A DNA stretch of 64,000 nt from assembly GCA_946616835.1 (NCBI GenBank), contig CAMOJK010000002.1, positions 18,564 through 82,563 of the forward strand. Reading direction: 5' to 3'. The notes below the pieces were generated by a model that was given only the letters and a program-made list of their open reading frames with translations, was not told the DNA's origin and searched no databases. How positions within the stretch are numbered: the first letter of the stretch is position 1; each line of letters starts with the position of its first letter. Source of the stretch: an uncultured Lachnospiraceae bacterium. Its GTDB lineage: Bacteria; Bacillota; Clostridia; Lachnospirales; Lachnospiraceae. Below are positions 1-64,000 of the stretch, in pieces. A program made the translations under genes and the position numbers.

Positions 1-27
1 AATCCGTTAAATACGGATTTCAAGTAT

Positions 28-1602
28 ATGATAAACAAGCGTGCGGAGGAAGAGCCGGATGTAGTTGCCATTGCCTACTGTGAAGGTAAAAATATGGTGG
101 AGATAACTCCCGCAAAGTACAAGGCAGACATTGAGGGACTTGGCACATACCTGTATGCACAGGGCTTCCATGATGTGAGCATTGCCATAATGGGTGAGAA
201 TTCCTATGGCTGGGTGACCGCATTTTTAGCTGTGGCCAATGGAGGTAATGTATCCGTATGTCTGGACAAGGAACTGCCGGCAGAGAAAAAGCTTCAGCTT
301 CTTACCCAGGCGGAGTGTAAGGCCGCTTTTATCTCGGATAAGTTCATATCCGGCTTTGAAGGTGTTCAGGATGATGAAAATGGCAAGAGTCTTACCCTTG
401 AAAACGGGGAAAAGATGACCATTTATCCCATGTCACAGATTCCTTCCATGATCGAAAAAGGATCTGCCATGATAGACGGAGGTGATTTAAGCTTCGTGGA
501 TTATAAGATCGATCCAGACAAGCTGGCTACCATCTTTTTCACCTCCGGAACCACCGGTCAGAGTAAGGGCGTAATGCTCAGCCAGAAGAACATGGTATTT
601 GATATAGACGCAGCCTGCAAGAACTTTGTACTTACGGGACCCTCCATTTCGGCGCTCCCGTACCATCATGCATTCGGTCTGCTGACATCGTTTTTCGCAG
701 TATACAACTACAGATACAAGGTATTTATAAACGGCAATTTAAGGAATGTTTCCAGGGACATTAAAAACGAAAAGCCCCAGACACTTATTCTGGTGCCGCT
801 TTTTGTGGAAACTTTTTACAAAATGATCCGCAGCAACATCAAGAAGCAGAATAAGGAAAAGACAGTTGCGGCAGCAGAGAAGCTCAGCAATGCATTGCTG
901 GCTGTCGGAATAGATGTCAGGAAGAAGCTTTTTAAGGAAATCCATGAGGCTCTCGGAGGCAATCTTGAGTATATAATTGCCGGCGGTGCATATATGGATG
1001 ATAAGTATGTTAAGGCCTTCCATACATGGGGCATAGAGATCCTGGTAGGTTACGGCATAACGGAGTGTTCACCGGTGCTTTCGGTAAACCGTAATCTTTA
1101 TGTGCGTCAGAACAGCGTAGGTACTGCGCTTCCCGGATGCGAGGTAAAGATCTCACCTGATGGAGAGATCATGACCCGGGGGGATCAGGTTATGCTTGGA
1201 TATTATAAGAACGAAGAGGCTACCGCCGAGGTTATGAAGGATGGCTGGTTCTACACCGGAGACCTGGGAACAATCGATGATGACGGTTTCATATTTATTA
1301 CCGGCAGGAAGAAGAATCTCATAATCTTAAGCAACGGCGAGAATGTATCACCTGAGGAGATAGAGGAGCAGTTCCTTAAGGATGATGCCGTGGAGGAGAT
1401 CATTGTTTCCGGGGAAAAGGGTATGCTTGTTGCGGAGATATATCCGAATGAAGAGCACAGGGGCGACCAGAAATATTTTGACGATATGATGGATAAGTGG
1501 AACAAGCCCCAGCCCCAGTTCAAAAAGATTCGCAAGATTACTTTAAGGGATACGGAATTTGAGAAAAATTCCACCAAGAAGATAATCAGATACAAAAAAT
1601 AA
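28..1602 (+). CDS. AMP-binding acyl-CoA/acyl-ACP synthetase (ANL superfamily)
   Basis: ORF with FFTSGTTGQSKGVMLS, GYGITECSP, GWFYTGDLG and GRKKNLIILSNGENVSPEEIE motifs. Confidence 0.93.
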   Translation: MINKRAEEEPDVVAIAYCEGKNMVEITPAKYKADIEGLGTYLYAQGFHDVSIAIMGENSYGWVTAFLAVANGGNVSVCLDKELPAEKKLQLLTQAECKAAFISDKFISGFEGVQDDENGKSLTLENGEKMTIYPMSQIPSMIEKGSAMIDGGDLSFVDYKIDPDKLATIFFTSGTTGQSKGVMLSQKNMVFDIDAACKNFVLTGPSISALPYHHAFGLLTSFFAVYNYRYKVFINGNLRNVSRDIKNEKPQTLILVPLFVETFYKMIRSNIKKQNKEKTVAAAEKLSNALLAVGIDVRKKLFKEIHEALGGNLEYIIAGGAYMDDKYVKAFHTWGIEILVGYGITECSPVLSVNRNLYVRQNSVGTALPGCEVKISPDGEIMTRGDQVMLGYYKNEEATAEVMKDGWFYTGDLGTIDDDGFIFITGRKKNLIILSNGENVSPEEIEEQFLKDDAVEEIIVSGEKGMLVAEIYPNEEHRGDQKYFDDMMDKWNKPQPQFKKIRKITLRDTEFEKNSTKKIIRYKK

Positions 1603-1683
1603 TAAAATAACTGAAAATAATACAAAAAAGAGTAAATTACATATAGCATATATATGGAATGTAGTTTATAATGACCACAACGA

Positions 1684-1779
1684 AGGGGTGATGTAACTGT
1701 CAGGAACCTGTCGGTTCTTCTTGTTACGGCAGCCCGCAATTGAAGATCTGCTTTGCAAACATCGGGCTGTCATCGCCCT
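1684..1779 (+). ncRNA. Candidate structured 5' leader of the acyl carrier protein gene
   Basis: Closing pairing AGGGGTGATG (1684-1693)/CATCGCCCT (1771-1779) enclosing hairpin AGGAACC/GGTTCTT (1702-1719) and hairpin AGCCCG (1731-1736)/CGGGCT (1763-1768). Confidence 0.4.
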
Positions 1780-1830
1780 GAAGATTGTTTTATAACAAAA
1801 GATTATTGTAAAAGAGAGAGGAGACAAAAT

Positions 1831-2064
1831 ATGTTTCAGAAGATTACAGAGATCTTATCAGAGCTTACGGAGTGTTCAGTTCCACCCGAAGAGATTACAA
1901 GGGATACAAAGCTTGTGGCTGACCTTGACTTAAGCTCATTCGATGTTGTTAACGCTATAGTTATGTTTGAGGATGAGTTCAATATCGAGATACCGGATGA
2001 CAAGATCGCAGATCTGGAAACAGTAGGTGATGTAGAGGATTTCCTGGAAGAGCTTAAGAGATAA
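1831..2064 (+). CDS. Acyl carrier protein
   Basis: LVADLDLSSFDVVNAIVMFEDEFNIEIPDD: phosphopantetheine Ser in a DLSSFD motif; RBS agagaggag before ATG 1831. Confidence 0.93.
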   Translation: MFQKITEILSELTECSVPPEEITRDTKLVADLDLSSFDVVNAIVMFEDEFNIEIPDDKIADLETVGDVEDFLEELKR

Positions 2065-2091
2065 AGATAGTAGCATTCGGAGTCTGAAATT

Positions 2092-2120
2092 GGAAAGCGT
2101 GGCGGAAGCTGCGCTTTTTT
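2092..2120 (+). terminator. Probable intrinsic terminator after ACP
   Basis: AAAGCGtggcggaagctgCGCTTTTTTT hairpin with T-run. Confidence 0.55.
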
Positions 2121-2363
2121 TGTGGGAACTTTCGTTTACTATAGTGGAATATAACAAGCGGGAAGTTTCAGTAAGCTATTTTTTTGAAATACGGTAGTAT
2201 GTTATAATATACAGACTTATGGGTTATGACTGCCTGTGCTGATACTTGTTATACTGATAAGCGGATTGATATAAGTGTTGCCCGGCAGATGATTCTGTAT
2301 ATAAAATATATCTGTGTCGGATTGTAAGCAGTAAGGGGAGCAAAAAGGGGAGGAAAAGAAAAG

Positions 2364-2963
2364 ATGTTCTGGGATAAAGTATCACCTTTATATGATGTGT
2401 TTGAGACCGTGTACAACGGCAAGGTTTTCAATGGGACAGGTAAAATAGTGGCGGCTATGATAGAGCCAACGGATGTGGTGCTTGAATGTGCCTGTGGTAC
2501 GGGTGCTATCAGCAAGTTTATCGCACCGGTATGCAAGAAGCTCCTGGCTACGGATTATTCCGCAGGTATGCTTAAGCAGGCAGCAAGGAAATGCCGCAAG
2601 TATCCCAATGTCCTGATCCGAAAAGCTGACATTACGGATATTAAATGCAGGGATGACAGGTTTGACAAAGTCGTGGCCGGCAATGTGATCCACCTCCTTC
2701 CGGAGCCGGAAAAAGCCCTGCAGGAGCTGGAGCGTGTGGTAAAGCCCGGCGGACTGATCATCATTCCCACCTATATCAATATGTCTAAAGGAACGGGCAG
2801 AGCTGCCGTAAAGTTCCTTGAAAAGCTGGGAGCAGATTTTAAAAAGCAGTTCGACATGGAAGCCTATGAGCAGTTTTTTAAGGATATGGGCTACGAGGAT
2901 GTGGAATATACGGTTGTGGAAGGACGTATGCCCTGCGCCATAGCGGTCATAAGGAAAAAATAA
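2364..2963 (+). CDS. Class I SAM-dependent methyltransferase
   Basis: VLECACGTGAISKFIAP motif I and LEPEKALQELERVVKPGGLIIIPTY. Confidence 0.88.
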   Translation: MFWDKVSPLYDVFETVYNGKVFNGTGKIVAAMIEPTDVVLECACGTGAISKFIAPVCKKLLATDYSAGMLKQAARKCRKYPNVLIRKADITDIKCRDDRFDKVVAGNVIHLLPEPEKALQELERVVKPGGLIIIPTYINMSKGTGRAAVKFLEKLGADFKKQFDMEAYEQFFKDMGYEDVEYTVVEGRMPCAIAVIRKK

Positions 2964-2976
2964 GGAAAAATAACGC

Positions 2977-3125
2977 AATAGAGACATACTTTCCATAATC
3001 AACGATATACTTGATTTCTCAAAGATAGAAGCCGGCAAGATGATTATCTTACCAAACCTATCGTAAGCAGCGACCTGAGGGAGAAGCTCAGGGTATTCCT
3101 GCCTGCGGAAAAGATAAAAAACTAA
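2977..3125 (+). pseudogene. Relic of hybrid histidine kinase: H-box-proximal fragment joined to receiver-domain C-terminus
   Basis: 2977-3042 reads NRDILSIINDILDFSKIEAGKM; 3042-3125 reads DYLTKPIVSSDLREKLRVFLPAEKIKN* in another frame. Confidence 0.8.
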
Positions 3126-3239
3126 ATTGTTTTAATAACAGTACTGATATGATAAAATCAAAAATGGGGGTTCTCATTGTGAGAATGTTGCGTTGTTACA
3201 TAAGTAAGGCAGAATAAAGATGAGACTGTAAACAACAAT

Positions 3240-3440
3240 TTTTGAAATAACAAAGGAATTGGTGTAATTCAAGGTGCCGCCGGTTTCCGTGAGGGACATA
3301 TGATCCTGTCCCAAGCAGAAATGGTGGCACTTTAAAGCTAAAATACAGTTTTAGTAAAATACATGTAACGGTTGGGGAATCCTGAGAGCCCGAACCGCTG
3401 CAGAACGGCTGTGAGGTGGGGATTGCCGGTGGATTCGAGT
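3240..3440 (+). ncRNA. Candidate structured leader upstream of the GGDEF/EAL gene (unassigned)
   Basis: AAGGTGCC...GGCACTT closing stem, GGGACA/TGTCCC hairpin, CGGTT/AACCG hairpin before the ATG at 3462. Confidence 0.35.
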
Positions 3441-3461
3441 AAAGACACAGGGAGTTTTATA

Positions 3462-5771
3462 ATGAAAAGAAGCCGCCTGCTACTGGCGGTTTTAACGCTG
3501 GCAGCTTATGTCGGTTATGCCGTTGCGACTTTTTTGGAGAATGATTTCTGGATAGAACTGTTTTCTCCGGCCACGACTATTCTCTGTGTGATAGTTATCA
3601 TATCCTGCCTGAAGGATATGGGAAATTATAAGCTTCCGACCATATTTCTTGCATGCGGCATAGGAATCTGGGCAGCGGGAGATGTGCTCCTGTTCGTAAA
3701 TGATATTTGTCTGCATATGGAGGACCCCTACACTACCCTGGTAAGGACCATCTATCTTCTTCCTAATTATCTGTATGGAGCGTCCATTGTTATATATTTA
3801 TACTTAAAACTTAATAGGAGAGACCTGTTTGTCACTGCTGCTAACACTTTTCTTATAACTGTGGTTGGTTTTTCAGTTATTGCCAAGATGATTCAGGCAT
3901 CGAACAATCTTCCCGAAAATGATCCGGCACTGATAAGGGCTTATGCTTATTTCTTTGTAAACATCATTATTGTTGTGGTGGGTATCCATGTCATTTTTTC
4001 ACTCCGACCGGGTAATCTGTTAAGGGGTACCAATCTGATCCCGGTTTCCATTCTTGGATATATATTGATCGATTTCCATTATTCCTATATCGAGGCTATC
4101 GGTGATGATCCCGAAAATATATATATGGACCTTCTGTATGTGCTGTTTATGGTGGGACTGGCCTGGGGGACACTGTCACAGGCTCAGAATAAGTATGTAT
4201 TTGTTCTTAAGGAAAACGGTGAAGAGGGCAGACGTATGATATATGTACGTCTCATCATTCCCATTCTTATAGTGGTGGCGCTCGTAATGCGGCTGACGGG
4301 TGTATTCTCACAGACGGAGTTTTCCTACATCCTTATCGCTTTGCTGGCGTATTTTATCATGTATGCCCTGCTCCAGAACAGCGGGCTTAATGAGAAGCTT
4401 CTGAAACAGCAGCAGGAGATCAACACATCTCTTGAGGCACAGGTAGAGGAAAAGACACAGGATCTTAAGAGGGTAAACCGTGATCTCGAATACCTGTCAT
4501 CAACGGATCTGCTCACGGGACTTTTCAACAGAAGGCATGGATTAAAAGTACTGGACAATCTGATCTATGATGCTGAAAAATATCAGTCCAAATTTGCTGT
4601 GTTCGGGGTGGATCTAAACCACTTTAAACCCGTGAACGATACCTATGGTCATGAGATGGGAGACCGTGTGCTGGAAGAATTCGGAAAGAGGATGCGTGAG
4701 CTCCCGGCCCGGTACACATGCATAAGGAACGGCGGTGACGAGTTTGTCATTTTCTTTTCACACATAAACAATATGGATGAGGTTAAAGTAGCGGCGAAGG
4801 AACTGCAGGGAGTTTTCAACAGGCCGCTGCTTCTGGACAGCTTTATATTCAGTCTGTCTGCCAGCATAGGAATTGCAATTTATCCGGAGGATTCCACTGA
4901 TGCTGAGGACCTGCTCCAGTATGCGGATGCTGCGATGTACATGGTGAAGCGCAGCAAGAACAGGGACGATTTCCGTTTCTTTGACAACGGAATGGTCACG
5001 GATGTGGAAAGACGTCGCAAGATAGAAAAGCAGCTTAAACAGACAGAGATGGAGGATGATTTTCTTATTTATTACCAGCCTCAGTTTGATACGACAGACG
5101 GAAGTATCGTGGGCGTGGAGGTCTTTCCCCGCCTGCGGGTAAAAGGTTTTGAGGACTGCACACCGGGAGAACTTATTCCCATTGCTGAAGAAAGCGGAAT
5201 GATGAGCAAGCTGGGAATGTGGACCGCTAATAAATCGCTGGAACAGGTTGATGCCTGGAACAGAAAATATGGGCTTAATCTGAGCACCACTATAAACCTT
5301 GCACCGCTGCAGCTGCTGGACGTTGATTTTATCGAAAGCCTTGAAAAGACAATCGACCGTCTGGAGATAAATCATTCCGACCTGATACTTGATGTCAGCA
5401 ATGATGTAATGATGGGAGCAGCGGAATCTGCCAAGGAAACACTGCGCGCATTTCATCAGTTTGGATATACGCTTTCCCTGAATGAATTCGGAGGGGGCGA
5501 CATAAATATTTCTTATATCAGAGACTGCGGTTTTTCAACCATCAAGCTTGCACGTACCCTTATCCCGCAGGGAATAACGGATCCCGGCCGAATGGAGATA
5601 ATCCATGCTCTCCTTGCACTTGCTAAGGAGATGAAAATAGAGATTGTTGCTGTGGGTATAGAGACGGAAGAACAGGTGGAGCTCATGCGGGATCTGGGCA
5701 TCCGTGTCATGCAGGGATATTATTACAGTAAGCCTGTATCCGCTGAGGAACTGGAAGAACGGTTGAAGTGA
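3462..5771 (+). CDS. Membrane GGDEF domain protein with degenerate EAL domain
   Basis: RNGGDEFVIFF intact GGDEF; EAL region with altered catalytic motifs; N-terminal TM helices; RBS ggag before ATG 3462. Confidence 0.9.
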   Translation: MKRSRLLLAVLTLAAYVGYAVATFLENDFWIELFSPATTILCVIVIISCLKDMGNYKLPTIFLACGIGIWAAGDVLLFVNDICLHMEDPYTTLVRTIYLLPNYLYGASIVIYLYLKLNRRDLFVTAANTFLITVVGFSVIAKMIQASNNLPENDPALIRAYAYFFVNIIIVVVGIHVIFSLRPGNLLRGTNLIPVSILGYILIDFHYSYIEAIGDDPENIYMDLLYVLFMVGLAWGTLSQAQNKYVFVLKENGEEGRRMIYVRLIIPILIVVALVMRLTGVFSQTEFSYILIALLAYFIMYALLQNSGLNEKLLKQQQEINTSLEAQVEEKTQDLKRVNRDLEYLSSTDLLTGLFNRRHGLKVLDNLIYDAEKYQSKFAVFGVDLNHFKPVNDTYGHEMGDRVLEEFGKRMRELPARYTCIRNGGDEFVIFFSHINNMDEVKVAAKELQGVFNRPLLLDSFIFSLSASIGIAIYPEDSTDAEDLLQYADAAMYMVKRSKNRDDFRFFDNGMVTDVERRRKIEKQLKQTEMEDDFLIYYQPQFDTTDGSIVGVEVFPRLRVKGFEDCTPGELIPIAEESGMMSKLGMWTANKSLEQVDAWNRKYGLNLSTTINLAPLQLLDVDFIESLEKTIDRLEINHSDLILDVSNDVMMGAAESAKETLRAFHQFGYTLSLNEFGGGDINISYIRDCGFSTIKLARTLIPQGITDPGRMEIIHALLALAKEMKIEIVAVGIETEEQVELMRDLGIRVMQGYYYSKPVSAEELEERLK

Positions 5772-6008
5772 TACATATCTCTGTTCCATGTTGACGATAG
5801 TTCCTATGCGAGTGCCCAACTTGAATCCAACCGTTTCGCCTATATTGATCTCTTCATCTGTTAATTCACGGTTTGCATCCTGCGCTGTCATGTCCCTGTG
5901 TATTTTTTGTTTAAGTGGAAAAAACAGTCCAAACAACAGTTATCAGATAGCCGTAATCGGAAAAACTTCCGGTTACGCAAAATTTAAGAAATAATTAAGG
6001 AATACCCC

Positions 6009-6039
6009 TTGACACACAATACTATGCATCGTATAGTAT
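6009..6039 (+). promoter_or_regulatory. Promoter of padR operon with overlapping inverted repeat
   Basis: TTGACA (6009-6014) -17 nt- TATAGT (6032-6037); ATACTAT-N7-ATAGTAT inverted repeat 6019-6039. Confidence 0.75.
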
Positions 6040-6104
6040 AAGGCATAGAAGGATATATGACTTAAAACAGTATTGAAGCCATTTAAGCGGCAGAAAGGGA
6101 AAAT

Positions 6105-6419
6105 ATGGAAAACCAAATGAAGAGGGGGCTCCTGGATGTATGTGTCCTGGCTGCCATCAGGGATGAGGACTCCTACGGTTACCGTATCGTAAAAGATTTA
6201 AGTCCTTATGTGGAAATTTCCGAGTCGACGCTGTATCCGATACTAAGGCGTCTGGAAAGCGGACAGATGCTTACGGTACGGACGGCAGAGCATAACGGGA
6301 GGCTCAGAAAATATTACCATATCACAGATTCCGGCATTGAACGCCTTAAGCAGTTTGAGAGTGAGTGGAAGGAACTTATGCAGATTTACGAGTTTGTAAC
6401 AAGGGGAGGAGAAAAATGA
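6105..6419 (+). CDS. PadR family transcriptional regulator
   Basis: GLLDVCVLAAIRDEDSYGYRIVKDL...STLYPILRRLE winged-helix signature. Confidence 0.93.
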   Translation: MENQMKRGLLDVCVLAAIRDEDSYGYRIVKDLSPYVEISESTLYPILRRLESGQMLTVRTAEHNGRLRKYYHITDSGIERLKQFESEWKELMQIYEFVTRGGEK

Positions 6420-7015
6420 ATAAAACTGAATTTACGGAACAGCTGAGGGCGGCACTGAAAGGCCTGTCTGAGGAGGATCTTAAAAAGTCAGTGGACTATT
6501 ACGAAGAGATGATCGACGACCGTATGGAAGACGGAATCCCTGAGGAAGAGGCTGTAAACGGACTGGGAAGCATTGACGAGATAAAGAACAAAATACTGAA
6601 AGAGATTCCCATTGTAAATATCGTTAAGGAAAAGATCAAGCCGAAGAGGGGGCTTGCAGGCTGGGAGATAGCACTTTTAGTGATCGGATCTCCGGTGTGG
6701 GTACCCATAGTGCTGTCGCTTATAATCACGGGATTGTCCATATATATGACATTCTGGATCATCATACTTTCACTGTATGTAACGGACCTTTCGCTGTTTT
6801 TATCAGGAATTCTTGGTATAGTGGCAGCATTTATGCAGACCAACGGGTTTGCCACAGGCTTATTCCTGAGTGGTATAGGGATAACATTGACAGGAGTATC
6901 TGTTCTTCTGTTCTTCGGATTTAACCAGATCACGAAGTGGATGTTTATCTTAAGCAAGAAGTTTGTGCTCTGGCTAAAGAAACTTTTTGTAGGCGAAAAG
7001 AAATCCGCAAATTAA
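6416..7015 (+). CDS. DUF1700 family membrane protein
   Basis: MNKTEFTEQLRAALKGLSEEDLKKSVDYYEEMIDDRMEDG; ATGA overlap with padR; TM helices. Confidence 0.88.
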   Translation: MNKTEFTEQLRAALKGLSEEDLKKSVDYYEEMIDDRMEDGIPEEEAVNGLGSIDEIKNKILKEIPIVNIVKEKIKPKRGLAGWEIALLVIGSPVWVPIVLSLIITGLSIYMTFWIIILSLYVTDLSLFLSGILGIVAAFMQTNGFATGLFLSGIGITLTGVSVLLFFGFNQITKWMFILSKKFVLWLKKLFVGEKKSAN

Positions 7016-7031
7016 TGACGAGGAGGAAAAA

Positions 7032-8060
7032 ATGAAGATCGTAAAGAATATAACAATATTTGCAGCACTGGGGATGGTCGTAATCGGAGTGATAATGATA
7101 GTTGGTGCTTTTGCAAGCGCAAAATTTGATTTTAAGAATCTGATCAAAACGGTAAATTATGAGGAAAAGACCTACGATATTACTGAAGATTTCAGCAGTA
7201 TCGACATGCAAATAGATTCCCAGGATATCTGGATAGAAAGATCTGATGACGAGAATGCACATTTTGTATGTTATGAATGTGACAGCGAGTGGTTTGAGGT
7301 ATCCGTTCAGAATGACACCCTGGTAATAGATAATCAGCAGTATGATCATCTTGCTATTATGGTAAATTACGAAATGGGCGATCATTCCACACTTTATCTT
7401 CCGAAGGATGTGTATGAAAACCTGAAAGTAAAGGATGGATCCGGCGATATGGTTGCAGATAAGGATACATTTACTTTTGAGGATGTTGATGTAAACATAG
7501 GTTCCGGAGACGTGATGCTGGCCGGACTGACTGCAGATGATCTCGTTTTGTATTCCGGCAGCGGAAACCTGAAGGTGGAAAGCGTTAATGCCGGCAGCGC
7601 AGACTTTAAGACCGGAACCGGAGATATAAGTATCCGGGATTGTAGTGTAGATAATTTCGTAAACAGCAAGACGGGCTCAGGTAATGTGGACTGTTCCCAA
7701 GTCTCATGCAACTCTGTAAATTTCCATGTCGGAAGCGGAGATATTACTGTGAACAGTGTAAGCTGTGCGTCAGATCTTGAAACGGTGACAAGCAGCGGTG
7801 ATATCAGTCTTACGGACGCTGTATCTGAAACAGGATTTAATGCATCAACCGGAAGCGGAGATATAACACTTAACGCCTGTGATGCAGGAGAGATGGAATT
7901 GAAGACCGGTAGCGGAGACATCACAGGAACACTTAAGAGTGCAATGAAGTTTGATGCGAATAGCGAAAGCGGTGCTATCCGTGTTCCTGCTGACGGAAAC
8001 GGTGGAAACTGCAGTGTAAAGACAGGCAGCGGCGATATCGATCTGAGTATAGTGGAGTGA
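7032..8060 (+). CDS. DUF4097 family beta-strand repeat protein
   Basis: N-terminal TM plus repeated GSGDI units. Confidence 0.9.
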   Translation: MKIVKNITIFAALGMVVIGVIMIVGAFASAKFDFKNLIKTVNYEEKTYDITEDFSSIDMQIDSQDIWIERSDDENAHFVCYECDSEWFEVSVQNDTLVIDNQQYDHLAIMVNYEMGDHSTLYLPKDVYENLKVKDGSGDMVADKDTFTFEDVDVNIGSGDVMLAGLTADDLVLYSGSGNLKVESVNAGSADFKTGTGDISIRDCSVDNFVNSKTGSGNVDCSQVSCNSVNFHVGSGDITVNSVSCASDLETVTSSGDISLTDAVSETGFNASTGSGDITLNACDAGEMELKTGSGDITGTLKSAMKFDANSESGAIRVPADGNGGNCSVKTGSGDIDLSIVE

Positions 8061-8130
8061 AACGCTAAGGCTCAGTTTACATTGTCGGGCGAGTCTGTAT
8101 GGTTGGGAAAGTTTTAAATAACATTTGTGG

Positions 8131-8165
8131 AACACCTGATGGAGAAATCTGTCAGGTGTTTTTGA
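8131..8165 (+). terminator. Intrinsic terminator
   Basis: AACACCTGA...TCAGGTGTT followed by TTT. Confidence 0.75.
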
Positions 8166-8267
8166 TAATAAGCAAATGCCCTGACGAAAAATCTGTCGTG
8201 TATGTGACAGACCGTATAAGACAGTGAATAAAGTATGATAATAAATCATGATTATGTTAAAATATTA

Positions 8268-8440
8268 GCGGCTGTCCGGTACAGTACGGAGCAAATACTG
8301 ACCGGAAGGATTTCTGCAGCCGGAAAAATACAGTAAGTGCAATTGCGCATACTATAACGCTCCGCAAGGATGCGTGCGGATTTTATAAGGAAATATGCCG
8401 CTTGCAGCGGCTAAAATCCGACACAGTAAACAGCAAAACG
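8268..8440 (+). other. Structured intergenic region
   Basis: CGGCTGTCCGGTACAGTA...TACTGACCGGA...CAGCCG hairpin and CGGATTTTA..(GCCGCttgcaGCGGC)..TAAAATCCG hairpin. Confidence 0.4.
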
Positions 8441-8486
8441 AAAGTGGTTTGTCATTTGCTATATAATACGGATAAATGAGGTTTTT

Positions 8487-9431
8487 ATGGCTGAACCGAA
8501 GAAAAAAAGTGCGTTGAGAAAAGCGTTAAGCAGGATATATAACAAAGGCTATGCGGTAGGAGCACGTGCCTTTTATCTTAATAATGGGAAACTTATGCGT
8601 GGAACGCAGGCAGGTAATGACTGGCTGTATAAAAGTCTGATGGATGACAAGCCTTTCATGATGATAAGGCCCGGTATAGAAGAGTTGGGGCGTTTCCATA
8701 TGTATGATGAAAATGGCGGAGATCCCGAAAGGATCAGCAAGTTAAAGCTGGACTGGTGGGACTGCGACGACCTGTATTACTACGGTCAGCGCATGGAAGA
8801 AGCTTATGCTGCATGTGACGGCATATGCTGCTGGTATGTGCCCAAGAGGGGCGAGGCAGGACTTGTAAAAAAATATGCTCCGAATGCTGCCAGGGTGGAG
8901 ACCGGTTTCCTTAACTTTTCCAGTGCGTACGAGATAAACAAACCTTTCTGGCTGGAAGCTCTCAAAGGAAAGAGGGTGCTTGTGGTCACACTGTTTGACA
9001 GGGAAGTAATGGACCAGTATGAAAAAAGGGATAAGATCTTCCCTGATCATCTGCTTCCTGAATTTGCCGACCTGCAGACATATAAATCCGTATGGTTTTC
9101 AAGAGCGCTGGATGATCATCATGATCCCCGCTTCAAGGAATGGCAGGAGGCTCTTGAGTTCCAGAGGAATGATATAGAAAAGCTGGACTTTGATGTGGCA
9201 CTGCTTGCCTGTGGCACCTTTGGTCCCCATATTCAGACCACGATCAAAAAGATGGGAAAGAAGTCTGTTTATTTAGGCGGAGATTTACAGCTTTATTTCG
9301 GGATAAGAGGCAAGCGCTGGGATAACGGTTTCCCGGAACTGCAGCGTTTCTATAATGATGCCTGGATCCGCCCCTACGGAGAAGGTCCTTTAGGTGGTGC
9401 TGCATTTCAGGATAACGGTGCATATTGGTGA
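8487..9431 (+). CDS. Conserved hypothetical protein (possible GT-D-fold glycosyltransferase-like)
   Basis: Long ORF; LDFDVALLACGTFGPHIQTTIKKMGKKSVYLGGDLQLYFGIRGKRW; followed by a good terminator. Confidence 0.7.
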   Translation: MAEPKKKSALRKALSRIYNKGYAVGARAFYLNNGKLMRGTQAGNDWLYKSLMDDKPFMMIRPGIEELGRFHMYDENGGDPERISKLKLDWWDCDDLYYYGQRMEEAYAACDGICCWYVPKRGEAGLVKKYAPNAARVETGFLNFSSAYEINKPFWLEALKGKRVLVVTLFDREVMDQYEKRDKIFPDHLLPEFADLQTYKSVWFSRALDDHHDPRFKEWQEALEFQRNDIEKLDFDVALLACGTFGPHIQTTIKKMGKKSVYLGGDLQLYFGIRGKRWDNGFPELQRFYNDAWIRPYGEGPLGGAAFQDNGAYW

Positions 9432-9436
9432 TTAAG

Positions 9437-9466
9437 ACCGGTCCATTTTATTAGGGACCGGTTTTT
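9437..9466 (+). terminator. Intrinsic terminator
   Basis: ACCGGTCC...GGACCGGT TTTT. Confidence 0.85.
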
Positions 9467-9529
9467 ATAACATGGGATTTTAAGTATTGTTTCAAGAATT
9501 TAGTTGCTTCTTCAAAGATTTATTGATAC

Positions 9530-10981
9530 ATGTCGGGTAGAACACTGATAAAAAATAAAAGCATCATATTGTTTTTTCTGAGCCTCTTTTTTTTGGTGTC
9601 TTTTTCTGCTCCTATAGTTTCCCTTGCTGCGCCGCGTCTCCAGGATACCGGTGAGGAGCTGGTGATCGTCATCGATCCGGGACACGGCGGAGAAAATGAG
9701 GGAACGGATACATCTGCCATACTGGAAAAATACCGGACGCTCATTACGGCACAGGCCATGTATGAAGAACTCCTTAAATACGAAGGAATAACAGTATATA
9801 TGACCAGGACTGAGGATGTGGATATGTCCTTAAGAGAAAGAGCAGAATTCGCCGCATCTGTGGGAGCAGATTATCTTTTCAGCCTTCACTATAATGCATC
9901 GGAAGAACATGCCATGTATGGTACGGAGATATGGATCCCTTCTACTGCACCCTATATCGATTACGGTTATCAGTTTGCTGAAGTCTGGCTGGGGGAGATG
10001 TCTGCAATGGGGCTGCATAACAGGGGGGTAAAGACCAAGATAAAAAATAACGGTGACGAATATTACGGAGTGATCCGTGAAGGAAAGAAGTTTGGTATCA
10101 CTACGGTAATACTTGAGCATTGCCACCTTGACGCAGAGCAGGATGCTGCATTCTTTGATACGGAAGAAAAGGAAAGGAATTTCGGAAGGGCTGATGCTAC
10201 TGCGGTGGCCAAATACTTTGGATTAAAAAGTACGGTCCTTGGTGTCGATTATTCAGGAACGGAATTGGTTCAGGCATCACTGCCTGACCTTGGTATACCG
10301 CCCATGTCATTCAGTACAGCACCTGAAACATGTGAGCTGGAACTTACGGAGCAAAACGAAGAAAGCGGAGAGGTAAAATTTATAATAAACGCTTCTGATA
10401 GCAATGAATTGCTGGAATACTATGAGTACAGTCTCGATGGCGGTGAAAGCTGGCAGGGCATAGCGACTTGGCCGGGGTATGCGCATAACGCAGCGAGGAA
10501 TCAGGAGAGCGCCGAATTTTATCTGACTTTGCCAAGGGAAAAAGATACGGAAGTGCGTGTAAGAGTATACAACGCCTATGACCAGAAAACGGAAAGCAAT
10601 ACGGTAAATGTGCATTTTGAATATCAGGATGAACTGGCGGCAGCAGCTCTTGAGTGGGAAAAGGCACACAATGGAGATACAGGAATCCCAAAGACAGACA
10701 GTACGGAAAACGGTGAAAATAATGCCGGAGACAGTACAGTTATTACCGGCTATCCTGCAGAGGGCACGGATATTTTTTACGACAGCTTCTATGGATTTGA
10801 TGTCAGTGAAAACGCAGGCGGTCAGGAAAATGCGGAAAATACTCAGCATGGTAAAATGCGAAACGACCGGCTTATTATTCTGATTGCCATAGGTGCCGGT
10901 ACTGTGGCAACATTAATAGTGATCTTTCTTTCATTAAAAAAGAAGGGAAAGGAAGATAAAAAAAGAAATCGCAGGAAATAA
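9530..10981 (+). CDS. N-acetylmuramoyl-L-alanine amidase, membrane anchored
   Basis: VIDPGHGGENEGT...SLHYNASE...VILEHCHL (Amidase_3 motifs); N-terminal signal, C-terminal TM. Confidence 0.9.
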   Translation: MSGRTLIKNKSIILFFLSLFFLVSFSAPIVSLAAPRLQDTGEELVIVIDPGHGGENEGTDTSAILEKYRTLITAQAMYEELLKYEGITVYMTRTEDVDMSLRERAEFAASVGADYLFSLHYNASEEHAMYGTEIWIPSTAPYIDYGYQFAEVWLGEMSAMGLHNRGVKTKIKNNGDEYYGVIREGKKFGITTVILEHCHLDAEQDAAFFDTEEKERNFGRADATAVAKYFGLKSTVLGVDYSGTELVQASLPDLGIPPMSFSTAPETCELELTEQNEESGEVKFIINASDSNELLEYYEYSLDGGESWQGIATWPGYAHNAARNQESAEFYLTLPREKDTEVRVRVYNAYDQKTESNTVNVHFEYQDELAAAALEWEKAHNGDTGIPKTDSTENGENNAGDSTVITGYPAEGTDIFYDSFYGFDVSENAGGQENAENTQHGKMRNDRLIILIAIGAGTVATLIVIFLSLKKKGKEDKKRNRRK

Positions 10982-10990
10982 ACTTGTCGT

Positions 10991-11944
10991 TTAATCCTGC
11001 TTTCTCAGATGGTTCCATCTTACAACAGCAACACCGATGATTATCGCATAGCCTATAAAACTTAAGGTTTCCGGTATTTCTGCAAAGAAGAAAAACCCCA
11101 GCATTGCTGCAAATATGACCTGTGTATAATCAAAGACGGAAATTTCTTTGGCCGGTGCAAATTTATAAGCACTTGTGATTCCGAACTGTCCAATGGCAGC
11201 ACTGCACCCTGCCAGTATGAGGCATATGAGCTGGCCAGGTTCCATGTGGTGGTAGTCAATGATTATGAATGGAAGTGCTATCAGCGAGGAGAAAACCGAA
11301 AAGCAGAATACGATTATATTGGTCCGTTCTCCTTTTTTCCCAAGCTTTCTTACGAAAGTATATGCCACGCCGGCACCGAAACCTCCGTAGAGTCCTAAGA
11401 GTGCAGGTACAGCTTCCAGTCCGCCTGACGGTCTGATTATGAAGAGTGCGCCGATAAATGCTATCAGTGTTGCAAGTATATCCAGCTTGGACGGAATTTC
11501 TTTTACTACTATTATGGAAGCAAGTATGGCAAAAAAGGGTGACAGCTTGTTGAGCATATTTGCATCAGAGATGGGAAGTCTGTCTATGGCATAGAAATTT
11601 GCAACCACACCGCTGGTGCCGAAGAGACATCTCATAAGTATGTCCACCCTATTTCCTTTGGGTACATAGAATTTTTCTTTGCTGCGAAGGATCGGTATCA
11701 GGACAATAACTGCCGCAATGGCATTTCTAAAAAAAACCTTCTGCATAGTGGGGAGATCACCGGAAAGACGTACAAAAAAAGTCATAAGGGAAAAGCCGAA
11801 AGCCGCTGCTATTATACAGAGGATTCCTTTTACATGACTGTTCATTTTTTTCTTTTGGCCGTTATCCATGATGTCACACTCCAACTTGTCTGAGATTTTC
11901 AGGGCAGACTCCGATATGCCTTTTTCAAGCATATAGTCGCACAA
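10991..11944 (-). CDS. EamA/DMT family transporter
   Basis: Ten-TM-like protein with tandem EamA-type repeats. Confidence 0.88.
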   Translation of the reverse strand: MCDYMLEKGISESALKISDKLECDIMDNGQKKKMNSHVKGILCIIAAAFGFSLMTFFVRLSGDLPTMQKVFFRNAIAAVIVLIPILRSKEKFYVPKGNRVDILMRCLFGTSGVVANFYAIDRLPISDANMLNKLSPFFAILASIIVVKEIPSKLDILATLIAFIGALFIIRPSGGLEAVPALLGLYGGFGAGVAYTFVRKLGKKGERTNIIVFCFSVFSSLIALPFIIIDYHHMEPGQLICLILAGCSAAIGQFGITSAYKFAPAKEISVFDYTQVIFAAMLGFFFFAEIPETLSFIGYAIIIGVAVVRWNHLRKQD

Positions 11945-11970
11945 CGCTGAATATTATAGCAAAAAAGTTC

Positions 11971-12714
11971 TTAACAGATGGGTTCCTTGGATGGAAGCCC
12001 CGCTTTCCTTGGATATTTCTTAGGTGTAGGCTGCACCTTTTTGACTGCAGCAAGGCAGCGGAAGTAATCTGTGTCCGGCAGGGTGTATTCGTAAACTGTA
12101 TCAAGGCTTCCGCCGAAAACCTTAATCGCTTTTTCGGAAGCCTGTCTTTCTTCACCCTTTGCAAATTCTCCGGATTTGTAGGCTATGAAGTATCCGCCTT
12201 TTTTTACATAGGGAATACAGTATTCCGAAAGTGTGGACATATTTGCAACTGCCCTGGATACAGCCAGGTCAAAAGTCTCTCTGAGCTTTCCGGGAGCTGC
12301 CTGGTCCTCTGCGCGGCTGTGGATGGCTTTTATCTTTTCCAGCTTAAGGTCTGTGATAACTTCATCAAGAAAGATGACTCTTTTATTAAGAGAGTCAAGC
12401 AGGGTGACATTTACATTCGGGAAAGCTATTTTTAAGGGAATACCCGGGAAACCTGCTCCGGTTCCGATGTCTATTATCTTTATTCCTTCGCCGGAAAGCA
12501 TGCGCTTCACACAGGGATTATCCTTCAAAAGTACTATACCAAGGCTGTCTGCGAAATGCTTTACAGCAACATCTTCTTTTTCTGTAATCGCGGTCAGGTT
12601 GACCTGCTCGTTTTTCTTTATGAGCATCTCGTAATAAAGGGCAAACTGCTCAGCCTGTCTGTCACTGAGCTCTACGCCGAGCTTCATGCTTTCTTTTTTT
12701 ATAAGTTCGTTCAT
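11971..12714 (-). CDS. rsmG: 16S rRNA (guanine527-N7)-methyltransferase
   Basis: MNELIKKESMKLGVELSDRQAEQF...NLTAITEKEDVAVKHFADSLG...IDIGTGAGFPGIPLKI. Confidence 0.95.
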   Translation of the reverse strand: MNELIKKESMKLGVELSDRQAEQFALYYEMLIKKNEQVNLTAITEKEDVAVKHFADSLGIVLLKDNPCVKRMLSGEGIKIIDIGTGAGFPGIPLKIAFPNVNVTLLDSLNKRVIFLDEVITDLKLEKIKAIHSRAEDQAAPGKLRETFDLAVSRAVANMSTLSEYCIPYVKKGGYFIAYKSGEFAKGEERQASEKAIKVFGGSLDTVYEYTLPDTDYFRCLAAVKKVQPTPKKYPRKAGLPSKEPIC

Positions 12715-12933
12715 GTATTTTCTCCTGTCAGGTGTCCGTTGCAGACATAGGAAATATTTGTATATTATATTCTCATACAGGATTTTATTCAAATTTTCAA
12801 AATTTTTGAAAACAAGTTCTTTTTGTTTTCCTGTCTGAAAGTGGTTAAGTGGGCAGTGCCGTTTGCGATTCAAATAGCCTGAGGAACTTTGATTTACATA
12901 ACTTTGACGGTTTATGCTATAATATGAAGCATT

Positions 12934-14742
12934 ATGGACAGTTCTGCTAAAAAAACAGACGAAATAATGAAAAAAGCCGCTCCGGTCATGATCACGATGT
13001 ACGGCATTTGCTGCCTGCTCTGGCTTGTTATGACCTTTATGATGGTGAACAGGCAGGTTTCTTCACAAAACGGCATGACTGATGCTCTGGTTTTCTCCGA
13101 GGACTGGGAGTGTGATGGCCGTCTTTATTCCATGGAGAATATCTCCGAGGCACCAAAGGATTCGGAAGGCCGTATAGTTGCAACAAAAAAACTTCCGGAG
13201 GATCTTACCAATAACGATCTGCTGAATTTCAACGGAAAGAATATCCACTTCAATGTTTATATAGAAGAAAAATTAATTTACAGTTTTCTTGACGCTGCAC
13301 AGTTGGGACAGAAGGGGCAGGAGTCCCTTTTCCATCATATTTATCTGGGGGCGGAGAATGCCGGAAAGACCATAAAGATTGTGGTTTATCCTGCATATGA
13401 TGACAATTCCTGTCTGCTTGATTATATGCGTATCTGTTCTCATGCAGTCTATATCGAGGATTATTTTTCAAATTTCGGTTTAGGTTTTTTTATAAGCATA
13501 CTGATAGTGATACTCGGGTTCCTGATGGTGCTGGAGTACTTTGTTCATATAAGAAGCTCCAAGAGATACAATTTCCTTGCACTGGGATTGTTTACTTCAC
13601 TGGTTGGAATATGGTCAGCCATAGAGACACAGATCCCGGTCCTGTTAATGGGATCATATTCTGCCATTATCCTGATGTTTGATTATGCAGTGCTTTTTCT
13701 GGCGTGGTATCCGCTTACAAGATTCATCACATCCATGTTTACTTTTACAAACCGTGTGGCAGAGATCATTGTATGTCTTTGTCAGACTTTATTTGCCGGA
13801 GTGATCATTTACAGTGTCTATATCAGGCATTCGGTTGATTTCCATGATGTGCTGAAATATATGTATATTGACGCCGTGGTATTTTTCCTGTGTGTTGCAG
13901 GCAGTGCATTGAAAAACTTTATTGACTCAAAGAAAAATAAGACTCAGCTTAAAATGGGAAAACTACCGGTGATCGCAGGTTCGATCCTGACGGTTTCCAT
14001 ACTTGCTGATCTGATAATCTTTATGGTAGCTAACCGCAGTGGAGTGGATGCGGCACAGTATTCGCGTATGGGTGTGGCCGTTTTTATGATAATGATCTAT
14101 ATCGGTTCGCTCATTCGTAATGTGGATAATGAAAAACTTGCTGATGAGACGATATCAGCCAGACGGCTTGCCTATGTTGATCCTCTTACGCATTTAGGCA
14201 ACAGAACTGCTTTTGAATCCGAGTGTGAACAGCTCGAGAAAAAAATGGCTGCAGGAAATTATGATTTTATCATCGTCTCCATGGATCTTAATAACCTCAA
14301 GCAGGTAAATGATAATGGCGGACATGATGAAGGTGACAGGTTCCTGCAGAGGGCGGCGCGCATGATATGGGACTCTTTCGGGCATGTGGGTGAATGCTTC
14401 CGTGTCGGCGGAGACGAGTTTGTGGTAGTGATAAGACCTGACAGTATGGAAAAGAGCGGAGCGGGACACGAGGGTATTTTCAGCAGGAAAAAGAATGCTG
14501 CGGTTGAGAGCGCGGTCTTAAGCATTGACAGTGCCGAACTGGAAAAAAGATACAGGAAAAGCTTAAGCAGGCTGGAGACAGCAGAGAATAATTATAATGC
14601 AAACAGTCCCAAATACCCTTTGCAGGTAGCCTGCGGCTATGCAAGGCTTAAGAATATAGATCCTCAGACAATAGAGGAAATGATAAAAGTATCTGATGCA
14701 CTGATGTATGCAGATAAGAGAAAGAAGAAGAGTGAAGCATAA
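12934..14742 (+). CDS. Membrane diguanylate cyclase (GGDEF)
   Basis: RVGGDEFVVVI with YVDPLTHLGNRTAFE; extracytoplasmic N-terminal domain and multiple TM. Confidence 0.9.
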   Translation: MDSSAKKTDEIMKKAAPVMITMYGICCLLWLVMTFMMVNRQVSSQNGMTDALVFSEDWECDGRLYSMENISEAPKDSEGRIVATKKLPEDLTNNDLLNFNGKNIHFNVYIEEKLIYSFLDAAQLGQKGQESLFHHIYLGAENAGKTIKIVVYPAYDDNSCLLDYMRICSHAVYIEDYFSNFGLGFFISILIVILGFLMVLEYFVHIRSSKRYNFLALGLFTSLVGIWSAIETQIPVLLMGSYSAIILMFDYAVLFLAWYPLTRFITSMFTFTNRVAEIIVCLCQTLFAGVIIYSVYIRHSVDFHDVLKYMYIDAVVFFLCVAGSALKNFIDSKKNKTQLKMGKLPVIAGSILTVSILADLIIFMVANRSGVDAAQYSRMGVAVFMIMIYIGSLIRNVDNEKLADETISARRLAYVDPLTHLGNRTAFESECEQLEKKMAAGNYDFIIVSMDLNNLKQVNDNGGHDEGDRFLQRAARMIWDSFGHVGECFRVGGDEFVVVIRPDSMEKSGAGHEGIFSRKKNAAVESAVLSIDSAELEKRYRKSLSRLETAENNYNANSPKYPLQVACGYARLKNIDPQTIEEMIKVSDALMYADKRKKKSEA

Positions 14743-14751
14743 ATAAAGTGC

Positions 14752-16212
14752 TTGATACATTGTTATAATAAAAATAGAACAGCAGGAGATTCTGATATTA
14801 ATTACGATAGGAAGACAGCAGAACAGCATAAAAGATTTGTTGAACGGACGAATGCCGGTTACCGGAAAAAGTCGGCTCGCGAATCCTCTGTCATGGAAAA
14901 ACGCCGGGACTATATTAAGAGGCGGGATGAGCGCATAGCTGATGCCCGAAACAGCAGGACTAAGTTTCGCGAAGAGCTCCGTGCAAAACAGGACAAGCGT
15001 ATAGCAAAGCGCCGCGAACAGATAAGATCCGGATATATTAAAGGAGATGCGGAAAAAGCAAAGCGTTTCCTTGAGCGCACTGCAAAATTTGATAAGTTCC
15101 TTGCCCGCAGGAGATCCCGTATAGATGGCAGGATTGAACAGCACAGGCAGCGTATAGACCGGAACCTGGAAGCACACGAAGGATATGTGCAGAATCTTTA
15201 TCAGGAGACAAAGCTCCGGGATAAAAACCGTCTCAAGCGCATAGAGGCAGATAAATCCAACGCTAATCTTAAAAAGTTCATCCGGAGAAGTGCCGTCGGT
15301 GCGGCGGTACTTGTTTTTATTATTGCCATGATCGAAATATGTATCCCGGGTTCATTCCTTAAGTCCCGTGGTATCATAGACGATACTCCGGTAGATGAGG
15401 CGATAATGATGGCGGTTGAAAAAAATGATGCCCCGGTGGAAAAACAGTATAATACATTGAACGGTATAACCGAAGAGCAGCTTTTATGGGATCTTCTTAT
15501 GGAACATTTCGACGGCAACGAGACTGCAACACTTGGGGTAATGTGCAACCTGAAATCCGAGTCCCGTTTTGAGGCCGGCAATCTTGAAGATTACAACAAT
15601 CAGATCTGGGAAATAGAAGACACAGAATATACGGAAAAGATCAACCGCCATACTATCGGTAAGCAGGATTTTCTGGAAGCACGTCTTCTGAATACTACAA
15701 ATGGTTTTTATAACAAATACGGTGAATGGGTAAACATTGATGGCGGTTATGGCTACGGTCAGTATACTTCATACGCCAAAAAGGAAGGGCTTTATCATTA
15801 TGCCGAGATCTGGTTCGGACCCGGAGGACCGGGTGAAGAATACAAGTTCAATATAGCCGATCCGGAAATGCAGGCACATTATGTCGTATCCATATTGGAA
15901 TCGGATGAGTTTAAGAGTCTGGATAAGCAGATCCGTAACAGTAAGAAGGTCGTGGATGCGTGTTATCTCTGGCTTAAGATGTATGAGATTCCCCAGGATC
16001 CGTATTGTGATAATTATTTCACTCTTTCGTTTGAAAGAGCCTCGAGTGCGGAAGCCATAAGGGAGGCCTGCATGGATCGTGGGAATGTAAGTGACAGTGA
16101 GGCAGAGCCCGGAAACGGGACTGAAACAGAGCTTGAAACGGTTAATGGTACAAATCTGGATTTAAGTGGTACAGCTATAAATGAAGCGGGCGAAGACGGA
16201 CCGGAGAAGTAA
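14752..16212 (+). CDS. Membrane protein: Arg/Lys-rich N-terminal region, one TM, C-terminal phage-tail-lysozyme-like domain (start uncertain)
   Basis: LLWDLLMEHFDGNETATLGVMCNLKSESRFEAGNLED...YGYGQYTSYAKKEGLY. Confidence 0.75.
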   Translation: MIHCYNKNRTAGDSDINYDRKTAEQHKRFVERTNAGYRKKSARESSVMEKRRDYIKRRDERIADARNSRTKFREELRAKQDKRIAKRREQIRSGYIKGDAEKAKRFLERTAKFDKFLARRRSRIDGRIEQHRQRIDRNLEAHEGYVQNLYQETKLRDKNRLKRIEADKSNANLKKFIRRSAVGAAVLVFIIAMIEICIPGSFLKSRGIIDDTPVDEAIMMAVEKNDAPVEKQYNTLNGITEEQLLWDLLMEHFDGNETATLGVMCNLKSESRFEAGNLEDYNNQIWEIEDTEYTEKINRHTIGKQDFLEARLLNTTNGFYNKYGEWVNIDGGYGYGQYTSYAKKEGLYHYAEIWFGPGGPGEEYKFNIADPEMQAHYVVSILESDEFKSLDKQIRNSKKVVDACYLWLKMYEIPQDPYCDNYFTLSFERASSAEAIREACMDRGNVSDSEAEPGNGTETELETVNGTNLDLSGTAINEAGEDGPEK

Positions 16213-16236
16213 AATGTAATCTGACCGATACTATAT

Positions 16237-17844
16237 ATGAAGAAATCAGACAATAGAAATATAAATATTAATATAAATAAAAATAGAAGTTTAAGCAATA
16301 AAGGCGCCAACAGTATTCAGATATTGCTTACTGTGATTGTGCTTGCTTTTTTCGCGATCCTGCCTGCGGCCTGTGGGAAATACGAAAAAGAAAAAGTACT
16401 TCCCGAAACGGTAGAGGGTTTTAACAGCAGCGATTTTACACTTGCAGTAGTGGATGGATATATATTCAGTGACCTGGCAGAAAAGTATTATCCGGAAGCA
16501 AAGATAATGCACTTTGACAGCCGTGAAAACGCATATAAGTCAGTCATGATCGGAAATGCAGACGGAGTTATTGATGACGAGCCTATCATCAGGGCAGTCA
16601 TGCGCGGAAATGACGATTACCGTCTGATAGACGGATATGTGGAGCCTGCCGATTATGCTTTTGTATTTACAAAAAATGAGACAGGAGAAAAACTGTGCAG
16701 GGAGTTCAGTGCATATGTGGAGAGCCTGAGGACAAGCGGGGAACTAAAGCGGCTTGATGACAAGTGGTTCGGTGACCGTACCGATAATAAGACCAGTGAT
16801 TCAATGGCAGACTTAAACGGAACTAACGGAACCATAAGACTTGTCTATGATATCAGTAATATCCCGTTTTCTTATATGTCAGCCGGAAAGCCGGTGGGCT
16901 ATGACATAGATCTGGCTATAGGGTTCTGTCGTGAATACGGATATACGCTGGAAGCAGGTCCGTCTGATTTTACGGCTATGCTTAACGGAGTGGCTGACGG
17001 AACATTTGATATGGGCTGTGGTGCGATCACTGTAACAGGGGAGAGGGCAGAGAAGCTGTACTTCAGCGAGGCGGATTACAGCGGCGGTGCATCAATATGT
17101 GTAAGAAGCCGGAATGGAGAACAGGAAAATGAGGTTTCTTATCCCGGACGTTCTTTTTACAGAACTTTCATTGAAAACGATAATTACAGATTATTTCTGA
17201 GAGGAATCGGCACCACTATTCTGCTCACAGTCCTTACTGTTCTTGCCGGAACCATTATGGGATGTATCATGTACATACTTACCCAGCGTGCGGATCCAAT
17301 CGTGAGACAGCTTACCAAACTGACAATACTGATCATCAGAGGTGTACCTGCGATAATGACCATCATGTTCCTTTATTATGTTTATTATCAGGACATGTAT
17401 TTGGGTGAGATTGTTGCTGCGGTCCTGGGATTTACCATAGTATTCAGCGAGAAGGTATACCGTACAATAAAGGAATGTGCTGAAGATGAAATAAACGGTG
17501 ATCTGGCGAAAAACTATCGTGTAGAATACATAGATACGGCTGAGTTTTTTGCCGCACTTTATATACGATCGGGAAAAACTATGTGGAAGAGCTACAGGGA
17601 AAATGTGATAAGCCTTATAAAATTCACACCACTGGCCGGATATATTGCCGTAAATGACATGACCAGGACTGTAGAATATTTCAGACAGAATACTTTTGAG
17701 TTTATTATGCCGCTGACAGTTATAGCGGTTGCCTACATGTTTATTATTGCTTTGGTGTCGTGGATCATGCGTGACGAAAACCGCCCGAAGGTGAAAAAGC
17801 AGGTGGATGAGAGGGCGTGGGCGGTAATGGATGAAGTACTCTGA
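16237..17844 (+). CDS. Amino-acid ABC-type substrate-binding/permease fusion protein
   Basis: SBP_bac_3-like segments (IPFSYMSAGKPVGYDIDLAIGFCREYGY) followed by HisM-like permease TM region. Confidence 0.85.
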   Translation: MKKSDNRNINININKNRSLSNKGANSIQILLTVIVLAFFAILPAACGKYEKEKVLPETVEGFNSSDFTLAVVDGYIFSDLAEKYYPEAKIMHFDSRENAYKSVMIGNADGVIDDEPIIRAVMRGNDDYRLIDGYVEPADYAFVFTKNETGEKLCREFSAYVESLRTSGELKRLDDKWFGDRTDNKTSDSMADLNGTNGTIRLVYDISNIPFSYMSAGKPVGYDIDLAIGFCREYGYTLEAGPSDFTAMLNGVADGTFDMGCGAITVTGERAEKLYFSEADYSGGASICVRSRNGEQENEVSYPGRSFYRTFIENDNYRLFLRGIGTTILLTVLTVLAGTIMGCIMYILTQRADPIVRQLTKLTILIIRGVPAIMTIMFLYYVYYQDMYLGEIVAAVLGFTIVFSEKVYRTIKECAEDEINGDLAKNYRVEYIDTAEFFAALYIRSGKTMWKSYRENVISLIKFTPLAGYIAVNDMTRTVEYFRQNTFEFIMPLTVIAVAYMFIIALVSWIMRDENRPKVKKQVDERAWAVMDEVL

Positions 17845-18016
17845 TCACCTTTCCCGTACAGGTACTTTTTGTCTTATTTCAAAACTGAAAAGAGGGATAA
17901 AGCCCGTAAGGCATGTAACATTAGGGTGGATATATTTAATATCAGTATGAACAATTATGCTATAATAAGACCATATCTGTTGTTGTTTCTACGCATTTAA
18001 TAAGGAGCATAGTTTT

Positions 18017-19984
18017 ATGAGGCGTATCGGAGAGAAGATCACCATGCTCGTTATCTTGGCAGAAGTCGTTGCCATGGTCGTTATGTTTATGTTCCTTAAT
18101 ATCTGGCTTTCCAATATCCTTGAGGATAGGGTGATTTCCGATATGGGTATCATTGCGCATCACCGTGCGGACCTTGCAGAAAATTATATAGAGGGCCGCT
18201 GTGATTTCCTGAATGGATATGCCAGGTCTCAGGAGGCTGTAAATGTGCTGACTCATCCGGAAGATCCGGAGCTCATCAAGGCTGCAAGAGACTATACCCT
18301 GAAATACGCCGAAGGTTACGATAATATAGAAGGTCTTTATATTGCGGACTGGAATACCTATGTGCTGGCACATATCAATCCGGATTCCGTGGATAAAACT
18401 TTCAGGGATAGCTCTGCCGCTAAGGCTCTGGAGAATGAGATCCGTGAGCATCAGGGTTCATTCTGCACCGGTATAGTGCTGGCTCCGGTTACTCAGAAGA
18501 TGGTTCTGCCGGTATATGCCCCAGTAAAAAATGATGACAATGAGATGATTGGCTTTGCCGGAGCAGCATTCTATCCGGAAGAAATAGGGGTTCAGCTTGA
18601 CATTGATGAAGAGACCAAGTATGGCTATACCATAATCAACTGTGCTAACCGGATGTACATATATGATGCAGCAAGACCGGAGCTTATGGGAACCGAATGT
18701 GATGATGAGGAACTGTGGGATGAGGTTAAGAGGATAAAGGCAGATCCAAAGATACAGCAGGGCGACCACACTCAGGATGGTCAGGTCATGTCCATTTATT
18801 ATATGCCGGATTATGATTGGATATTCATTGTGTCAGAGCCTGAATCGGAAGTGTACCTGCTCGTTGGAAGAGTACGCAATATGGTAATGGTCATATTCAT
18901 TCTGGTAACAGTTTTGCTCATATTTATTCTCCGGTATGTGATTACCGGCATGATGGCACCTATAGAAAAGATAAATAATCAGATCGTTCGTCTGGAGGCT
19001 TCGGATTTCAGTCGCGGACATGGAATAGAGGGTTTCACGGGTCGCAATGATGAATTTGGCACCATATCTAGGGCTGTCATGAAGCTTCATGACACACTTG
19101 AAAACCAGGATGAGCTCTTTAAGGAGATGCTGGATGTACAGACTGCAGGAATGGTGGTAGCTAAAGATGTCAACAGTGAGCTTCTGCTCATCAACCAGAA
19201 GGCAAAGGAGTTGTACGGCATCCCAAAAGATTACTCGGGCAACATCACCATCGAGAGTATAAGAAAGCTTTTTAAAAAGGAAGAGCTTGATCATATAGAT
19301 GAGCAGCTTGGTAAGATTTCACCGGATGCGGAAGAGGTGGTCTTTGAATCCACTGTTGAACATGATGATGGTACAAAACACTATCTCCTTACCAGAGTCA
19401 AGAGTGTGATATTGTCAAATGGTGAGCAGGTTTCCATTTACTCCCTAATGGATATTACAGAGCAGAAGCGGCTGGAGGAGGACCTTAAGATCCAGTCGGA
19501 GACGGATTTCCTTACCGGAATTTGCAACAGAAGGAGCGGTGAACTCCGTATTGAAAAACTGATAAAAGAAGGAAAAACAGGAATGTTCTGCCTGCTTGAT
19601 GCAAATAAATTCAAAATCATCAATGATACATACGGTCATGATGCCGGTGATGAGGTGCTTATAGGTATTGCGAATGCAATGAGGGATACTTTCAGGTCAT
19701 CAGATGTACTGATAAGACTGGGGGGTGATGAGTTTGTTATCTTTGCTCCCGGCATGCCGGATGAAACTGTCGGTACAAATGTAATAAATCGCTTCATCAA
19801 AAGTGTGGAAAGCATTTCTCCGGAATCTATAAAGGATCATAGAGTAACTATAAGTCTGGGTGCCGTGTTAGTCACTGATAAACTGAATTTCTCAGAGATG
19901 TACAGCTGCGCGGATGCTGTTATGTATGAATGTAAAAAGAGGGATGGAAGTGCTTTTGCATTTTACCACAAGCCGGATGTGTAA
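18017..19984 (+). CDS. Sensor diguanylate cyclase (extracellular Cache-like, HAMP-like, PAS-like, GGDEF)
   Basis: IRLGGDEFVIFAPG; two TM flanking a sensor domain; PAS-like linker LDVQTAGMVVAKDVNSELLLINQKAKELYG. Confidence 0.9.
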   Translation: MRRIGEKITMLVILAEVVAMVVMFMFLNIWLSNILEDRVISDMGIIAHHRADLAENYIEGRCDFLNGYARSQEAVNVLTHPEDPELIKAARDYTLKYAEGYDNIEGLYIADWNTYVLAHINPDSVDKTFRDSSAAKALENEIREHQGSFCTGIVLAPVTQKMVLPVYAPVKNDDNEMIGFAGAAFYPEEIGVQLDIDEETKYGYTIINCANRMYIYDAARPELMGTECDDEELWDEVKRIKADPKIQQGDHTQDGQVMSIYYMPDYDWIFIVSEPESEVYLLVGRVRNMVMVIFILVTVLLIFILRYVITGMMAPIEKINNQIVRLEASDFSRGHGIEGFTGRNDEFGTISRAVMKLHDTLENQDELFKEMLDVQTAGMVVAKDVNSELLLINQKAKELYGIPKDYSGNITIESIRKLFKKEELDHIDEQLGKISPDAEEVVFESTVEHDDGTKHYLLTRVKSVILSNGEQVSIYSLMDITEQKRLEEDLKIQSETDFLTGICNRRSGELRIEKLIKEGKTGMFCLLDANKFKIINDTYGHDAGDEVLIGIANAMRDTFRSSDVLIRLGGDEFVIFAPGMPDETVGTNVINRFIKSVESISPESIKDHRVTISLGAVLVTDKLNFSEMYSCADAVMYECKKRDGSAFAFYHKPDV

Positions 19985-19989
19985 AAGAA

Positions 19990-20853
19990 TTATACATTTC
20001 CAAGGAAAACATTCTGCAGTTTTTCTTCAGCTAAAGCTTTAAGGGATATAAGAACCGATATATCAGTAGCCGGCTCGTGTGTTTTGTAGCGGGGAAAATA
20101 TCTGGTGATATGCAGGGGGATAGAAGGATCGATGTCTGCTATCCACTCTGCTTCATTTTTCATATCCTCCGGAGAATCATTTAATCCGGGTACGATCAGA
20201 GTGGTAAGTTCCACATGGCAGCTTTTAGCTGAGTGCGTTATGAAATTCTTTACGGTTTCGAAATCGCCGCCAAGTTTTTCGTAGATTTCGGCACTGAATC
20301 CCTTAAGGTCTATATTCATAGCATCTATATAAGGGAGGATTTCTTCAAGTACATGCAGCTCTGCCGTGCCGTTTGTTACCAGCACATTCTTCATGCCGAC
20401 CGCATGTATGAGCATTGAGCAGTCTCTTACATACTCGTATCCCACCAAAGCTTCATTGTAGGTGTAGGCCACGCCGATATTTCCTGAGGGTTTTTCCTGT
20501 ATGGCAAGGGTGCAGAGCTTTTCAGGAGTTACATCATACAGCCTGTGGAAATCAGATTCCCTTGCTGCGGCGATCTCATGGTTCTGGCAGAAAGGGCAGG
20601 ACAGGTTGCAGCCATAGCTTCCCACAGACAGGATCATGCTGCCCGGATGGAAGCAGGCTAAAGGTTTTTTTTCGATGGGATCAAGTGCTATGGATGTGAG
20701 CTTCCCATAATTTATACAGATTATTTTATCGCCGGTGTTACGGCGGGCGCGACACCTCCCGTATCCTCCGGCAGGTATCCGGCAGTGATGCGGACACACA
20801 TCGCAGGTGAGGGGGGCTTTTACGTTTTCCTCATTCATGGGCGTATCTGTCAT
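19990..20853 (-). CDS. AmmeMemoRadiSam system radical SAM enzyme
   Basis: CDVCPHHCRIPAGGYGRCRARRN and SYGCNLSCPFCQNHEIA (CxxxCxxC). Confidence 0.9.
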   Translation of the reverse strand: MTDTPMNEENVKAPLTCDVCPHHCRIPAGGYGRCRARRNTGDKIICINYGKLTSIALDPIEKKPLACFHPGSMILSVGSYGCNLSCPFCQNHEIAAARESDFHRLYDVTPEKLCTLAIQEKPSGNIGVAYTYNEALVGYEYVRDCSMLIHAVGMKNVLVTNGTAELHVLEEILPYIDAMNIDLKGFSAEIYEKLGGDFETVKNFITHSAKSCHVELTTLIVPGLNDSPEDMKNEAEWIADIDPSIPLHITRYFPRYKTHEPATDISVLISLKALAEEKLQNVFLGNV

Positions 20854-20924
20854 TTTTGCGAAAACCCTTTTGGTTTTGTTGTTTGCTGCACCGTTTTTTA
20901 TAAACTAAAACTTCCCACATAAGT

Positions 20925-21959
20925 TTACGATCCGTATTCATACTGTGTGCTGCAGCTTCCCTCCGGGGATACCATGCAGGCACCCTGGGGTGTGGAAGGA
21001 GTACAGACTTTTCCGAAAAGTGGGCATTGCTCAGGACTGAGTTTTCCTGTGATCACTTTGTCGCAGCTGCAGGCCTTGTTTATTTTTTCGTCATGGTCAA
21101 GTCCTTTGCTGCCGGCATCATATTCCGCATATTCCGTACGGAGGCATCTTCCAGATCGTGGTACATTCCCGATGCCCCGCCACGAGGCATCCGTTTTTTC
21201 AAAATACTTATCGATAAGTTCCTGTGCCTTTTTGTTCCCTTCTGCGCTCACTACTGCGGGGTAATTGTTTATGACCACTCCCTTGCCCCGGTTCTTTACC
21301 AGAAGATACAGTGTGCTCAGCAGGTCTTCCGCTTCAAAGCCGGATACTACGAAGGGCAGGCTGTACTTTTCCGCAGCCGGCTTAAAAATATCGCTTCCCG
21401 TTATTACACATACATGTCCGGGGGCAATGAAAGCATCAATGCCCGCACCTGAGGAGCATAAGAGGTCTACAACCTCCGGCATCGTTTTAAGGGCAGTCAG
21501 GATCTTTACATTTTTGATTTTTTCTTCTATTAAAGTCTGCATAAGCAGGGCATATACGGGTGTAGTTGTCTCGAAGCCGATCGCCGCAAAGACAAAGGTC
21601 CTTTCGGGCTCGTCTTTTGCAAGCTCTATGATATCAAGCGGAGAATATACCATCTTATAAGAAGCACCTGCTGCTTCCTGCAGTGAGCACTTGCTGCTTG
21701 GGACTCTTAACAGGTCACCGAAAGTGACCACTGTATGTCTGTCGGACCGGGAGATCTCTATCAGCCTGTCGATATACGCGCTGGGGGTAACGCATACGGG
21801 ACAGCCGGGGCCTGATATCAGTCTGATCTTTTCAGACAGTATCCCTGGTATTCCGTTCTTTGCGATAGCGCCCGTATGGCTGCCGCAAATCTCCATTATG
21901 CGGATCTCCGGACCGTCATAGTCTTTTAAAAATTTTGATATTTCTCTTATGTCTGTCAT
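20925..21959 (-). CDS. hypD: Hydrogenase formation protein HypD
   Basis: IMEICGSHTGAIAKNGI, LISGPGCPVCVTP, FAAIGFETTTP, C-terminal Cys-rich segment. Confidence 0.95.
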   Translation of the reverse strand: MTDIREISKFLKDYDGPEIRIMEICGSHTGAIAKNGIPGILSEKIRLISGPGCPVCVTPSAYIDRLIEISRSDRHTVVTFGDLLRVPSSKCSLQEAAGASYKMVYSPLDIIELAKDEPERTFVFAAIGFETTTPVYALLMQTLIEEKIKNVKILTALKTMPEVVDLLCSSGAGIDAFIAPGHVCVITGSDIFKPAAEKYSLPFVVSGFEAEDLLSTLYLLVKNRGKGVVINNYPAVVSAEGNKKAQELIDKYFEKTDASWRGIGNVPRSGRCLRTEYAEYDAGSKGLDHDEKINKACSCDKVITGKLSPEQCPLFGKVCTPSTPQGACMVSPEGSCSTQYEYGS

Positions 21960-21967
21960 TTTTTTGT

Positions 21968-22186
21968 TTATAAGTCGCCCATCTCTTCTGCCAGCTTTAC
22001 CCATTCATTGTATCTTTCTTCTGATACCTTCTGCAGGATACAGCCTGCATGTACGAGTACAAGCTCGCCTTCTTCCACCTCCATAAGCCCCGTGCGGGCC
22101 TCAATGATGCTGCCGTGGAAATTTACGGTGGCTGTATTTTTCTCTTTATTTAAGGAAACCACTCTTCCCGTATTTGCTACACACAT
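21968..22186 (-). CDS. hypC: HypC/HybG/HupF family hydrogenase chaperone
   Basis: MCVANTGRVVSLN...TVNFHGSIIEARTGLMEVEEGELVLVHAGCILQK. Confidence 0.93.
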   Translation of the reverse strand: MCVANTGRVVSLNKEKNTATVNFHGSIIEARTGLMEVEEGELVLVHAGCILQKVSEERYNEWVKLAEEMGDL

Positions 22187-22231
22187 AATCTACTCCTGTT
22201 CTACGCTTCATGATACAAGACCTTAAAATGT

Positions 22232-22526
22232 TAATAAAACTTCCCACTTATTATATATTAAAACTTCCCACACCGTGTAGTCTTGTCTGACGGTGTTTTA
22301 GTGAGCCTTAGCAGTTCTCGAAAATGCTACAATACACCAGGAACGGACCGCCATGGAAGGCGGGACGAGTGAACAACGCTACATGGATGTAGCGTGTGAA
22401 CGGTTCCGGAAATATACCATAGATATGGGCATTTTCGTAAGAACTGCTTGGCGAACGGCACCACCGTCAGGCAAGCTACCGGTGTGAGGAAGTTAGTGGT
22501 ATACAACAAGTGGGAAGTTTTTATTA
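22232..22526. repeat. Inverted repeat flanking RNA copy 1
   Basis: TAATAAAACTTCCCACTT (22232-22249) vs reverse complement of AAGTGGGAAGTTTTTATTA (22508-22526), one-nt indel. Confidence 0.7.
22263..22493 (+). ncRNA. Structured RNA element, copy 1 (family unassigned)
   Basis: P1 ACTTCCCACACCG/CGGTGTGAGGAAGT; P2 GTCTGACGGTG/CACCGTCAGGC; P3 AGCAGTTC/GAACTGCT; 39-nt core 22366-22404 identical to copy 2 at 36549-36587. Strand assigned from G-U pairs (weak). Confidence 0.8.
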
Positions 22527-22750
22527 TATACTACTAACTATTTCATAATTAATGTCGTAAATAATATGCAATATCTAAACCACTATGTCATCTGCACTGT
22601 TATCAAAAACAGAAGCTGCACCGCAGATGGTTTACTTAAGCCATTATAATGATTTAGGGCAGTAAATTCAAACCTTTTGGTTTTTGGGGCATAATGGAAT
22701 ATAATAAGTATAAAAGCCCTTTTGGCAAATGACAATGCAGGAGATATGTT

Positions 22751-23509
22751 ATGAAAGAAAAACTCTACACCATCCCCTTAAATGATGCCATTGATGAGGG
22801 GGGCGAGTGTCCCTTATGCAATGTGGAGCGCTCTCTTGAAATGGAGACACTGGACTTTGTGCTTGGATCCTGCGCCTCCTATATGGAATCGGATGTAAGG
22901 GAGCTTACGGACAATCAGGGATTCTGCCGTGAACATTTCAAGAAAATGTTTGAGTACGGAAATACCCTTGGCAACGGCTGGATCCTGAAGACTCATTATA
23001 TGAAGATGCGTAAGGACTTTGCCAGGATAGCGAATGGCTTCAAGCCTAATAAGCTCTCCTTTGCAGATAAGCTTAAAGGAAAAAAGAGCAGCAATGCCAT
23101 AGTTTCCTATGCCAGAGCCAGAGAAGAAAACTGCTACATATGCAATCATATAAAGGAAATATATGCCAGATACATTGACACTTTCTTTATTCTTTATGCC
23201 CAGGATGAAGCGTTCAGGGAAAAGGTTAAGAAAGGCAAGGGCTTCTGCCTTACGCATTATGCGGATCTGTGCGAGGCGGCAGATGAGAAACTAAGCGGTG
23301 ATAACCTGCAGAAATTTTATGATGAGACTATCCCCCTGATGACGGAAAATCTTGACCGTATGCAGGAAGATGTGAACTGGCTTATTGAAAAGTTTGACTA
23401 CCGCAATAATGATGCGGACTGGAAGAATTCAAAGGATGCCGTGCAGCGGGGCATGCAGAAGCTTAAGGGCGGATTCCCTGCCGATCCGGCTTATAAAATG
23501 AAGAAATAA
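22751..23509 (+). CDS. DUF6062 family protein
   Basis: IDEGGECPLCNVERSLEMETLDFVLGSCASYMESDVRELTDNQGFCREHF: repeated CxxC / GFCxxHF motifs. Confidence 0.8.
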   Translation: MKEKLYTIPLNDAIDEGGECPLCNVERSLEMETLDFVLGSCASYMESDVRELTDNQGFCREHFKKMFEYGNTLGNGWILKTHYMKMRKDFARIANGFKPNKLSFADKLKGKKSSNAIVSYARAREENCYICNHIKEIYARYIDTFFILYAQDEAFREKVKKGKGFCLTHYADLCEAADEKLSGDNLQKFYDETIPLMTENLDRMQEDVNWLIEKFDYRNNDADWKNSKDAVQRGMQKLKGGFPADPAYKMKK

Positions 23510-23525
23510 GGAGCTTAAATTTAAA

Positions 23526-24293
23526 ATGAACGAAGTGTACGATACGGAAATTGTAAAATTTAATGATCTTATGAAAAAGTACGGCGGTGTTGACAGCTAC
23601 ACAACTGACCAGGCTGTGGATCTGATAGAGCAGCTAAACGTGCTCATAAGGATGCATGGACTGGATCCGCAGACCAGAGCAGGATTCTTTGAAGGCATAT
23701 GCAAAGTCTTCAATATAGAGCTTATAAATAAGGGCAGCTATGAACACGGAAAATATGTATTTGCCCCAAACCATATCAGTGAGTTTGACGGGCCGATATT
23801 CGGCACGATAGTTCCGAATGTGCTGGTGGTTGCAAAGAGCGACTGGGTTTCCAATCCGAAGCTGAATAAACTCCTGGAAAAAATCTGCTCACTGATCAGT
23901 GTGGTAAGGACGGATAAGTCAAGCGGAATGAAGGTCTTAATGGGATGCATAGAACACTTAAACAGCTCACCGGATGGGGTGGTGAATATTTTCGTACAGC
24001 AGACCATAGCTGACATAGATATAACTGTACCGGAGGATGTGGCAATAGGTGCATGGATCGTTGCGCAGAAAGCCTCTGCTCCCGTGATCCCGGTATACTG
24101 CGAACAGGTTTCGACAGAGCATCCCACAAGGATAGTATTCGGTGAGCCGATAGTATGTGCAGATAAGGAAGATTTCGGAAGGCTGTGGCTTGAAAGCGAG
24201 CTTGCCCTCAGGGATTCCATTAAGGACCCGGCTGCCAGGAAGCCGGTGCTTTGCGAGAAGCACAGGAAGCCCATAAGTGAACGGGCATTTTAG
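23526..24293 (+). CDS. 1-acyl-glycerol-3-phosphate acyltransferase-like (PlsC family)
   Basis: YVFAPNHISEFDGPIFG (NHxxxxD) and VNIFVQQT.. AQKASAPVIPVYCE. Confidence 0.8.
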   Translation: MNEVYDTEIVKFNDLMKKYGGVDSYTTDQAVDLIEQLNVLIRMHGLDPQTRAGFFEGICKVFNIELINKGSYEHGKYVFAPNHISEFDGPIFGTIVPNVLVVAKSDWVSNPKLNKLLEKICSLISVVRTDKSSGMKVLMGCIEHLNSSPDGVVNIFVQQTIADIDITVPEDVAIGAWIVAQKASAPVIPVYCEQVSTEHPTRIVFGEPIVCADKEDFGRLWLESELALRDSIKDPAARKPVLCEKHRKPISERAF

Positions 24294-24364
24294 CTTTCAG
24301 ACAGCTGTTTGGAATATTATTATCTTGAAAATGATCCGACCGGTCTGATATCATAGTCTGTATC

Positions 24365-24478
24365 AAATGGTTCTATGTGGCTGAGGAATACAGGGAGAGA
24401 CAGATAGCCTCATCCCTGCTTTTGGAACTGCTGCTTGCGAAGGAGCATGGAGTGGCGGCATTTTTAAGAGAGCAATGA
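24365..24478 (+). pseudogene. C-terminal relic of a GNAT acetyltransferase
   Basis: Reads KWFYVAEEYRERQIASSLLLELLLAKEHGVAAFLREQ*, matching the GNAT acetyl-CoA-binding motif pattern (YVxxEYRxxxIxxxLL). Confidence 0.65.
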
Positions 24479-24508
24479 GTACGATCAGTATATGGGGAGG
24501 GGACGATT

Positions 24509-25465
24509 ATGCTGGGAAAAGCCAAATGTAAGATTCTAAAGGAAATCCGTCAGAAAATAGCAGATGAAAATGATATTCCTTATGTTACCCGTGAGTGCAC
24601 ATATCAGGGAGACTGTTCCGGTACCTGTCCCAGATGTGAGAGCGAGCTTAGATATCTTGAAAAGGAACTTGAGAAGCGTGAGCGCCTTGGCAAAAAGGTA
24701 GCTTTAGGTGCCCTCTGTGCAGGTATTGCAATGGGCAGCGCTGCATGTACGGATCCGGGAGCATTGGGAGGCGAAACGCAGCCGATGGATCCGGGAATCG
24801 AGCAGCTGTCAGGAGATGTGGCGGATGTTGGTCCTACTCCTGATGTAGATGATCTGGCCGGGGCAACGGAAACAGATGAGCTATCAGGAGACGTATCATT
24901 TGTACCGCTGGAAGGAGAGCCTGAGGCAATGGTACCGGCCTGTGATCCGGAATATGAAGAAGAAGCTCTTGCACGTCTCGACGGACTTGATGTTTTTAAC
25001 TCCAACTTTAATAATGAAGAGATCGATTCAGCGGCACAGTACTGTCCGGAGGTAACGGTTGAAGAGGATATAGTACTTAAGGCCGTTACCACTGAACACT
25101 GGGATTATGGATGGGGGGCAGAGCCCGAGCGCATAAACATTTATGATGTGACGGACGGAGTCCTTATAGGTACATGGGATGCATACGGCCGTGGTCATGC
25201 TGATGTGCCGAATGTATACTGGGATATTTTTCCGGATATCACCCTTAAAAAGGGCCACACCTATCGCGTAGTTGACTCAGACCCCGGTACATGGAGCAGC
25301 AATGAGACTTCCGGATACTGCGGATTTGTACAGTTCCGTACGGATGAGGATGATGTACCTGCCGAAGTGGGCACTCCCGATACAGGGGAAGAAACCGGTG
25401 CTGCCATAAAGGCCGTAGAGAGTGAAGAGGCGGCTGAAAGCACAGTAACGGAGGAAAAACTCTGA
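24509..25465 (+). CDS. Hypothetical protein with N-terminal Cys motif and internal hydrophobic/lipobox-like segment
   Basis: N-term ECTYQGDCSGTCPRCESELRYLEKELEKRERLGKK then ALGALCAGIAMGSAACTDPG; conserved-looking C-terminal domain. Confidence 0.7.
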   Translation: MLGKAKCKILKEIRQKIADENDIPYVTRECTYQGDCSGTCPRCESELRYLEKELEKRERLGKKVALGALCAGIAMGSAACTDPGALGGETQPMDPGIEQLSGDVADVGPTPDVDDLAGATETDELSGDVSFVPLEGEPEAMVPACDPEYEEEALARLDGLDVFNSNFNNEEIDSAAQYCPEVTVEEDIVLKAVTTEHWDYGWGAEPERINIYDVTDGVLIGTWDAYGRGHADVPNVYWDIFPDITLKKGHTYRVVDSDPGTWSSNETSGYCGFVQFRTDEDDVPAEVGTPDTGEETGAAIKAVESEEAAESTVTEEKL

Positions 25466-25485
25466 ATACGCCGCTGTTCCCGTTA

Positions 25486-26079
25486 ATGACTGTTTCCAGG
25501 CTTCGTATCGGTATCGATGGCAAGGGTGTGACAACTCTTGTCTGCAGTCCGGGCTGTCCGTTGAGCTGTCGTTATTGCATAAATAAAAAGATCCTTGCAG
25601 AAAATAAATTTGAGAATGTAACAGCCAAAGAGCTTGTGGAGAGAGTTCGCTGTGATCACCTCTATTACTGTGCTACCGGTGGCGGGATTACCTTTGGTGG
25701 CGGTGAGTCACTTCTGCAGGCATCTTTTTTTTCGTTTTTCAGGGAAGCCTGTCCAAAGGAATGGCGCCTGTGTGCCGAGACGTCACTGTCAGTGCCACAG
25801 GATATGGTTGCTTTAGCGACAGAAAGCATAGATGAGTTTATTGTGGACTGTAAGGATATGGACCCAGTGGTTTATAATGAATATACCGGCGGCGATGAAT
25901 CATTGATGGAATCAAACTTACGTTTTCTTATTGAAAAAGCAGGGCCGGAGAGAGTGGTGGTAAGGGTGCCGCTGATACCTGGGTATAATGACGGGGAAAA
26001 ACGTGAGAAAAGCATAGAAAAATTAAAAGCCATGGGAGTTGAACGCATGGATATTTTTTCATATGTGGTACGGGAATAA
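25486..26079 (+). CDS. Radical SAM protein, glycine-radical-enzyme-activase-like
   Basis: CSPGCPLSCRYCINKKI (CxxxCxxC) and GGGITFGGGESLLQ. Confidence 0.85.
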   Translation: MTVSRLRIGIDGKGVTTLVCSPGCPLSCRYCINKKILAENKFENVTAKELVERVRCDHLYYCATGGGITFGGGESLLQASFFSFFREACPKEWRLCAETSLSVPQDMVALATESIDEFIVDCKDMDPVVYNEYTGGDESLMESNLRFLIEKAGPERVVVRVPLIPGYNDGEKREKSIEKLKAMGVERMDIFSYVVRE

Positions 26080-26102
26080 GATGCAGGAAAAAGGAGCAAA
26101 AA

Positions 26103-26942
26103 GTGGGGAAGAAAAAAACTGATGAAAAGGTAACCATAAAACTTATCACGCCGGACAATATGGTTGAATTTATCCAGCTTCTGACGCCGGAGGACATCTT
26201 TGGCATAAGCGATGGCATTCTGACAAGCTTTGCTGCCTGCATAGGAGAGGAAGAGATTCCGGCCAGCATAATATCTGCGCATATCTATCCAGAACACATA
26301 ACGGTGAAAAGATTATTTACCCTGCCCGAGTACCGCAGACGCCATCTGGCAACGGATCTTATGGATGTGATCAAAAGCCGGCCTGAAGAGGCTAAGCTGC
26401 CGATATATGTTTTTCATACTGAAAATGAAGAGCTTGATGCATTTTTGAAGGATGCTTCATTTCATGAAGAGGACAGTAAATTCTGTTTTGTATCAGGTAC
26501 TTTCGGGGATTTGGTAGATCTGCCGGCTCCGGCAGAGGTCAGCAATAATATAAAGATTAAAAGTATTATGGCAGTCCCCAGGGAAGCTGTGGCGGATTTT
26601 ATATACCGCTCTCCCTATGATGAGCTGATACAGTTCCCCGACAGGGCAACGGAGCTTCCCCTTTTTTCCGATGCCAGCATCCTGAGCATGCAGGAAAAAG
26701 AGGTAAAGGCCGCACTGCTTATCGAAGAATCTGATGAGGATATACAGATCACCTGGGCATATGGCCCGGATTCCAAACAGCTGTATAACTGCTTTTATTA
26801 TATGAAAAAAGTCCTGAGTTCGGATTTCGGTACGGAGACAGTGATAAGATGTCTGTGTACAGGCGAAAAAACGAAAACTTCGTATTCAAAACTGTTTACA
26901 AGACACGAGGAGATCAAGATTCATACGTACAGATTTGACTGA
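26103..26942 (+). CDS. GNAT family N-acetyltransferase
   Basis: VKRLFTLPEYRRRHLATDLMDVIK motif. Confidence 0.75.
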   Translation: MGKKKTDEKVTIKLITPDNMVEFIQLLTPEDIFGISDGILTSFAACIGEEEIPASIISAHIYPEHITVKRLFTLPEYRRRHLATDLMDVIKSRPEEAKLPIYVFHTENEELDAFLKDASFHEEDSKFCFVSGTFGDLVDLPAPAEVSNNIKIKSIMAVPREAVADFIYRSPYDELIQFPDRATELPLFSDASILSMQEKEVKAALLIEESDEDIQITWAYGPDSKQLYNCFYYMKKVLSSDFGTETVIRCLCTGEKTKTSYSKLFTRHEEIKIHTYRFD

Positions 26943-26978
26943 ATTACCTGATCATAACAGGCACGGAGGGACAGGAAT

Positions 26979-28487
26979 ATGGATTTCAAGAAAAAAGAGA
27001 CCTATGATAAAACAAATGCATCGGTTTTCCATTATGAAACTGTTGCAAACCAGGATCTTCAGGCGGACCAGAGTGAACTGGCATATCGTAACCTGAACAG
27101 TAATTTTTTTAATCTGGAAAAGAGCACAATAACGGATAAGAACAGCCTGAAAGCCTGGGAAACCAAGCATAAAGAAATAAAAGAGGCTATAGAAAGGGAG
27201 TGGCACCGGAAAGCCGCCATTAAAGAAAGTGATCTTTTAAAGAAGAGTACTGTGAGAGACAGAACAGACAAGAGGTTCTACGGGCTTTTTACCTTGTCGG
27301 AAATGGAAGTTTTTCTGAAGAGCAGCGACCGTGGCGGCAATTCGGATGATTATAATGATGTAGCTACAGGTTTGGAGCTTTACAACAGATTGTCCCAAAA
27401 AGGCGAGACATTGGATAGTCTGAAGATCCTTAAAAATCTGAGTAAAAGCTGTGAAAGTTATGTACAGAAAAAGAAGCCGACCTTTAAGTCCGGAAAGACC
27501 CGTAAGGCTATGATCTCTGCCCTACTGGACAAGGTTAATGCTGAATTCCAGATGAAAATAGGTGAATATAAGACAGAAAAAACCAAGACCTTTGAGAAGT
27601 TCCAGAAAGAAAAGAATGAGGAGACTGTCGCAGCAGCTTTCAGGGCCCAGCAGAATCTTATCAGTCAGGTACTGAACGGAAACATGGAAATGTCCGATGA
27701 AGAACTGGCTCAGCTTGATAAGCAGACTGAGGAAGTGTTTGAAGAGATGAGGAATGTAAAGGTGGATGACAACCAGAGCCCTACCTTCTGCTCAAAATTC
27801 TTCAACACACTCGGATGGGCGGAAAATAAACCCCGTATCGTTGATGATGATGCTTTGAGTGAAAATGGCGAAGAAATGAAAAAATCACCCATAAAGAAGA
27901 AGATGTACCATGCAATTGCACCCAAGAAGGGAGAAAAAGATGCGATAGCACTGGGTAAACAGCTGGCGGGCATAGGGAAAAACAGCCGTATGTACTTCGG
28001 AATTGGAAGGTTTGGCAAGGGAGTGTATACTTCCGCAAGAAATAATGACAAGGATGCTACCGATAATAAGGCGATGCATAACAGCTGGAATTATGGAGAG
28101 TCGTATGGATCTGTGCAGGTAGTAATGACCCTGAACGAAAATGCTAAGGTTATAAAAAAGAATGAATTAATAGAATTAACCCAAAATGTACTGAAAAAGA
28201 AATTTCCGAGAATATATAAATACCTGGAAAAGGCGGATGATAGCAGTGGAAGCGGTTATAAGGATTACCTTACTTCCATGGCTTCTCTGTTCGGATACAA
28301 TACCATATTGGGAGATTCAGGAATTACGGGTATCGATTATTATGTAACTACTGACAGAAAAGCCCTGTCTGTCAGGAACACGATGATGGTTAGGAGCAAG
28401 GCCACTTCATCTATGTCAACGGACTTTGATTCAGACTGGGTAGATCTGAAGAGTGAACTGGAAAAGGAAATGAAGAATAAGCAATAG
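26979..28487 (+). CDS. Hypothetical protein with C-terminal ADP-ribosyltransferase-like region
   Basis: MYHAIAPKK...YFGIGRFGKGVYTSA...YGSVQVVMTLNENAKVI...GYNTILGDSGITGIDYYVTTDRKAL; N-terminal ~300 aa helical region, no signal peptide. Confidence 0.65.
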   Translation: MDFKKKETYDKTNASVFHYETVANQDLQADQSELAYRNLNSNFFNLEKSTITDKNSLKAWETKHKEIKEAIEREWHRKAAIKESDLLKKSTVRDRTDKRFYGLFTLSEMEVFLKSSDRGGNSDDYNDVATGLELYNRLSQKGETLDSLKILKNLSKSCESYVQKKKPTFKSGKTRKAMISALLDKVNAEFQMKIGEYKTEKTKTFEKFQKEKNEETVAAAFRAQQNLISQVLNGNMEMSDEELAQLDKQTEEVFEEMRNVKVDDNQSPTFCSKFFNTLGWAENKPRIVDDDALSENGEEMKKSPIKKKMYHAIAPKKGEKDAIALGKQLAGIGKNSRMYFGIGRFGKGVYTSARNNDKDATDNKAMHNSWNYGESYGSVQVVMTLNENAKVIKKNELIELTQNVLKKKFPRIYKYLEKADDSSGSGYKDYLTSMASLFGYNTILGDSGITGIDYYVTTDRKALSVRNTMMVRSKATSSMSTDFDSDWVDLKSELEKEMKNKQ

Positions 28488-28500
28488 GAGGCATATTATT

Positions 28501-28842
28501 ATGTATAAACCTACTGAAGGTGATCTTAGATATATAGCAGATGTAGCCATAAGATGGCGGATGACAGCAAATACCATTGCTGAGAATCTGGATTCTGTTC
28601 CCGAAGGGATTATAGCTAATATAAAGAATCTTGAGAACGGATATGAGGAAGGACTTGAAGATTTTTACATAAAAGCTATGGATAAGGATCCGGGACTTCT
28701 GGCTGATGAGATAATTGCGGACTTTGATAAGATCTGGACCGCAGACCATCCTGAATTCCACGATATGGAAAAACTTTTTGCGGGATGCAGCAAGGCTGAC
28801 CTGGAAAAAGTAAAAAAGCTGGCGGATGAGATGTATGCATAG
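28501..28842 (+). CDS. Small acidic helical protein, co-oriented partner of the ART-like gene
   Basis: 113-aa ORF 13 nt downstream of the ART-like ORF, followed by a terminator. Confidence 0.75.
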   Translation: MYKPTEGDLRYIADVAIRWRMTANTIAENLDSVPEGIIANIKNLENGYEEGLEDFYIKAMDKDPGLLADEIIADFDKIWTADHPEFHDMEKLFAGCSKADLEKVKKLADEMYA

Positions 28843-28867
28843 TGATATATATGCACAATTATGAAGA

Positions 28868-28905
28868 AAATCCTGCTATCCCCTGAAGGGGATGCAGGAT
28901 TCTTT
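28868..28905 (+). terminator. Intrinsic terminator
   Basis: AATCCTGCtatCCCCTgaaGGGGatGCAGGATTCTTTT. Confidence 0.85.
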
Positions 28906-28951
28906 TGACGTTAGGGATAGCGTAGTATTATGAACAGAGGGGGAAATCAGT

Positions 28952-30826
28952 ATGAAATACAGGAAAATTATTGCATTGCTGCTTACGGCGTCGCTGGTGC
29001 TTGCATCATGCTCACCTTCGACGCCTGATTTATCTTCTGAACAGACAGTTGTTTCGGAACCCGGAACAGAAGGTGAGGGTGAGACTGCCGGTATAGAAAG
29101 ATACGAGGGCATGACGCCGGAGGAGATTGTTGCCACTCTTACCCTTGAGCAGAAGGCGGCCCAGATGGTGGAAGGGGCCAATTACAATATAGTCTATGAT
29201 GATCTGGAAGAAATCGATTACGGTTCAGTTCTTGGTAAATTTGAAGAGCTTCCCAATCCTACTGATGAAGAGTGGTATGACATAACCTGTCAGTATCAGA
29301 GCGCAGCGCTGTCATCGGAGGCAGCCATTCCCTATATTTTCGGACAGGATAGTGTTCATGGTGTAAACTTTGCATACGGCAATGTAATATTCCCGCATAA
29401 TATAAATATGGGTGCCGCTAATGATCCGGAGCTTATGAAGGAGTACGGTGCCCTTGTGGGTTCTGACCTGGTTCATACCGGAATGATGCTGAATTTTTCG
29501 CCCTGTGTGGATGCAGCCCAGGATCCCAGATGGGGGCGCACATATGAATGCTATTCCAATGACAATGAGCGTATAAAAGAACTTTCCGTGGCTTATGCCG
29601 AGGGGCTTATGTCCGAGGGCATCGTAGTCTGTGCCAAGCATTTCTTTGGCGGCGGTTATACAAAATATGGGACAGGTGAATTTTCCGACTCAACCATAAG
29701 GATAATTGACCGCGGTGATGCCGAGATGACTCAGGAAGAAATCGACGCACAGCTTTCCGTATATGAGGCTCTCATTAATTCCGGCGTGCAGTCCATAATG
29801 ATCTCACATTCTTCCCTCTGGGGCACAAAGATGCATGAGAATGCGGAATACATCGGTTATCTTAAGGACGACCTTGGTTTCGAAGGTTTTATCCTGTCTG
29901 ACTGGGATTCCATAGAGAAGTGTTCCGGTGACGATCTCAAGGCAAATGTCATCCTTTGCATAAATGCAGGCATTGATATGCTGATGGAAGCAGACCATTA
30001 CGAGATCTGCAGGGGCTATATCATAGAGGCAGTTAACGAAGGCTCCATAAGCGAGGAGCGTGTTGATGATGCAGTCACCAGGATAATAAAAGTAAAAATG
30101 GAAGCGGGACTCTTCGAGGATCCGTTTATTGAGAATTTTGAACCATCCTATGATTTCGGAAGCGAGCGTTCCCACGAGGTGGCAAGGGAGCTTGCGGCCA
30201 AATCTTTTGTACCCATAAAGGCAGGAAAACATATGACCATTGAGTCCGGCATGAAGGTATATGTGACAGGTCCTGCGGCTACTGATACCGGTGCAATGTG
30301 CGGCGGCTGGACTTACTTCTGGGTGGGTTCAAGTGATGGGTACGGTGAGCGCGTGCTTCCAAATGATCCTTCCATACTGGAGGCCCTTGAGGCAGCAGGC
30401 GCAGAGAAGGGTTTTGAAATAATCACCGATCCCGATAGGATAGGCGAGTGCGATATGGTGGTTTTATGTGTAGGCGAGTATCCCTATGCAGAGTGGACCG
30501 GCGATACAGAGGATCTTTCCATAGTCGGGGATATGGCTCTGTCAGGTAATAAGAAGGCGATTGAGGAAGCTGCCGCTTCCGGTAAGCCCACACTGACGCT
30601 TATCGTTGCCGGACGTAATGTGATAGTAGATGATTATATTGATGGCTGGGATTCCTGCATCATATGCTATCTGCCCGGATCCGAAGGCGGAAATGCCGTG
30701 GCTGATGTGCTGTCAGGGGATGTACCTCTTACGGGAACTCTTCCCATGCCTTATTACTCATCCATTGACCAGATAGGGACAGATGAATGCTGGCACGAGA
30801 TGGGGTGGAGCGCACTGCAGGAGTAA
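28952..30826 (+). CDS. Glycoside hydrolase family 3 protein, lipoprotein
   Basis: Lipobox LVLASC; IPYIFGQDSVHGVNFAYG, VCAKHFFGGG, FILSDWDS. Confidence 0.92.
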   Translation: MKYRKIIALLLTASLVLASCSPSTPDLSSEQTVVSEPGTEGEGETAGIERYEGMTPEEIVATLTLEQKAAQMVEGANYNIVYDDLEEIDYGSVLGKFEELPNPTDEEWYDITCQYQSAALSSEAAIPYIFGQDSVHGVNFAYGNVIFPHNINMGAANDPELMKEYGALVGSDLVHTGMMLNFSPCVDAAQDPRWGRTYECYSNDNERIKELSVAYAEGLMSEGIVVCAKHFFGGGYTKYGTGEFSDSTIRIIDRGDAEMTQEEIDAQLSVYEALINSGVQSIMISHSSLWGTKMHENAEYIGYLKDDLGFEGFILSDWDSIEKCSGDDLKANVILCINAGIDMLMEADHYEICRGYIIEAVNEGSISEERVDDAVTRIIKVKMEAGLFEDPFIENFEPSYDFGSERSHEVARELAAKSFVPIKAGKHMTIESGMKVYVTGPAATDTGAMCGGWTYFWVGSSDGYGERVLPNDPSILEALEAAGAEKGFEIITDPDRIGECDMVVLCVGEYPYAEWTGDTEDLSIVGDMALSGNKKAIEEAAASGKPTLTLIVAGRNVIVDDYIDGWDSCIICYLPGSEGGNAVADVLSGDVPLTGTLPMPYYSSIDQIGTDECWHEMGWSALQE

Positions 30827-30907
30827 AGATAAACAGATTTGCTTTGCGAATCGCGTGCTGCCATTGAAAAATTTACTATATCTGTACGCCCATGAGGATG
30901 TACTACA

Positions 30908-33274
30908 GTGGAGAAAAACGGGAAAATGAGAAAGAAACGGATAATGACTCTTACAGCTACAATCATATTTGCCATGTCAGGCAGCATTTATGCATATGCG
31001 GATGCAAAACGCCTGAGCGTTGATGACTATGCTGCCGGGATCCATGAAAGCGACCTGCTTTTTGAGCGGAAGTATATTGAATTGCATACGGACAATCCCA
31101 TAGGTGACCATCGTCTGCCTGATGTGGATGTATCGGGACTTCCGGATTCTCTTGATCTGCGGGATATTGACGGTAAAAACTATGTTTCCGAGGTAAAAGA
31201 CCAGGCATACTGGAGCACCTGCTGGTGCTTTTCAACAATGGCCGCTTCCGAAACAAGCATAGCCTATGAATGTGGACATGATTATTCGGCAGGTGTGGAT
31301 AATGATAAGTATGACCTGTCCGAGAAGCAGTTTGCCTGGTTTGCAAGGTATCACATTCCCACCGAAGGTGACCAGTCCGGGGAGGGTTTTTATGCATATC
31401 CGGATGATGATGATGACGTGTCTGACTTAAGCGACAAGGTTTTACGCGCAGGCGGTTTTGCGGAGTATGCTGTAAGCCTTTTTTCAGCCGGAGTCGGACC
31501 TGTGCTTGAGTCAGAGGTTCCGTATAAAGCGTCCTCCGACATAAATTACGATAAGATATGTCTGGTAGCCATAGATGTGCCTGAGGACGGCATGCTGGAA
31601 AAGTCAGACGTAACAGTTGAGCTTTACGATCCTAAGGAAACAACCACTGAAGAGGTTACGGCTCAGTGGGAAGAAAAGGGATATCTGGCGGTGGATTACT
31701 ATACGATGTTTGACCTGTACTGGGGAACCGACACGGATGTTACCAATAAGGGACTTAACGGAAAGAAAGTCTGTATGGCCTATACCCAGTACCGGAGCCT
31801 AGACTGGACTGTTGATGAGGCCCTGCATTTTACCACGGATTTCCGCGCGACGGACTGCAGCCTTCTGCCATATCCTGCGCTTATGGATGATGAAGGTGCC
31901 TATATTTTCAATCAGACGGGTATTGATGCCATAAAATCAGAGCTTTCCCAGGGCAGGGCAGTATCTATTGCATATAAAAGTGATGTTTATACCCCGGAAT
32001 ACGAAAGACCTTCAGGTGGTCCGGCTTATATAAATTATCTGGATGAAAACGGAAATCCCGACAATGATCCAAAGGCTGCCATATGGGCACATTATACATA
32101 CGACTGTGATTATGATCCGGCAGATCCGGATTCGGTGAACAGGTTTGTGGTGTCTGATCATTGTGTATGTGTGGTAGGATATGATGATAATTTTCCAAAG
32201 GAATATTTCATAGATCCGAAGGGGACTATCGGTGGAGACGGGGCATTTCTTGCGAAGAACAGCTGGGGAAGCAGCGGAAACAGCAATCCCGCCGCAGAAT
32301 GGAACTGGGGCAATGGCGGTTCGGGGTATTTTTGGATTTCCTATTATGATCAGAGTCTGTGTTCACCCGTGAGTTTTGATTTTGACACGAGTGGAGAGAT
32401 TGGGAACATCAGTAATGTGGATATGTATGACTACATGCCGGCTGTGGTTCCATCTGCAGCAGTATTTGAGGGGGATGTCTACATGGCAGATGTCTTTGAA
32501 GCTGAGGAAAACTGCTCGGTCCGTTATATCGGCTTTGAAACCGCCAAGGCAAAAACTGAAGTGGAGTACAGGGTTTACCTTTTGAATGAGGATGCTGAAA
32601 GCCCTGTGGACGGAGTTCTTTTGGCTGAAACGACGGAGCACCTTAACTACGCAGGCTTCCACATGGCAGACATTGGCAAAGACGTGGCAATCCCCGGCGG
32701 ATGCAGGTACTCTGTAGTATTAAAGGCTCAGATCGACGGCAGCAGCATTATTAATTATACGGAGGATCTGAGTGAGGCCGGTGTTGAGTTTTATAATATA
32801 CGTGATGTGGTCACCGCCTATGTGAAGACAGAGGTAAATCATGGTGAATGCTTCGTAGGCACGGATCTGGAAGACAACGAAGCCTGGACTGACTGGGCAG
32901 ATATCGTGGCAAGGCTTAAATCAGATAATAAGGATTTCAATGACGACGGCTTTGAATATGATAATTTCCCGATAAAAAGCTATGTTCAGGTCGGTGTGGT
33001 CGATGAAGAAGAATTTGAAAATTCAAAGGCAGCCCTGGAAGCAGCAAATGAGAATGACGTAGAGCAGGCGCCGGATGAAGGAAATGATAATGGAATATCG
33101 GCTCCCGCGGATCCTGAGCAGCCGGACAGCCCGGAAATCGGAACATCTATAAGCGAAAAGATACCCTGGCAGGCAATAGCCCTTTGTGGTGTAGTCATTG
33201 TACTGATCTGTATTGGGGTGGCTGTGGCAGCTGTGATACTTGTGATAGTTGCGCTGGTGATGAAGAAAAAATGA
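30908..33274 (+). CDS. C1 (papain-like) peptidase, cell-surface, C-terminal TM anchor
   Basis: DQAYWSTCWCFSTMAASE, SDHCVCVVGYDDNF, AKNSWGSSG; signal peptide; GTG start with upstream region; C-terminal hydrophobic helix plus KKK. Confidence 0.88.
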   Translation: MEKNGKMRKKRIMTLTATIIFAMSGSIYAYADAKRLSVDDYAAGIHESDLLFERKYIELHTDNPIGDHRLPDVDVSGLPDSLDLRDIDGKNYVSEVKDQAYWSTCWCFSTMAASETSIAYECGHDYSAGVDNDKYDLSEKQFAWFARYHIPTEGDQSGEGFYAYPDDDDDVSDLSDKVLRAGGFAEYAVSLFSAGVGPVLESEVPYKASSDINYDKICLVAIDVPEDGMLEKSDVTVELYDPKETTTEEVTAQWEEKGYLAVDYYTMFDLYWGTDTDVTNKGLNGKKVCMAYTQYRSLDWTVDEALHFTTDFRATDCSLLPYPALMDDEGAYIFNQTGIDAIKSELSQGRAVSIAYKSDVYTPEYERPSGGPAYINYLDENGNPDNDPKAAIWAHYTYDCDYDPADPDSVNRFVVSDHCVCVVGYDDNFPKEYFIDPKGTIGGDGAFLAKNSWGSSGNSNPAAEWNWGNGGSGYFWISYYDQSLCSPVSFDFDTSGEIGNISNVDMYDYMPAVVPSAAVFEGDVYMADVFEAEENCSVRYIGFETAKAKTEVEYRVYLLNEDAESPVDGVLLAETTEHLNYAGFHMADIGKDVAIPGGCRYSVVLKAQIDGSSIINYTEDLSEAGVEFYNIRDVVTAYVKTEVNHGECFVGTDLEDNEAWTDWADIVARLKSDNKDFNDDGFEYDNFPIKSYVQVGVVDEEEFENSKAALEAANENDVEQAPDEGNDNGISAPADPEQPDSPEIGTSISEKIPWQAIALCGVVIVLICIGVAVAAVILVIVALVMKKK

Positions 33275-33282
33275 CAGCCGGC

Positions 33283-34266
33283 TTACTTTACGAACAGCAA
33301 TGTGAGAGTGCTTATTGCTGTCTGAATAATGAGAAATCTCCATACAACCTGGGGATCTTCCCACCTGTTTCCTTCCTTGAAGGATTTGCGGACATGGTCG
33401 TGAAGCGGTGTACGGATCTTTTTCATAAATGTCGGATCCTTCATACGGAAGACTTTCTTAGCTATGCGAAGGACTGTCAGCTTGAAAAGTCCCAGGCCGC
33501 CGTCAAAGATCATTACTATTGCAAAAGGTATGAATAAGAACGGATCATGTGATTTCAGTGCGACTATGGCGACTAATAGTCCTATCGCTCTGGAGCCTGC
33601 GTCACCCATCAGTACGGTACTCGGTTTTGTATTGAACCAGAGGTATGCAAGGAGTACTGCAATAAAAAGCATTATGCTGTTCCGGCTTTCGACAGAAAAA
33701 AGTTTCTCAGGCAGCAGCATAAAAGAACCCAGCGTGACTATGGACAGAGAGCCGCACAGGCCGTCCACTCCGTCGGTACAGTTGACTACATTTATACTTC
33801 CGAATACCAGCAGTACTATCAGCAGTCCATACAGCCATACAGGAATGGAAAAACTTACATCCACAAGTGCCAGCGTAACAGTGTTTTCATTAAAATAAAG
33901 AAAACTTGCAGCCGTGAGAACGGCAATGCCGGTATCGAGAATGCCCTTGGTGAGATTACCCCAGGGCTTTTTTGATGCATCATCAAAGAAGCCTGTGAGC
34001 ATTACTGCCACTAGCAGAGTCAGGTAGCAGCCCCTTTCAACAGACAGGGGCATGAACATAAGCATGCAGAGTACATAAACGATTATCAGTATTATCCCGG
34101 CACCCCTTGCTTTACCTTTTGAATTGGCACCGTTAACCGCAAAAGCCCGTCCCATATCCTGCGGAAGCTTCTTCTTCAGAAACTTTATCGAAAAAAATGT
34201 CAGCAGAAAAGTGACAGCAAAAGCCATGGGCATAAGAAAAATTGTATCTGATATCAAGTTAACCAT
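33283..34266 (-). CDS. MraY-like/glycosyltransferase family 4 phospho-sugar transferase
   Basis: NCTDGVDGLCGSLS, NTKPSTVLMGDAGSRAIG, multiple TM. Confidence 0.88.
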   Translation of the reverse strand: MVNLISDTIFLMPMAFAVTFLLTFFSIKFLKKKLPQDMGRAFAVNGANSKGKARGAGIILIIVYVLCMLMFMPLSVERGCYLTLLVAVMLTGFFDDASKKPWGNLTKGILDTGIAVLTAASFLYFNENTVTLALVDVSFSIPVWLYGLLIVLLVFGSINVVNCTDGVDGLCGSLSIVTLGSFMLLPEKLFSVESRNSIMLFIAVLLAYLWFNTKPSTVLMGDAGSRAIGLLVAIVALKSHDPFLFIPFAIVMIFDGGLGLFKLTVLRIAKKVFRMKDPTFMKKIRTPLHDHVRKSFKEGNRWEDPQVVWRFLIIQTAISTLTLLFVK

Positions 34267-34486
34267 AATGGCTTATGATACCAAAATACACGGTTGATAG
34301 CAAGGCGGGACAAAAAAGCTGCTTCTGTATTATTCAATGAGAAAGGGTTCGAAGATATCCTTAAAAATGAAATGCCCCGATGGTATAATAATTCACGACA
34401 GGAAAAACGGCGTAAACACCGTTATACTAAGCCACATGGTGTGAATCAAAAAAGCTGATTTTGGCGAATTAATCATAATATAAGAT

Positions 34487-34804
34487 GTGGAGGAGAAAAC
34501 TATGGAAAAGACAAAAGGTATCGGATTTCTTATAGGAAGTATTATTTCAGCGCTGGTAGCATTTCCTTCAGTAATAGTCGGGAGTACATTTTTTATCATA
34601 GGGGCTGTGTTTTCGGCAAATCCCGCAGGTGTTGATATTTCCTATCAGGGAGAGATGCTTCAGGGAGCTGAAGCTGTGGAAATGGCAGAAAAGCTTGGGG
34701 GTATCTTTCTGGCAATCGGCGGGGGCGGTCTTGGCATCGCACTGCTTTTCGGATTACTGTTTATCATCCTCCTTATTATCTTCTTTAAAAAGAAATCAGC
34801 ATGA
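34487..34804 (+). CDS. Small two-TM hypothetical membrane protein
   Basis: ORF with RBS (gtggagg) and two hydrophobic segments. Confidence 0.7.
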   Translation: MEEKTMEKTKGIGFLIGSIISALVAFPSVIVGSTFFIIGAVFSANPAGVDISYQGEMLQGAEAVEMAEKLGGIFLAIGGGGLGIALLFGLLFIILLIIFFKKKSA

Positions 34805-34892
34805 CCTGAATATAAAACTTATGTGGGAAGTATTAATCGGCAGCATCCATTTCGGTTGCATGGCATCCAGGGATGCTGTAAAATTTTAAATT

Positions 34893-36407
34893 ATGGGTTT
34901 TGCTTCATATAAATTTCTGATGCTTTTCCTGCCCCTGACGCTGATCCTTTATTTTAGCTGTCGCCGGCTGGGAAAGAATACGATGGCAAAAGGAGTTCTT
35001 GCCGGAGCTTCTTTGCTTTTTTATTATACATATGGCTATGTTCCCCTTCTGATACTGATCGCCGACAGCATCATAAACTGGAGCCTTTCACGGGTACTGT
35101 TCGGATGCGGAAAGGATGAGGCAGGGAAGCGTAAAAAGACTCTGCTGCTGGGAGCGGGTATCGTGCTCAATGTAGCACTGCTTTTTTATTTCAAGTATTT
35201 CAATTTCTTTGCGGAAAATATTGTATGCCTCACCGGAGGAGAGTTTACCGCCCGGGATATCATACAGCCGGCAGCGATAAGCTACTATACCTTTCAGCAG
35301 ATAGCATGGCTGGTGGATTCATCAAGGGGCGAGACTAAAGGGTATGACTTACTTGATTATGCCGTCTTTATTTTCTTTTTCCCGAAGCTGATCATGGGTC
35401 CCATTATTCTGCATGAAGACTTCATGCCGCAGTTAAATGACAGCAGGCGGTTTCTTCCTGATTTTGAGAATCTTGGAAAGGGGATGATCCGGTTTACAGT
35501 CGGTTTCTCCAAAGTGCTGCTTATAGAACCGATGTTTACATTCGGTGTGGAGTACGGATTCACTGTACTTTCAGACCTGTCAATAGTGGAGGCATGGTTC
35601 TGCTCCTTTGCTTTCGCACTTCAGCTGTATTTCGACTTTTCCGGATATTGTGATATGGCAGCAGGTATAGCCACGATGATGAATCTGGATCTGCCCATGA
35701 ACTTCAACTCGCCATATAAAGCCATTTCGATAGGAGATTTCTGGAAACGCTGGCATATGTCTCTTACAAGATTCCTGCGTAAGTATATTTATTTTCCTCT
35801 CGGAGGTAACCGAAAAGGTGCCTTCCGCACATACATGAATATCTTTTTAATCTTTCTCATCAGCGGATTCTGGCACGGTGCCAGCTGGACATTTATAGTC
35901 TGGGGAGCAATACACGGTGTTATAATGATAATAGAACGCATGACCGGATTGACGGCAAGGGATAAAGCGGCAGCAGGAGCATTCGCAGCCGAAAATGATG
36001 ACGGTAATAACACAGGTGAAAAAAAACTGTTACATCATGCTGTTATTATTATACATCGCATTATCACCTTTATTGTAGTAGATATAGCCTGGGTATTTTT
36101 CCGCGCAGACAGCCTGGGGGATGCAGTCGAATTTATTAAGCAGATGTTCATTCCCGATAACATCATGCCGGATGCAGTTTTCTATAATTCCTTCGGCTTA
36201 AATGATTTTGCCTTTGCCACAAGACACCTTAATATTTTTGTGCCGATGCTTTTCGCAGGTGTTTTTGCTATTGTTTTCTTTGGAAAGAACATATACGAAA
36301 TGAAATATAAACCCACGCTGTTTACAGCGTTGATTACGGCTGTGCTTTTCCTGGCATCCTTTGTATGCCTTGGAACTGTGGCGGATTTTATATACTTCAA
36401 GTTTTAG
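34893..36407 (+). CDS. MBOAT family O-acyltransferase (DltB/AlgI-like)
   Basis: LQLYFDFSGYCDMAAGIATMM, FWKRWHMSLTRFLRKYIYFPLGG, FLISGFWHGASWTFIVWG. Confidence 0.94.
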   Translation: MGFASYKFLMLFLPLTLILYFSCRRLGKNTMAKGVLAGASLLFYYTYGYVPLLILIADSIINWSLSRVLFGCGKDEAGKRKKTLLLGAGIVLNVALLFYFKYFNFFAENIVCLTGGEFTARDIIQPAAISYYTFQQIAWLVDSSRGETKGYDLLDYAVFIFFFPKLIMGPIILHEDFMPQLNDSRRFLPDFENLGKGMIRFTVGFSKVLLIEPMFTFGVEYGFTVLSDLSIVEAWFCSFAFALQLYFDFSGYCDMAAGIATMMNLDLPMNFNSPYKAISIGDFWKRWHMSLTRFLRKYIYFPLGGNRKGAFRTYMNIFLIFLISGFWHGASWTFIVWGAIHGVIMIIERMTGLTARDKAAAGAFAAENDDGNNTGEKKLLHHAVIIIHRIITFIVVDIAWVFFRADSLGDAVEFIKQMFIPDNIMPDAVFYNSFGLNDFAFATRHLNIFVPMLFAGVFAIVFFGKNIYEMKYKPTLFTALITAVLFLASFVCLGTVADFIYFKF

Positions 36408-36448
36408 AGAAAATAAAATTTGAAATTGTTGGTGATATCACAGCGTGA

Positions 36449-36678
36449 GTTCCCCGTCGTGCAGCCTGTGCTGGCGGTGTTAGAGTGAATTTAGCAGTTC
36501 TCGGAACTGCTTATGTAAAGTAGGGACGGGTCACCACGGATGGTGACCCGAGTGAACAACGCTACATGGATGTAGCGTGTGAACGGTCCCGGTTGGACTG
36601 AATATACTTAGGCAGTTCCGTAAGAACTGCTTAATGAACGGCCCCACCGCCAGAGCAGGCTGGACGGTAACGGGGAAC
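36449..36678 (+). ncRNA. Structured RNA element, copy 2 (family unassigned)
   Basis: P1 GTTCCCCGT/ACGGGGAAC; P2 CTGGCGGTG/CACCGCCAG; P3 AGCAGTTC/GAACTGCT; hairpin GGGTCACC/GGTGACCC; core 36549-36587 identical to copy 1. Confidence 0.8.
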
Positions 36679-36692
36679 GTAGGATACTAATA

Positions 36693-37772
36693 ATGAATAA
36701 AAATAACACCTGGAAAAAATTCTTCATAGAGCTGTGTGTGATCACTGCCGTATTGTTCCTGGCTGTGATAGCCCTCGTCGTCTCTTTTGATCCCTGGTTT
36801 CACTACCATGCCCCCGTAAAAGGCTTGTCCTATGTCCTTGATAACGAAAGATACCAGAATGACGGTATCGCAAGAAACTTTGAGTATGAGGGCATTATCA
36901 CCGGAACCTCCATGACCGAGAATTTCAAAACTTCCATTGCAAACGAGTGCTGGGGGATGGATTTTGTAAAGATTTCCTACGCGGGATCATATTTTAAGGA
37001 GATATCTGAGTCAACAGAGAGGGCGCTTTCGTATAATCCGGATGTGAAAGTGGTGGTATGTTCGCTGGAAATGGCGTTTATCATGTTTGATAAGGATATG
37101 GACAGTCCGGAAGTACCACACCCTGATTATATTTACGATAATAATATTCTCAACGATGTTGAGTACATTTTCAACAAGAAGGTATTAACCTATTACATTC
37201 CTGAAATCTTAGGGCGTACCATAAGAGGTGTGCCTGCGGACAGCTTTGACGAGTACTCAAGATTTGCAGATGTGCGTCCCGTGGGAAAGGATATAGTGCT
37301 GGCTCATTTCCCTAAACCATACGTGGCGGATCTGACGGTGCATCTGAGCGATGCGGAAAAAGAAATCATCAGGGATAACATCGAGCAGAATGTCATTGCA
37401 AGCGCCAAGGCTCACCCGGATGTGCAGTTTTATTATTTTATACCGCCCTATAGCGGTATCAACTGGTATAACAGCCAGATAGCGACCGGGACCTTTGACA
37501 GGTATATGGAAACATTCCGCTTCGTATCCGGTGAGTTGCTGCAGTATGACAATATCCATCTTTTCTGCTTTTACGATGACACGGACATGGTAATGGATCT
37601 GGACAACTATTCCGACGACTGTCATTTCAGCGGTGAAATCAGCGATATGATACTTGAGGAAATGTCAAAGCCGGACTCTCCCCATGAGCTGACAAAGGAT
37701 AATTATATGGAATATTTTGATAAGGTTGATGAGTTTTACAGGAACTATGATTATGAGAGCCTGTACGAGTAA
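36693..37772 (+). CDS. SGNH-hydrolase-like membrane-anchored protein paired with MBOAT
   Basis: N-terminal TM; GIITGTSMTENF (SGNH block-like), location directly after the MBOAT gene. Confidence 0.6.
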   Translation: MNKNNTWKKFFIELCVITAVLFLAVIALVVSFDPWFHYHAPVKGLSYVLDNERYQNDGIARNFEYEGIITGTSMTENFKTSIANECWGMDFVKISYAGSYFKEISESTERALSYNPDVKVVVCSLEMAFIMFDKDMDSPEVPHPDYIYDNNILNDVEYIFNKKVLTYYIPEILGRTIRGVPADSFDEYSRFADVRPVGKDIVLAHFPKPYVADLTVHLSDAEKEIIRDNIEQNVIASAKAHPDVQFYYFIPPYSGINWYNSQIATGTFDRYMETFRFVSGELLQYDNIHLFCFYDDTDMVMDLDNYSDDCHFSGEISDMILEEMSKPDSPHELTKDNYMEYFDKVDEFYRNYDYESLYE

Positions 37773-37880
37773 GTATAAGAAATTGTAGCTGAGAAATATC
37801 TAAACGCTGATAGTAAAACCATTGTGGTTATGCTATAATATAGCGTTGAAATTTTGCATAGATTCATCCGGGTAATTACT

Positions 37881-40835
37881 ATGAATAAAATGCTTACGGA
37901 TCTTCAGGAATTCGTTTCGGAAATAAACAAAGCATATAAGGATAAGACTGCATACCGTTATATACAGTATGACAGCATTGTGGAAAAGACCTTCAGTGAG
38001 CTGTCAAGGGATTGTTTTGCTATGGCGACCTGGCTGATGGATGCCGGGTGCAGAGGTGAAAAGATTGCTATAATCGGAGGCACTTCCTATCCGTGGATCG
38101 TCACATTTTTAGCATCTGCCATAAGCGGAAATGTAGTTGTCCCTATTGATAAACTGCTCCCAAAGGAGGAGATTCTGGGCCTGATAACCAGGGGTGAAGC
38201 CCGTATGGTATTTGTTGCCGAGGAATTTGAGCCCTGGATCAAAGATATCAAAAAGATTGATGATGAATATAAAGACAGGCGGGAGGTTTATTCCTTATCC
38301 GGCACGATGTACCGTGAGATGCTTCGCACTGAGCGTGGCAAGCTTCCCAAGGTAAAGCCGGAGGACCCCTGCCTTCTGCTCTTTACTTCCGGAACCACCG
38401 GTGCCGGTAAGGGTGTGCTCATTTCCCATAAAAATGTAGTCAGCAATATCAACGAGATCTACCGCATGGGCTATGACAAGGAAGTACCGGGTGAGCCTGT
38501 GGTCATGTCTGTTCTGCCCATATACCATACATTTGAGCTGACTGTCGGCAATCTGGGCATTCTATATACCGGAACCACTATCTGCATCAATGATAAGCTG
38601 GAGAATGTTGTTGCCAATCTGAAGCGTTTCAGCCCTTCGGTCATGGTGGTCGTGCCTGCCATTGCCGAGATGTTCTATAAAAAGATCATGGAGGCTGTGT
38701 CTTCCCCTAAATATAAAAAGAAAATAAAATTTGCCAAGCGTGTCGATGGCGCGCTTAACAAGTTGAATATAGACGCCAAGAGATCTTTGTACAAGCCCAT
38801 TTATGATGCCTTCGGCGGAAAGCTCCATACCATAGTGGTAGGAGGTTCGGCACTTCGTCCGGAGATTGCAGAGACCCTGGACAGCTTCGGTTTTCGTGTG
38901 TATCAGGGGTATGGCATGACTGAGTGTGCCCCCCTTATAGCTGCGAACTGTCCCGGGAGCGACAGGATAGGTTCCGTCGGAAAGCCTGCTTCCTATATGA
39001 ATGTCAGGATCAAAAATGAAGAGATCCAGCTTAAGGGTGATGCCGTGATGCTGGAATACTATAAGAATCCGGAGGAAAACGAAGCTGCCTTTGATGAAGG
39101 GTGGTTTAAGACCGGAGACCTTGGCTATATAGATAAGGATGGATATTTGTTCATAACCGGCCGTGCCAAGAATCTGATAATCCTTGATAACGGAAAGAAT
39201 ATATATCCTGAAGAGATCGAAGGATATCTGATGAAGATATCCGGTGTAAAGGATGCATTTGTATATGAGGACAGCGGAAAGATTTCTGCTCTGATAGTTC
39301 CCGAGAGCATGAGGGACACAACTATCCGTGTCATCAAGAATGGAATCCGGGAAATGAACGATAAGCTGCCCCCTTATAAAAAGGTGGTTGGTCTGGATTT
39401 CCGTCCCGGTGACCTTCCCAAGACTACCACCCTGAAGACAAAGCGTAATGAGGTCATGGCGTGGTTAAAGAACAAAAAGGAAGAGCGTAAGAAAGATTAT
39501 GTAGCGCCTTCCACCGCAGAGCAGAAGCGTCTCTGTGATGCAATGGAGCAGGTACTCCGCATCAGCAATGTGGGAATTAAGGATGATTTCTTCGAGCGCG
39601 GCGGTGACTCGCTGTCTGCCCTGGAGTATGCCACCATCATAGGAGTACAGGCGCAGGATATTTATGAGTTCCCTACTGTGGAAATGCTTGAGGAGATGCT
39701 CTTAAACGGCAGCTCCCAGGAAAAGAAGAAAGAAGAGGAAAAGGTGGATGTAAATTCACTTATCCGGCATAACAGTAATCTGTTTTATGAAGCGGATCCC
39801 CAGTATGTACTGCTTACCGGAGCGACAGGTTTCCTTGGTGCGCATATTTTAAGAGAGCTTTTAAGGCGCAATCTCCATGTTGTCTGCCTCGTCCGTAATA
39901 TAGACAAGCTCAAGCCTACGCTTAAGACGTATTTCCCGAAGGAATATGAGAAATTCTCTTATAAGGTGGTAAAGGGTGATATAGAGCTGGATAAGTTCGG
40001 CCTGACGGAGTCAGAGTATGAGATACTTGCAAAGAAGATCGATATGGTCTTCCATGTGGCAGCCAATGTACATCATGCCGGACATTATGAGGATTTTGAG
40101 CGTTCCAATGTAATAGGAACCCAGCATGTGATCGATTTCTGTAAGGCTGCAGGCGCAGTGCTCCAGCATACATCAACGGCCAGTGTCAACGGAGCGGGAA
40201 CGGTAGCACAGAGCAATTCCGATGCGAAGTTCGACGAGTTCTGCCTGGATATTGGTCAGAACTATGAGCAGAATGTTTACATTCATTCAAAGTATAAGTC
40301 CGAGGAACGTGTGCTTCTCGCCAGAGAGGCCGGGCTTAAGGCCAATATCTTCCGTATAGGAAACCTGACCTGGAGAAAGTCAGACGGCATGTTCCAGAAG
40401 AATGCAAGCGACAACGGATTCCTGGAGCGTTTCAAGGGATTGCTCAAGGTCAAGATGTATTCCAAAGAGCTCGCTGAGTATCCAATAGACTTTACACCGG
40501 TGGACGAGTGTGCGGAGGCATATGTGCTGCTTGCGATGAACCACCATGTAAATAATATTTACAACCTTTATAACCCGAATGTATATAATCTGGATGCGCT
40601 CTGCAAGAAGTTTATGCTTCATGCCAAGCGTGTTCCCAGGGAAGTATTTGAAATGAGCCTTAAGGAACAGATTGCCGACAAGGGAGTTATGGTGCTTTCA
40701 TTCTATAATGCGATCGCATCAGCCTCCAAGAATGTACCCATCAGTAATGAGTACACGACGGCAGAGCTTGAGAAGCTGGGCTTTAGATGGAGCAAGATAG
40801 GTCTCAGTTATCTTAAATTTATCAAGAGGCTGTAG
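37881..40835 (+). CDS. AMP-dependent ligase - carrier protein - thioester reductase (A-T-R) fusion
   Basis: LLFTSGTTGAGKGVLIS; GGDSLSALEYATII carrier motif; LLTGATGFLGAHILRELL thioester reductase. Confidence 0.92.
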   Translation: MNKMLTDLQEFVSEINKAYKDKTAYRYIQYDSIVEKTFSELSRDCFAMATWLMDAGCRGEKIAIIGGTSYPWIVTFLASAISGNVVVPIDKLLPKEEILGLITRGEARMVFVAEEFEPWIKDIKKIDDEYKDRREVYSLSGTMYREMLRTERGKLPKVKPEDPCLLLFTSGTTGAGKGVLISHKNVVSNINEIYRMGYDKEVPGEPVVMSVLPIYHTFELTVGNLGILYTGTTICINDKLENVVANLKRFSPSVMVVVPAIAEMFYKKIMEAVSSPKYKKKIKFAKRVDGALNKLNIDAKRSLYKPIYDAFGGKLHTIVVGGSALRPEIAETLDSFGFRVYQGYGMTECAPLIAANCPGSDRIGSVGKPASYMNVRIKNEEIQLKGDAVMLEYYKNPEENEAAFDEGWFKTGDLGYIDKDGYLFITGRAKNLIILDNGKNIYPEEIEGYLMKISGVKDAFVYEDSGKISALIVPESMRDTTIRVIKNGIREMNDKLPPYKKVVGLDFRPGDLPKTTTLKTKRNEVMAWLKNKKEERKKDYVAPSTAEQKRLCDAMEQVLRISNVGIKDDFFERGGDSLSALEYATIIGVQAQDIYEFPTVEMLEEMLLNGSSQEKKKEEEKVDVNSLIRHNSNLFYEADPQYVLLTGATGFLGAHILRELLRRNLHVVCLVRNIDKLKPTLKTYFPKEYEKFSYKVVKGDIELDKFGLTESEYEILAKKIDMVFHVAANVHHAGHYEDFERSNVIGTQHVIDFCKAAGAVLQHTSTASVNGAGTVAQSNSDAKFDEFCLDIGQNYEQNVYIHSKYKSEERVLLAREAGLKANIFRIGNLTWRKSDGMFQKNASDNGFLERFKGLLKVKMYSKELAEYPIDFTPVDECAEAYVLLAMNHHVNNIYNLYNPNVYNLDALCKKFMLHAKRVPREVFEMSLKEQIADKGVMVLSFYNAIASASKNVPISNEYTTAELEKLGFRWSKIGLSYLKFIKRL

Positions 40836-41014
40836 AGACTGAGGTCGTTTGGCACCTTGCGGCGGGGCATCCCCGGTTTGATGAACGGACCTTTCTGGCA
40901 AATCGTATCGGTAAGGATTGGTAATGAAATTACTTGAACGTGTCACGCAGAATGAATCAGACCAAGGGAGATGCCGGGTTTGTTTCGGGACGGATCCTAA
41001 GGGAAGAGGACGAA

Positions 41015-43966
41015 ATGAGAATAGGTATAGATGTAGGTTCCACCACGATAAAGTGTGTGGTGCTTGATGATGAAAATAAGATAATCCACAACAGTTACGA
41101 GCGTCATTTTGCAATGATAATCGAAAAGACCAAAGAGGTTGTGGAAGGGGTTATCAAAAAGTTTAATATCACGGAGCCCGTAAAGCTGGCGATATCCGGC
41201 TCGGCAGGAATGGGACTCGCTGAAAATGCGGGCATTCCTTTTGTGCAGGAGGTTTATGCCACAAAGGTTGCGGTATCAAACCGTATTCCTGATACCGATG
41301 TGGTAATAGAGCTTGGCGGCGAAGATGCAAAGATACTTTTCTTAAAAGGCAATCTGGAAGTCCGCATGAACGGAACCTGTGCCGGAGGTACGGGTGCATT
41401 TGCAGACCAGATGGCATCCCTAATGAATATCACCGGTGACGAGATGAATGAACTTGCCATGAATTCGGACAAGGTCTATTCAATTGCGTCACGCTGCGGT
41501 GTTTTCGCAAAGACTGATATCCAGCCTCTTTTGAACCAGGGTGCAAGGAAAGAGGATATTTCCGCAAGCATTTACAAGGCAATAGTCAATCAGACTATTA
41601 CAGGCCTTGCCCAGGGACATCCCATAGAGGGCAATGTGGTATATCTTGGCGGTCCCCTTACATTCATGTCATATCTCCGTGACAGTTTCGATGAGGCACT
41701 TCATCTGAAGGGAACCCTTCCCGATGATTCGCTTCTTTTCGTGGCTCTCGGTGCAGCATATTATGCAAATGAATCCATAGACTTAAATGAAGCTCTTGCA
41801 AAGATAGGCGAGAAGAGGGAATTCTCTGCTGACAATGCCCTTGAGCCTTTATTTAAGGACGAGGCTGAGTATAAAGAATTTTCCGAGCGTCATGCAAAGG
41901 ACACCGTGCAGCACAGAGACAGCTTTGATATTTCCGAAGAGGTTTTCTTAGGGATAGATTCCGGTTCCACTACTTTAAAGCTGGTGCTGATCGATAAGGA
42001 CGGCAGCATTCTCTATTCACGCTATACATCCAATCAGGGACGTCCCATTGATGTGGTGGTTGAGCTGCTTAAGGAAATGTATGAAAAATATCCCGACATA
42101 AAAGTCACCAGTGCTGCGGTTACCGGTTACGGTGAGGAGATGATGAAGTCTGCTCTCGGCATTGACCTTGGCATAGTAGAGACTGTGGCACATTTTACTG
42201 CTGCTAAATTCTTCCTGCCGGATGTTGAATTCATCATCGATATCGGCGGTCAGGATATGAAATGCTTTAAGATACGGAATGGTGCCATTGACAATATCTT
42301 CCTTAATGAAGCCTGTTCTTCCGGCTGCGGCTCCTTCCTTCAGACTTTTGCGGGATCCCTGGGATATGAGATAGCCGAGTTTGCAAAGATCGGGCTCTTT
42401 GGTAAAAAGCCGGTGGACCTTGGTTCCAGATGTACTGTGTTTATGAATTCATCGGTTAAGCAGGCCCAGAAAGAGGGCGTGTCCGTTGAAGATATTTCCG
42501 CAGGTCTTTCCATTTCCGTGGTAAAGAATGCATTATATAAAGTAATCCGTGTCAACACTGCGAAGGAGCTGGGAGAAAGGATAGTGGTTCAGGGCGGAAC
42601 ATTCCTTAATGATGCGGTCCTTCGTGCATTTGAAAAAGAGCTGGGGGTAAATGTGATACGTCCCGACATTGCAGGTATGATGGGTGCTTATGGTGCGGCC
42701 CTTTATGCAGAGCGTTCACATGCAGCTGCAGTCAGGTCAGGTAAAGTCTCTCAGGACGCAAAAGGACTTATATCAAAGCAGGAACTGGATGAGTTTACTT
42801 ACGAGACTAAGAGTATTAACTGCAGCGGCTGCAATAATCACTGCAATTTAACAGTGAATACTTTCCCCGGAGGGCGCAGATTTATCGGCGGCAATAAGTG
42901 TGAGAAGCCGGTGACGCAGAAGTCTTCCGATGATTCGCACAATCTCTATGAGTACAAATTAAAATATTTTGAAAAGCTTCTGGAGACACAGCCGACAGAG
43001 CCTAAGCAGATAGTTGGTCTGCCTATGGCACTCAATATGTATGAGATGCTTCCTTTCTGGCATGCATTTTTTACAAAGCTCGGTTACGGCGTGAAGATCT
43101 CCGGTTTTTCAAACCGCAAGATGTACATAAAGGGGCAGGGAACTATCCCTTCCGATACGGTATGTTTCCCGGCAAAGATGGTTCACGGACATATCATTAA
43201 ATTAATAGAGGATGAGGTGGATGCAATATTCTTCCCCTGCCTGACATTTAATTTCAATGAACATCATGGGGAAAACCACTATAACTGTGCGGTGATAGCA
43301 GGATATCCGGAGGTTATCGGAGCAAACATCCGCAACTTCGGCAAGAGTAAGTACATATGTGAATATTTGGGCCCCCACAATAAAGGTCATTTCAAAAAGA
43401 GTATGTGGGAGCTGATGAATAAGCATTTCGGTCCTGTATCAAGGGGCGAGGTGAATGTTGCATGCGAGGCTGCATATGCAGCATATGCAGCTTATGAAAA
43501 TGCAGTGCGTGTAAGGGCTGCAGAGATAATCGATGAGTGCAGGCAGCAGGGCAAAAAGATCGTGTGTCTTGCCGGCAGACCATACCATACGGATCCTGAG
43601 ATAAACCACGGCATACACAAACTGATAGCACAGCTTGGTTTCGGTGTAATAAGCGAGGATTCAATAAGCCACCATATGAAGAAGCTTACCCTGAATCTTC
43701 GAAACCAGTGGACATACCATGCGAGACTTTTCTCCGCTGCGGCGTATGTTTCAAGACAGCCGGATATGTATCTGGTACATCTTGTTTCCTTCGGCTGCGG
43801 ACTGGATGCCATCACGACAGATGAGGTCAGGAGCATACTGGAGAGCGAAGGCTGTCTCTATACACAGATAAAGATTGACGAAGTAACGAACTTAGGTGCA
43901 GTTAAGATCCGCCTGAGAAGCCTGATAGCAGCGATAAAGCAGGCTGAGGAAGAGGCAAGCAGATGA
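41015..43966 (+). CDS. Acyl-CoA dehydratase activase (BadF/BadG/BcrA/BcrD ATPase family), tandem fusion
   Basis: IGIDVGSTTIKCVVLD...GGEDAKI and second copy LGIDSGSTTLKLVLID...IGGQDMKC; DUF2229-like C-terminal. Confidence 0.92.
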   Translation: MRIGIDVGSTTIKCVVLDDENKIIHNSYERHFAMIIEKTKEVVEGVIKKFNITEPVKLAISGSAGMGLAENAGIPFVQEVYATKVAVSNRIPDTDVVIELGGEDAKILFLKGNLEVRMNGTCAGGTGAFADQMASLMNITGDEMNELAMNSDKVYSIASRCGVFAKTDIQPLLNQGARKEDISASIYKAIVNQTITGLAQGHPIEGNVVYLGGPLTFMSYLRDSFDEALHLKGTLPDDSLLFVALGAAYYANESIDLNEALAKIGEKREFSADNALEPLFKDEAEYKEFSERHAKDTVQHRDSFDISEEVFLGIDSGSTTLKLVLIDKDGSILYSRYTSNQGRPIDVVVELLKEMYEKYPDIKVTSAAVTGYGEEMMKSALGIDLGIVETVAHFTAAKFFLPDVEFIIDIGGQDMKCFKIRNGAIDNIFLNEACSSGCGSFLQTFAGSLGYEIAEFAKIGLFGKKPVDLGSRCTVFMNSSVKQAQKEGVSVEDISAGLSISVVKNALYKVIRVNTAKELGERIVVQGGTFLNDAVLRAFEKELGVNVIRPDIAGMMGAYGAALYAERSHAAAVRSGKVSQDAKGLISKQELDEFTYETKSINCSGCNNHCNLTVNTFPGGRRFIGGNKCEKPVTQKSSDDSHNLYEYKLKYFEKLLETQPTEPKQIVGLPMALNMYEMLPFWHAFFTKLGYGVKISGFSNRKMYIKGQGTIPSDTVCFPAKMVHGHIIKLIEDEVDAIFFPCLTFNFNEHHGENHYNCAVIAGYPEVIGANIRNFGKSKYICEYLGPHNKGHFKKSMWELMNKHFGPVSRGEVNVACEAAYAAYAAYENAVRVRAAEIIDECRQQGKKIVCLAGRPYHTDPEINHGIHKLIAQLGFGVISEDSISHHMKKLTLNLRNQWTYHARLFSAAAYVSRQPDMYLVHLVSFGCGLDAITTDEVRSILESEGCLYTQIKIDEVTNLGAVKIRLRSLIAAIKQAEEEASR

Positions 43967-45234
43967 AGACCACTCTTAAGAATTATAAAAAAAGAGTTGA
44001 ATACAGCCTGAAAATGAAACGGGAGAAGTATACCATCCTGATACCGGAGATGGCACCTCTTCATTTCCGTCTGATAAAGCCAATCCTTGCAAGGGACGGC
44101 TATAATACTGACCTGATGGGCTATGAAGGTCCGGATGTACTCAAGAAGGGACTGCAGTATGTGCACAATGATATCTGTTATCCCTGTCTGCTGATCACCG
44201 GCCAGATGCTCACAGCCATGGAAAGCGGAAAGTATGATCCGAATAAAGTGGCCATGCTTATTACCCAGTCCGGTGGTGGCTGCAGGGATACTAATTATAT
44301 CAATTTGATGAGGAAAGCTTTTGAAAAAGCGGGCTATCCCAATGTGCCTTTCCTTTCAGCGAATATCTGGTTCATGGAATATAACAGCGGCGTGCTGATG
44401 AGACCTTCAACACTGCTTATGGCAGTTTCCGGAATGGTCTATGGTGACTTTCTTATGATACTGGGCAACCAGATCAGGCCTTATGAAGTAAATAAGGGTG
44501 AGACGGATGCGCTGATCGATAAGTGGATAAATTTTGTTATCGGCGAGTATGAGCATGGAAGAGGCTTTACGAAGAAAGCTATGAGAAAAAATCTTCACGC
44601 AATGGGTGAGGATTTTGTAAAGATACAAAAGACTGATGAGAAAAAAGTAAAGGTGGCCATAGTCGGGGAGCTTTTTCTGAAATATTCCGTACCAGGCAAT
44701 AACCACCTGGAGGAATTCCTGGCAGAGCAGGACTGCGAGGTATATATGCCCAGCATGCTTGGCTTTGGTGTCTACAAGACAAACGGAGCTTTGGAAGAGC
44801 TTAAGAAATTCGGCGGAAAGCCCTGGAAGAGGGTGATCATGGAAATCGTCATGAAGTGGTTCCTGGGAATAGAGGATCTGCTGATCTCTGCGATAGAAGA
44901 ATTTCCGCAGTTTACCGCACCTGAGCGTGTGGCTGATCTGGTAAAGAGGGCTGACGGCATAATCGACAGGGCAAACAGCATGGGTGAAGGCTGGTATGTG
45001 GCAGCAGAGGTACTGGAATTTGCTGAGCATGGTTATGAAAATGTAGTCTGCGTGCAGCCCTTTGGATGTCTTCCCTGCCATGTGGCAGTAAAGGGTGTCT
45101 TAAATAAAGTTCGTCAGGTGGATCCCAGAGTCAATGCAGTGGATATAGAGTATGATCCCGGTGCTACGAAGGTCAATCAGGAAAACAGGATCAAGCTTAT
45201 GCTGGCAGTAGCAAGGGAGAACCTGGCAAAATAA
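43963..45234 (+). CDS. 2-hydroxyacyl-CoA dehydratase/activase-associated protein
   Basis: VHNDICYPCLLITGQ, TQSGGGCRDTNY, VVCVQPFGCLPCHV; ATGA overlap with upstream gene. Confidence 0.85.
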   Translation: MKTTLKNYKKRVEYSLKMKREKYTILIPEMAPLHFRLIKPILARDGYNTDLMGYEGPDVLKKGLQYVHNDICYPCLLITGQMLTAMESGKYDPNKVAMLITQSGGGCRDTNYINLMRKAFEKAGYPNVPFLSANIWFMEYNSGVLMRPSTLLMAVSGMVYGDFLMILGNQIRPYEVNKGETDALIDKWINFVIGEYEHGRGFTKKAMRKNLHAMGEDFVKIQKTDEKKVKVAIVGELFLKYSVPGNNHLEEFLAEQDCEVYMPSMLGFGVYKTNGALEELKKFGGKPWKRVIMEIVMKWFLGIEDLLISAIEEFPQFTAPERVADLVKRADGIIDRANSMGEGWYVAAEVLEFAEHGYENVVCVQPFGCLPCHVAVKGVLNKVRQVDPRVNAVDIEYDPGATKVNQENRIKLMLAVARENLAK

Positions 45235-45253
45235 GAAGGGAGTTTAAAAGGCA

Positions 45254-46738
45254 ATGGCAAAGATTGGTTTTGATAACGAAAAATACCTGCAGCTTCAGTC
45301 TGAGAAAATACAGGAGCGCATAAAGTTTTTCGGCGGAAAGCTTTATCTGGAGTTCGGCGGAAAGCTTTTTGATGATTTCCATGCATCCAGGGTGCTGCCG
45401 GGATTTCAGCCGGATTCAAAAATCCGTATGCTCAGCAAGATAAAGGATGATGCTGAGATAGTTGTTGTTATCAATTCCGGCGATATAGAGAAAAATAAAG
45501 TACGTGGAGACTTAGGCATCACGTATGATATGGATGTGCTGAGACTTATTGATGCATTCAGGGACTACGGTCTGTATGTGGGGAGCGTTGTGCTGACACA
45601 GTTTGCCGGACAGCCCGCTGCCGTTGCTTATCAGAAGAAGCTTGAGACATTGGGGATCAAGGTATACAGACATTATCCCATTCCCGGATATCCTGCAAAC
45701 ATTCCTTTTATCGTAAGTGACGAGGGATACGGAAAAAATGAATATATTGAGACTACCAGATCCCTTGTAGTCATCACTGCACCCGGACCGGGTTCGGGAA
45801 AAATGGCCACATGTCTTTCACAGCTTTACCATGAGTATAAGCATGGCGTAAAGGCCGGCTATGCTAAGTATGAGACTTTCCCCATTTGGAACATACCGCT
45901 CAAGCATCCTGTAAATCTTGCATATGAAGCAGCGACTGCAGACTTAAATGATGTAAATATGATCGATCCCTTCCATTTGGAAGCATATGGAGAGACCACT
46001 GTTAATTATAACCGTGATGTTGAGATATTCCCTGTACTCAACGCAATGTTCGAGCGTATCATGGGAGAGTCTCCCTACAAGTCACCTACTGATATGGGTG
46101 TAAACATGGCAGGCAAAGCCATCATTGATGATGATGCTGTAAAAGCTGCCGCAAACGCAGAGATAATCAGAAGATATTATAATACGCTCTGTCAGAAGAG
46201 ACAGGGGGGCGCTGATGATTCTCAGGTCACAAAGATAGAGCTTCTGATGAAACAGGCAGGTATTTCCATTGAGGACAGACCTGTTGTGGGTGCTTCACTT
46301 GTAAAAGCAGAAATGACCGGAGGTCCCGCTGCTGCAATGGAACTTCCTGACGGAACCATAGTAACAGGAAGAACCTCAGAACTGCTGGGAGCTTCATCGG
46401 CTTTGCTTCTTAATGCGCTTAAGGCTCTGGCGGGCATTGATGATGAGGTGAAGCTTATTTCACCTGAGGTTATAGAACCAATACAGGACCTGAAGGTTCA
46501 GTATCTTGGCGGACACAATCCCAGGCTTCATACTGATGAGATACTTATTGCTCTTTCGGTCTGTGCAGCTACGGATGAAAAAGCAGCAAGGGCTATGGAG
46601 CAGCTTAAGAACCTTCGTGGCACAGAGGTACATACCAGCGTAATACTTTCATCTGTTGATACCAATACTTTCAGGCGTCTTGGCGTAAACCTTACCAGTG
46701 AGCCACACTATCAGACCAAGAAACTTTATCATAGATGA
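45254..46738 (+). CDS. DUF1846 domain-containing protein
   Basis: [48 protein letters not shown] signature. Confidence 0.9.
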
Positions 46739-48744
46739 AGAAGTTCATAAAAAATATCCTTGTTAAAAAAAGGACAAAACTGTATAAGGAACGCGTCAGA
46801 TATTTGAAGAATATTCGCGGCGGTAATGACAGGCTTGAGGAAGAGGCGTCGAAAAAAAAAGGCGCCGGATTTAAGCCGGACTTTTCCGTGTGTCTTGTTA
46901 CCTATTCCGATATAGCGTCACTGGCTGAAAAAAAGGATTGCGATATAGTTGTAATGTACAGTGAAAAAAATGGAGAGGTCTGCGGATATGCAAATGCGGA
47001 AATCTGCCGTTTTTTTAAGGATAATGCGGATATTTCGCTGGTTTACGGAGATGAGCTGATCATTGATGATTCTGGGGCGGAACGCATATATTCGGATTTT
47101 TATCATAAACCGGATTGGTCTCCGGACAGTTACCTTGATGCATTTTATATAGGTAGTCTCTTTGCTTTCAGATATTCACTTTTAGAAAAAATAAGACAGG
47201 AAATTACTGCGGACTGTGATGCGGACAGGCTTTTTGGGATGCTTGCTATTGCTGCAGGTGGATTTGAGTGCAGGAAGGGAATGGCATTTCCGGTAGGACA
47301 TATTTCGAAGACTCTCTACAGGTCCTATGCCGGCTCTGATATTTTCCTGGGAAGAAAATTCGGAGGAGAAAACAGTGCACCGGTGAAACCTGAAATTTCA
47401 ACAGAAAATACCGGAGTAAGTATTGTTATCCCATCAAAAGATCATCCGGAAGTATTTGATGTTTGCATGAAGTCCCTTTCTAAAACCGTAACGGAAACAG
47501 ATTACGAGGTAATACTTGTTGATAACGGCAGTAGTGACGAAAATAAAGCCCGTTATGAGGAATGCCTTTCATTTATATCTGCTGTACCTTCATGCAAGGG
47601 AACATCTTATATCTATGAAAAAGAAGAATTCAATTTTTCCAGAATGTGCAACAGAGGAGCTGCAGCATCAAAATATGATAAAATACTTTTCCTAAATGAT
47701 GATATCGAATGTTTAAATAATGAAGCAGGTGAATGGCTTACAAGACTTTGTTCTATTATGAGTAGAACATGGACGGGAGCTGTGGGAAGCAAGCTGCTGT
47801 ATCCCGAAAGAAATCTTATCCAGCATGCCGGTATAACCAATACCAGTTTTGGACCGCTTCATAAGTACCAGAAGTATGGAGACGAAAAAGAGTACTATTT
47901 TGGATTTAACAGGGGTATACATGATCTGTCGGGAGTGACAGGTGCCTGCCTTATGATGCAGAAGCCGCTTTTTAATGAGCTTGGGGGCTTTGATGAAAGT
48001 TTTGCAGTGGCATTTAATGATGTGGATCTGTGCTTCAGGATTATTGAGATGGGATATTACATAGCCTGTGATAATGACATTTCCCTGTATCACCATGAGT
48101 CATTAAGCCGTGGATACGATGGGGACGATCCGGTAAAGAATAAAAGAATGAAAAGGGAATTAAAGCATCTTTACACTCTGCATCCGGATATGTTCCGGGC
48201 TGATCCCTTTTATAACAAAAATCTTGTGGGCAGTGTGACGCCTACTATTAGGGTTACGGATCTGCCATTGCCTGAAGAGCTTCCATACAGCAAGGCAGAA
48301 GTGCTTAAGAGCACAGACGGTTTCACTGAGGATGCCTGCCTGAATGTGAGCGTGGAAAGCAAGGGACCTGTTAGCAGACTTTACGGTGGATTTGGCGGTG
48401 ACTACAAGGATTGCGGACATTATATTGCCGGATTTAGTTTTGTGATCGGTTCAGATAATGCATGTTTCGATAAAGAATTATTATTGAAGAACAGAGAAGA
48501 TGGCACGATCTATAAGTTAAATATAAATGAGCTCTACAGAAAAGATGTGGATGATAATCTTGAGGATCAGATCAATACGGAGCTTACCGGATTCGGTGTG
48601 CACATAGCAGATGATGCAGTCCCTAAAGGAGTATATCATATCGGAATGGCAGCCTATGACAGAACCGGGAGGATGAAGCTTATGAACTGGTCTGACCTGC
48701 TTTTCTATATGGGGATCCAGGATCCCGTGTGGAGTGAAGAATAA
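46735..48744 (+). CDS. Family 2 glycosyltransferase
   Basis: [24 protein letters not shown]...[12 protein letters not shown]...LFLNDDIE...[19 protein letters not shown]. Confidence 0.92.
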
Positions 48745-48821
48745 TTTTTCTGTGGTAGAAAGTTTTAGTTAAACTTTCCATAATAAGAATATAATCTGAA
48801 GAACCTGAGGGATTTATATAT

Positions 48822-51356
48822 ATGAGTCAGCCGGTGAGCAGGAAACCATCTGTTATATATAAAGTATATCAATATCTGGCCTCACATCCGGTACTGTTTT
48901 ATTCTGTTATAAGTATAGCAACGCTTGTTATCTGTTTTCGCGTATATCTGCGCGGTAATGCTTACCCTGTTTTTTTTGATGTAGGAAGTGATACATCAGC
49001 TCAGTATGTTCCATACATGAATCTAATGGGAATGTCATTTGGAAACGGGAGTTTTTGGAATGACAGGATAGGTCTTGGTCTCGATATGATAAATCTGCAG
49101 TCTTGGACTATGGATTTTTTTAATCTTCCTGCAGAGATACTTTTTTCGCGGGGCTTTAAGGAAGCTGCTTTTTTTTCCATAACTGTTATGTTTATAGTCA
49201 GGTGTTATCTCTGCGGACTGTTTGCACTTTTTTTTCTCAGGTGTTTCAGGCTGTCAAAAGACTCTGCAGTGTTTGGAGCTTATGCCTGTTCTCTGAGCGG
49301 TTTTATCTGTCTCTGGGGACAGCATTACTTTTTTTCTACGGCATGTGTATTTTTAATGCTTATATTCTTTCTGATTGAAAAAAGCCTACGTGATAAAAGG
49401 ACTTTAAGATATCTTGTGCCTGCGGTGGCACTCTGTCTGGTTTTCTCGGTATATATTTCATATATGATAGGACTTGCGGCAGCGATTTACCTGGTATTTC
49501 GTTTACTTGTAAGCGGAGAAAAATATAAAGATAAAATAATTAAGTTTGGTCATTTCTGGTCTGCAGTTATGATTGCCGGGCTGATATCTTCTGTCATATC
49601 CGTACCTGCAGTTTATCAGCTTACTACAGTTACCGACAGGGTTACCGATGGCGGCGTGTTTGATCGCTTCACGGATGTACTCACAACATTTTACGATAGG
49701 GATACTCTTGTGTCTTTGTTTCTCAGATTATTTTCAAATAATCTTCAGGGTGATTCTGTTACATACGAAGGAATACTGAATTATTACGAAAATATCCAGC
49801 TTTTCTGCACTTGTCTGGTAGTGCCGTTTACTATAACGATGCTTGTGGATTTAACGGTAAAGAGTAAAAAGAAGATTTTGATGGTGATAGCTTTTATGCT
49901 TGGTGCATATACGATACTTACGCCTGTACTTCCCTGGATATTCAATATGTGTACGGCTGTGTCATACAGGTTTGCATTTGTGCTGCTTCCGGTTTTTGTT
50001 TATGCACTTGCCTATGTGGTTTCAAACAGAAGTGAACTGTCAAAGTCTGCTGTGATCACACTTGTGCTTGTGTCGATCGCGTCTGCCGTATTCATAATTA
50101 AATACTCTGTACCGATATCTGCTGGTAATTTTATTTTTATGCATATGAAATATGTAAAAATCATGTCCATAATAGTAACGGCGATAATCGTATCCTGCAG
50201 CCGTCTCATGGGAGCCGGAAGGATAAAGGGGTATGTACTCAGGTGGGGACTCCCTGCAATTCTGATGCTTTCAGCTTTGGATATTATCGCAGACAATTCC
50301 GTTACGCTTAACAACAGAGTGGCGCTTACCAAAGAAGTGATCAGAAATAATGAGTATGCCGGAGACGATACTGCAGAGACAGTTGCAATGATCAGTTCTG
50401 CAGATGAGGACTATTATCGCATAGAAAAAACATATTCCGGCGGAATATATTTTAATGGGAGTATGATATGGGATTATCCGGGAGTGTCGTATTATATAGG
50501 GACATACAATAAGTATGTACAAAGCTTCTTCAGGACATTCTGGCCTGAGGCAGTTTATGGAGGAGGAACTCTTGGAGAAAAGTATGTTGTTTACGAACAG
50601 GATCCCGCAAATGATGTATTGAATGAACTTCTGGGGATAAGGTACGTAATGGATAAGGGTGATATGATTACCGGATCTGAGGATATGATACTTTATGTAC
50701 CCGACGTGAATCAGGATGGAGCAGATAGTAATGGGGATATTACAATATATCAAAATAAAGCTGCAACAGGTTTCGGAATGCTGTATACATCAGCAGTAAG
50801 TGAATCCGGCATACAGGGACTGGATGATAAACTGTCATTCAGGGATAAGCTTGACAGATATATTGTCCTTGAAGATGCTGCTATAGTAGATATAGAACAA
50901 AAAAGTAATGTTAGTGTTATAGATAATATAGAACAAAAGGTAAATGCGACAGAGGCTGAGTTTGCTGAAGACAATAAAGATCAGAAAGATGCTTGGGATG
51001 ATTACAAGTATGACAGGATTAATGCAGAAAAAGCCTTACATGTTGATGTATATAAACCTGCAGAAGGAACGTATACCTGTTCTGCAGATGCAGATACTGA
51101 TGCAATACTTTTCCTTCCGATTTCATATGATGAAGGCTGGACAGCAATGGTAAATGGAGAAAAAGCAAAGGTGTATCGTGCAGATCTGGGTTTTATCGGT
51201 ATTCTGTTGTCTTCAGGAAATAATGATATTGTACTATCTTATCGTACACCATATCTTAATCAGGGGCTGATCATGACTATTGCAGGAGTAGTGCTCTATC
51301 TTATATTTATCTATATTTTGAACCGCAAGTCCGAAGACAGATCTAAATCACAGTAA
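48822..51356 (+). CDS. YfhO family membrane protein
   Basis: Multi-TM glycosylation-associated protein pattern; C-terminal FLPISYDEGWTAMVNGEKAKV...GFIGILLSSGNNDIVLSYRTPYL. Confidence 0.88.
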   Translation: MSQPVSRKPSVIYKVYQYLASHPVLFYSVISIATLVICFRVYLRGNAYPVFFDVGSDTSAQYVPYMNLMGMSFGNGSFWNDRIGLGLDMINLQSWTMDFFNLPAEILFSRGFKEAAFFSITVMFIVRCYLCGLFALFFLRCFRLSKDSAVFGAYACSLSGFICLWGQHYFFSTACVFLMLIFFLIEKSLRDKRTLRYLVPAVALCLVFSVYISYMIGLAAAIYLVFRLLVSGEKYKDKIIKFGHFWSAVMIAGLISSVISVPAVYQLTTVTDRVTDGGVFDRFTDVLTTFYDRDTLVSLFLRLFSNNLQGDSVTYEGILNYYENIQLFCTCLVVPFTITMLVDLTVKSKKKILMVIAFMLGAYTILTPVLPWIFNMCTAVSYRFAFVLLPVFVYALAYVVSNRSELSKSAVITLVLVSIASAVFIIKYSVPISAGNFIFMHMKYVKIMSIIVTAIIVSCSRLMGAGRIKGYVLRWGLPAILMLSALDIIADNSVTLNNRVALTKEVIRNNEYAGDDTAETVAMISSADEDYYRIEKTYSGGIYFNGSMIWDYPGVSYYIGTYNKYVQSFFRTFWPEAVYGGGTLGEKYVVYEQDPANDVLNELLGIRYVMDKGDMITGSEDMILYVPDVNQDGADSNGDITIYQNKAATGFGMLYTSAVSESGIQGLDDKLSFRDKLDRYIVLEDAAIVDIEQKSNVSVIDNIEQKVNATEAEFAEDNKDQKDAWDDYKYDRINAEKALHVDVYKPAEGTYTCSADADTDAILFLPISYDEGWTAMVNGEKAKVYRADLGFIGILLSSGNNDIVLSYRTPYLNQGLIMTIAGVVLYLIFIYILNRKSEDRSKSQ

Positions 51357-51419
51357 CGGATTGCTCACTGCTGTGATAAGTAATACTTATTGCTAATGAT
51401 TAAAATTATCTATACATCA

Positions 51420-51453
51420 ACCTATTGACTTGCTAGGTAAATGGCTGTAATAT
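51420..51453 (+). promoter_or_regulatory. Sigma-A-type promoter with overlapping inverted repeat upstream of Cys leader
   Basis: TTGACT (51425-51430) -17 nt- TAATAT (51448-51453); ACCTA-N9-TAGGT (51420-51438). Confidence 0.8.
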
Positions 51454-51510
51454 GAGCAACGTAAGGCAAGGCCTTGCGAATTAATTATACTAATAAAGGA
51501 GGATGACAAT

Positions 51511-51621
51511 ATGAGTGCAAATGCAGTAAAGACAAACGGCTGTTGCTGGTGTATGTGTCGAATGCTGTGCTCCCGGGCAGGTAATGTGGTCGGGCGTCTG
51601 GCTCATTTGTCATACGCCTAA
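51511..51621 (+). CDS. Cys-rich leader peptide MSANAVKTNGCCWCMCRMLCSRAGNVVGRLAHLSYA
   Basis: RBS aaaggagg before ATG; 5 Cys in 10 codons; missed by the ORF track owing to size. Confidence 0.8.
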   Translation: MSANAVKTNGCCWCMCRMLCSRAGNVVGRLAHLSYA

Positions 51622-51728
51622 TACGGAGATTCGTCATTTCGGATTTAAGTATTCCATTTGCCCGGGAGTAAAAATCACCGGGCATTTTAAATGCAAAAAT
51701 TTACAAGTGCAGATTACAAATGCCCGGT
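51570..51728 (+). promoter_or_regulatory. Candidate attenuator: four mutually exclusive complementary segments
   Basis: Segment 1 CTCCCGGGCA (51570-51579), 2 TGCCCGGGAG (51659-51668), 3 ACCGGGCATTT (51677-51687), 4 AAATGCCCGGT (51718-51728); 1:2 10 bp, 2:3 7 bp, 3:4 11 bp. Confidence 0.75.
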
Positions 51729-51785
51729 CAATTAAAACTTCTGAGACAGTAGAATATTTGATCAATAAAAAAGAGGAGAAGAACT

Positions 51786-53468
51786 ATGAAAAAGAAACTA
51801 TTCAGAATCTTACTTACAGGTGTCCTGACTGCGAGCCTTGGACTGGCTGCACTTACAGGATGCGAGAACGCAAATGATCCCGGAACAGCAGCTGCTACCG
51901 GCAATGATGACAGCAAGGTATACAGGACGCTCGATGAGATCAAGGCAGATGGAACCATCAATATCGGAGTATTCTCCGACAAGAATCCCTTTGGATATGT
52001 TGATGAGAACGGTGATTATCAGGGATATGATGTTTATTTTGCGGAGAGGATCGGACAGGATCTTGGAGTGAATATAAACTACGTATCAACTGAAGCAGCA
52101 AGCAGGGTTGAGTATCTTGAGACCGGTAAGGTTGATATCGTACTTGCAAACTTCACGGTAACGGCAGAGAGAGCAGAAAAGGTTGATTTTGCTCTTCCCT
52201 ATATGAATGTGGCACTGGGTGTTGTTTCACCTGAAAGCAATGTTATAACAAGCCTTGATCAGATTGGTGCAGATGATCAGGTGATCGTAATCTCCGGTAC
52301 AACGGCTGAGACATATCTCGAAGAAAACTATCCGGACATCAAGCTTCAGAAGTTTGATACATATGCAACAGCAAAAACTTCTTTTGAAAACGGAACAGGC
52401 GTAGCTTGGGCAAATGATAATACAGAAGTTATAGCATATGCTCTTGAGAATGAGGGATATGTGGTAGGTATTCCCGAGCTTGGAAGCCAGGATACCATTG
52501 CACCCGCTGTATCAAAAGGAAATGACACATTGCTTAGCTGGCTGAATGATGAGATCAAGACACTTGGTAATGAGAATTTCTTCCATGCAGATTATGAGGC
52601 TACACTTCTTGATACCTATGGTGCAGATTACGAAGATACACTCGTTGTTGAAGGCGGAGTTGTCGGTGGTGCATCTGATGACACTGCACCTGCTGCAGAC
52701 ACAGCAGACGCTCTTGATATCGTACCCGGCAACGGCGAGGTTATCACTGTAGCAGCTTCACCCGTACCTCACGCAGAGATACTTGCTAAGGCAGCAGATA
52801 TACTTGACGATTACGGATACACACTCGAGGTAACTGAGTTTGAAGATTATGTACAGCCCAACCTTGTTGTAGAGTCAGGTGAGTTTGATGCTAACTATTT
52901 CCAGCACGTTCCTTATCTTGACAGCTTCAATGAGGAGCAGGGAACACATCTTGTAGATGCAGGCGATATCCACTATGAGCCCTTTGGAATCTATCCCGGA
53001 ACAAAGAGCAGTCTTGATGAGATAGCTGATGGAGATTCCATTGCAATACCTAACGATACTACAAACGAAGCAAGAGCACTTCTTCTTCTTCAGGACAACG
53101 GTTTACTTACACTGGCTGACGGAGTAGGACTTACAGCAACTGTTAATGATATCACAGAGAACCCTTACAACATTCAGTTCGTTGAGCTTGAAGCAGCACA
53201 GGTGGCAAGAGTTGTTGATGAAGTAGCATTCGTTGTACTTAACGGTAACTACGCACTTGAGGCAGGATATTCTGTAGGCCAGGATTCAATCGCATACGAA
53301 GCAAGTGATTCAATCGCAGCTGAAACATATGTGAACATCATTGCTGTATATGACGGCAACGAGTCTTCTGACAAGATCAAGGCTCTGGTGGCTGTATTAA
53401 GATCTGAAGAGATCCAGCAGTTCATCGAAGAAACTTATGACGGTGCAGTAGTGTTCTACGACAAATAA
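51786..53468 (+). CDS. Fused ABC substrate-binding lipoprotein: SBP_bac_3 domain + NlpA/MetQ domain
   Basis: Lipobox LTGC; TINIGVFSDKNPFGYVDENGDYQGYDVYFAERIGQDLG... then VITVAASPVPHAEILAKAADILDDYGYTLEVTEFEDYVQPNLVVESGEFDANYFQHVPYLDSF. Confidence 0.92.
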   Translation: MKKKLFRILLTGVLTASLGLAALTGCENANDPGTAAATGNDDSKVYRTLDEIKADGTINIGVFSDKNPFGYVDENGDYQGYDVYFAERIGQDLGVNINYVSTEAASRVEYLETGKVDIVLANFTVTAERAEKVDFALPYMNVALGVVSPESNVITSLDQIGADDQVIVISGTTAETYLEENYPDIKLQKFDTYATAKTSFENGTGVAWANDNTEVIAYALENEGYVVGIPELGSQDTIAPAVSKGNDTLLSWLNDEIKTLGNENFFHADYEATLLDTYGADYEDTLVVEGGVVGGASDDTAPAADTADALDIVPGNGEVITVAASPVPHAEILAKAADILDDYGYTLEVTEFEDYVQPNLVVESGEFDANYFQHVPYLDSFNEEQGTHLVDAGDIHYEPFGIYPGTKSSLDEIADGDSIAIPNDTTNEARALLLLQDNGLLTLADGVGLTATVNDITENPYNIQFVELEAAQVARVVDEVAFVVLNGNYALEAGYSVGQDSIAYEASDSIAAETYVNIIAVYDGNESSDKIKALVAVLRSEEIQQFIEETYDGAVVFYDK

Positions 53469-53627
53469 GAAACTGTAAAACGGTTAACTGAGTTAAGAAG
53501 GATAACAAAGCTAATCGGTACAAAAACAAAGAATTGTTATAACGTCTCCCATACGAAATAACGACTATTCTAAGTAACCGTGGCTGTTCACAATCATAAA
53601 AGATCTGGACAGTCACGGTATATTATG

Positions 53628-53666
53628 TTAAATGAATATACTAATCTGATTAGTGTATTCATTTAA
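53628..53666. promoter_or_regulatory. 39-bp AT-rich palindrome upstream of metN-like gene
   Basis: TTAAATGAATATACTAATC T GATTAGTGTATTCATTTAA, 18/19 arm match. Confidence 0.75.
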
Positions 53667-53715
53667 TACAATAACAAAACGTACAGTTCATAAGCTGTAC
53701 GAAACAGGAGATAAA

Positions 53716-54729
53716 ATGAGCGAGATAGAAATCAAAAATCTAACAAAAACATTTAAGGCAAAGGACTTAAATGTCACGGCCCTTAACAATATCAATCTTA
53801 CCATTGAGAAGGGTGACATCTTCGGAATAATCGGTATGTCCGGTGCCGGAAAAAGTACGCTTGTCAGGACTATCAATTTTCTTGAAAGACCTACTGACGG
53901 CCAGGTGTTTATCGAGGGTGTGGATCTGGCAACTCTTAGCGAAAAGGAATTACGTAAGAAACGTTCCAAGATTGGGATGATATTCCAGAGTTTTAATCTG
54001 CTGGAGCAGAAAAGTGTTACCGACAATGTCTGCTTTCCTCTAGAGCTTGCAGGGGTAAAGAAAAAGGAGGCAAGGCAGAAGGCGAAGGAGCTTCTCAAAA
54101 CCGTAAACCTGGAGGAAAAGGCGAAGGTTTATCCTTCACAGCTTTCCGGAGGACAGAAGCAGAGAGTGGCGATTGCAAGAGCACTTGCAACAGAGCCGGA
54201 TATACTCCTCTGCGATGAGGCTACCAGTGCTCTTGACCCCCAGACTACGGAATCCATACTTCAGCTTTTAAAAGAAATAAATGAAAAGCTTGGCATAACC
54301 ATAGTGATAATAACCCATCAGATGTCGGTTGTGACCAGCATCTGTAATAAGGTTGCCATTATCGATAACGGAGACCTGGTGGAAGAGGGCGCAGTAGAGG
54401 AGATATTTGAGTCGCCTAAATCGGATGCTGCAAAGGAACTTATTCTCGATACGAAGATAAGATATTCACCACTTGATGTACTTGAGGCTGAAAGGAAAGT
54501 GCGTATAGTCTTCTCTGAAAATTCAGCATACGAGCCGGTAATAGCCAACCTGATCCTTAATTTTAATGCACCGGTCAACATACTGAAAGCGGACACGAGA
54601 AATGTAGGAGGGAAAGCAAAAGGTGAAATGATACTGGGGCTGCCTGAGGGAGAAGATCTGCAGGAGCAGATGATAAGCTGGCTGAAAGAAAGAAATCTGG
54701 CTGTAACGGAGGTGAAGGAAGATGTTTGA
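53716..54729 (+). CDS. metN: Methionine-type ABC transporter ATP-binding protein with C-terminal NIL-like domain
   Basis: GMSGAGKSTLVRTINFLERP, LSGGQKQRVAIARAL, C-terminal NIL-like extension. Confidence 0.88.
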   Translation: MSEIEIKNLTKTFKAKDLNVTALNNINLTIEKGDIFGIIGMSGAGKSTLVRTINFLERPTDGQVFIEGVDLATLSEKELRKKRSKIGMIFQSFNLLEQKSVTDNVCFPLELAGVKKKEARQKAKELLKTVNLEEKAKVYPSQLSGGQKQRVAIARALATEPDILLCDEATSALDPQTTESILQLLKEINEKLGITIVIITHQMSVVTSICNKVAIIDNGDLVEEGAVEEIFESPKSDAAKELILDTKIRYSPLDVLEAERKVRIVFSENSAYEPVIANLILNFNAPVNILKADTRNVGGKAKGEMILGLPEGEDLQEQMISWLKERNLAVTEVKEDV

Positions 54730-55384
54730 TCAGAAAGTAATAGAGATGATACTGGTGGGCATAAAGGATACCCTTTACATGACGCTGGTATCAACATTTT
54801 TCGGATATGTCCTTGGACTGCCAATGGGTATTATTTTAAATGTTACCAGGAAGGAAGGTTTAAGACCCAACAGGATCATTTATGGTATAGGTGATTTTAT
54901 CTGTAACATAGTACGAAGCGTTCCCTTTCTGATCCTGCTGATACTGCTGATACCTTTTACAAAATTCGTAGTGGGAAAAAGCTACGGCTCCACCGCGACC
55001 ATTGTGCCTCTGGTGATCTGTGCCGCACCTTATATAGCAAGGGTGGTGGAGTCTTCATTAAATGAGGTTGATGCCGGAGTCATAGAAGCTGCAAAGGCCA
55101 TGGGAGCAAGCAACCTGCAGATAATTTTTAAGGTACTTTTAGTGGAAGCAAGGGTTTCGCTTCTTACAGGAGCAACTATTACCACAGGCATACTGCTTGG
55201 CTATTCGGCAATGTCCGGAACAGTAGGCGGCGGCGGACTCGGTGACATAGCCGTAAGATACGGATACTACAGATGGCAGGCCGATATCATGATCGTAACG
55301 GTAGTGCTGCTCATAATTATTTTCCAGCTGATACAGAATTTCGGAACTGCGTTAGCCAGGTTCATTGATCACAGAAAGCATTAG
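54722..55384 (+). CDS. metI: Methionine-type ABC transporter permease
   Basis: DTLYMTLVSTFFGYVLGLPMGI...EAAKAMGASNLQIIFKVLLVEA, ATGT overlap with metN. Confidence 0.9.
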   Translation: MFDQKVIEMILVGIKDTLYMTLVSTFFGYVLGLPMGIILNVTRKEGLRPNRIIYGIGDFICNIVRSVPFLILLILLIPFTKFVVGKSYGSTATIVPLVICAAPYIARVVESSLNEVDAGVIEAAKAMGASNLQIIFKVLLVEARVSLLTGATITTGILLGYSAMSGTVGGGGLGDIAVRYGYYRWQADIMIVTVVLLIIIFQLIQNFGTALARFIDHRKH

Positions 55385-55387
55385 TAT

Positions 55388-56047
55388 ATGGATTTTGAAG
55401 TAATAAAATCATACATACCGTTATTTGCGGAAGCCTTCTTACTGACCATAAAAACAGGGTGGTTTGGTATTGCACTGTCTTTTGCACTGGGACTGATATG
55501 CGCCTTCATTCTTTATTTTAAGATACCGGTTCTGTCCGCTGCTGTTAAGGTGTATGTGGAGCTTTTCAGAAATACGCCGCTGCTGGTTCAGCTTTTCTTT
55601 ATGTATTATGGTCTGCCTATACTTGGAATAAGGGTTTCAGCCGAGATATGCGGTATCATAGGCTTGGGACTTCTCGGCGGCAGCTATATGACGGAAAGCA
55701 TACGCAGCGGTTTGGAATCTGTTCCGAAGATACAGACAGAAAGCGCGCTGTCCCTGGGAATGACGAAGCCCCAGCTTTTCAGGCTGGTGATACTGCCACA
55801 GGCTTTTGCCATGAGTGTGCCGGCCATAGTTGCAAACATTATTTTTTTGCTTAAGGAAACAAGTGTATTTTCAGCCATAAGTCTTATGGACCTTATGTTC
55901 ACCGCAAAGGATCTTATAGGTCTTTATTATGACACAACGGAGAGCCTGTTCCTTCTTGTGGTCTTTTATATTATCATGCTCCTTCCGGTTTCGATTTTAG
56001 GAACAGTGGCTGAAAAGAAGGCAAGATTTAAAATATACGGAGTCTGA
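55388..56047 (+). CDS. Polar amino acid ABC transporter permease (HisM family) 1
   Basis: VYVELFRNTPLLVQLFFMYYGLP...ESALSLGMTKPQLFRLVILPQA. Confidence 0.9.
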   Translation: MDFEVIKSYIPLFAEAFLLTIKTGWFGIALSFALGLICAFILYFKIPVLSAAVKVYVELFRNTPLLVQLFFMYYGLPILGIRVSAEICGIIGLGLLGGSYMTESIRSGLESVPKIQTESALSLGMTKPQLFRLVILPQAFAMSVPAIVANIIFLLKETSVFSAISLMDLMFTAKDLIGLYYDTTESLFLLVVFYIIMLLPVSILGTVAEKKARFKIYGV

Positions 56048-56112
56048 TCGCAACGACGAATCTGATATTCGCCGTGCGTGCCTTGCATAAAGTGTTTGGC
56101 ATGGAGGATAGT

Positions 56113-56781
56113 ATGGGTTTTGATGTATTATTAAAAGGAAAAAATATGCTCCGTCTCCTGGAGGGACTGGGAGTGGCGATGAAGATAAGTCTTGTATCCG
56201 TTGTCATCAGCATATTCTTAGGGATTGTCGTAGGCATGCTTATGTCTCAGAAAAAGCCATTGATAAATGCGATAACGAGGATCTATCTGGAAATCGTCCG
56301 CATAATGCCGCAGTTAGTGTTGCTGTTTATTGTGTTTTTTGGGTTTACGAAGCTGACGGGGAAAAATATCTCTGCAGAGCTTTCTTCTATTATAGTATTT
56401 TCATTCTGGGGAACGGCTGAGATGGCAGACCTTGTGCGGGGAAGTCTTTTAAGTATACCGATGATACAGTATGAAAGCAGCAAGGCGCTTGGTTTTAGCA
56501 GGCTGCAGACATATATCTACATTATCATTCCGCAGGTGGCAAGGCGTTTGCTCCCGCTTTCGATTAATCTTATAACGAGGATGATAAAGACTACATCGCT
56601 GATAATGATGATAGGAATGGTGGAAGTGCTGAAAACGGGACAGCAGATCATAGAGGCTAACAGAAAGACTTCACCGGGAGCAGCGTTTGGGATTTTTGCA
56701 ACTATCTTTCTGCTGTATTTTCTGGCATGCTGGCCTATAAGCTGTTTGTCGAAATATCTGGAGAAACGCTGGGAGAATTAA
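56113..56781 (+). CDS. Polar amino acid ABC transporter permease (HisM family) 2
   Basis: IYLEIVRIMPQLVLLFIVFFG...ESSKALGFSRLQTYIYIIIPQV. Confidence 0.88.
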   Translation: MGFDVLLKGKNMLRLLEGLGVAMKISLVSVVISIFLGIVVGMLMSQKKPLINAITRIYLEIVRIMPQLVLLFIVFFGFTKLTGKNISAELSSIIVFSFWGTAEMADLVRGSLLSIPMIQYESSKALGFSRLQTYIYIIIPQVARRLLPLSINLITRMIKTTSLIMMIGMVEVLKTGQQIIEANRKTSPGAAFGIFATIFLLYFLACWPISCLSKYLEKRWEN

Positions 56782-56804
56782 CTGTAAATGCACAGAGGTA
56801 TACC

Positions 56805-57551
56805 ATGGAAGAGATACTAAAGATAGAACATTTAAAAAAATCATTTGATGACCTTACCATATTGGAGGACATAAATCTTTCTGTAAAAAAAGGTGAAGTG
56901 CTTGTGGTGGTCGGTCCTTCGGGATGCGGGAAAAGTACTTTGCTTCGCTGCATAAACGGTCTGGAAGATATCCAGGAGGGAAAGGTGATACTTGAGGGCA
57001 ACATTATTAATCCTCTTGTAGACCGAAAGTCAAAATATCGTGAGAAGATCGGAATGGTATTCCAGAGCTATGATCTTTTTCCACACAAGACCATTCTTGA
57101 AAATGTGATGCTGGCACCGCTAAAAGTGCAGAAGAGAAAAAAGGATGAGGTGAAAAAAGAAGCAGAGCAGCTGCTCGACAGAGTGGGACTTTTATCAAAG
57201 GTGTCCAATTATCCCAGGCAGCTTTCCGGCGGACAGAAGCAGAGGGTGGCGATAGTAAGGGCGCTCATAATGCATCCGGAGATATTGCTTTTTGATGAAG
57301 TGACTGCCGCTCTTGATCCGGAGATGGTAAGGGAAGTACTGGATGTAATACTTGACCTTGCAAAGCAGCAGAGAACAATGCTGATAGTTACTCATGAAAT
57401 GGCTTTCGCAAAAGCTATAGCCGATCGGGTGATATTCCTTGACGGCGGCAGCATTGTGGAGGATTCAGATCCGACATCTTTTTTCACTGCGCCCAAGACA
57501 GACAGGGCACGGAAGTTCCTGAATACCTTTGAATTCGAGAAGGTGCACTAG
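56805..57551 (+). CDS. Amino acid ABC transporter ATP-binding protein (GlnQ-like)
   Basis: VVGPSGCGKSTLLRCINGLE, LSGGQKQRVAIVRAL, LLFDEVTAALDPEMV. Confidence 0.92.
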   Translation: MEEILKIEHLKKSFDDLTILEDINLSVKKGEVLVVVGPSGCGKSTLLRCINGLEDIQEGKVILEGNIINPLVDRKSKYREKIGMVFQSYDLFPHKTILENVMLAPLKVQKRKKDEVKKEAEQLLDRVGLLSKVSNYPRQLSGGQKQRVAIVRALIMHPEILLFDEVTAALDPEMVREVLDVILDLAKQQRTMLIVTHEMAFAKAIADRVIFLDGGSIVEDSDPTSFFTAPKTDRARKFLNTFEFEKVH

Positions 57552-57563
57552 GGCGATTTTCTA

Positions 57564-58376
57564 TTAGGAATAACTCTCCGATTCGAGTGCGCTTTTCAGG
57601 TAGAGATTTGAGCCGGGGGTGCTTCGGACAGGAGATAGTCTTCCTTTATCGGTCAGCTGATTGACATATTGCCTTGAACAGTTGAGCATCTGGGCAGTTT
57701 CAGCTGTGTCTGTCATTCTGGTTTTTATAAAACAGATAATATCTTCATAGGTTATTTCTGAATTATCGCTGCACTTTCTCAGGGTTTCAGCTGAAATAAA
57801 CCGTTCTTCCCCCCATTCTATTCCATGTCCTCCGGGAGATACTTTGATGTTTCTGAAGTTTTCAATATTGCCGGTTACATTTCCAAATAAAGGATCGTCC
57901 TTGCAGATTTTTTTTATATCAGCGAAGGAGTTTTTTCCGTCTTTGAAAAAAACCAGTATCTTGAATTCGTCCAGCGTCATTACATCCAGAACTTTCTTAT
58001 TTAGTCTATTCTTTATTTCTGTACTGACCTGATCTTCGCGGATCCGTGCCAGACGAAGGTCATCCTGTGCACACTGACCATCACTTAAAAGCAGCAGTCT
58101 GTATTCATCGTATACTTTAAGTCCGTTTTCCTTTAATATGCTTCCAAGATTCTGTCTGTCGGGCGGGATTATTCGCTGTCCTACAAATTTGGCACTCCAC
58201 ATGGAGTCTATGCTGTGTATGCCTTTTTTGATATGAGAGGAAAAAATGAAAGGGACCTCCCATTCGTCGATATCATCGAGAAGCTCTGCGTAGAAGCGTC
58301 TGCTTTTTTCATAATAAAAAAGATAACCCAGGAGCCTGCTGTTTTCTGCTTTGTTGAGGATTTCAAATACTGTCAA
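57564..58376 (-). CDS. Hypothetical protein with C-terminal HTH-like segment, partner of HipA-like gene
   Basis: C-terminal DTAETAQMLNCSRQYVNQLTDKGRLSPVRS; start overlaps end of upstream HipA-like ORF. Confidence 0.75.
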   Translation of the reverse strand: MTVFEILNKAENSRLLGYLFYYEKSRRFYAELLDDIDEWEVPFIFSSHIKKGIHSIDSMWSAKFVGQRIIPPDRQNLGSILKENGLKVYDEYRLLLLSDGQCAQDDLRLARIREDQVSTEIKNRLNKKVLDVMTLDEFKILVFFKDGKNSFADIKKICKDDPLFGNVTGNIENFRNIKVSPGGHGIEWGEERFISAETLRKCSDNSEITYEDIICFIKTRMTDTAETAQMLNCSRQYVNQLTDKGRLSPVRSTPGSNLYLKSALESESYS

Positions 58377-59199
58377 GACTGCACCACCTTTTCCATATCA
58401 TATCGTGCATTTTATTTATATATGCTTCTCCGATAATATCTTCAAGTCCTTCGAAAATATCTGCAATGTCATTTTCTGTAAGCTTCGGAAGTCTTTTAAG
58501 AAAACTTTTCGGAACTATCCGGACATTCTGCAAAGCGCTTGATGTTCCAATGAAGGACTGGATTCTTTTATCCTCTAACACATCATAGTGTTCCAGTTCC
58601 TGTAAAGTGTGACACCTGCATACCAGGCTGAGCCCGTGGTCAAAAAGGGGAGCAAGTCTGTCTGCCTTCTTTTTGGGATTACGCAATACTTCAATATTGG
58701 CCCCATGCCGGTCTCTGTTAAGAACAAGATAATCAATCACGGTCATCTCATATATATATGTATCCCATCCCTTACGGTTACAGAATTCAAGCGGGGATTC
58801 ATCTTTTTCTTTTTCCATTGCGTAGTAATCTTCGAGGGATAATTTGCTTTCCCCGGGGGCCTTATAATCTTCGGATTCGCAAAGATATGTTTCGTACTCT
58901 TTTCCATCAATTCGTACAGCAGCATGAACAAGGGTGTATTCCAAATGTTTGATACCGAGTTTTTGAAGCAGCCTTTGAACCACAATCTCATTTATACATT
59001 CGTGTCCTACGATACCGTTTAGCTGATCATAGTCAGAAAGCTTGTAGTACTTCTTCTTTTTTCCGGTATCATCATAGGCCTTCAGAAATGAGCCGGCAGT
59101 ACCGGAGGACTTTCTGGTTTTGGTCCAATTCAGGTAACTCATATCATGAAGTTCTGTAATAATATCGGTCATATCATACACCCAAAAAACGCTTGACAA
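58363..59199 (-). CDS. HipA-like kinase-fold protein
   Basis: DYLVLNRDRHGANIEVLRN...LAPLFDHGLSL matching HipA NxDRHxxN and FDxG pattern. Confidence 0.75.
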   Translation of the reverse strand: MSSVFWVYDMTDIITELHDMSYLNWTKTRKSSGTAGSFLKAYDDTGKKKKYYKLSDYDQLNGIVGHECINEIVVQRLLQKLGIKHLEYTLVHAAVRIDGKEYETYLCESEDYKAPGESKLSLEDYYAMEKEKDESPLEFCNRKGWDTYIYEMTVIDYLVLNRDRHGANIEVLRNPKKKADRLAPLFDHGLSLVCRCHTLQELEHYDVLEDKRIQSFIGTSSALQNVRIVPKSFLKRLPKLTENDIADIFEGLEDIIGEAYINKMHDMIWKRWCSLDSI

Positions 59200-59228
59200 T
59201 TGACAACTGTTTTATTTAATAATAAAAA

Positions 59229-59252
59229 AATACTTGACGATTGTCAAGTATT
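59229..59252. promoter_or_regulatory. Palindromic operator candidate upstream of HipA-like pair
   Basis: AATACTTGAC-GATT-GTCAAGTATT; nearby direct TTGTCAA boxes on the minus strand (59190-59208). Confidence 0.65.
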
Positions 59253-59312
59253 TGCGTTTCTCATTCTCTTTCGTGAGAGTCCAAGCAGATAGTCTGCAGA
59301 GATTTCAAGTGC
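59244..59312 (-). pseudogene. C-terminal relic of an Xre/HTH regulator
   Basis: Minus strand reads ALEISADYLLGLSRKRMRNANT*, near-identical to C-terminus of 63416-63646 (YNVSADYLLGLSRKRIRNI*). Confidence 0.85.
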
Positions 59313-59318
59313 CTATTT

Positions 59319-59387
59319 ACCGATTAGTAATCATATCTGACCGATTGTTTGTTTTCTATGGTATTTCAGTTCGGTTTCAGATATAAT
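59319..59387 (+). promoter_or_regulatory. LytTR-like paired direct repeat promoter A
   Basis: ACCGATTAG (59319) and ACCGATTG (59340), 21-bp period; ATTTCAGTTC at +23; TATAAT at +42 from second box. Confidence 0.7.
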
Positions 59388-59457
59388 ATTACCACTAGTT
59401 TGATAAAACTAACCGCTTCTTACAATTACACGATTTGCTAGGAAGGTGTAGTATGTT

Positions 59458-59961
59458 ATGAAGAATTTTATCAAGGAAGATCAGAAGCTTCCTCTTTTTG
59501 GAATCGGGCCGTTTATGATCGGCGGAATGGTCGCCTTGACAGCTGCAGGTATTATTTTGGCTTTTGCTGTATTGAAATCAGGATGGCTGTCGGGTATATG
59601 GTCCTGGGTAAGCGTTGGTGTGGGAGCTGCTCTCTGGATCGCAGGGTTTGTTGTATGGTTTATCAGTGCGATACGTTCCGGAATGGATAAGAATATTAGC
59701 GAGAATATCCTGAAGACCAACGGGATATATGCATGGGTCAGGAATCCCATGTACAGCGGAATCTGGCTGATGATCACAGGCGGTACCCTGATGTTCCATA
59801 ATGCATGGCTATTCATCCTTCCCTTTGTAAACTGGCTTATCATGACAATTGTCCTGATCAATACGGAAGAGAAGTGGCTGCTTGACCTGTACGGTGAGGA
59901 ATACGCAGAATACAAGAAGCACGTGAACCGCTGCATTCCCTGGATCCCGAGGAAGAAATAA
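59458..59961 (+). CDS. Isoprenylcysteine carboxyl methyltransferase-like membrane protein
   Basis: GIYAWVRNPMYSGIWLMITG...EEKWLLDLYGEEYAEYKKHVNRCIPW. Confidence 0.88.
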   Translation: MKNFIKEDQKLPLFGIGPFMIGGMVALTAAGIILAFAVLKSGWLSGIWSWVSVGVGAALWIAGFVVWFISAIRSGMDKNISENILKTNGIYAWVRNPMYSGIWLMITGGTLMFHNAWLFILPFVNWLIMTIVLINTEEKWLLDLYGEEYAEYKKHVNRCIPWIPRKK

Positions 59962-60038
59962 TATTCAGATTAAAGACCATATTCTGTTTATAGCATTGCA
60001 ATGATGTCAGCAGGTATGGTTTTTTGTGGTAAAAAGGA

Positions 60039-61070
60039 TCAGGGATGCATTTTGACTGTCCTTATTATTTCCTCTATCACATTTATATCGTTTACAGGCA
60101 TTTTCCGCCATTGATATTTCTCAAGATGCTTGGAGTAATACTCGTTTGGCACACAGTCGTCTATCCAGAGGGGGAAGATCTTTTTATTCAGTTCAACTGC
60201 TTTTTCAAATTCGATTCTGACTTCCTTACTTTCCTGGGATGAATAGGAAAGCAGTATCAGGAACAGGTCACAGGCTTCTATTGCCTGCATTTCGTGATCC
60301 ATATAATAAGTTCCGGCAGGAACATCCTCGGGAGCACGCCATACAAATACATCCCGTGCCTCTAACAGTTCCTTTATTTCCTCGGCACGCTCGCTGTTCA
60401 ATTGGTTGTAGCTCAAGAAAATTAAAGGCGGATTTTCCGGTCTCTCTGTCAGCATGCATCCGGTATTCCAGAACCTGAACAGAGTATTTACCTTTTTGTC
60501 TGTCAGGTCCGTAAACAGTTTCTCTCTCTCTTGGGCATTCTTATGAGAAGCAGTCATTTCCTGGGTATATATGCTGCAGCTCATCAGCTTATACAGAAAT
60601 CTGAGACTACTCTTAAGGTCATCAGCTGTTATAATATGTGCCGGATCAAAATCCGGTGGAAGTATACTGCTGTCAATATTGTTGATCATAATATCCGGGA
60701 AGCAGGCAAACTCATATACCAGCGGAGTGATATTGAATTTTCTTTTCAGATATTCTTTTACCTGGTAACGTACACCCCGAAGTCTCAAGCCGCCGCGTCT
60801 TTCACGCATGTTTACCCTGCGTCCGTTTTTATATATGTAGTAATATTCACCTTCCGAATATTCAAAAGCGGAGGCCCCGCATATTTCCAGAATATAAACG
60901 CCCATATGGGGAACAAAAAGAAGCATATCGCATTCCTTCACTTCGCCTTCACGCAGACTTATGTTTGGAGAAAAAGATGCGCAGATGTAATCCGGCAGTT
61001 CCCTCATTACAAAGTCATACAATATCATTTCTGAATGATTAAAGGGGGTTTCCCCGATTAAACGCGCCAT
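60039..61070 (-). CDS. NERD-like domain + TIR domain protein
   Basis: N-term EGEVKECDMLLFVPHMGVYILEI (NERD-like); C-term PLIFLSYNQLNSERAEEIKELLEARDVFVWRAPEDVPAGTYYMDHEMQAIEACDLFLILLSYSSQESKEVRIEFEKAVELNKKIFPLWIDD (TIR). Confidence 0.8.
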   Translation of the reverse strand: MARLIGETPFNHSEMILYDFVMRELPDYICASFSPNISLREGEVKECDMLLFVPHMGVYILEICGASAFEYSEGEYYYIYKNGRRVNMRERRGGLRLRGVRYQVKEYLKRKFNITPLVYEFACFPDIMINNIDSSILPPDFDPAHIITADDLKSSLRFLYKLMSCSIYTQEMTASHKNAQEREKLFTDLTDKKVNTLFRFWNTGCMLTERPENPPLIFLSYNQLNSERAEEIKELLEARDVFVWRAPEDVPAGTYYMDHEMQAIEACDLFLILLSYSSQESKEVRIEFEKAVELNKKIFPLWIDDCVPNEYYSKHLEKYQWRKMPVNDINVIEEIIRTVKMHP

Positions 61071-61340
61071 AGATCAGCTCTCCTTCAAACTTTTTCTAAG
61101 ATGATTCTATCAGATACTGCATGCTTTTTCTATTTAATATGAACATTCCCAAATCGGTCAAAACGGCACATGCAGGTGCAACGTTTTTTTGAGCCTTTTC
61201 AGCAAACATTTCATGGATAAGAATTATTCATATAAGCTTCTTCCGGAGAGCAGGGTGATATTTATCTGTCGCAGATGATAGTATGCGCTTTTTATTTACA
61301 TCAAAGGAGGATGTTGTTAATGAAAAATAAATGATTTTTG

Positions 61341-61409
61341 ACCGTTTAGTCATCAAATCTGACCGTTTATCGCATTTTTATAGAATTTCAGTTCCTTTTC
61401 TAGTAAAAT
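61341..61409 (+). promoter_or_regulatory. LytTR-like paired direct repeat promoter B
   Basis: ACCGTTTAG (61341) and ACCGTTTAT (61362), 21-bp period; ATTTCAGTTC at +23; TAAAAT at +42 from second box. Confidence 0.75.
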
Positions 61410-61445
61410 ACACCAATCGGATTTTTTGTAAGAGGAGGATAGAGT

Positions 61446-62246
61446 ATGAAAAATGTAATGAAGAAAGTATTTGGAGGCATGGCAGTATTCGGTGCGCTGG
61501 CAGCAGTATTTCTGACAGTAGGTGCATTTACCAGTACCGTAGCTTTTGCTGATGTGTCAGAAGAGTCCATAGAGGGCCTGAGTGATGATGATGAGGTGGT
61601 AGTCAGCTATAAAGAAAAAGATAAAGAATGCGACAGCTGCAGCTGTAGTGAAAAATATGATGATGTAACCATGACAAAAAGCGAGTATAATGCCCTGAAG
61701 GATAAAAGCTATATTGTAATTACATCTGTAAGACCTGCAAACGAAAGCAGCGAGACAGAGGCCGCCACTGAGGAAACCGCAGCTGAGGCAGCTACGGAAA
61801 CTACAGATGAGCCCGAGGCAGCTACAGAAGCTACAGAAGCTACAGAGGAGACTGTACAGGAGACTGCGGAACCTATTCAGATCGAAAGTGCTTTATGGGA
61901 AAAGGTTGACGGTGAGAATGTATTCCATGTTTCCGGACGTGTAAGCAAGGAGCTGTTAGATCAGGGATGGAAGCCGGAGGAATTCTATCTGCTTCCCGGA
62001 GAAAACGCATCCCTTGACGACTGGATAGGTATAGCTACAGCCCAGGAAGGGGTTGACCTTGATATCTGGGACAACGAGGACGGCAGTATATCATTTAAGT
62101 GGTCCGGTTCTTTCTATATGCCTGAGGCAACACTTGCGGATGATGCTGATGCGTATGTATGTTTCTCGGTCCATGACGTTGATTATACACAGGAAATGCC
62201 CAGTGCAACGGTTTGTCTAAAGCAGGGCGAGATGTATGAGAAATAA
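61446..62246 (+). CDS. Secreted hypothetical protein with Cys-rich motif and Thr/Glu/Ala-rich linker
   Basis: Signal peptide; ECDSCSCSEKYDD; EAATEATEATEETVQETAE repeat region. Confidence 0.75.
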   Translation: MKNVMKKVFGGMAVFGALAAVFLTVGAFTSTVAFADVSEESIEGLSDDDEVVVSYKEKDKECDSCSCSEKYDDVTMTKSEYNALKDKSYIVITSVRPANESSETEAATEETAAEAATETTDEPEAATEATEATEETVQETAEPIQIESALWEKVDGENVFHVSGRVSKELLDQGWKPEEFYLLPGENASLDDWIGIATAQEGVDLDIWDNEDGSISFKWSGSFYMPEATLADDADAYVCFSVHDVDYTQEMPSATVCLKQGEMYEK

Positions 62247-62303
62247 GTAAAGTAAATCAGTTATCACTACGTTTAAAAATATAGTATTACTCTGAATTAT
62301 AAT

Positions 62304-62344
62304 AAAGCAGATGAGCCGGCGGACAGCTGTTTCATCTGCTTTTA
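62304..62344 (+). terminator. Intrinsic terminator
   Basis: AAAGCAGATGA...TCATCTGCTTTT. Confidence 0.8.
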
Positions 62345-62436
62345 TAAGTATGATGTTGCATAAGCTGCTGTGCAACAGCATTGCTGAAATGTTATATACG
62401 AATTGTAACAGCTTTTATATTTAGGAGGACAGAACA

Positions 62437-63147
62437 ATACATCCGGTATTCACAATATTATGCTTTGACATATCAGCCTATATGCTCTTTGGAACCATAG
62501 GAATGTTTTTTGTCTGCATATTCAATTCTTTCAGAATGGAGAGGGCAAAATTATCCTATAGGGGGCTTTTTTTCTATATAGCAAGCTGTATCGCTATGAT
62601 GCTCATATGCAGCAGGATCGCTTATGCTGTATCAGACATTGCCGTGACCGGTTTTTCAATTAAAGGTTTCTTCCATGATCTGATCTACGGCGGGATAGTT
62701 TTCTACGGCGGAATGCTTGGGGTGATAGCGGGAGCAGCCATTTTTGCAAAGTTTACCCACAGGAGCATACGTCTTATGCTGGATCATATCACCCCCTCGA
62801 TACCGCTGTTTCATATATTCGGACGCATTGGCTGTCTTTTTGCCGGCTGCTGTTACGGATTTGAATATTCGTGGGGGGTTCCAAATGAGGATTTTCCGGG
62901 TAAGCTTTTCTTTCCGGTGCAGGCAGCAGAGAGCCTGTGTAATTTGCTTATCTTTTCCGGCCTGCTCATAATGTAGAAAGTACGGAAATCTGATAAATAT
63001 ACCCTTGAAGCATATTTTTTTGCTTATGGGATATGCAGGTTCATACTTGAATTCTTCCGGGGGGATACCGGGCGCGGCATCTGGCCTGACGGTCTGTCAT
63101 CATCCCAGCATATCTCTATAGCACTGGTTATATTTGTGGCAGTGTAG
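62437..63147 (+). pseudogene. lgt-like prolipoprotein diacylglyceryl transferase with ATA start position and in-frame TAG
   Basis: AGGAGG RBS 62423-62428; reading from ATA: (I/M)HPVFTILCFDISAYMLFG...FGRIGCLFAGCCYG...LLIM*KVRKSDKYTLEAYFFAYGICRFILEFFRGDTGRGIWPDGLSSSQHISI...; TAG at 62974-62976. Confidence 0.85.
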
Positions 63148-63241
63148 ATGTACTGTATCCAGAGGCGTTGTTCTCGAAATTAACCTTATATTAATGGAAA
63201 TTCGGGGGGAAGGTGGAAGAAAATTACTTGATAAATATAGG

Positions 63242-63295
63242 GCGGACAGGGCGAGAAAGTTCCTGAATACTTTTGAGTTTGAAAAGGTGCACTGA
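63242..63295 (+). pseudogene. Relic of GlnQ-like ATPase C-terminus
   Basis: Reads ADRARKFLNTFEFEKVH*, last 16 residues identical to the C-terminus of the CDS ending at 57551. Confidence 0.9.
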
Positions 63296-63415
63296 GCCTC
63301 GGCTTTATTGTGACATATCGACCATTGGATAAGACAAGAAGCATAATGCTTTGCGTTGATTCGGTGGTTTTATTTTTCTGAATATCCGGAATGCTATAAA
63401 GAAAAACTACTGCAG

Positions 63416-63646
63416 TTAAATATTTCTTATTCTCTTTCGTGAGAGTCCAAGTAAGTAGTCTGCAGAAACATTATATAATTCGCATAGCCTTATAAGGTGT
63501 CGTATAGGCATTTCATTTGCTCCGCGTTCATAACGTGCATACATAGTCTGGGATGTTCCGAGATACTGTGCAACATATTCCTGTTTGTACCCCATATCTT
63601 CCCTAAGATCTCGCATTATTTGGATGTATGCCGGTTTATGATCCAT
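63416..63646 (-). CDS. Xre family HTH regulator
   Basis: LREDMGYKQEYVAQYLGTSQTMYARYERGANEMPIRHLIRLCELYNVSADYLLGLS. Confidence 0.95.
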   Translation of the reverse strand: MDHKPAYIQIMRDLREDMGYKQEYVAQYLGTSQTMYARYERGANEMPIRHLIRLCELYNVSADYLLGLSRKRIRNI

Positions 63647-63682
63647 TCACATGTCCTCTGATTTTATTGTAACAAGTAAAAA

Positions 63683-63709
63683 ATATTTACTATTGAATAT
63701 AGTAAATAT
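63683..63709. promoter_or_regulatory. Inverted repeat operator candidate upstream of Xre gene
   Basis: ATATTTACTA-N7-TAGTAAATAT perfect arms. Confidence 0.7.
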
Positions 63710-63836
63710 GTGTACTAAAATTATCTGCAGAAGCGCATATGATTAGCAGATACTGAATGGATAATAATGTTGCTTGATGTGGAGATATCCGGGATAAAAA
63801 CTTCGGATAGTTATAGGGGGAACAGGGGACGCAGCT

Positions 63837-64000
63837 ATGCCACAGGATGAAAGGAACAGAGATTTAAACGATGGGGAAAGGGAGATCGATCTGATAGAGC
63901 TCCTTGCCTACCTTGTCAGATACAGTCGGATTCTTATTTTTGCATTGGTTGCGGGTTTGGTAATAGGAGCAGGAATTTCAGCGGGAAGTTATTTCTATCG
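63837..64000 (+). CDS. Wzz/chain-length-determinant-like polysaccharide co-polymerase (partial, runs off window)
   Basis: MPQDERNRDLNDGEREIDLIELLAYLVRYSRILIFALVAGLVIGAGISAGSYF. Confidence 0.8.
   Translation, partial: MPQDERNRDLNDGEREIDLIELLAYLVRYSRILIFALVAGLVIGAGISAGSYFY

What the first reader, a model, noticed from the sequence alone, without database searches (positions are those of the whole stretch)
51511..51785. Unannotated Cys-rich leader peptide with a trp-attenuator-like ladder of four complementary RNA segments
Seen directly: a 36-codon ORF with a strong RBS encodes MSANAVKTNGCCWCMCRMLCSRAGNVVGRLAHLSYA (5 Cys codons in 10, plus 2 Met and 1 Trp). It is followed by segments 1 (51570-51579), 2 (51659-51668), 3 (51677-51687) and 4 (51718-51728). 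Segments 1:2 pair over 10 bp, 2:3 over 7 bp and 3:4 over 11 bp, so the pairings are mutually exclusive. Segment 1 overlaps the end of the Cys codon run, so a ribosome stalled for Cys-tRNA would control pairing. Established: amino-acid-rich leader peptides control biosynthesis and transport operons by attenuation, and Cys-rich leaders are known in some bacteria. Inference: this one senses cysteine availability and gates the dual Met/amino-acid importer downstream. No clear U-tract follows 3:4, so the output could be termination at 2:3 (CCGGGCATTTT), Rho, processing or translation.
Basis: partly seen in the sequence, partly recalled or inferred. Interest (0 to 1): 0.88.

Follow-up and report, generated by a model that had tools for sequence, protein, structure and literature searches.

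The report
Cysteine-sensing leader-peptide switch in Lachnospiraceae
A short cysteine-rich peptide gene and the foldable RNA after it most likely act as a switch that turns on cysteine and methionine uptake or synthesis genes when cysteine runs out; the same switch recurs before such genes in many gut and rumen bacteria, and I found no description of it in Rfam or in the papers I could search.

Summary
The 36-codon Cys-rich ORF and segments 1-4 are at the stated coordinates. The same element recurs in dozens of Lachnospiraceae genera and sparsely elsewhere in the phylum: 60 covariance-model loci and 120 pattern-scan loci, with three copies in this genome. In 99 of 101 non-redundant pattern loci an ORF with a ribosome-binding site enters the motif in one frame; the other two frames give 6 and 7. 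Cys codons sit at codon -1 in 102/120 and at -2 in 88/120. Almost every first downstream gene is for sulfur amino-acid synthesis or uptake. The RNA fold has extensive compensatory changes.

In relatives 2:3 carries the U-run, so it is the terminator and 1:2 is the antiterminator. 3:4 is optional. The missing first segment is CGAATG. A ribosome stalled at the last Cys codons should cover CGAATG and stop just short of segment 1. Low cysteine should therefore give 1:2, readthrough and import or synthesis.

I call it a new RNA family of a known kind (ribosome-mediated attenuator). Nothing here is experimental.

The parts
51420..51438 (+). inverted repeat ACCTATTGACTTGCTAGGT overlapping the -35 box; candidate operator of an Rrf2/CymR-like repressor
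   Evidence: a CTATTGAC-type core lies upstream in 98 of 120 pattern loci; the only match in this genome; regulator not identified
51425..51453 (+). predicted sigma-A promoter TTGACT-17-TAATAT
   Evidence: read directly; not tested
51496..51503 (+). Shine-Dalgarno AAGGAGGA of the leader ORF
   Evidence: a ribosome-binding site in the leader frame in 99/101 relatives
51511..51621 (+). leader peptide ORF, 36 codons plus TAA
51541..51558 (+). Cys control codons (TGT TGC TGG TGT ATG TGT)
   Evidence: Cys at codon -1 in 102/120 and at -2 in 88/120 relatives
51559..51564 (+). CGAATG, proposed segment 0: 5' arm of an anti-antiterminator
   Evidence: near-invariant in covariance-model hits; complement enriched downstream, 56/103 against 11.6 in shuffles
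51570..51579 (+). segment 1, 5' arm of the antiterminator
   Evidence: compensatory changes with segment 2
51592..51619 (+). hairpin P2 inside the antiterminator junction; its loop carries CATTTG (51604-51609), which can pair with CGAATG
51659..51668 (+). segment 2, shared by antiterminator and terminator
51678..51688 (+). segment 3 core CCGGGCA plus TTTT: 3' arm of the intrinsic terminator (short U-run in this copy)
   Evidence: U-run of 5-7 T in a 7-nt window in 97/97 relatives
51718..51728 (+). segment 4, complement of segment 3; optional
   Evidence: strong 3:4 pairing in 27/95 loci, 9.7 expected
51786..53468 (+). first controlled gene: lipoprotein fusing SBP_bac_3 (cystine type) with NlpA/MetQ
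53653..57551 (+). rest of the importer operon: MetN-like ATPase with NIL domain, MetI permease, two cystine/polar amino-acid permeases, GlnQ/TcyN-like ATPase

Best explanation
This is a cysteine-responsive, ribosome-mediated transcription attenuator. When Cys-tRNA(Cys) is short, a ribosome stalls with a Cys codon at position -1 or -2 in its A site. There it covers CGAATG and stops 1-2 nt before segment 1. Segment 1 then pairs with segment 2 in a three-way-junction antiterminator, so the terminator hairpin 2:3 cannot form and RNA polymerase reads into the importer genes. When cysteine is plentiful, the ribosome runs to the stop codon, which in most relatives lies about 20-40 nt before segment 2. 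There it opens the inner hairpins of the junction, and CGAATG can pair behind it with the P2 region and tie up segment 1. Segment 2 then pairs with segment 3, whose U-run ends transcription. Shown by comparison: the ORF, its frame and Cys codons, the 1:2 junction, the 2:3 hairpin with U-run, and the sulfur gene set. Inferred: stalling, the direction of the response, the CGAATG pairing and termination itself.
For: ORF and frame: 99/101 non-redundant loci have an ORF with a ribosome-binding site in the leader frame, against 6 and 7 in the other frames. Cys codons were not part of the search pattern, yet sit at codon -1 in 102/120 and -2 in 88/120, falling to 31 at -3 and 7 at -4. TGC is used as well as TGT (5 against 97 at -1, 13 against 75 at -2). 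Geometry: the last Cys codon starts 14 nt before segment 1 in 49 of 56 scorable covariance-model loci. RNA: 87.9% of cells paired, 249 cells changed on both sides against 76 in shuffles, all inner helices covarying. Terminator: U-run of 5-7 T in a 7-nt window in 97/97 and stable 2:3 pairing in 94/97. Anti-antiterminator: complement of CGAATG in 56/103 against 11.6 in shuffles and 16 for its mirror image. Regulon: 87 of 171 first genes are of MetY/MetB type, 60 substrate-binding lipoproteins, the rest mostly permeases, ATPases, cysK and similar. Three copies in this genome, two of them before metY-cysK and metB-cysK.
Against: No experiment. The U-run of this copy is only TTTT, weaker than in most relatives. 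Equilibrium folding favours 1:2 strongly (about -50 kcal/mol for the junction against -15 for 2:3), so termination needs ribosome traffic or kinetics that were not modelled. The CGAATG pairing is absent or weak in almost half of the loci, and the folding test for it is modest (60/103 against 37 expected). Some leaders have only one Cys codon next to the motif. The 120 pattern loci were selected for CGAATG, segment 1 and segment 2, so they do not test those parts, and the covariance-model alignment leans towards its structure.
Confidence: 0.86

Rival explanations
1. The nascent peptide itself arrests the ribosome: the conserved Cys-Arg-Met stretch senses cysteine or a related metabolite in the exit tunnel, rather than the ribosome waiting for Cys-tRNA. 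The RNA output would be the same.
For: C-R-M is conserved, many leaders have only two Cys codons, and Met is enriched at codon -3 (63/120).
Against: Residues upstream that would line the tunnel are highly variable. CGAATG is kept as nucleotides and has a proposed RNA role. The number and order of Cys, Met and Trp vary freely.
Confidence: 0.07
2. A metabolite-binding riboswitch with the ORF incidental: the three-way junction binds cysteine, SAM or a related molecule and chooses between 1:2 and 2:3.
For: A large covarying junction with conserved loop sequence in the window's sub-family, upstream of sulfur genes.
Against: The ORF, its ribosome-binding site, frame and Cys codons are conserved far beyond chance. 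Loop sequences are not conserved between sub-families. No Rfam match in the window leader or in 14 relative loci.
Confidence: 0.03
3. The same Cys leader acts mainly through Rho, RNA processing or translation of the first gene rather than through the 2:3 terminator.
For: Short U-run in this copy; a stable 3:4 hairpin (-20.9 kcal/mol); mycobacterial Cys leaders are reported as translation attenuators (PMC13236596).
Against: 2:3 with a U-run is present in essentially every relative, while 3:4 is optional and does not include the ribosome-binding site of the first gene near 51771.
Confidence: 0.04

Closest known systems
trp/his-type ribosome-mediated transcription attenuators of enterobacteria
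   Same: short leader peptide with control codons, exclusive hairpins, intrinsic terminator; with CGAATG as first segment the ladder has the same order (0:1, then 1:2 antiterminator, then 2:3 terminator)
   Different: cysteine instead of Trp or His; the antiterminator is a three-way junction enclosing the end of the ORF; sequence unrelated
Polycysteine leader ORFs of mycobacteria (Canestrari et al. 2020, cited in PMC13236596; predicted earlier in PMC1262725)
   Same: Cys-rich leader before cysteine genes, cysteine-responsive
   Different: those lack a conserved terminator hairpin (PMC1262725) and are described as translation attenuators; leaderless ORFs with Cys runs near the stop codon; no sequence likeness was tested
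uORFC-8-2 motif (Rhodobacterales cysS, PMC8632094)
   Same: two tandem conserved Cys codons and a terminal U-run; predicted ribosome-mediated attenuation
   Different: only upstream of cysS in alphaproteobacteria; the control codons lie inside the first stem; different structure
His leader-peptide attenuators of the Bacillus cereus group, Peptostreptococcaceae and Erysipelotrichales (PMC2965389, PMC9413887)
   Same: leader-peptide attenuation in Firmicutes, replacing T-boxes
   Different: histidine; confined to his genes; no shared sequence known
Cys T-boxes of Clostridium (PMC2940859)
   Same: control of cysK, cysteine transport and methionine-to-cysteine genes by premature termination in response to Cys-tRNA charging
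   Different: tRNA binds the RNA directly without translation; no T-box match here; the T-boxes of this genome lie at three other places

Membership tests
ribosome-mediated transcription attenuator (amino-acid leader type) | leader ORF with control codons for the amino acid of the pathway | tested here: met
   frame, ribosome-binding site and Cys codons conserved in relatives; translation itself not tested
ribosome-mediated transcription attenuator (amino-acid leader type) | mutually exclusive antiterminator and intrinsic terminator | tested here: met
   1:2 covaries; 2:3 plus U-run in 94-97 of 97; this copy has only TTTT
ribosome-mediated transcription attenuator (amino-acid leader type) | stall position selects the antiterminator | tested here: inconclusive
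   geometry fits: last Cys codon starts 14 nt before segment 1; stalling itself not tested
ribosome-mediated transcription attenuator (amino-acid leader type) | anti-antiterminator pairing of the first segment | tested here: inconclusive
   motif enriched in 56/103 but the folding test is modest
ribosome-mediated transcription attenuator (amino-acid leader type) | expression responds to starvation for that amino acid | not testable with these tools
   needs cultures and RNA
T-box riboswitch (RF00230) | match to the T-box covariance model | tested here: not met
   no match in the window leader; T-boxes of this genome lie elsewhere
SAM riboswitch (RF00162) or any other Rfam family | match at gathering score | tested here: not met
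   the one SAM riboswitch found in the genome is elsewhere
Rrf2/CymR regulon (second layer) | Rrf2 regulator present, with a conserved operator at the promoter | tested here: inconclusive
   operator-like repeat in 98/120; Rrf2 over cut-off in 11 of 12 relatives, some beside the leader; none found in this 86%-complete assembly

The most novel reading that the evidence does not exclude
A new RNA family, absent from the curated libraries, that is a main cysteine sensor of Lachnospiraceae and some other Clostridia. It heads several sulfur operons per genome (uptake, MetY, MetB, CysK, organosulfonate use), is layered on an Rrf2-type operator, and uses a ribosome-coupled three-way-junction antiterminator in a phylum where amino-acid control is thought to be mostly by T-boxes and where transcription often outruns translation.
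Probability: 0.6. Interest if true: 0.75.

Novelty: new variant of a known kind. Interest (0 to 1): 0.66.

Why it matters
Cysteine control in Firmicutes is known from T-boxes and CymR-like repressors, and the C. perfringens study noted that other mechanisms may exist in clostridia (PMC2940859). Here is a candidate that recurs across rumen and gut Lachnospiraceae and marks sulfur genes, so it can be used to annotate them. It also bears on coupling: work in Bacillus subtilis found RNA polymerase running ahead of ribosomes (reviewed in PMC7858274), yet this switch needs the ribosome to act before the U-run is transcribed. Measuring it would show whether these Bacillota keep the two machines close, or pause the polymerase.

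Tried and rejected
Known RNA family: no Rfam match by gathering score in the window leader or in 14 relative loci; only chance-level snoRNA matches by E-value. Known peptide family: none in NCBIfam or Pfam. Start-codon pairing: AAATGAG at some leader starts could pair with the loop CTCATTT; dropped, because L006 keeps the loop and lacks the start-side partner, and other sub-families lack the loop. Weinberg et al. 2017 motif list: not held. Literature searches for a Lachnospiraceae or clostridial Cys leader found none; subscription papers are not covered.

Full report
WHAT IS THERE. The leader ORF runs from ATG 51511 to TAA 51619-51621 behind AAGGAGGA (51496-51503), 36 codons, with Cys codons at 51541-51546, 51550-51552, 51556-51558 and 51568-51570. 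Segment 1 (51570-51579) and segment 2 (51659-51668) are perfect complements over 10 bp; 2:3 pair over 7 bp; 3 and 4 are perfect complements over 11 bp. A promoter TTGACT-17-TAATAT (51425-51453) lies just upstream. The downstream genes are an importer: a lipoprotein that fuses an SBP_bac_3 domain with an NlpA/MetQ domain, a MetN-like ATPase with NIL domain, MetI, two polar amino-acid/cystine-type permeases and a GlnQ/TcyN-like ATPase.

IT IS CONSERVED. A protein search of 98 relatives found the peptide before the same lipoprotein gene in ten other genomes of the genus. A covariance model built from these eleven leaders found the element in 56 of 397 genomes of the family, 51 of 334 genera, at E<=1, most listed hits being far stronger. 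A second model found it in two further families of the order and in four genomes further out in the phylum. This genome has three copies: the window, one before metY-cysK and one before metB-cysK.

THE ORF IS REAL. The pattern fixed CGAATG, segment 1 and segment 2 and nothing upstream. Of 101 non-redundant loci, 99 have an ORF with a ribosome-binding site that enters the motif in one frame; the other two frames give 6 and 7. In that frame codon -1 is Cys in 102/120 and codon -2 in 88/120; at -3 it is 31 and at -4 it is 7. TGC occurs as well as TGT (5 against 97 at -1, 13 against 75 at -2). The rest of the N-terminal half is variable.

THE RNA IS REAL. On 60 covariance-model loci the antiterminator junction (1:2, its inner extension, hairpins P2 and P3) pairs in 87.9% of cells, with 249 cells changed on both sides against 76 in shuffles and 33-58 when the partners are slid. 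That alignment was fitted to the structure, which inflates the figures somewhat; the first eleven sequences, aligned without it, show the same trend. Downstream of segment 2 a run of 5-7 T in a 7-nt window follows in 97/97 loci tested, with stable pairing to segment 2 in 94. So 2:3 is an intrinsic terminator. In this window the run is only TTTT.

GEOMETRY. The last Cys codon starts 14 nt before segment 1 in 49 of 56 scorable model loci. From general knowledge of ribosome footprints (about 12-13 nt beyond the first base of the A-site codon), a ribosome waiting there covers CGAATG and ends 1-2 nt before segment 1. That leaves segment 1 free for segment 2: low cysteine gives readthrough.

THE MISSING FIRST SEGMENT. 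CGAATG is near-invariant even in model hits. A sequence able to pair with it ([CT][AG]TT[CT]G) occurs at +28 to +75 in 56/103 loci, 11.6 expected from shuffles (maximum 22), mirror image 16. In MetY-type leaders the hairpin CGAATGC/GCRTTCG plus CCCGG/CCGGG folds at about -19 kcal/mol; in window-type leaders the partner would be CATTTG (51604-51609) and the fold is weaker, and the minimum-energy fold of the window's own 5' region does not show it. With permuted CGAATG as control, pairing is found in 60/103 against 37 expected. I treat this as likely but not settled. The stop codon lies 14-66 nt before segment 2 in all but one locus, most often about 25-32 nt, so a finishing ribosome would sit inside the junction and open P2 and P3.

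SEGMENT 4. A strong partner for segment 3 after the U-run is found in 27/95 loci, 9.7 expected. It may hold segment 3 once polymerase has passed. It is not the terminator.

REGULON. Of 171 first downstream genes, 87 fall with O-acetylhomoserine sulfhydrylase/cystathionine gamma-synthase, 60 with substrate-binding lipoproteins, 7 with cystine-type permeases, 7 with a GST-like protein, and single or paired cases with MetN-like ATPase, cysK, a PepT-like peptidase, metK and (2S)-3-sulfopropanediol dehydratase. This fits cysteine and sulfur supply closely.

SECOND LAYER. A repeat ACCTATTGAC..TAGGT overlaps the -35 box here (51420-51438, the only match in the genome), and a CTATTGAC-type core is present in 98/120 pattern loci. 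It resembles an Rrf2-type operator, and Rrf2 genes are found over cut-off in 11 of 12 relatives, in some next to the leader. None was found in this 86%-complete assembly, so the regulator is a guess.

COMPARISON. It works like trp/his attenuators, with cysteine as signal. Cys leaders are known or predicted in mycobacteria, Propionibacterium and Bifidobacterium (PMC1262725; PMC13236596), the mycobacterial ones without a conserved terminator hairpin, and before cysS in Rhodobacterales (PMC8632094). Firmicutes His leaders are known (PMC2965389, PMC9413887). Clostridium uses Cys T-boxes (PMC2940859). I found no record of this family in Rfam 15, NCBIfam, Pfam or the open papers searched. That is a limited library, so 'undescribed' is provisional.

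LIMITS. Nothing here was measured in cells. Energies are equilibrium values and favour 1:2; the real choice is kinetic. The pattern loci cannot test the parts they were selected for. Met codons are enriched at -3 (63/120), so sensing of methionine too is not excluded.

Noticed in passing
window 22297-22455 and 36478-36646: Two TwoAYGGAY RNAs (RF01731), well above the gathering score.
   Followed up: no
window 51786-53468: One lipoprotein joins a cystine-type SBP_bac_3 domain to an NlpA/MetQ domain, apparently serving two ABC importers in one operon.
   Followed up: partly
leader codon -3, loci L111-L230: Met codon ATG in 63 of 120 loci just before the Cys codons, besides the fixed ATG of CGAATG; Met sensing or an RNA constraint.
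   Followed up: partly
leader 3' ends, loci L111-L230: 37 of 103 leaders end in Arg-Cys (plus at most one residue) before the stop (CGATGTTGA), often in the 5' arm of a hairpin at the stop codon.
   Followed up: partly
window 51373-51402; L061 upstream of both leaders; L127; L132: GATAAG..CTTATC..GATAA-like motif, possibly a LysR-type site, upstream of leaders that lack the ACCTA repeat; the window copy has both.
   Followed up: no
G427:C9, G368:C7, G261:C10: Rrf2-family genes lie within about 3 kb of leader-controlled operons.
   Followed up: partly
L075 and L041, L067, L070, L127, L181, L225: The leader also precedes a (2S)-3-sulfopropanediol dehydratase gene (L075) and GST-like genes.
   Followed up: no
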